Of a stretch of DNA of 22,130 nt, positions 1 to 22,130 are shown in pieces. Made by a program: the position numbers and the translations under genes. The notes under the pieces are model-generated. The model had not been told where the DNA came from. It searched no databases and worked only from the letters and a program-made list of their open reading frames with translations. The number at the start of each line of letters is the position of its first letter. Position 1 is the stretch's first letter. Location: positions 1 to 22,130 of IMG/VR virus record IMGVR_UViG_3300034522_000055, one strand, 5' to 3'. Source of the stretch: a virus.

Positions 1-41
1 AAGAATGCCTCTTTATCAATTATCTTGCTGTTGTCAAACAT
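1..41 (-). CDS. Start of an unknown leftward gene, cut by the window edge
   Basis: Only 13 codons are inside the window, reading MFDNSKIIDKEAF from the ATG at 41-39 and then running off the left end. The start is supported by a good Shine-Dalgarno (AAAGGGA on the minus strand, about 8 bases before the ATG). The upstream sequence is AT-rich, unlike the GC-rich phage genes, which suggests a different origin. Too little is visible to name a product. By position in P2-like phages it could be the integrase or an accessory (moron) gene, but nothing seen decides this. Confidence 0.45.
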   Translation of the reverse strand, partial: MFDNSKIIDKEAF

Positions 42-118
42 TATAATTCCCTTTAAATGAAATTCATTGAATTAAAATGGCTGTAGACATAAGGCTGTTA
101 ACAAATTTCAATTAGCAA

Positions 119-140
119 ATAGGGCGCTTTAGCGCCCTAT
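119..140 (-). terminator. Hairpin ending the left leftward operon
   Basis: A perfect 10-bp inverted repeat (ATAGGGCGCT / AGCGCCCTAT) with a 2-base loop. The stop codon of the 59-aa gene lies inside its right arm (137-139). Read leftward, the stem is followed by TTTGCTAATT, a weak T tract. It probably ends transcription of the leftward pair. The + strand also has a short T run (CGTTTTC), so it may act in both directions. Confidence 0.65.
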
Positions 141-316
141 CGTTTTCTAAAAATGCGGTGTTCGACCATCACGCCGATGATTTCGATGTGCTGCCGGTCG
201 GAGTACATGGGCGGGTAATCGTCATTAAGCGGGACCAGTTCAAACACCTCTTGCCCGTTCTCATCGATGCCGCGGGGACGATACGCTGTGAAGTTGCCGT
301 CATTGCTACTCATCAT
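137..316 (-). CDS. 59-aa protein resembling the C-terminal tail of an S24 phage repressor
   Basis: From ATG 316 (or ATG 313) to TAG 137 this encodes 59 aa. The last 35 residues match the end of the repressor at 1030-1722 at about 22 positions by eye, including the shared blocks FELVPLNDD, IIGV and VEHR. The HTH, the Ala-Gly cleavage site and the catalytic Ser region are all absent. Where the repressor has its catalytic-lysine segment TFKKY, this protein has NFTAY, so it cannot be a working self-cleaving protease. It overlaps the 126-aa gene upstream by 11 bases (ATGATGAGTAG), which suggests coupled translation. It is either a relic of an older repressor gene or a small protein that still uses the dimer-forming S24 fold. 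Those roles are inference; the homology itself is read directly. Confidence 0.7.
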   Translation of the reverse strand: MMSSNDGNFTAYRPRGIDENGQEVFELVPLNDDYPPMYSDRQHIEIIGVMVEHRIFRKR

Positions 317-686
317 CGACTGCTCTCAGGTCAACCGTGATCTGCCGAACCGGCCCATTGCTTAACTCTTTGGCCAAGGCTGTCGCGTTCTTGGCGCTAA
401 GATTGTTGATTTCAATCTGCTTGCCTTCGACGATAGCTTTGACACTGCAACGGTTAAAACGACTGACAAGCGCAACGAGCACCGCGCATATTGCTTTTAC
501 CTGCTCAGGGTTTTGTGCAATCCAGTCAAACACCTCGATAAAATACTGAGCACCGTCGCTGTAGGTTGCGATCGCGCCACCGTTTTCAACCCCATGCTCT
601 TCCAGCAACGCGGTTAGCGGTGTCGCATCATGACCCTGTATGTTCAGATACAGGCTGCCAGCTTCTCGGTAACGAATTTTGCTCAT
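306..686 (-). CDS. Unknown 126-aa protein, possible accessory or defence component
   Basis: ATG at 686-684, with GGGA about 8 bases upstream as a modest ribosome site; it ends at TAG 306. I do not recognise the family. The layout is an N-terminal alpha/beta-looking half (residues 1-50), a central hydrophobic helix (AICAVLVALVSRF, about residues 66-78), then a strand-like segment (VKAIVEGKQIEI) and an amphipathic helix (NATALAKELSN), with an acidic end. This order loosely resembles small effector-associated domains of the EACC1 type found in bacterial conflict systems, but that is a topology impression only. It is the first gene of a leftward pair with the S24-tail protein and is divergent from the gene at 718, with only 31 bases between them. 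Confidence 0.6.
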   Translation of the reverse strand: MSKIRYREAGSLYLNIQGHDATPLTALLEEHGVENGGAIATYSDGAQYFIEVFDWIAQNPEQVKAICAVLVALVSRFNRCSVKAIVEGKQIEINNLSAKNATALAKELSNGPVRQITVDLRAVDDE

Positions 687-717
687 TTAACGTCCCGCCT
701 ATTAGGAGATGTCCGCC

Positions 718-1026
718 ATGTTCACCGTTATCTGCCACTCTTATCGGTTGGCGCATTTTGAGTCTTCCGATCGTTTCGATGCCGTGGTGCTGACCCACAC
801 CCCGACCGGGTTGCGCCAGCGGTTAAGACAATTTTTGAACATGATGTTTTTTGCACTAGCAACCCTCTATACCCGTCACGCAGACTTGGAGGTCAACGGC
901 AAATTGTATCCGCTCGCCCTGTCTGGTCAGCGCTGGTATACCTTCGACCAGCTCCAACACTTCGCCCTGCAATGCTTGTTGCTCGACCGGGCGCGGTTAC
1001 TGATCCTGTCACAGGCCGCCACCTGA
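718..1026 (+). CDS. Unknown 102-aa protein between repressor and left operon
   Basis: I chose ATG 718 because AGGAG at 704-708 sits 9 bases before it; ATG 709 in the same frame would leave no spacing. The protein begins MFTVICHSYRLAHFESSDRF and has a hydrophobic stretch around FLNMMFFALATLY (about residues 40-52), then a short C-terminal region rich in Leu (FALQCLLLDRARLLIL). No family is recognised. It runs toward the repressor gene, with three bases between their stop codons. With only 31 bases to the divergent gene at 686, its promoter must lie inside that gene. Its position within the lysogen-expressed part of the phage makes a moron gene (lysogenic conversion or exclusion) a reasonable guess, not a demonstrated one. 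Confidence 0.55.
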   Translation: MFTVICHSYRLAHFESSDRFDAVVLTHTPTGLRQRLRQFLNMMFFALATLYTRHADLEVNGKLYPLALSGQRWYTFDQLQHFALQCLLLDRARLLILSQAAT

Positions 1027-1029
1027 CCC

Positions 1030-1722
1030 TCACCCGCCCCGTTTCAAAATCCGGCGGTGTTCTACCACCACGCCGATGATGGCGATGTGGGTTTGGTCGG
1101 TGCTCAGGGTTTCATGGTCGTCATTGAGGGGCACCAGCTCGAAGCGAGGGCGGCCGTCGTCGTATTCACCACGGGAGCGATATTTTTTGAAGGTGGCCTC
1201 TTCGCTGCCGTTCTTGGCGATCACAAAGTCACCCGCCTTGGGAGCCTCGTCAGGGTCAACGATCAACAAGTCACCCTCTTTGAAGTCCGGCTCCATGGAG
1301 TTGCCGCGCACCCACAGACCAAACGCGCAACTGCCGACACTGACACCCGCCGCGACATACTCCAGGCTGCCATCAAACGCCGTGGCCTGTTCGCACATTT
1401 CGCGCCACTGGCCTGCCTGCACATAACTGAGAATGGGGACCCGCGTTCCTTGTGGGATCTCGGCGGGTTCGACGTTGCGGTAACCCGGGAACGGAGAATC
1501 CGCCACGCCAGTGGTGCCTTCTTCTTTGCCGGTCAGCAGCCAATCAACAGACACACCAAGGGCGGCCGCTAAGTCGTTGAGATAGCGGCCTTTTGGCTGG
1601 TTCTGCCCTGACTCCCACTTGTTAACGGACGCATGAGTAATACCAACGCGCCTCGCTAGCTCGTTTTTGCTGATTTTAATTGCCTGGCGGCGCTCAGAGA
1701 TGCGGTCATTGATCGTTTGCAT
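1030..1722 (-). CDS. Phage repressor, XRE HTH plus S24 (LexA-like) self-cleaving domain
   Basis: A 230-aa CI-type repressor. The start is ATG 1722 (MQTINDRISERR); the frame stays open further upstream, but that stretch covers the operator region and lacks repressor-like sequence. The N-terminal helix-turn-helix (residues 19-40, NELARRVGITHASVNKWESG) should bind the operators at 1724-1824. A linker leads to an S24 domain with a candidate cleavage bond at Ala103-Gly104 (YVQAGQW), the serine motif GNSMEP (Ser142) and the lysine segment TFKKY (Lys179 or Lys180). In this family RecA filaments trigger self-cleavage, so SOS induction is predicted. P2 itself uses a short, non-cleavable C repressor, so this control module differs from the P2-type body. 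Its C-terminal end is copied in the gene at 137-316. Confidence 0.93.
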   Translation of the reverse strand: MQTINDRISERRQAIKISKNELARRVGITHASVNKWESGQNQPKGRYLNDLAAALGVSVDWLLTGKEEGTTGVADSPFPGYRNVEPAEIPQGTRVPILSYVQAGQWREMCEQATAFDGSLEYVAAGVSVGSCAFGLWVRGNSMEPDFKEGDLLIVDPDEAPKAGDFVIAKNGSEEATFKKYRSRGEYDDGRPRFELVPLNDDHETLSTDQTHIAIIGVVVEHRRILKRGG

Positions 1723-1750
1723 GAAACCAAGGTTACCATCTGGAACAGAT

Positions 1751-1778
1751 ACTTTAGGATCAAAATGCCATTGACCAA
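1751..1778 (-). promoter_or_regulatory. Candidate repressor promoter (leftward)
   Basis: On the minus strand a -35 of TTGGTC (1778-1773) is 16 bases from a -10 of TAAAGT (1756-1751). The -10 overlaps the candidate operator at 1749-1760, which would allow autoregulation of the repressor. Its -35 overlaps that of the rightward promoter, so the two could compete for polymerase. Confidence 0.5.
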
Positions 1779-1799
1779 CCCTAATACCTAGGTTACAGT
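1771..1799 (+). promoter_or_regulatory. Candidate early promoter (rightward)
   Basis: TTGACC (1771-1776) and TACAGT (1794-1799) are separated by 17 bases. The candidate operator ATACCTAGGTTA (1784-1795) fills the spacer, so repressor binding would block polymerase directly. It would drive the Cro-like gene at 1838 and the long early operon that follows. Confidence 0.55.
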
Positions 1800-1837
1800 C
1801 CGCACATTGTTGATACTTAGGGATCTGGTGAGAGAGA

Positions 1838-2134
1838 ATGCTGAAACATGACGCCATAACATATTTCGGTGGCATTACTGCCACAGCAAAAGCCCTAGGC
1901 ATATCGCATGTGGCGGTCAGCAAGTGGGGCGACACCATCCCCCAGGGCCGCGCCTACCAGATCGAGGTGTTGACCGGCGGCGAGCTGAAAGCCGACCCCG
2001 CTCCCCCCTCTGGCCTACAGCGCCCCTATCAGCGCATCGCACCGGGTACCGACCTGGACGAGATCCCCAGCGTCCAGCGGGCGACGGACGCCGCCCAGAC
2101 CGATGCCACCCCAGCACAACCAGGGAAGGCGTAA
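1838..2134 (+). CDS. cro: Cro-like DNA-binding regulator
   Basis: A 98-aa protein, first gene of the rightward early operon. The N-terminal part (MLKHDAITYFGG, then ITATAKALGISHVAVSKWG) is the compact helix-turn-helix of Cro/YdaS-type regulators, with recognition helix around residues 22-31. The rest is Pro/Ala-rich and probably disordered. In such switches Cro opposes the repressor at shared operators and favours lytic growth. A purine-rich stretch (GGTGAGAGAGA) precedes the ATG. The downstream Cox-like gene starts 3 bases after the stop. The HTH family is clear; the exact role is inferred from position. Confidence 0.85.
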   Translation: MLKHDAITYFGGITATAKALGISHVAVSKWGDTIPQGRAYQIEVLTGGELKADPAPPSGLQRPYQRIAPGTDLDEIPSVQRATDAAQTDATPAQPGKA

Positions 2135-2137
2135 TCC

Positions 2138-2422
2138 ATGCCACCTCGTCATATCAATCCCGCGGCCAGAGCGACCCAGGCCCCCGCCGTCAGCGCGATC
2201 AATCTGGTGATCTCGGCAGACCTCCCGCCGCTGATGCCCATCGCCAGGTTTGCCGAGTGGGTCGGTGTGTCTGTCGATACCGCCCGCCACTGGGTCAAAA
2301 CGGGCCGGCTCGATGTCATGGAAAAAACGCGCGCCAATGAGCTGGTGATGGTCAAGGTGCATGTGTTTATCGCCAAGCAGATGGCGGGACACTCGTCGTC
2401 CCTGTTCACACTCGCCAGCTAA
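2138..2422 (+). CDS. Cox-like excisionase/regulator with winged-helix-type motif
   Basis: A 94-aa protein. Residues about 32-65 (LMPIARFAEWVGVSV, DTARHWVKTGRLDVM) look like the MerR/excisionase-type HTH in P2 Cox, where the recognition part is followed by a short turn and strand (ELVMVKVHVFI). In P2, Cox directs excision with integrase and represses the repressor promoter. Here Cro already provides the switch function, so this gene may serve mainly in excision, but that is inference. It follows the Cro-like gene at once and precedes the CII-like gene, so it is expressed early. The first 30 residues, rich in Ala and Pro, lack obvious homology. Confidence 0.65.
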   Translation: MPPRHINPAARATQAPAVSAINLVISADLPPLMPIARFAEWVGVSVDTARHWVKTGRLDVMEKTRANELVMVKVHVFIAKQMAGHSSSLFTLAS

Positions 2423-2450
2423 CCATAGCGACCTTTGGAGGGAAATCAGA

Positions 2451-2966
2451 GTGTCAAACCAGTCCCGCTTTTCACACAACCACTTTTCGGCGGCCTGCGA
2501 TGCCTTCAAGCAGGCGCACAACCTCAGCGAGCTGGAACGCGAGTTCGGTCTGCCAAAAGGAACGCTGCACAACAAGTTCAACCCGGCCAGCGAGAAGCAC
2601 AAGCTTTCCGCCCTCGATCTTATCGGCCTCTACCAGGCGACCGGTGACGACACCCTGTTTGATGGCCTGCTGTTTGACTGCGGCCTGACCGCCGTTCGTC
2701 TGCCGGGTGCGGCCCCGATTGCGCCAGAGGCCCGCGCCCAGCAGGCGCTGAATGCAGGGGCCAAGATCCTGGGCGTCACGGCCCAGGCGACCACCATCCT
2801 CGCCGGTGACCGCGTCACCAAATCACACCGAAACACCGTCGTCGGCGGCTTGTGGGCAGGCATCGAGCACCTGGTGCTGCTGGCCACCGAAGTCGAAGAC
2901 AGATTTCACGCCATCCCCAGCTTGGCATGCGCTGCGGATATGGCCCGCGCCGCCATCGGCGCCTAG
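2451..2966 (+). CDS. CII-like phage regulatory protein
   Basis: A 171-aa protein starting at GTG 2451 (MSNQSRFSHNHFSAAC). The start is fixed by GGAGGG at 2437-2442, 8 bases upstream. The HTH lies at about residues 24-45 (LSELEREFGLPKGTLHNKFN), followed by a segment (KHKLSALDLIGLYQATGDD) typical of the phage regulatory CII/CP76 family seen in P2-like and 186-like phages. The C-terminal half is Ala-rich and probably helical, for oligomer formation. In phage 186 the equivalent CII activates repressor establishment. Which promoter this one acts on is not visible. Confidence 0.8.
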   Translation: MSNQSRFSHNHFSAACDAFKQAHNLSELEREFGLPKGTLHNKFNPASEKHKLSALDLIGLYQATGDDTLFDGLLFDCGLTAVRLPGAAPIAPEARAQQALNAGAKILGVTAQATTILAGDRVTKSHRNTVVGGLWAGIEHLVLLATEVEDRFHAIPSLACAADMARAAIGA

Positions 2967-2977
2967 GAGACCAGACC

Positions 2978-3277
2978 ATGAGATTGATTTGCCCCCACTG
3001 CAACAGCCGTATGACCAGCCGCACGACTCGCCAAATGAGCCTGCTGTCTGTCGAGTCATATCAGCGATGCACGAATTTTGAGTGCGGCTTCCGCTGCAAA
3101 GTTTTGGCCGAAATTGTGGCAGAGCTGAAACCGGCAGAACTGAGAAACCCCGCCGTGGTGCTGCCGGTCGTGCATACCGCCCAGCCCATCCCCACCCACT
3201 CTCGCCCGTTCCCCGCCATTGAGGCGCTCAAGCAGGCCGGGGTCGTAGAAACCGCTGCAGAACAGGAAGGGGCCTAG
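2978..3277 (+). CDS. ogr: Ogr/Delta-type zinc-finger late-gene activator
   Basis: A 99-aa protein with the zinc ligands Cys5, Cys8, Cys31 and Cys36 (CPHC, then CTNFEC), the same C-x2-C-x22-C-x4-C spacing I recall for P2 Ogr. In P2, Ogr binds dyads near -55 of the late promoters and contacts the RNA polymerase alpha subunit. Matching dyads are present here at 14138-14162 and 20926-20950. The start ATG 2978 has AGGAG 8 bases upstream. Odd points: it sits in the early operon right after the CII-like gene rather than downstream of the late tail genes as in P2, and it has an extra tail of about 27 residues compared with the 72-aa P2 protein. Confidence 0.88.
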   Translation: MRLICPHCNSRMTSRTTRQMSLLSVESYQRCTNFECGFRCKVLAEIVAELKPAELRNPAVVLPVVHTAQPIPTHSRPFPAIEALKQAGVVETAAEQEGA

Positions 3278-3301
3278 GCCCCATACAGCAAGGAGAACCC
3301 C

Positions 3302-3760
3302 ATGCAAACGCAACGCATCGACCATGAACAACGCAATTTGGCGGGGCTGACCCCCGATGAGCAAGTGGCCATGAACACCGCCGGCTGCCAGATCCTGCGG
3401 GAGTTGTTCGGCAAGACCGGTTCCAGCTTGAACACCGACTGGCTGGCCCTGAGTCAGGCAAAGAAAGCGGCCATCTGTGCCATCGCCCGCCAGCCACGGG
3501 GCGAGCTGATGACGGCCACCTTGTCCGCCCTGCCCCACGCGCAGCGCGAAGCGATCCGGCTCGCGGTGATCGCGTTGGAATACCAGGGGGAGTTTCGCGG
3601 CGGCTGTGACACCCAGGTGTGGCACCCGGCGCCAGTCACCCGCGCCATCGGGGATATCGAGAGAGAGAAGAGGGAGAGAGCCGCCCAGCTGCGGATGAAG
3701 CGCGCCGTGCTGGCGGCCAACCAGATGACACAAAGCGGCCCGCGAGCCATCGGGCAATAA
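3302..3760 (+). CDS. Unknown 152-aa early phage protein
   Basis: Starts at ATG 3302 with AAGGAG 6 bases upstream and ends at TAA 3760. The protein looks all-helical. A central part (QAKKAAICAIARQPRGEL, then LPHAQREAIRLAVIALEY) is followed by a basic, charged helix (DIEREKRERAAQLRMKR). There is no catalytic motif, membrane segment or zinc site. It is a hypothetical protein of the early operon, followed at once by a hairpin. I do not recognise the family. Confidence 0.7.
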   Translation: MQTQRIDHEQRNLAGLTPDEQVAMNTAGCQILRELFGKTGSSLNTDWLALSQAKKAAICAIARQPRGELMTATLSALPHAQREAIRLAVIALEYQGEFRGGCDTQVWHPAPVTRAIGDIEREKRERAAQLRMKRAVLAANQMTQSGPRAIGQ

Positions 3761-3796
3761 AAAACCCGCTATCGGTGCGCAAACACCAGCGGGCTT
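3761..3796 (+). terminator. Hairpin inside the early operon
   Basis: A compound hairpin begins right after the stop at 3760. The outer stem is CCCGCT (3765-3770) with AGCGGG (3788-3793); the inner stem is GGTG with CACC around a 6-base loop. A short CTTTCC follows, and an A run precedes it, so it has features of a weak bidirectional terminator. As it lies inside the early operon, partial attenuation is possible. Confidence 0.5.
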
Positions 3797-3821
3797 TCCA
3801 TCGTCAACAAGGAATATCGAC

Positions 3822-3998
3822 ATGCCAACTTTAGCCATTCTCGACACCGTGCGCAACCTGCGCCTGCAAAACCGCAAGCTGGCCCGCATGGGGCAGCGCT
3901 ACACCGCCAGCCCTGACCTGATCCATGCCGTAGAACGCCCGGCCGCCATGGCCTGGCGTGCGGTCTGGTCATGCGTCAACAGCCGTGGGGGGATCTGA
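3822..3998 (+). CDS. Unknown 58-aa basic protein
   Basis: ATG 3822 with AAGGA about 8 bases upstream; TGA at 3996-3998. The protein (MPTLAILDTVRNLRLQNRKL...) is short and basic, with a likely N-terminal helix and a Trp-rich end (AMAWRAVWS). No family is recognised. It ends 2 bases before the next start and begins the chain of tightly packed small early genes that runs to the methyltransferase. Reality rests on the ribosome site, packing and codon choice. Confidence 0.6.
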   Translation: MPTLAILDTVRNLRLQNRKLARMGQRYTASPDLIHAVERPAAMAWRAVWSCVNSRGGI

Positions 3999-4000
3999 TC

Positions 4001-4174
4001 ATGGCCGCCGTTATCACGCGTCACACCGAACCGACTATCAAGGCCGCCAGCGCCTATCTGGTACGCCGCGGTTACATCAACTGCGGCGCCACCTGGCTGC
4101 GCGGCCAGAACGGGTACGCCCGTATGGAGCGCCTGACCTCTGGCGCCATTCGCATCATCGAGGGGGTAGCATGA
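4001..4174 (+). CDS. Unknown 57-aa protein
   Basis: I prefer ATG 4001, with a G run (about 3986-3992) as ribosome site 8 bases upstream, over ATG 3971, which would overlap the previous gene. The product (MAAVITRHTEP...) contains a Tyr/Gly-rich middle (YLVRRGYINCGATWLRG) and a strand-like end (GAIRIIEGVA), and looks like a small beta-rich domain. Its stop overlaps the next start (ATGA). Not recognised. Confidence 0.6.
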   Translation: MAAVITRHTEPTIKAASAYLVRRGYINCGATWLRGQNGYARMERLTSGAIRIIEGVA

Positions 4175-4362
4175 GCACGCTGTTCCACCCCATCACCCGG
4201 CAGGCTGCTCTGGCCGATCTGGCCGATCTGCCACTCCGCATCAGGGCGACGACCTACACCACCAAACGCGGCCCAGAGGGCCGCACTCTGCGCGAGCAGG
4301 CCCGCCTGCAACTGCGCTGGCACCAGCTATTCCACACCATGAACCGGAGGGCCCAAGCATGA
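4171..4362 (+). CDS. Unknown 63-aa protein
   Basis: ATG 4171 overlaps the preceding stop and its own TGA overlaps the next ATG, so translation is probably coupled on both sides. The protein is basic (LREQARLQLRWHQLFHTMNRR), with predicted helices in the second half and no recognisable domain. Product unknown. Confidence 0.6.
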   Translation: MSTLFHPITRQAALADLADLPLRIRATTYTTKRGPEGRTLREQARLQLRWHQLFHTMNRRAQA

Positions 4363-4568
4363 GCATCGACGCCATTCATATCGCCAAGCGGGCAGAGCGT
4401 GCCGTGCTGCCGCTGCTGACCGAGCTGCTGGCCACCGGCGAGCAGGAAAACCGCATAGCCCTGGGCGAGCTGTATTCCGGGGATGAGTACATCCAGGTGC
4501 AACTGGTCGTGACCAGCCGCCCCGCGGATCTGCTCGATGATGACTCCGTGATGGGGGATGAGGCATGA
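4359..4568 (+). CDS. Unknown 69-aa acidic protein
   Basis: Starts by ATGA overlap at 4359. The sequence begins MSIDAIHIAKRAERAVLPLL, continues with a segment that looks helical (TELLATGEQENRIAL) and a strand-like segment (YIQVQLVVTSRP), and ends in an acidic tail (DLLDDDSVMGDEA). No catalytic motif or known family is seen. It is a small early gene in the coupled series. Confidence 0.6.
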   Translation: MSIDAIHIAKRAERAVLPLLTELLATGEQENRIALGELYSGDEYIQVQLVVTSRPADLLDDDSVMGDEA

Positions 4569-4993
4569 GCGACATCTATGTAAACCCGATGGCAATGCGG
4601 GCCAGGCTGGCCGCCGAGCTGGCTGTGCTGGATTTGTATGGGGTGGTCAAAACCACCGCCGCCAGCCTGAGCGACTGGGTCGGTGTTAACGGCGATTCGC
4701 TCCCAGAGTCGCTTGTCGGTGAGGTAAACACCAGCATGGTCGCCATGTCGGCCGCCGCTCATTGCATTGGCTACAGGTCAGCCGACGAGCTGAGCAAGCG
4801 GCTGGCTGCCTTCGAGGACACCGGCGAGCTAGTCGTGCAACTGCTGGCAGAGCTGAACCAGGGTGATGGCCTGCGGCGTGAGGATCTGGTTGTCACTCGC
4901 TCAGCAGTGTTGCTGCTGGCGATGTATGGGGTGCTGGCACTGGCCAGCCGCGAGGCTAATGCAGACCGCGACGACAAGGAGACGCTGGTATGA
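4565..4993 (+). CDS. Unknown 142-aa helical protein
   Basis: Starts by ATGA overlap at 4565. The protein is mostly helical, with acidic patches (AFEDTGELVVQLLAELNQ) and a hydrophobic stretch near the C-terminus (SAVLLLAMYGVLALAS, about residues 115-130). That stretch could be a membrane helix or a buried helix. It ends in a charged tail (ADRDDKETLV). No known domain. The gene overlaps the next one by 4 bases. Confidence 0.65.
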   Translation: MSDIYVNPMAMRARLAAELAVLDLYGVVKTTAASLSDWVGVNGDSLPESLVGEVNTSMVAMSAAAHCIGYRSADELSKRLAAFEDTGELVVQLLAELNQGDGLRREDLVVTRSAVLLLAMYGVLALASREANADRDDKETLV

Positions 4994-5310
4994 CCGACCT
5001 GTTTGAACTGGAGGCCCCGCTGGATGACCAGGGCACCACAGAGGCGGGCCCCGCCCACATGCGGCCATCCGCACCGCTCAGCCAGTTGGCCAGGCATTGG
5101 GAGGCCGCTCGCGGCGAGTTTGATTGTGCAAACATGTTTGCCGGCCATCCCGACATTGAGTCTCACATTGCCGAGCTGCTGGCCCTTGGCGCCATCCGCG
5201 CCGTGTACTGGTTGGCGCTGGGTAGCGGTGAGGTGGCGCTGGCCAGAGAAATCGCCGAGTGGTGGGCAGACTGCGAACCGCTCCATGGACTGGGGGAGAC
5301 CATCAAATGA
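4990..5310 (+). CDS. Unknown 106-aa protein
   Basis: Starts by ATGA overlap at 4990. The N-terminus is acidic and probably flexible (MTDLFELEAPLDDQGTTEAG). The rest (LSQLARHWEAARGEFDCANM, then HIAELLALGAIRAVYWLAL and IAEWWADCEPLH) looks helical. There is no metal-binding or nuclease signature. It is part of the coupled series of small early genes upstream of the methyltransferase. Not recognised. Confidence 0.62.
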   Translation: MTDLFELEAPLDDQGTTEAGPAHMRPSAPLSQLARHWEAARGEFDCANMFAGHPDIESHIAELLALGAIRAVYWLALGSGEVALAREIAEWWADCEPLHGLGETIK

Positions 5311-5558
5311 GCCACCGCCTGATCACCGACCTGCAAACCCGTGTGGATAGATGGTTCGACACCATGATGGGCGACGAGGCCCGCTTGCGCAGTTACCAGC
5401 GCGACCTGCTGGCGATGCGCCAGCTATCCCCTCGCCCCCGCTGCACGGTCGCCCTGACCTTGCGCCAGTGTGTCGCAGCCAGAAAGATGGCGAGGCATGC
5501 CCGCCATACGCTGGCCTCCTGCCGGAACAACATCAGGGAGTTGTCTGCACATGAGTAA
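5307..5558 (+). CDS. Unknown 83-aa basic protein
   Basis: Starts by ATGA overlap at 5307 (MSHRLITDLQTRVDRWF). The protein is strongly basic and helical, with many Arg and His in its second half (CVAARKMARHARHTLASC), so nucleic-acid contact is possible but not shown. Its stop overlaps the methyltransferase start by 8 bases. No family recognised. Confidence 0.6.
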   Translation: MSHRLITDLQTRVDRWFDTMMGDEARLRSYQRDLLAMRQLSPRPRCTVALTLRQCVAARKMARHARHTLASCRNNIRELSAHE

Positions 5559-7149
5559 CTTCAACCTCTTCAACGAGATCGTCGTGGACAACTTCGCCGG
5601 TGGCGGTGGGGCGTCTACCGGGATCGAGATGGCACTGGGCCGTAGCCCGGAGATCGCCATCAACCACGACCCCGATGCGATCTCCATGCACACCGTCAAC
5701 CACCCCTACACCGAGCATTACTGCGAATCAGTATGGGATATCGTGCCGCGCGATGTGGTGGCCGGCCGTCCTGTTGGGCTGGTCTGGCTGTCTCCTGACT
5801 GCAAGCACTTCTCCAAGGCCAAGGGTTCGACCCCGGTCAGCAAGAAGATCCGGGGGCTGGCGTGGGTCACTCTACGCTGGGCTGCGACAGTTCGCCCCCG
5901 GGTGATCATGCTGGAGAACGTCGAGGAGTTTCAGACCTGGGGGCCACTGCTGCTCGACTCTGAGGGCAACGCCCGCCCTGACCCAGCCAAGAAGGGCCGC
6001 ACATTCAACAGCTTCATCAACGCCCTGCGCCGCCAGGGCTACAAGGTAGAGTGGCGGGAACTGCGCGCCTGCGACTACGGCACCCCCACCATCCGCAAGC
6101 GCCTGTTTCTGATTGCCCGCCGGGATGGCGCCCCCATCGTGTGGCCCAAGCCGACCCATGGCGATCCCGCCAGTGCCGAGGTGAGAGCGGGCAAGCTGCA
6201 GCCGTGGCCAACCGCTGCCGATGTGATCGACTGGTCGATCCCGTGCCCCTGTATCTTCCTTACCCAGGAAGAGGCCAAAGCCCAGGGGCTCAACGTTAAG
6301 CGACCACTGGCTGAGGCCACGATGCGCCGGATTGCCAAGGGGGTGGAGCGTTTTGTCATCAATGCCGCCGCGCCGTTCATTGTGAACACTCGGAATGGGG
6401 AGCGCGAGGGGCAGCAACCCCGGGTCCGTGGTGTAGATCTGCCACTTTGGACTGTTACGGCGCAAGGGTCGCAAGGGGCTATTTGCGTTCCGACACTTGC
6501 CCCCTTCATCACCGAGTTCGCCAACGCCAGCAATCAGCGCAACATGCCGGCAGATGAGCCGCTTCGCACCATCTGCGCCCAGGTGAAGGGCGGTCACTTT
6601 GCCCTGGTGTCTGCCTTCCTGGCCAAGCATTACACAGGCGTCGTGGGTGCCGAGCTGACCCAGCCGCTGCCGACCGTGACCACCGTTGACCACAATGCGC
6701 TGGTTACCAGCCACCTGGTAAAACTGCGTGGCACCTGCCAGCACGGCCAGCCGGTAACTGAGCCCATGCCCACCGTCACCGCCGGCGGGCTGCATATCGG
6801 TGAGGTTCGGGCCTTCCTGCTCAAGTATTACGGCACCGACTCAACCATCCCATGCTCTGAGCCACTGCATACCGTGACCACCCGGGACCGATTCGGTCTG
6901 GTCACCGTGCGCGGCGAGGATTACCAGGTTGTCGATATCGGCATGCGGATGCTGGAGCCCCATGAGCTGTTCGCAGCGCAGGGGTTCCCCGCCGATTACG
7001 TGATCGACCACGACGCCACCGGCAAGAAGTTCACCAAAACCGCGCAAGTTGCCCGCTGCGGCAATGCCGTGTGCCCGCCACTGGCTGCTGCCCTAGTGCG
7101 CGCCAACTTGCCTGAGATGTGCGCAGATGCGCAGGAGGTGGCGGCATGA
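5551..7149 (+). CDS. C5-cytosine DNA methyltransferase with a repeated central region
   Basis: A 532-aa enzyme expected to methylate cytosine at C5 using SAM. Motif I is FAGGGGAS (residues 15-22). The catalytic Cys is Cys84 in SPDCKHFS (PDC in place of the more common PC). ENV is at 122-124, the GTPTIRKRLFLIARR block is motif VIII, and the final motif GNAVCPPLAAALV comes near the end. ATG 5551 is chosen because the homology starts there; the longer open frame upstream is inside the previous gene. At residues 296-450, where the target-recognition part is expected, the motif PLxTVTT recurs about every 33-39 residues (near 298, 337, 372, 405 and 438). Orphan phage methyltransferases like this usually protect phage DNA from host restriction. 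No cognate nuclease gene is seen nearby. Confidence 0.93.
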   Translation: MSNFNLFNEIVVDNFAGGGGASTGIEMALGRSPEIAINHDPDAISMHTVNHPYTEHYCESVWDIVPRDVVAGRPVGLVWLSPDCKHFSKAKGSTPVSKKIRGLAWVTLRWAATVRPRVIMLENVEEFQTWGPLLLDSEGNARPDPAKKGRTFNSFINALRRQGYKVEWRELRACDYGTPTIRKRLFLIARRDGAPIVWPKPTHGDPASAEVRAGKLQPWPTAADVIDWSIPCPCIFLTQEEAKAQGLNVKRPLAEATMRRIAKGVERFVINAAAPFIVNTRNGEREGQQPRVRGVDLPLWTVTAQGSQGAICVPTLAPFITEFANASNQRNMPADEPLRTICAQVKGGHFALVSAFLAKHYTGVVGAELTQPLPTVTTVDHNALVTSHLVKLRGTCQHGQPVTEPMPTVTAGGLHIGEVRAFLLKYYGTDSTIPCSEPLHTVTTRDRFGLVTVRGEDYQVVDIGMRMLEPHELFAAQGFPADYVIDHDATGKKFTKTAQVARCGNAVCPPLAAALVRANLPEMCADAQEVAA

Positions 7150-7190
7150 AAAGACACACCATCACGACTCCGGGTAAAAATCTCCAATGA
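7146..7190 (+). CDS. 14-aa leader peptide coupled to the rep gene
   Basis: A 15-codon frame (MKRHTITTPGKNLQ) has a perfect AGGAGG (7133-7138) 7 bases before its ATG. Its start overlaps the methyltransferase stop (ATGA), and its stop overlaps the gpA start (ATGA). The gpA gene has no good ribosome site of its own just upstream, so reinitiation after this leader is the likely way gpA is made. Very short frames can occur by chance, so expression is not certain. Confidence 0.45.
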   Translation: MKRHTITTPGKNLQ

Positions 7191-9520
7191 CCAACCAGAA
7201 CAACACAGGGCCAGCCGCCGAGGCTGGCCATCTTGGTTTTGCCATCAGCCGTCTGCCGACGCCAAAGCGCAACCAGCTGCCGCTATCCAAGAAGACCCTC
7301 AAGGCCCGTATCGATGCCCTCGCCAATGCCATGCCAGGCACCAAGCTGGAGGCCGCCTTTGTCGGTGCCCATGGTGAATCCGATCTGGTCTGGGCGGTGC
7401 AGCTGCTCGATGGCCTCTCCATGCAGTTCACCCAGGTGCTGTTCAAGCAGTACGTGCGCCGCCGCAAAGATGGCACTGCCCGCAACTGCCGCAGCGCCAA
7501 CATCTGGCTGCGGGAACGGGTGAAGTGGGTTCGCTCTCTGGTGATGGCGCTGCCGGTCGATGCCCACCACTTGCGCGATGATGACGGCCGCAAGCGGGTC
7601 GCCCACCAGTTCGCCAACCAGACGGCCGCTATCTGGAAGAACATCGAGCAGAACTCCGCCGCCGGTGAGCTGGATCTGATGGAGACATGGGAAGCCATCA
7701 AGCAGCCTGCCGACCAGTGGGGGTTCGTCGGCCAGATGCCGGAGTTCAAAACCAGAGAGGCGCGGGATAACTGGATCCTGGGCGTGATGGTGCGCCTGCT
7801 ATCTGCCAAGTGGTGGGAAAGGCGCATCAACCGCTGCTGGGATCGACTGCAAGAGCACATCGCCATTCTGCTGGGCAAGGTGCGCAAGGGGGTCTCTGCC
7901 TACGTCTCGAACGCCACCATGAAGGTGGTACGCGAGCGCAAGCGGGCCATGATGCGCTGGCTGGCCGAGTCGGAGGTGATGAACGAGCAGCACGACCTGG
8001 TTATCTCGATGAAAGATTGCTGGGAAGCCAGCATCTCCAACCCGGTCAACCGTCGCAACGAGATGATGACCCGCATGCGCGGGTTTGAAGACTACGCCGA
8101 GCAACAGGGCCATGTGGGGGTGTTCTTCACCTGGACGGCGCCGAGCCGCTTTCACACCTGGAAGACCGGCCGCAACGGCAAGACCATCGAAAACGACAAG
8201 TACCAGGGCGCCACCCCGCGCGACACCTGCGCCTATCTGGCCAAGCTGTGGAGCCTGACCCGCGCCTCACTCAAGCGCAATGAGTTACCTGTCTACGGCT
8301 TTCGGGTATGCGAGCCTCACCATGACGGCACCCCGCACTGGCACATGCTGCTATTTATGCGCCCGTCAGACCGCAATGCGGTGATCAGCACCCTGCAGCA
8401 CTACGCGCTGACAGACGACAAGGACGAGCTGGTGCGGGTCCCCATGGCTGCCCCCACCTTTACCGATATCACGCCCCGGTTCGACTGGAAGATGATCGAC
8501 CCAGCCAAGGGCGATGCAACCGGCTATCTCGCCAAGTACATCGCCAAGAACATCGATGGCGCCTATGTCGGTGACGACGAAGAGGCTAACACCCCAGCCG
8601 ACCAAGGCGCGCTGCATGCGTGCGCATGGGCCAGTTGGTGGGGGATCCGCACCTTCCAGCAGATTGGCGGCGCACCTGTCGGGGTATGGCGCGAGCTGCG
8701 CCGCATCAGCAACGCCAAGAAGAACGGCGATCTGGTGGGGCCACCCAAGCCCGTGCTGCAAGACCCGCGCTTTGAGGCGGCCCGCTATGCCGCCGATAAC
8801 GCCATCTTTCGCTGCTACCTCGAAGCCATGGGCGGCGCACTGGCCACCCGTGCCGAGCACCCCATCAAGCTGGCCCACCTCATCGAAGAGCAGGCCAACA
8901 GCTACGGCGAAGACATCAAGCGCCTGATGGGGTTGCACACCGCTCGCCTGGGTATCAAGACCCGCCTGCAAGGGTGGGAAGTTGTGCCAGCAGGCACCTT
9001 TGAGGCCGCCAAGGCCGCCGGGGCTTCGGTGGGGGGTGTTGGGGTTAAGACGGGCGACAGCCCGGCACCTTGGAGCTCTGACAATAACTGTACGCAGCCG
9101 GATCCTGAGGCATTCGCGGATCAGTTGATGGCAGAGCAATGGGGTTTATCTCCCTTCTCCATCGGGCGTTTACGGGCAGGATCCAGCGTCAGCGCGGACG
9201 GCTTCACCCTCTGGCTGGAGAACGGCCAGGTGCAGTCGAGCAGGGCGATCCCGAACGAGCCGGATTGGCAGCCAGAAGGCCAGCAGTCAGACGAACAGGG
9301 CCAGCCGGATGAGTACGCGATACCGGACGGGGACCAGGACTGGCCGACGCTGGTTGAGCTGTGCGGCAAGGTCTACCAGGCGCAGGGCCACGCCGGGGCG
9401 CACCGCTGGATAGAGATGCTGCCGCAGCCCTATCAGTCCGAGATGTGGCGCGTGCTGGAAGGGCTGGATACGCCGGAGTGGATGCAGGAGCAGAACGACT
9501 ACAGCGAGGAGTGGGCATGA
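7187..9520 (+). CDS. A: Rolling-circle replication initiator gpA (HUH endonuclease)
   Basis: A 777-aa protein, close in length to P2 gpA. It nicks the origin and stays bound to the 5' end to start rolling-circle replication. The HUH motif is HHDGTPHWH at residues 378-386. The catalytic tyrosine pair is Tyr447 and Tyr451 in YLAKYIAKNIDG; P2 gpA has the same two-Tyr arrangement. The first 370 residues hold basic helical segments. The part after about residue 600 is acidic and Gln/Pro-rich, and probably variable. Its start is coupled to the 14-codon leader. In P2 the origin lies inside the A gene; I could not place it here from sequence alone. Confidence 0.93.
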   Translation: MTNQNNTGPAAEAGHLGFAISRLPTPKRNQLPLSKKTLKARIDALANAMPGTKLEAAFVGAHGESDLVWAVQLLDGLSMQFTQVLFKQYVRRRKDGTARNCRSANIWLRERVKWVRSLVMALPVDAHHLRDDDGRKRVAHQFANQTAAIWKNIEQNSAAGELDLMETWEAIKQPADQWGFVGQMPEFKTREARDNWILGVMVRLLSAKWWERRINRCWDRLQEHIAILLGKVRKGVSAYVSNATMKVVRERKRAMMRWLAESEVMNEQHDLVISMKDCWEASISNPVNRRNEMMTRMRGFEDYAEQQGHVGVFFTWTAPSRFHTWKTGRNGKTIENDKYQGATPRDTCAYLAKLWSLTRASLKRNELPVYGFRVCEPHHDGTPHWHMLLFMRPSDRNAVISTLQHYALTDDKDELVRVPMAAPTFTDITPRFDWKMIDPAKGDATGYLAKYIAKNIDGAYVGDDEEANTPADQGALHACAWASWWGIRTFQQIGGAPVGVWRELRRISNAKKNGDLVGPPKPVLQDPRFEAARYAADNAIFRCYLEAMGGALATRAEHPIKLAHLIEEQANSYGEDIKRLMGLHTARLGIKTRLQGWEVVPAGTFEAAKAAGASVGGVGVKTGDSPAPWSSDNNCTQPDPEAFADQLMAEQWGLSPFSIGRLRAGSSVSADGFTLWLENGQVQSSRAIPNEPDWQPEGQQSDEQGQPDEYAIPDGDQDWPTLVELCGKVYQAQGHAGAHRWIEMLPQPYQSEMWRVLEGLDTPEWMQEQNDYSEEWA

Positions 9521-10020
9521 ACATGAGTAGCAAACAGACCGTCAGCCGCGAAGAGTATCGCCGCCTGGATAATCGGGTGACCTGCATCCTGCAGCAGCGC
9601 TGGCCAGCCAACGAGATCAGCCAGTGGGTGGGGATGCTCAAGGGCAAACAGCAGGCCGTGGCCTGCGCCATTCTGCGCCGCCGCCATCCTCACGCCGCGA
9701 AACTGGCCCTGCCGGCCATCGCCACAGAGGTGCCAAACCCATATCAGGCCAAGGCCCATCGCCCCACCGTGCCGGTGCACTCCGCTGATGGCCGCCCTAT
9801 TGGCCGCCGCCATATCGTGGGTGGACGGCCCCCCGTGGCCATAGACCAGAGCGGCACCATCCGGTGCGCCGTCACCGGCCGCACCCTCTTTATCGCACCG
9901 GGCAGTGCCATCGACCGCGCCAATCCGGGCGCCGCCGAACGGCTCAACCCTATTTATCAGCCAGCCCTGTACCAGGTAGTGGCTGACCACCGTCAAATCG
10001 AGACAGGAGCTCAATCATGA
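9517..10020 (+). CDS. Unknown 167-aa protein
   Basis: Starts by overlap with the gpA stop (ATG 9517). The N-terminal half is helical (EEYRRLDNRVTCILQQRW, then ISQWVGMLKGKQQAVACAIL). The second half is Pro/Arg-rich with a strand-like segment (GTIRCAVTGRTLFIAPGS). No catalytic motif. It probably belongs to the phage-specific genes that follow gpA in P2-like genomes. Not recognised further. Confidence 0.65.
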   Translation: MNMSSKQTVSREEYRRLDNRVTCILQQRWPANEISQWVGMLKGKQQAVACAILRRRHPHAAKLALPAIATEVPNPYQAKAHRPTVPVHSADGRPIGRRHIVGGRPPVAIDQSGTIRCAVTGRTLFIAPGSAIDRANPGAAERLNPIYQPALYQVVADHRQIETGAQS

Positions 10021-10253
10021 GAGACCCCCGCAAACATCCGGTACCGGGTGATGTGATCACCAGATTCGGTAGTACCAGGGAAGTGACAGCCATCAAGCAG
10101 AACGACCGCGGCACGGTGACCCATGTGCTATACGAACACCCTGGTCAGACGCATCTCGAGCAGGCGAAGGAGGCAACCATCTCCAGCTGGCGGGCATGGG
10201 CCAAAGAGGATGCCATGGTGTTAAGGGAGGGCACGGCATGCACCACGAACTGA
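10017..10253 (+). CDS. Unknown 78-aa protein, SH3-like pattern
   Basis: Starts by ATGA overlap at 10017. The sequence (HPVPGDVITRFGSTREVTAI, then THVLYEHP) has the alternating strands and the PGDVI turn of small SH3/KOW-like barrels, but no specific family is recognised. Its last 16 bases overlap the next gene, which has its own ribosome site inside this one. Confidence 0.6.
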   Translation: MRDPRKHPVPGDVITRFGSTREVTAIKQNDRGTVTHVLYEHPGQTHLEQAKEATISSWRAWAKEDAMVLREGTACTTN

Positions 10254-10474
10254 AAATCCTGCCGCGCTACTTCCAGCCGGTACTGGACGGCGCCAAGCCG
10301 TTCGAGATCCGCGACAACTCTGATCGCAACTTTCAAGAGGGTGACACCGTCACCCTCAACGAGTGGGACGGAAAACGCTACACAAGCCGCCGCGTCACAC
10401 GCCAGATCACCTTTATCACAGACTACGCCCAGCAGCAGGGCTTTGTGGTGTTCGGGATGAAGGAGGGAGCATGA
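10238..10474 (+). CDS. DUF3850-like (ASCH/PUA-fold) protein
   Basis: A 78-aa protein starting MHHELKILPRYFQPVLDGAK. The order of motifs (HELKILPRYFQPVLDG, KPFEIRDNSDRNFQEGDTV, LNEWDG, then an ITFITDY segment and GFVVFGM) is typical of the DUF3850 family, which belongs to the ASCH/PUA-like fold group and is thought to bind RNA or modified nucleotides. It is common in phages and has no settled function. ATG 10238 has GGGAGGG about 7 bases upstream. Its stop overlaps the next start. Confidence 0.85.
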   Translation: MHHELKILPRYFQPVLDGAKPFEIRDNSDRNFQEGDTVTLNEWDGKRYTSRRVTRQITFITDYAQQQGFVVFGMKEGA

Positions 10475-10803
10475 CCACCGCCACCAAACGCAAGCAGGAC
10501 CAACGGGCCAGGCAAGCCGCTCTCGGCATCAAGCGGGTGGAAGTGGCGCTTTCCGAACGGGAGCGCCAACAGCTGGAAACCCTGCGCATTGCTAGGGCTG
10601 GCAGCGGTGAGCCCTACTCCGCCGACGAGTACATCAGCACCCTGATCCGGCTGGACTGGGAGCGCTGGCTGGAACAGGAAGCCGAGCTGAATCAGCAGAT
10701 CTGCCCGAACTGCGACTGCGCATTGCCAGAAGGGTGCGGCGGAACATTCAAGGGAGAGGCAGAGTGCTGGCTCACCCAAGGCGACAAGACGATAGCCTTG
10801 TAA
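10471..10803 (+). CDS. Small protein with helical/RHH-like N-part and Cys cluster
   Basis: A 110-aa protein starting by ATGA overlap. Residues about 20-50 (IKRVEVALSERERQQLETLR) resemble the strand-helix start of a ribbon-helix-helix DNA-binding domain. The C-terminal part has CPNCDC followed by two more Cys (GCGG and ECW), a possible zinc site. It is the last gene of the early operon and lies just before the inverted repeat at 10821. A small DNA-binding regulator is plausible but not established. Confidence 0.65.
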   Translation: MTTATKRKQDQRARQAALGIKRVEVALSERERQQLETLRIARAGSGEPYSADEYISTLIRLDWERWLEQEAELNQQICPNCDCALPEGCGGTFKGEAECWLTQGDKTIAL

Positions 10804-10820
10804 TGTCAGAGATAAGAAAT

Positions 10821-10855
10821 TGTGTCCGGTCACGCCAGAATCGTGACCGGACACA
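10821..10855. repeat. Perfect 13-bp inverted repeat with 9-base loop
   Basis: TGTGTCCGGTCAC (10821-10833) and GTGACCGGACACA (10843-10855) are exact reverse complements. It lies 18 bases after the last early gene. It could end the early transcript (followed only by a weak TTTAT), bind a regulator, or be a leftover end of an IS21-type element, since the TGT...ACA outline and the related TTGTGACCGAG (10874-10884) would suit that. None of these is proven. Confidence 0.6.
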
Positions 10856-11046
10856 TTTATGTCGGGTGCAATATTGTGACCGAGAGGGTCAACCAATGCT
10901 GGCGGGAACAAGATTGAAAGGATCTGACGGAAAGTGAAGGATCGCAAAAAGGATCCGAAAAGCCGCACGCGGCCAGTGCTGGCGCGGGGAGCCGTTCCCC
11001 TCCCCCAGTCGTTCACCTGCATGATTTTTCACACATAAAGCGGGCA

Positions 11047-11065
11047 GGCGAGGCGGGGCTTCAAC
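11047..11065. other. cos: cos site (cohesive end) of P2 type
   Basis: GGCGAGGCGGGG (11047-11058) is identical to the first 12 bases of the 19-base P2 cohesive end as I remember it, and a matching ACTGCGCGC follows (11064-11072). The middle (CTTCA) differs. The location, between the replication genes and Q/P, is where P2 has cos. Terminase P and M encoded here would cut it during packaging. Confidence 0.82.
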
Positions 11066-11209
11066 TGCGCGCGCTGGGTGCTGGCAGGGGTCGGCAGGCT
11101 GCGCATGCCGCTCTGGGGTGATGCTTGAGGCTCAGGGAGTGTGTCGGGAGCGGTTAGCGGGTCGATACCGTAGCGGCGCGCTCAGGCCGCCAGATGAGAG
11201 GCAAAACAA

Positions 11210-11234
11210 AGCCCCCTCGGTGAGGGGGCTTTTA
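11210..11234. terminator. Strong bidirectional terminator
   Basis: AGCCCCCTC (11210-11218) and GAGGGGGCT (11222-11230) form a perfect 9-bp stem with a 3-base loop. It is followed by TTTTAT on the + strand and by TTTGTTTT when read leftward. The leftward reading ends the P-Q transcript, whose last stop is at 11288. Confidence 0.85.
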
Positions 11235-11287
11235 TGACACCGTGAACATACACAAACACCAGATGTTCGATGTAACTATAACCTCGC

Positions 11288-12331
11288 CTATTCGGCCTGC
11301 CCTGTCAGATCTGACAGTCGGTAGGGATTGAACCGGATCACCTCCTCCCCCGCCCAGTCATTGAGCGCCAGCAGGCTGGCCTTGATGCTGTCTATCTCGT
11401 TGATGTCGAACACCTGGGCGGCCTTGGTCACATCGCCAAAGCCGCCGGTGCTGTTGGGCATGACTCCCATCAACTGGGGCGGTACCCGGTGGGCGGCCAA
11501 CTGGTCATCCCGGCTCACGTTCTTGATGCTCAGGAAATCATCCTTGGCGGCCACCTCGGCCACCGGGATCAGCTTGACCCCGTCCTTGCTGCCGTTCGGG
11601 GTATAAAGCAACAGGTTGCGGAAGTTGCCGGGGCCCTTGCTCTGGCGCAGCGCCTCTTTGAGCTTGGTGATGTCCGCCTCGTTCTGCACCGCATCGGTGA
11701 TGTGCATGATGAAGCCAGCGTGGCTGCCGTTCTCGTAGTAGCGGCGACGGAACAGGGTGGCCGACTCGTTGAGCAGGGTCGAGTTGAGACCGCCGACATA
11801 GTCGGGGATGCCGTAGATCTCCTGGTTGATGTCAGCCTCCATCACATGGCCCACGCGCCCAGCAGGCAACGCCAGCTCCTGCCCGGGCTGGGCAATCCAC
11901 CAATACTGGTTCAGATCCAGCGCTCGCCGGGTGTACTTGGCGCGCAGGTGGTCATAGCGCAGCACCCCGCCGATCCGGTTTTGCACCGCCTGCAGGTAGC
12001 CGTTACCGAAGATGAGATAGTCCAGCGCCAGCCCGGTGAAGCCGGACAGACTCAGTTTCGGGTGCGGGATGAAGCAGGAGCGCAGGATGTTGCGCTTCAC
12101 CTGAATGGCGGAGGCGTGATGCACACCGGCCCGATAGACCCGGGATAGCCCATTGAGGGAGAGGGGCGGCTCGTACCAGCGGCCATTGTGCATGGCCTCC
12201 AGGTAATCGAACACCTCCCGCTGACTGAGCACGGGCACCGGCTCGCCAAAGCTGAACGCCTCGATGGCCTCGCCGGGTTGCTGGGTCGCCGTCACCGGCG
12301 AGGTATGGCGCTGCTGGCGGCGCTTTCTCAT
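11288..12331 (-). CDS. Q: Portal protein gpQ
   Basis: A 347-aa portal subunit, close to the P2 gpQ length of 344. The dodecameric ring at the capsid vertex is the channel for DNA entry and the joint to the tail. Typical segments are SFGEPVPVLSQREVFDYLEA near the start, a middle with YLIFGNGYLQ and AGRVGHV, and a C-terminal region with NSTGGFGDVTKAAQVFDINE. It is the second gene of the leftward P-Q operon. Its ATG at 12331 overlaps the end of P by 4 bases, and transcription ends at 11210-11234. Confidence 0.95.
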   Translation of the reverse strand: MRKRRQQRHTSPVTATQQPGEAIEAFSFGEPVPVLSQREVFDYLEAMHNGRWYEPPLSLNGLSRVYRAGVHHASAIQVKRNILRSCFIPHPKLSLSGFTGLALDYLIFGNGYLQAVQNRIGGVLRYDHLRAKYTRRALDLNQYWWIAQPGQELALPAGRVGHVMEADINQEIYGIPDYVGGLNSTLLNESATLFRRRYYENGSHAGFIMHITDAVQNEADITKLKEALRQSKGPGNFRNLLLYTPNGSKDGVKLIPVAEVAAKDDFLSIKNVSRDDQLAAHRVPPQLMGVMPNSTGGFGDVTKAAQVFDINEIDSIKASLLALNDWAGEEVIRFNPYRLSDLTGQAE

Positions 12332-14094
12332 GCGAAAATCTCCATCATGCTGGTATTGGTACCGGTGGCACCTGCCAGCGGTTCGTGTAACAGGGCCTGC
12401 ATCGTGGCCCAGGCAATGTCGGCGTGGCTGGTCTCATCAGAGCGGCTGGCCTCGAAGGTCGGCAGCTTGCCGCCCGCGGTCACGGCGCGGCGGATGCTCA
12501 TAAACGCCTGGGCCAGGTCAGTCCAACCACTGTCGAATTCCAAGCGCCCCTTGTTCATCACGTCCTGGGCCTTCATCACCATCTGGATTTTCACGCTCGG
12601 GTTGTACTGGATGGGGGTCGCCGCCGGGTAGAACTGCTTCACCAGCTGGTAAACCCCCTCCCCGATCCCGGTCGTGTCGATGCCGATGTAGCCCACGTTG
12701 TAGCGCTCGCACATGGCTTTGATGGCCCGCGCCTGGGCGTCGAAGTCCATCCCGCTCCAGCGGTGACGCTCCAGCACCCGGAACTTGCCGCCCGGTACCG
12801 CCGGCGGGGCCAGCACTGCGCAACCCGCGCTATCCCCCTGCCCGCCCTTGGCCGGGTCATAGCCGATCCACACCGGCCGGTTACCCATTGGTCGCATGGC
12901 AAAATGCTTATAGTCCTCCCATACCTCCCAGCTATCGACCATGCACCGCTGCAACATCGCCAACGGGAACACGCTCGAGGTGTCATCCATGAAGATGCAC
13001 ATCAACAGGTTGAGGTATTCATCATCGGAATACTCGCTGCGCAGCTGATCCAGGTCGAACAGGTCACAGCCACCGCGCACCGCATCCTCGACCGTGACAA
13101 TCTGCCGCCACTGACCATCGGCGCACAGCTTGCCGCCTGACAGATTGGCGTGGCTCAGATCTATCTCGACCCGGTCGGCCTTGGGCTTGCCACGGTTGAA
13201 GTTGGCCCCAGACCAGAACGCATAGGCGGGATGGGATAGGCTGGACGGGGTGGAGATGTAGGTCTGACGCCACTTCTTGTGCATCGCCATGCCGGAGGCC
13301 ACCTTGCGGAACTCAAGGAAGCCATGGATCCAGAAATACTCATCCATGTAGATATTGCCATGGTAGCTCTGGGCGGTGCGGGCGTTGGTACCGAGGAAGT
13401 AGAGGTGCGCCCCGTTCGGCAGCACCATGGGGTCGCCCTTGAGCTCCACCCCCTCCTCCTTGGCAAACTGGATGATGTACTGCTTGAACACATGGGCTTG
13501 CGCCTTGCTGGCAGACAGAAAAATTTGGTTTCGCCCCGTGACCAAGGCATCGATGAAGGCTTCAAAGGCAAAGAAGTAGGTCGCCCCAATCTGGCGCGAC
13601 TTGAGCAGATTGCGGATCCGGTGCTGGTTGCCAGCCTCGTACCAGGTGCGCTGGTAGCCAAACATAGTCGACTCGAAGCGCTCGATCAGCCTCTCCTGCT
13701 GCTCGGGCTCCACCACGTTGCGCTCGGGGGCCTTCTTCGGCCCCCTGTTGCGGTTCGCCACCTTGGGATTGAGGTCAGCCTCGTTGCCGCCGTTGCTGTA
13801 TTTGTGAACCCGGGCGATGCGCTCCATCTGGCGGCCCAGCAGGTCAATCTCCTTGAAGTCACCGCCGGTTTTCACCTCCTTGGCGATCAGCTGGCACATC
13901 CGCGCCTCGATGGCGAAGTCGACCCGGTCAATGGGTTTGATGTCATCCCAGCCGTCGCGCTTCTTCCAGGTCGAGACTGTCCCCTCCGGCGTCTGCAGCA
14001 ATTCAGCAATGGCGCGGAGCGGATAGCCCTGGAAGAACAGGTGCATGGCCTGCCGTCTGGGTTCGATATGGGGGAAGAGTAAGGGTGCTGTCAT
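12328..14094 (-). CDS. P: Terminase large subunit gpP (ATPase)
   Basis: A 588-aa packaging motor, near the 590 aa of P2 gpP. The N-terminal HTH (LLQTPEGTVSTWKKRDGW, residues 32-49) fits cos recognition. The ATPase has a Walker A-type loop SRQIGAT (about 166-172) and Walker B IYMDE (248-252). The RNase-H-like segment WIGYDPAKGGQGDSAG is in the second half. The start at 14094 is supported by alignment with the P2 start (the block RRQAMHLFFQGYPLRAIA follows in both), although no strong ribosome site is visible. Transcribed leftward from the P-O divergent region. Confidence 0.95.
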   Translation of the reverse strand: MTAPLLFPHIEPRRQAMHLFFQGYPLRAIAELLQTPEGTVSTWKKRDGWDDIKPIDRVDFAIEARMCQLIAKEVKTGGDFKEIDLLGRQMERIARVHKYSNGGNEADLNPKVANRNRGPKKAPERNVVEPEQQERLIERFESTMFGYQRTWYEAGNQHRIRNLLKSRQIGATYFFAFEAFIDALVTGRNQIFLSASKAQAHVFKQYIIQFAKEEGVELKGDPMVLPNGAHLYFLGTNARTAQSYHGNIYMDEYFWIHGFLEFRKVASGMAMHKKWRQTYISTPSSLSHPAYAFWSGANFNRGKPKADRVEIDLSHANLSGGKLCADGQWRQIVTVEDAVRGGCDLFDLDQLRSEYSDDEYLNLLMCIFMDDTSSVFPLAMLQRCMVDSWEVWEDYKHFAMRPMGNRPVWIGYDPAKGGQGDSAGCAVLAPPAVPGGKFRVLERHRWSGMDFDAQARAIKAMCERYNVGYIGIDTTGIGEGVYQLVKQFYPAATPIQYNPSVKIQMVMKAQDVMNKGRLEFDSGWTDLAQAFMSIRRAVTAGGKLPTFEASRSDETSHADIAWATMQALLHEPLAGATGTNTSMMEIFA

Positions 14095-14137
14095 GGCGCC
14101 AGTCTACCCAGCACGCCAAACACAAAGCGCGCGCCCC

Positions 14138-14162
14138 CGTTGTATACAGCGGTTTTACAACA
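14138..14162. promoter_or_regulatory. Candidate Ogr-binding dyad for the P and O promoters
   Basis: GTTGTA (14139-14144) and TACAAC (14156-14161) are exact reverse complements centred on 14150, giving TGT-N13-ACA. P2 late promoters have TGT-N12-ACA dyads centred near -55. The same element recurs upstream of V. It lies between divergent late genes P and O, 92 bases before the O start and 56 bases before the P start. Confidence 0.65.
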
Positions 14163-14241
14163 GCCACAGATTGAAGGATCTGGCGCACAAACCAGACCAT
14201 GAGCCCGACCAGAAACCCAATCACCAAAGGGATCCCAGCTC

Positions 14242-15063
14242 ATGCCTAAGTCCAAATTTTTCCGCGTCGCCGTCGAGGGGGGCACGACCGACGGGCGCAC
14301 CATCACCCGCGAGTGGATTGAACAGATGGCCAAGCGCTACAACCAGTCCACCTACGGCGCGCGGGTCAATATGGAACACATCCGGGGCTATGACCCGAAC
14401 GGTCAGTTCAAGATGTACGGCGACATCACCGCCGCCAAGACCGAAGAGGTCGACATGGAAGGTGAAAAACGCCTGGCCCTGTTCGTGCAGATCGACCCGA
14501 CCCCAGAGCTGGTCGAACTGAACAAGAAGCGCCAGAAGGTCTACACCTCCGTCGAAATCCACCCGAACCTGAATGAAAAGGGCGCCTACCTGATGGGGCT
14601 GGCAGTCACCGACAGCCCGGCCAGCCTTGGTACTGAAATGCTGGAGTTCTGCAGCAAAGCGAAGGTCAACCCACTGGCCGAGCGCAAGCAGCACAAAGAG
14701 TGCCTGTTCACCGAAGCGCTGGAAACCGTCATCGAGTTTGAAAGCGAAGGTGACAAAGGCCCCGGTCTGCTGGAACGGGTCACCGCGCTGTTCTCCACCC
14801 ACAAGAAGCAATCCACCGCCGATTTCAGCGACGTGCATCAGGCCGTCGAAGCCGTGGCGAAAGAAGTCACCAGCCTTGATGCCGACCTGCAGAAGAAGTT
14901 CACCGAGCAGGCCAAGGCCATCACCGAGCTGACCAGCAAGCAGGATGCCACCGCCAAAGCGCTGGCCGACCTCACCGCCAAGCTGGAGGACCAGGAAGAG
15001 ATCAGCCACAAGCGCGATCCCGCCACCGGCTCCCAAGGCGCCACCATCGAAACCGACTGCTAA
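14242..15063 (+). CDS. O: Capsid scaffold and maturation protease gpO
   Basis: A 273-aa protein (P2 gpO is 284). The N-terminal part is a serine protease that trims capsid proteins, with likely catalytic residues Asp17, His46 (VNMEHIRG) and Ser103 (VYTSVEIHP). These correspond in order and spacing to Asp19, His48 and Ser107 of P2. The C-terminal part (from about 190) is a long Ala/Lys/Glu coiled-coil (QKKFTEQAKAITELTSKQ) acting as internal scaffold. ATG 14242 has AAAGGGA upstream. First gene of the rightward late operon. Confidence 0.95.
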   Translation: MPKSKFFRVAVEGGTTDGRTITREWIEQMAKRYNQSTYGARVNMEHIRGYDPNGQFKMYGDITAAKTEEVDMEGEKRLALFVQIDPTPELVELNKKRQKVYTSVEIHPNLNEKGAYLMGLAVTDSPASLGTEMLEFCSKAKVNPLAERKQHKECLFTEALETVIEFESEGDKGPGLLERVTALFSTHKKQSTADFSDVHQAVEAVAKEVTSLDADLQKKFTEQAKAITELTSKQDATAKALADLTAKLEDQEEISHKRDPATGSQGATIETDC

Positions 15064-15075
15064 GGATCATGCCCA

Positions 15076-16095
15076 ATGCGTAACGAAACCCGCCAGAAGT
15101 TCAACGAGTTCACCGGCAAGGTGGCCAAACTCAACGCCATCACCAGCGCCATGGTGCAGTTCAACGTGCAGCCGACCGTCCAGCAGACCTTGGAAACCAA
15201 GATGCAGGAGTCGGTCGCCTTCCTCGGCCTGATCAACGTCATCCCGGTCGATGAGATGAAAGGCCAAAAGGTCGGTATCGGCATCACCAGCACCATCGCC
15301 GGTCGCACCAACACCGACACCAAAGACCGCCAGCCCAACAGCCCGCACGGTCTCTACGACCAGAGTTACGAATGCGCCCAGACCAACTTCGACACCCAGA
15401 TCGGCTACGGCCAGATCGATGCCTGGGCAAAATTCCCCGACTTCCAGACCCGTGTCCGTGACGCCATCCTCACCCGTCAGGGGCTGGACCGCATCATGAT
15501 CGGCTGGCATGGCACCAGCGCCGAAGCCGACACCGACCGCAACGCCAACCCCTTGCTGCAAGATGTGAACAAGGGCTGGCTGCAGCACATCCGCACCGAC
15601 GCCCCGGCCCAGGTCATGAGTGAGGGCACCGTAGGCAGCGGCAAGATCTACGTGGATACCGCTGACGGCGATTACAAAAACATCGACGCTCTGGTATTCG
15701 ACGTTGTGAGCGAGCTGATCAAGCCATGGTATCAGGACGATACCGATCTGGTGGTCATCTGCGGTCGCAAGATGCTCTCCGACAAATACTTCCCCATCAT
15801 CAACGACGCGGGCGACAACCAGAACAAGCTGGCCGGTCAGGTGCTGGTGAGCCAGAAACAGATCGGAGGCCTCAAGGCCGTGCGCGTCCCCTTCTTCCCC
15901 GAAGACAAGCTGCTCATCACCAAGCTCAGCAACCTCTCCATCTACTGGCAGAGCGGGGCCCGCCGTCGTTACATCGAAGACGAGCCCAAGCGCAACCGCG
16001 TCGTCAACTACGAAAGCTCCAACGACGCCTACGTGGTCGAGGACTACGACTGCGCCGGCCTGGTCGAAAACATCGTCATCGGGCCTCGGCCGTAA
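15076..16095 (+). CDS. N: Major capsid protein gpN
   Basis: A 339-aa capsid subunit of the P2 gpN type (357 aa in P2), expected to have the HK97 fold. It starts MRNETRQKFNEFTGKVAKLN, the typical helical N-arm that is removed during maturation. Other family segments are KMQESVAFLGLINVIPVDEM, RQGLDRIMIGWHGTSAEADT and LSNLSIYWQSGARRRYIED. It is placed right after the scaffold/protease as in all P2-like phages. Confidence 0.96.
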   Translation: MRNETRQKFNEFTGKVAKLNAITSAMVQFNVQPTVQQTLETKMQESVAFLGLINVIPVDEMKGQKVGIGITSTIAGRTNTDTKDRQPNSPHGLYDQSYECAQTNFDTQIGYGQIDAWAKFPDFQTRVRDAILTRQGLDRIMIGWHGTSAEADTDRNANPLLQDVNKGWLQHIRTDAPAQVMSEGTVGSGKIYVDTADGDYKNIDALVFDVVSELIKPWYQDDTDLVVICGRKMLSDKYFPIINDAGDNQNKLAGQVLVSQKQIGGLKAVRVPFFPEDKLLITKLSNLSIYWQSGARRRYIEDEPKRNRVVNYESSNDAYVVEDYDCAGLVENIVIGPRP

Positions 16096-16104
16096 GGGGA
16101 TAGC

Positions 16105-16785
16105 ATGACACCCGCCCGTCGCCACCGCGAAAGAGTACTGGCCGCCCTGCAAGGGGCGGCCAATCCCCAATTCGACCAGATGCGCGCCAACGCCTACGAG
16201 CTGCAGCTGATGCAGCTGGCCGAACACCGCCGCACCCTCAAGGGCATCCAGAGCATTGAGCGCAAGATCGACGCCAAGCGCACCATGCTGGGCGTCTACA
16301 AGCCGTGGATTGATGGCCTGCTGGCCGCCGACCGGGGCGGACAAGATGACGTCCTCGTCACCGTCATGCTCTGGACCCTCGACACCGGCGATCTGGAAGG
16401 TGCCCTACCCATGGCGTCCTACGTGCTCCGCCATGGGCTCAGTACCCCGGACCGCTATGAGCGCACGGCCGCCACCATGATCGCCGAAGAGGTCGCCGAT
16501 ACCGCCATCAAGCAACAAGAAGCCGGAGCGGGTCCATCCACGTCGTTGCTAGGCCAATACATGGCCAGGCTGCATGGAAGCGACATCTTCGACCAGGTGC
16601 GCGCCAAGCTGCACAAGGCGGTGGGCCGTGCCTGCCTCGCCGATGGACTCAAACAGCAGGCAGCCGAGCACTACCGGCGCGCCATCGAGCTGCATGACAA
16701 GGTCGGCATCAAAAAAGAGCTCGAAGTGCTCGAGCGCGAACTGAAAAAAGAACAGCAGCCCGACGCCACCGGCGGCGGCAGCTAA
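16105..16785 (+). CDS. M: Terminase small subunit gpM (endonuclease)
   Basis: A 226-aa protein of the P2 gpM family, needed with gpP to recognise and cut cos. Recognisable segments are MTPARRHRERVLAALQGAAN, ANAYELQLMQLAEHRRTLK and VTVMLWTLDTGDLEGALPMA. The C-terminal end is lysine/glutamate-rich (EVLERELKKEQQ). ATG 16105 follows the gpN stop by 9 bases. Its TAA at 16783-16785 is in the same frame as gpL, with 33 sense codons between. Confidence 0.95.
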   Translation: MTPARRHRERVLAALQGAANPQFDQMRANAYELQLMQLAEHRRTLKGIQSIERKIDAKRTMLGVYKPWIDGLLAADRGGQDDVLVTVMLWTLDTGDLEGALPMASYVLRHGLSTPDRYERTAATMIAEEVADTAIKQQEAGAGPSTSLLGQYMARLHGSDIFDQVRAKLHKAVGRACLADGLKQQAAEHYRRAIELHDKVGIKKELEVLERELKKEQQPDATGGGS

Positions 16786-16884
16786 CCGAGCGAACCCCGC
16801 ACCCTGGGCGGCTCGGGCCTGACGAATGCCAACGGCATACCAGACGGCCCGACCACCGCCCAACCACCGGGGGAAGGAGCAGCC

Positions 16885-17355
16885 ATGACCTCAGGATTCA
16901 TCCCCACCAATCCGGCCAGCAAAGACGAAGGCGAGATCAGCAGCGCCCCGTTCTGGCCGGTCATCAAACTGGCCGACCTGCGCGCTATCATGCGTACCGA
17001 TGGCACCATCACCACCGAGCGGCTGCGCCATGCCGTGATCGACGCCATCGCCGACGTCAACAGCGACCTGAGCGGCTGGGCCATCAACCGTCAGGGCGAC
17101 GGTTACACCGCACTGGCCGACGTGCCATCAGAGAGCATCGCCACCGAATCCGTGCTGGTGCACTGGTATCGCCGCGCCGTCTACAGCATGGCCCGCGCCA
17201 ACCTATACGAGCGCTACCTCGACAGCACAGCCACTGCTGACGCGGTCAAAGACGCCGAGCCGCGCAACCTCACCGCCGACGACCTCTATCGCGACGCCCG
17301 CTTTGCCATTCGCGACATCCTCGGCACTACCCACACCACGGTCGAGCTCATCTGA
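16885..17355 (+). CDS. L: Head completion protein gpL
   Basis: A 156-aa head completion/stabilisation protein, which joins the portal and closes the filled head. The gpL family is recognised by PVIKLADLRAIMRTDGTIT, ERLRHAVIDAIADVN and the C-terminal RDARFAIRDILG. ATG 16885 has GGGGGAAGGAG just upstream and fits the P2 start. The same frame stays open upstream to the gpM stop. The stop overlaps the X start by one base (TGATG). Confidence 0.93.
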   Translation: MTSGFIPTNPASKDEGEISSAPFWPVIKLADLRAIMRTDGTITTERLRHAVIDAIADVNSDLSGWAINRQGDGYTALADVPSESIATESVLVHWYRRAVYSMARANLYERYLDSTATADAVKDAEPRNLTADDLYRDARFAIRDILGTTHTTVELI

Positions 17356-17558
17356 TGCAGTTGCGCGCCCAACAGGGGGAAACCCTCGACCTCATCATCA
17401 ACCGGCACTACGGCTACACCGCGGGCATCACCGAACAGGTGCTGACGCTCAACCCTCGGCTGGCAGAACTGGGGCCCATCCTGCCGATGGGTACCCTCAT
17501 CACCCTGCCAGATGCCCCCACCCAGGCCGAAGCGCCCCTGATCCAGCTATGGGACTGA
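17355..17558 (+). CDS. X: Tail protein gpX (LysM-like)
   Basis: A 67-aa protein of the P2 gpX family. The sequence (MQLRAQQGETLDLIINRHYG, then EQVLTLNPRLAELGPILPMG and TLITLPD) has the LysM-like pattern that defines this tail protein. In P2, X is essential for tail assembly. Its start overlaps the gpL stop, as in P2. Confidence 0.93.
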   Translation: MQLRAQQGETLDLIINRHYGYTAGITEQVLTLNPRLAELGPILPMGTLITLPDAPTQAEAPLIQLWD

Positions 17559-17575
17559 CCCATGAGAGCACTGAC

Positions 17576-17806
17576 ATGAGCCGCCTCGACGACGAACTTG
17601 AACGACAGGCCGAGATCAGCGAGCTGCAACTCGCAGCCCGCATCCATGCCGCCCGCATTGCGGGCACCGGCCCCCACGACTGCATCGACTGCGACGACCC
17701 GATCCCGCAGGAGCGCAGAGAAGCGATCCGGGGCTGCGAACGCTGCACCGACTGCCAAACCATCCATGAGTTTCAAACCGCCCGCCACTACGGCGGCCAG
17801 CGATAA
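17576..17806 (+). CDS. TraR/DksA-type zinc-finger protein
   Basis: A 76-aa protein with CIDC (Cys36, Cys39) and CERC (Cys54, Cys57) flanking a helix (IPQERREAI), plus one more Cys at 60. This is the four-Cys zinc finger of the DksA/TraR family. The N-terminal coiled part is short (RLDDELERQAEISELQLAAR), as in TraR. Such proteins insert in the RNA polymerase secondary channel and alter promoter choice without ppGpp. It lies between X and the holin genes, so it is probably made late. ATG 17576 has no strong ribosome site; it may be reached by reinitiation after a 5-codon frame at 17562. Confidence 0.9.
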   Translation: MSRLDDELERQAEISELQLAARIHAARIAGTGPHDCIDCDDPIPQERREAIRGCERCTDCQTIHEFQTARHYGGQR

Positions 17807-17821
17807 CAACAGGAGAGCACG

Positions 17822-18184
17822 ATGCCCGAACCCATCTCATCCAGTGCAGCAACCAGCACCCTCACCGGGCTGGCTCTGCTGTCACTCTTCCCCGGCGTAG
17901 ATCCCGGCGTGCTCCTTGGCGCATTTGCCGGGGCGCTGGTCTTTATTGCCACCACCGCCGAACTCGGCAACCTGCGTAAGGCGGGCCTGTTCATCGCCGC
18001 CTTCGTTACCGGTGCACTGGCGGCCCCGCTGGTTGCCACCGTACTGGCCAGCGTCCTGCCGCAAAGCGTCGAAGTGCCCAAAGCAGTAGGCGCCCTGCTC
18101 GCCTCGGCGTTGGCCGTCCACCTGCTGCAGTGGGCCTTGCGCAAAGCGCCGGAAGACCTGCTCAAACTCCGCAAAGGGGGCTGA
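17822..18184 (+). CDS. Holin-like membrane protein
   Basis: A 120-aa protein with three likely membrane helices: GVLLGAFAGALVFIATTA, GLFIAAFVTGALAAPLVATV (about residues 60-80) and AVGALLASALAVHLLQWAL. The end is positively charged (LRKAPEDLLKLRKGG). This layout is typical of a phage holin, which opens the inner membrane and times lysis. AGGAG precedes the ATG by 7 bases. A second small membrane protein follows at once, so this pair may act as holin and antiholin. Confidence 0.8.
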   Translation: MPEPISSSAATSTLTGLALLSLFPGVDPGVLLGAFAGALVFIATTAELGNLRKAGLFIAAFVTGALAAPLVATVLASVLPQSVEVPKAVGALLASALAVHLLQWALRKAPEDLLKLRKGG

Positions 18185-18185
18185 C

Positions 18186-18494
18186 ATGCTGACCATCCTC
18201 TACGCCATGATCTGCGCCGCCATCGCCATCCGACTGGCCACCTTCAACCGTAACGGGGGCGACTATCGCCCCATTCCAGCACTGTTGGCGTGGCTGCTCA
18301 CCGTCGCCGCCGGGTCCGTGCCGCTGCGCGCCCTGCTCGGCGTGCTGCCTGTACCTGACCCCGCAGCCGTGTTGTTGGCAGCCATGGTGCTCACCGCCCT
18401 GATCGGTTCCCGCGGGTCCGTCATGCGCCTGCTGCCAAGGCGCCGTCAACACCCCACCACAGCCAGCCACCTGAACGGGAGGTTTCAACCATGA
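18186..18494 (+). CDS. Putative 3TM holin
   Basis: A 102-aa protein matching by pattern the putative 3TM holin family of P2-like phages (Phage_holin_3 type). It has TM1 MLTILYAMICAAIAIRLATF, a short loop with RNGGDYRPIP, TM2 LLAWLLTVAAGSVPLRALLG and TM3 PAAVLLAAMVLTALIGSRGS, then a basic tail. It starts one base after the preceding stop and overlaps the endolysin by 4 bases. Its role as second holin or as antiholin is not decided by the sequence. Confidence 0.8.
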   Translation: MLTILYAMICAAIAIRLATFNRNGGDYRPIPALLAWLLTVAAGSVPLRALLGVLPVPDPAAVLLAAMVLTALIGSRGSVMRLLPRRRQHPTTASHLNGRFQP

Positions 18495-19315
18495 CCCTCA
18501 GAAAAGGCGCCATCGGCGCACCGGTGACCGAACTGCAGCAACTGTTGGCGCGCGCCGGCTACCCGGTCGAGCCGGATGGCTGGTTTGGCGGTGCCACCGA
18601 GCAGGCCGTGCTCGCCTTCCAACGCGACCACCTGATTGTCGCCATCGGGCAGGCAGGGCCCCGCACCCTGGCCGCCCTGCGCGGGGCCGCCATCGGCAAT
18701 CAGCTCACCCTCACCGATCTGCAGCACGCCGCTGAACGGCTCGGCGTCGAGCTAGCCAAACTCGCCGCCTTCGCCCAGGTCGAGGCCGCCGGCGAAGGGT
18801 TCGACGACTGCCAGCGCCCGCGCCTGCTGTTCGAGCGCCATGTGTTCTTCAAGCAACTGGTCAAACACCAGGGGGAAGCCGAAGCCAACCGCATGGCTGG
18901 CCTGTATCCGGCCCTGTGCAACACCAAGCGCGGCGGCTACCAGGGCGGCCCGGCCGAATGGGCCCGCCTGCAAACCGCCATGACCTTGCACCGCGCCGCC
19001 GCCATCGAGTCGGCCAGTTGGGGGATGTTCCAGGTGATGGGCTTCCATTGGCCCGCGCTGGGCTACGCCTCGGCAGACGACTGGCTGGCCGCCATGCAGC
19101 GCAGTGAAACGGAACACCTACGCGCCGTGGTCGGCTTTATCGAGCAGGACCCGGTGCTGCACAAGGCGCTCAAGGCGGGCAAGTGGGCCGACGTGGCCCG
19201 CCGCTACAACGGCCCCGCCTACAAAGAAAACCGCTACGACACCAAGCTGGCCGAGGCATACGACCACTTTACCAAGGTCTATCCGGTGAAGGAGGTGGCA
19301 GATGCCTCGGCCTAA
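18491..19315 (+). CDS. Endolysin: peptidoglycan-binding domain plus N-acetylmuramidase
   Basis: A 274-aa two-domain lysis enzyme. Residues about 5-65 are a peptidoglycan-binding domain (GAPVTELQQLLARAGYPVE, then GWFGGATEQAVLAFQRDH). Residues about 75-265 are a muramidase domain of the DUF3380 type (FAQVEAAGEGFDDCQRPRLL, ESASWGMFQVMGFHW, ARRYNGPAY). Glu98 is the likely catalytic acid. It cleaves the glycan backbone once holin lets it reach the periplasm. No signal peptide is seen, so it depends on holin. It replaces the endolysin (gpK) used by P2. Confidence 0.9.
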   Translation: MTLRKGAIGAPVTELQQLLARAGYPVEPDGWFGGATEQAVLAFQRDHLIVAIGQAGPRTLAALRGAAIGNQLTLTDLQHAAERLGVELAKLAAFAQVEAAGEGFDDCQRPRLLFERHVFFKQLVKHQGEAEANRMAGLYPALCNTKRGGYQGGPAEWARLQTAMTLHRAAAIESASWGMFQVMGFHWPALGYASADDWLAAMQRSETEHLRAVVGFIEQDPVLHKALKAGKWADVARRYNGPAYKENRYDTKLAEAYDHFTKVYPVKEVADASA

Positions 19316-19460
19316 GTGCGGTCACTTGGTAGGGAAAACCTGCACCAAGCTGGATGCGAAGTGTCTGGAATTGCGCTGGCTTGGTGGCTGCATGGTCTGC
19401 CCGTTCAGAGGATGTAACCAGAATAAGCCACAGCCCACCCCACAACCGAGGAAACCGTAA
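19302..19460 (+). CDS. Small Cys-rich protein of the lysis cassette
   Basis: A 52-aa protein overlapping the endolysin end. ATG 19302 has a near-perfect ribosome site (AAGGAGGTGG), 5 bases away. It contains six Cys (KCGH, TCT, KCL, GCMVCP, GCN), possibly a zinc or disulfide module, and a Pro/Lys tail (QNKPQPTPQPRKP). The strong ribosome site and conserved context make it real. I do not recognise a known function. The stop overlaps the spanin start (TAATG). Confidence 0.72.
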   Translation: MPRPKCGHLVGKTCTKLDAKCLELRWLGGCMVCPFRGCNQNKPQPTPQPRKP

Positions 19461-19927
19461 TGGCATTACTACGCTCCCCCCTCACCTGGTTGCTGCTGGC
19501 CCTGACCGTCGCCCTGGGCGGTTGGGGCTGGTCTGCCACCTCAGCCGCCACGGCCAAAGGCCAGGTCACCACCCTGCAAAGCGACCTCAAGGCCGCCAGC
19601 GACAGGGCCAAAGAAGCAGAGCGGCGGGAACAGCTCAAAGATACCGCCATCACCACCCTCACCACCGAACTGACGGCCCGTGACGAGGCCACCCAGCAGC
19701 TGCAGGGCCAGCTCGACCAGCTGGCCCTGACCGCCGCCACCCGCGCCGATACCATCAAGAGGCTCAAACGTGAAAATGCAGAACTCAAGGACTGGGCAGC
19801 TCGCCCTCTGCCTGCTGCTGTTGTCGGGCTGCTCCAGCGCCCCGCCCTCACCGGCGCCGCAGATTATCAGGCTCACCTGTCCCGCCCCGGCACCCTGCCA
19901 GCTACCGCTGGCGGGCCCGGTCAATAA
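19460..19927 (+). CDS. Inner-membrane spanin (Rz/LysB-like)
   Basis: A 155-aa protein with an N-terminal membrane anchor (LTWLLLALTVALGGWGW, about residues 8-24), a long periplasmic coiled coil (about 33-110, e.g. ATQQLQGQLDQLALTAATRA) and a Pro/Gly-rich C-terminus. This is the form of i-spanins such as Rz and P2 LysB. It fuses inner and outer membranes during lysis together with its partner, encoded within and beyond its 3' end in another frame. The nested arrangement supports the call. Confidence 0.88.
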   Translation: MALLRSPLTWLLLALTVALGGWGWSATSAATAKGQVTTLQSDLKAASDRAKEAERREQLKDTAITTLTTELTARDEATQQLQGQLDQLALTAATRADTIKRLKRENAELKDWAARPLPAAVVGLLQRPALTGAADYQAHLSRPGTLPATAGGPGQ

Positions 19928-20048
19928 CGGCGACCTGCTCGACATGCTGACCGCCACCGAATCCGCCTGGGCCACCTGCGCCGCCCGGGTCGATGCCGTG
20001 ATCCAGTGCCACCGGAGGAACCATGCTCAAACCAGCCGCCATCCGTGA
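19770..20048 (+). CDS. Outer-membrane spanin lipoprotein (Rz1/LysC-like), nested
   Basis: A 92-aa protein read in a second frame, overlapping the end of the i-spanin. It has a lipoprotein signal: basic start, LALCLLLLSGC, lipobox cysteine at Cys21 (SGCSS), then a Pro-rich stretch (APPSPAP). Start GTG 19770 has AAGAGG 6 bases upstream; ATG 19776 is the alternative. Nested Rz/Rz1 pairs are a known phage pattern. Its end overlaps the start of R by 26 bases. Confidence 0.88.
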   Translation: MKMQNSRTGQLALCLLLLSGCSSAPPSPAPQIIRLTCPAPAPCQLPLAGPVNNGDLLDMLTATESAWATCAARVDAVIQCHRRNHAQTSRHP

Positions 20049-20502
20049 CGTGATTGCCCGCTGCGTACCGCAACTGGCGCAGAATCCCGAAGGGCTGATC
20101 CTCACCGTGGGCGATGGCCGCATCGTCGCCACCGGCGCCCGTTCCCTCTCGTTCGAGTGGCAATACCCGCTTTCCATCGGCGTCATCGACTTTGCCGGCC
20201 ACCCGGATCAGCTGGTCGTGCCGCTGCTGGCCTGGCTGCGCCAACACCAGCCAGAGCTGTTCACCAACGCGGAGAAGCGTGAGGATGCCATCAAGGTCGA
20301 GTCGGAGCTGCTGGCCGGGGATCTCTACGACCTGCTGATCACCGTCCAGCTCACCGAACGGGTTATCGTCACCAAAACGGAAGAGGGGATCGGCTGGGAG
20401 CACGTACCGGAGCCGCCAGAAGACCCCTACGACGGCATCACCTGGGAACTCTTTATCAACGGGGAGCATCAGCCATGGCCGCCGACGCCCTCCAGCAACT
20501 AG
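20023..20502 (+). CDS. R: Tail completion protein gpR
   Basis: A 159-aa protein of the P2 gpR family (155 aa in P2), which joins the tail to the head. Family segments are RCVPQLAQNPEGLILTVGDG, FEWQYPLSIGVIDFAGHPD and VPLLAWLRQHQPEL. ATG 20023 has GGAGG upstream. It overlaps the o-spanin before it and gene S after it (28 bases). Confidence 0.93.
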   Translation: MLKPAAIRDVIARCVPQLAQNPEGLILTVGDGRIVATGARSLSFEWQYPLSIGVIDFAGHPDQLVVPLLAWLRQHQPELFTNAEKREDAIKVESELLAGDLYDLLITVQLTERVIVTKTEEGIGWEHVPEPPEDPYDGITWELFINGEHQPWPPTPSSN

Positions 20503-20933
20503 GCCAGCAAGCCGCCGCCCTGCTGGGCCAGCTCTCCGCCAGCGAACGGCGCAAGCTGGCCGCCGACCTTGCCCGCACCATGCGGGCCACCCAATCAGAA
20601 CGGATCCGCGCCAACAAACAGCCGGATGGCTCCGCCATGACCCCGCGCAAGCCACAGCCCAAGCTGCGCGGCCGCAAAGGCGCCACCCGCCGCAGGATGT
20701 TCACCAAGCTGGTCAAGCCGGCATGGCTCAAGGCCACCGCCACCGCCAGCGAGGCCACCGTGGCATTCACCGGCAGCGCCAACCGGCTCGCCACGGTTCA
20801 CCACTTCGGCCTGCGCGACAAAATCAGGGGCAAAACCGTGCAATACCCGGAACGCCAGCTGATCGGCATCACCGACGCCGACATCGACCGCATTGAAGAC
20901 GCCCTGTTCAAACACCTCACCGCCTCGTTGTAA
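20475..20933 (+). CDS. S: Tail completion protein gpS (virion morphogenesis)
   Basis: A 152-aa protein of the P2 gpS family (phage virion morphogenesis). Recognised by KLAADLARTMRATQSERIRA, the basic stretch KPQPKLRGRKGATRRRMF and VHHFGLRDKIRG with YPERQLIG. It works with gpR in tail completion. ATG 20475 gives a 28-base overlap with R. Its stop lies in the left arm of the dyad at 20926-20950. Confidence 0.94.
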   Translation: MAADALQQLGQQAAALLGQLSASERRKLAADLARTMRATQSERIRANKQPDGSAMTPRKPQPKLRGRKGATRRRMFTKLVKPAWLKATATASEATVAFTGSANRLATVHHFGLRDKIRGKTVQYPERQLIGITDADIDRIEDALFKHLTASL

Positions 20934-20950
20934 AACCGCCGTTTACAACG
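20926..20950 (+). promoter_or_regulatory. Candidate Ogr-binding dyad for the V promoter
   Basis: CGTTGTAAA (20926-20934) and TTTACAACG (20942-20950) are exact reverse complements around a 7-base loop. It matches the P/O dyad in both arms (GTTGTA...TACAAC) and in its 13-base inner spacing. The site precedes V, the first gene of the P2 V-W-J-I-H-G operon. Its centre is 58 bases before the V ATG. Confidence 0.68.
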
Positions 20951-20995
20951 CCAGCCGATAGCAAAGGGGGGCTGTGCCAAAACACACTCCCCCAC

Positions 20996-21568
20996 ATGAG
21001 CGCAAACCTGATCGACCTACTCCGCAAAATCGACGACCTGATCCGCATCGGCACCGTGACCGAGGTGCGATCCGGTGAATGCCGCGTCGACACCAAGGGC
21101 AACCACACCAACTGGCGCCCCTATCTGGTGCTGCGCGCCGGTCGCACCCGCCGCCGCATGCGCCCGAGCGTCGGCGAACAGGTGATCCTGCTTAGCCTGA
21201 GCGGTGACCTGCGCAACGCCTTTGTGTTGGCAGGCATCTACCAGGACGCGCACCCCGAGCCACTGGCCGACGACGACAACGGCGACCTCGACCGCATCGA
21301 ATACCCGGATGGCGCAGTCATCGAGTACAACCCTGCCACCGGGGCGCTCAATGCCAGCGGCATCAAGAGCGCCACGCTCTCGGCCTCCGTCACCGTCAAA
21401 CTGATCACCCCCCTGGTGGAATGCACCCAGGCGCTCAAGGTCGGGAGCACCATCACCGCCGGCGGCAAGATCACCGCCCCCACCGCCACCATTGGCGGCA
21501 TCGAAGTGACCACCCACAGGCATGGCAACGTCAGCGCCGGCAGCGGCACCTCCGGAGGCCCGCAATGA
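20996..21568 (+). CDS. V: Baseplate spike protein gpV
   Basis: A 190-aa spike (P2 gpV is 211). The N-terminal part resembles P2 gpV (DLIRIGTVTEVRSGECRVDT). The middle is the repeating beta-strand stalk (TLSASVTVKL, ITAGGKITAPTATIGGIEV). The tip has the His-x-His metal motif HRHGN, where iron binds in P2, and a Gly/Ser tail. The trimer pierces the outer membrane on contraction. The ATG has no close ribosome site; a G-run (20966-20971) lies 25 bases upstream in a possible hairpin (GGGG...CCCC). Confidence 0.95.
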   Translation: MSANLIDLLRKIDDLIRIGTVTEVRSGECRVDTKGNHTNWRPYLVLRAGRTRRRMRPSVGEQVILLSLSGDLRNAFVLAGIYQDAHPEPLADDDNGDLDRIEYPDGAVIEYNPATGALNASGIKSATLSASVTVKLITPLVECTQALKVGSTITAGGKITAPTATIGGIEVTTHRHGNVSAGSGTSGGPQ

Positions 21569-21924
21569 ACTGGCAGGGCATGAATGCCGAAAACGGCCAC
21601 GCCATCAGCGAGACCGCTCACATTCTGCAATCGGTGCGTGACATCCTCACCACCCCCATCGGCACCCGCGTCATGCGACGCACTTACGGCAGTGAGATAT
21701 TCAGCCTCATCGATCAGCCGCAGCACGGAGCCACCCGTCTGCGGCTGATGGCCGCCACCGTGCACGCCCTCACCCTCTGGGAGCCGCGCATCCGCATCAC
21801 CAAAGTCGAGATCGGCGCACCTGAGCTGGGCGGCGGCTGCGCCGTCACCCTCACCTGGCGACGCGCCGACAACGGCCTGCTCGAATCCGGCACCGTCCAG
21901 CTACCGACCGGAGCAACCTCATGA
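21565..21924 (+). CDS. W: Baseplate wedge protein gpW (gp25-like)
   Basis: A 119-aa protein of the P2 gpW / T4 gp25 baseplate family. Typical elements are HILQSVRDILTTPIGTRVMR, RTYGSEIFSLIDQP and WEPRIRITKVEI. It forms the wedge that ties the tube and sheath to the baseplate. It starts by ATGA overlap with V and overlaps J likewise. Confidence 0.95.
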   Translation: MNWQGMNAENGHAISETAHILQSVRDILTTPIGTRVMRRTYGSEIFSLIDQPQHGATRLRLMAATVHALTLWEPRIRITKVEIGAPELGGGCAVTLTWRRADNGLLESGTVQLPTGATS

Positions 21925-22130
21925 CCATCAATATGTCAGCCCTGCCGGCGCCGCAAGCGGTGGAAGAACTCGACTTCGAAACCATCTTTGCCGAGCAAAA
22001 AGTGTGGGTGATTAACCAGTGGCCGCACCTCGCCCCTGCGCTCGAACTCGAATCCGAACCGCTGACAGTACTGCTGCAAGCCTGGTCATATCGCGAACTG
22101 ATATGGCGCGCCCGCCTCAACGACGCCCTG
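21921..22130 (+). CDS. J: Baseplate protein gpJ, 5' part only
   Basis: The first 70 codons of gpJ, starting by ATGA overlap; the right edge cuts it. LPAPQAVEELDFETIFAEQK and LESEPLTVLLQAWSYRELIW match P2 gpJ. The rest, with gpI and the tail fibre genes, should lie just past the edge. Confidence 0.93.
   Translation, partial: MTINMSALPAPQAVEELDFETIFAEQKVWVINQWPHLAPALELESEPLTVLLQAWSYRELIWRARLNDAL

Follow-up and report, generated by a model that had tools for sequence, protein, structure and literature searches.

In plasmid R1, the short tap leader adjoins the replication-initiator gene repA, is required for its translation, and works within antisense-RNA copy control. In synthetic bicistronic designs, a second Shine-Dalgarno (SD) sequence lies inside the leader. 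For phage 186, a note in the sequence record states that A seems to be translated only if translation proceeds through the end of orf84, the gene that precedes it; our search for literature on 186 A and orf84 found nothing direct. Huber et al. 2019 report strict coupling for 13 of 14 overlapping gene pairs tested; when the SD sequence was removed in Escherichia coli, three of five pairs lost 60 to 90% of their reinitiation and one lost all of it (PMC6728339). A bicistronic expression system has also been described (PMC5995908).

Here, we analyzed the junction upstream of a gpA-type gene in a 22,130-nucleotide viral sequence (the window). As in phage 186, the stop codon of an upstream open reading frame (ORF) overlaps the start of the initiator gene, and the 186 A site is also weak (−3.0). 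The upstream gene in 186 is a full gene (annotated as a PAPS reductase), whereas here it is a 14-codon putative stub behind a methylase. As in R1, a short leader lies next to a replication-initiator gene. Unlike the synthetic bicistronic designs, the leader contains no second SD sequence and appears to derive from a natural gene tail. Work on upstream-ORF coupling and synthetic bicistronic design, including a review, likewise describes a short frame with a strong site that ends at or on the target start (PMC12548453, PMC4833913). The mycobacterial MIRU element is also mobile; its ORF terminates at −4 nt on the start of the target gene, and its insertion leaves expression intact (PMC12548453). 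MIRU is a short repeat, whereas the insert here is a 1.6-kb methylase gene followed by a presumptive stub from the recipient operon, and homologous recombination is the apparent route of exchange.

Organization of the junction

The gpA protein matches Pfam Phage_GPA (E value, 2.9e-88; 296.4 bits against a cut-off of 31.4), identifying it as a P2-type replication initiator, and its PHROG match is annotated as “nicking at origin of replication.” A first-pass annotation described an AGGAGG motif 7 bases before a 14-codon ORF whose stop overlaps the gpA ATG, and these details are exact: the spacer is TGGCGGC, the leader ATG begins at 7146, and the stop and start share an ATGA (Table 1). Absent from that description was the overlap of the leader ATG with the TGA of a 532-codon methyltransferase, which places the AGGAGG within methyltransferase coding sequence. 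The motif is not rare in the window, with four copies on the plus strand and five on the minus strand against a rough expectation of five per strand. All nine early-operon starts from 4359 to 10017 carry ATGA. A search for plasmid matches to segment 5251-7400 found none.

Table 1. Features of the gpA junction in the window
Feature	Coordinates	Strand	Basis
phrog_15868-family gene, 83 codons; tail RNNIRELSAHE then stop; 8-nt overlap with the methylase start (ATGAGTAA, 5551-5558)	5307..5558	+	PHROG family
C5-cytosine DNA methyltransferase gene, 532 codons, putative cassette cargo	5551..7149	+	Pfam DNA_methylase, E 1.2e-25; PHROG DNA methyltransferase
AGGAGG SD sequence, within the methylase coding sequence	7133..7138	+	anti-SD duplex, −11.6 kcal/mol
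ATGA, methylase stop over leader start	7146..7149	+	sequence
14-codon leader MKRHTITTPGKNLQ, TGA 7188-7190; read as a putative stub of the phrog_15868 gene 3' end	7146..7190	+	
18 nt preceding gpA	7169..7186	+	15/18 same as the intact phrog_15868 tail of L017; 0/1500 control tails
ATGA, leader stop over gpA start	7187..7190	+	sequence
gpA-type rolling-circle replication initiator, 777 aa; own ribosome site weak	7187..9520	+	Pfam/PHROG

The gpA start and its overlap in relatives

The annotation also held that gpA lacks a good ribosome site, and duplex energies bear this out. The best anti-SD duplex at the gpA start is −3.8 kcal/mol, compared with −6.6 to −11.6 at the eight other listed early-operon starts and a median of −2.5 over 300 random window positions, and no start in the operon has a stronger site than the leader (−11.6 kcal/mol). 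The weak gpA site is kept in relatives (median, −3.7; n = 51). Little structure is predicted around the gpA start (−10.0 kcal/mol versus a median of about −25 for 200 random positions), so some direct initiation at gpA is possible, whereas the first-pass annotation suggested synthesis by reinitiation only. Given this openness, we rejected a gpA start masked by RNA structure, an arrangement that would have favored the unfolding form of coupling. The ATGA start persists even where the gpA N terminus is ∼23 codons shorter (7 versus 30 codons preceding the LPLS motif), which supports 7187 over an alternative start. Apparent gene fusions into gpA in L043, L047, L059, and L158 were just the gpA frame read 5' of the start; gpA begins at a normal ATGA in each of them.

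Conservation of the overlap, as distinct from the leader, is nearly complete. Among 51 distinct relatives with gpA identity of at least 70%, the gpA start reads ATGA in 48 and GTGA in one, and the upstream stop lies 3 nt away in two. The overlapping upstream stop belongs to the phrog_15868 gene in 44 of the ATGA cases and in the GTGA case, and the stops 3 nt upstream are also its own. The four remaining loci all bear the methylase and are the only ones with the leader; the other 47 have neither. This count leaves out 13 loci, 11 without the gpA N terminus and two (L013 and L026) missed by the motif pattern, which also read ATGA. In annotated Peduoviridae records, hand-picked from lists rather than randomly drawn, gpA is overlapped by 4 to 11 nt in 11 of 14. 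The window junction has two attributes of a coupled pair, a stop/start overlap (7187-7190) and its conservation in relatives. Based on the conserved overlap, the conserved weak site, and the 186 record note, translation of gpA probably depends on upstream translation ending at its start. Since SD removal lowered or abolished reinitiation in four of five E. coli pairs (PMC6728339), gpA without an SD sequence may couple poorly.

Origin of the leader

In relatives without the methylase, the phrog_15868 gene is the usual direct 5' neighbor of gpA, with an ATGA overlap. At the four leader-bearing loci (window/L006, L004, L022, and L029), the phrog_15868 gene instead precedes the methylase and the 14-codon ORF follows it. 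All four share the RNNIRELSAHE tail and the same 8-nt methylase overlap; the sequences read for this were the window, L067, L074, and L069, in which these four loci recur. The phrog_15868 tail is altered where the methylase is present, and the leader resembles the 3' end of that gene's tail: the last 18 nt match the L017 tail at 15 positions for the window, L022, and L029 (0/1500 controls), with a weaker best match of 12/18 for L004 (10/1500 controls). From this resemblance, which is short and weaker for L004, the leader probably originated as a stub of that gene's tail and marks the right-hand boundary of a methylase cassette that can be exchanged.

Although stubs that differ are 66.7 to 85.7% identical, 4/4 loci retain the 14-codon length, the frame, and the ATGA at each end of the stub. 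The first-pass annotation named a lack of conservation of the frame as grounds for refutation, and the leader falls to this check across the family, with just 4 of 51 loci carrying it, although length and frame persist within the methylase-bearing class. Nor is the amino acid sequence conserved; MKRHTITTPGKNLQ, MKRSHIKLQGHDRQ, and MTRNTIKTLGNNLQ mutually differ at 5 to 8 of 14 positions, and codon changes between differing stubs are 0 to 1 synonymous versus 5 to 8 nonsynonymous. With neither presence across the family nor sequence conservation, the leader is not a conserved regulatory peptide, and we rejected it as a family-wide regulator of gpA. By simple arithmetic, a 13-codon frame has about an even chance of staying open, and because the changes are almost all nonsynonymous, these four loci cannot show selection.

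Probable exchange of the methylase cassette

The four leader-bearing loci are scattered in a gpA tree of 49 of the 51 distinct loci, with four changes forced by well-supported branches. Between L074 and L069, identity is 100% over the 240 nt 5' of the methylase, 95.7% in the methylase, and 100% in the stub, but just 82.3% in gpA. The window gpA shares 98.7% identity over 1,200 nt with that of L008, which has no methylase. The same joints therefore occur in different phage backgrounds, as in an exchangeable cargo cassette, and the counts and tree point to insertion, rather than deletion, as the likely direction.

Of 587 methylase relatives, the best 80 were retained. Exits of the methylase gene were counted in L063-L082 and the window, which are the best scoring and share the tail, and several of L063-L082 are near-copies. 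ATGA forms the exit in 20/21 and GTGA in 1/21, the sites are all strong (−9.3 to −12.1), and the next ORF is a frame of 76 to 811 codons, not a stub, in 17/21. In other Aeromonas phages, the tail enters longer genes directly and without a leader, including gpA-type replication genes; in viral contigs L063, L065, L066, and L068 and in phage LPM4, a strong-site methylase tail directly overlaps the gpA-type gene. The AGGAGG/AGGTGGAGG tail is absent from 8/8 of L083-L090, three of which have an ATGA exit (L083, L088, and L090), so this type of joint does not extend to the methylase family as a whole. Literature searches found nothing direct on a methylase hotspot before gene A and no direct match for boundary sequences of lambdoid phages.

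A model for gpA translation

We favor, with moderate confidence, a reading for Aeromonas P2-like (phiO18P-type) phages in which a methylase cassette is exchanged and the leader, as its joint on the right-hand side, restores gpA coupling. Normally, gpA is the ATGA-overlapping downstream partner of the phrog_15868 gene, nearly without a ribosome site of its own. The cassette would sit close to where the phrog_15868 gene ends, leaving a slightly altered phrog_15868 end that overlaps the methylase start and, 3' of the methylase, a 14-codon tail stub ending in the usual ATGA of gpA. The last methylase codons carry a strong SD sequence and an ATGA exit, and ribosomes could then start at the stub ATG, stop 14 codons on atop the gpA start, and either restart or help another ribosome to start. 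The stub would in this way rebuild coupling otherwise broken by the insertion and give gpA ribosomes without the need to translate the whole methylase. What the sequences show are the overlaps, the strong and weak sites, the likeness of the stub to the gene tail, the shared joints at four distinct loci, and the scatter of these loci on the gpA tree. Translation of the stub, reliance of gpA on that translation, and retention of the stub by selection for this role are inferred.

An unlikely alternative is that the stub is a neutral scar of the cassette joint, translated incidentally or not at all, with translation of gpA starting directly from the weak gpA site, where the RNA is open. The few loci, the predominance of nonsynonymous changes, the unconserved amino acids, and the weakly structured gpA start all fit a scar, and joints may form simply wherever homology exists. 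However, the frame, the length, and both overlaps persist in all four loci despite the divergence of the stubs, and an upstream ORF overlaps gpA in nearly all relatives. We consider it very improbable that the leader is a dedicated regulator limiting gpA, as the first-pass annotation proposed on the grounds that excess nickase is harmful. The conserved weak site and the coupling precedent of the 186 record would suit such a role, but the leader is absent from the 47 relatives without the methylase, no other start in the operon has a stronger site, and the same kind of methylase tail elsewhere directly overlaps gpA-type genes; more plausibly, the strong leader site feeds ribosomes to gpA. Hardest to credit is a function for the 14-codon product itself, for instance as a peptide that targets replication or the host; its frame is open in 4/4 loci, but its sequences diverge by almost exclusively nonsynonymous substitutions.

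Implications

Beyond the favored reading of a cassette joint that restores gpA coupling, we tentatively suggest that cargo cassettes may carry a built-in translation adapter, consisting of a strong site at the cargo end, an ATGA exit, and a stub of the recipient tail, that spares the coupling of gpA. If this is true, a nonessential gene could slot in before an essential, poorly initiating gene with coupled translation intact, and the methylase tail would be a portable joint before gpA-type, O-type, and other genes. The window junction is a modest twist on the well-known translational linking of neighboring phage genes, and it corrects an appealing reading, in that not every short leader in front of a replication gene has to be a brake. 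Together, the window and L008 form a natural with/without pair for measuring the effect of a short coupling ORF. If the model is true, it would provide a concrete way for phages to add cargo to tightly overlapping operons while expression of an essential replication gene is kept.

Early genes and the leader upstream of gpA

The window virus is a P2-like phage (22,130-base record), and the nearest phage-record matches to its rolling-circle replication initiator, gpA, are in Aeromonas phages P05B, phiO18P, and A051. Its early genes (4359 to 10253) are chained by nine consecutive ATGA starts. Starts in this operon overlap the stop of the previous gene; the start of the C5-cytosine methyltransferase (methylase) gene instead overlaps an 8-nt end. 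A Pfam search with the phrog_15868 gene, the usual upstream partner of gpA in these phages, gave no match, and the gene carries no functional annotation. The first-pass annotation of a 14-codon leader preceded by AGGAGG was correct in coordinates and description when checked on the window sequence. Absent from that account was the overlap of the leader start with the methylase stop, and AGGAGG is part of the methylase coding sequence.

Features of the early chain around the leader
Feature	Positions	Location
phrog_15868 gene	5307-5558	window early chain
C5-cytosine methyltransferase gene	5551-7149	window early chain
Leader	7146-7190	window early chain
gpA	7187-9520	window early chain

Ribosome site strength was taken as the best duplex just upstream of the start, with the 16S rRNA tail as the probe. 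The window gpA site reached −3.8 kcal/mol versus −11.6 for the leader, bearing out the earlier remark that gpA has no good site of its own. Other early starts of the window ranged from −6.6 to −10.0 kcal/mol, and the median at 300 random positions was −2.5. Across 51 distinct relatives, the gpA site had a median of −3.7 and a strongest value of −6.8 kcal/mol. The contrast recurs in phiO18P (gpA, −3.8; 10 further early genes, −2.5 to −12.1, of which one has a weaker site than gpA) and in phage 186 (A, −3.0; eight others, −5.9 to −10.8). The contrast is not marked in P2 (A, −5.8; others, −5.6 to −12.2). Because the gpA-type genes of LPM4 and ESSI2_ev129 have strong sites (both −9.3) and those of the relatives, phiO18P, and 186 are weak, a weak site is typical of the window's gpA clade, not of gpA-type genes generally.

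The 51 distinct sequences derive from 75 fetched loci, at ≥70% identity and with an identifiable gpA N terminus. In 44 of them, the end of a phrog_15868-type ORF (85 to 130 codons, counted from the first possible start) overlaps gpA as ATGA; this end is GTGA in L152, and in L048 and L058 the TAA of this ORF lies 3 nt upstream of the gpA ATG. In the other four (window/L006, L004, L022, and L029), all with the methylase, the ORF that overlaps gpA as ATGA is the 14-codon stub, and phrog_15868 lies one gene further upstream in methylase-bearing loci. The leader is therefore confined to methylase-bearing loci, and the conservation of the leader proposed earlier as a check was not borne out across the family, though its length and frame hold within the methylase-bearing class. 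A direct IMG/VR pattern scan, possibly omitting the window's own record, returned four stub contigs, all within loci already fetched; a similar pattern occurred in 1 of 37 genomes (genus of Aeromonas genome G001).

In the relatives examined upstream of gpA, the gpA N terminus has two lengths before the LPLS motif, 30 or 7 codons (gpA starts of L003, L034-L039, L041-L048, L050, L058, L059, and L155-L158), and almost every locus retains a start-codon ATGA whichever form it has. Contigs L056 and L057, from one source, each carry one half of a gpA gene; in L057, what precedes the gpA match seems unrelated to gpA and is possibly an insertion.

Probable origin and movement of the methylase cassette

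In methylase-less phages, the phrog_15868 protein has a C terminus like CRSNIKELSGNNLQ (L017), and the stubs of L022 and the window read MTRNTIKTLGNNLQ and MKRHTITTPGKNLQ. Of the last 18 nt before gpA, 15 agree with the L017 tail in both the window and L022, compared with a mean of 7.1 and a maximum of 13 in 1,500 other stretches before ATGA; the best match of L004 is 12/18, which 10 of the 1,500 controls reach. All four methylase-bearing loci keep phrog_15868 up to a terminal RNNIRELSAHE, with an 8-nt overlap with the methylase start. The simplest reading is that the methylase inserted near the phrog_15868 3′ end and left the stub behind. The stub-tail homology is short and the stub loci are four; insertion as the direction of change is inferred from locus counts and the gpA tree.

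On the gpA protein tree (n = 49; bootstrap not fully settled), the four methylase-bearing loci need four changes, each forced by well-supported branches. Between stub contigs L074 and L069, the 240 nt upstream of the methylase and the stubs are identical and the methylases are 95.7% identical, while the gpA genes are 82.3% identical over 1,200 nt. The gpA genes of the window and of L008, which has no methylase, are 98.7% identical. This pattern fits exchange of a segment running from phrog_15868 up to the start of gpA.

Translation of gpA

Coupling at ATGA overlaps is established (PMC6728339), and the results cited here from Huber et al. 2019 (PMC6728339) include strict coupling in 13 of 14 tested overlapping pairs. 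A review (PMC12548453) covers short ORFs that supply ribosomes to the gene downstream, as well as MIRU elements, whose own ORF stops at −4 nt on the start of the target gene, and Korolev et al. (PMC4833913) propose that leader ORFs increase expression through reinitiation. A note in the phage 186 record states that A translation appears to need translation to the end of orf84, a precedent for a gpA coupled to its upstream gene. Based on these precedents, the leader would be a translated bridge restoring gpA coupling. The gpA start region of the window is open (weakly structured), so direct initiation there is possible. Nothing in the analysis favours the limiting role first proposed for the leader, that of restraining a harmful nicking enzyme.

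The methylase tail and the slot before gpA

Methylase tails were compared in 21 sequences (L063-L082 and the window, near-copies among them). The exit is ATGA in 20 and GTGA in one, with site energies of −9.3 to −12.1 kcal/mol, and the following ORF is the 14-codon stub in four and a frame of 76 to 811 codons in 17. The tail was absent in all eight more distant methylases examined (L083-L090). A gpA-type replication gene, ∼34 to 36% identical to the window's gpA, directly follows the methylase in L063, L065, L066, L068, and phage LPM4, and in phiARM81mr the methylase lies upstream of the gene for replication protein O and overlaps it by 4 nt. A 76-codon ORF (4645-4890) separates methylase and gpA-type gene in L071, and the ORF and the methylase share the terminal sequence GAGGTGGCAGC(A/G)TGA; the joint looks as if it was duplicated along with the inserted gene.

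DNA methyltransferase genes of differing types lie directly before gpA, with stop/start overlaps, in several Peduoviridae genera (L181, L182, L184, and L191). Among 14 annotated phages, methyltransferases of varied types sit directly upstream of gpA in four (LPM4, ESSI2_ev129, SEN4, and Fels-2). The slot before gpA may be a recurrent cargo site.
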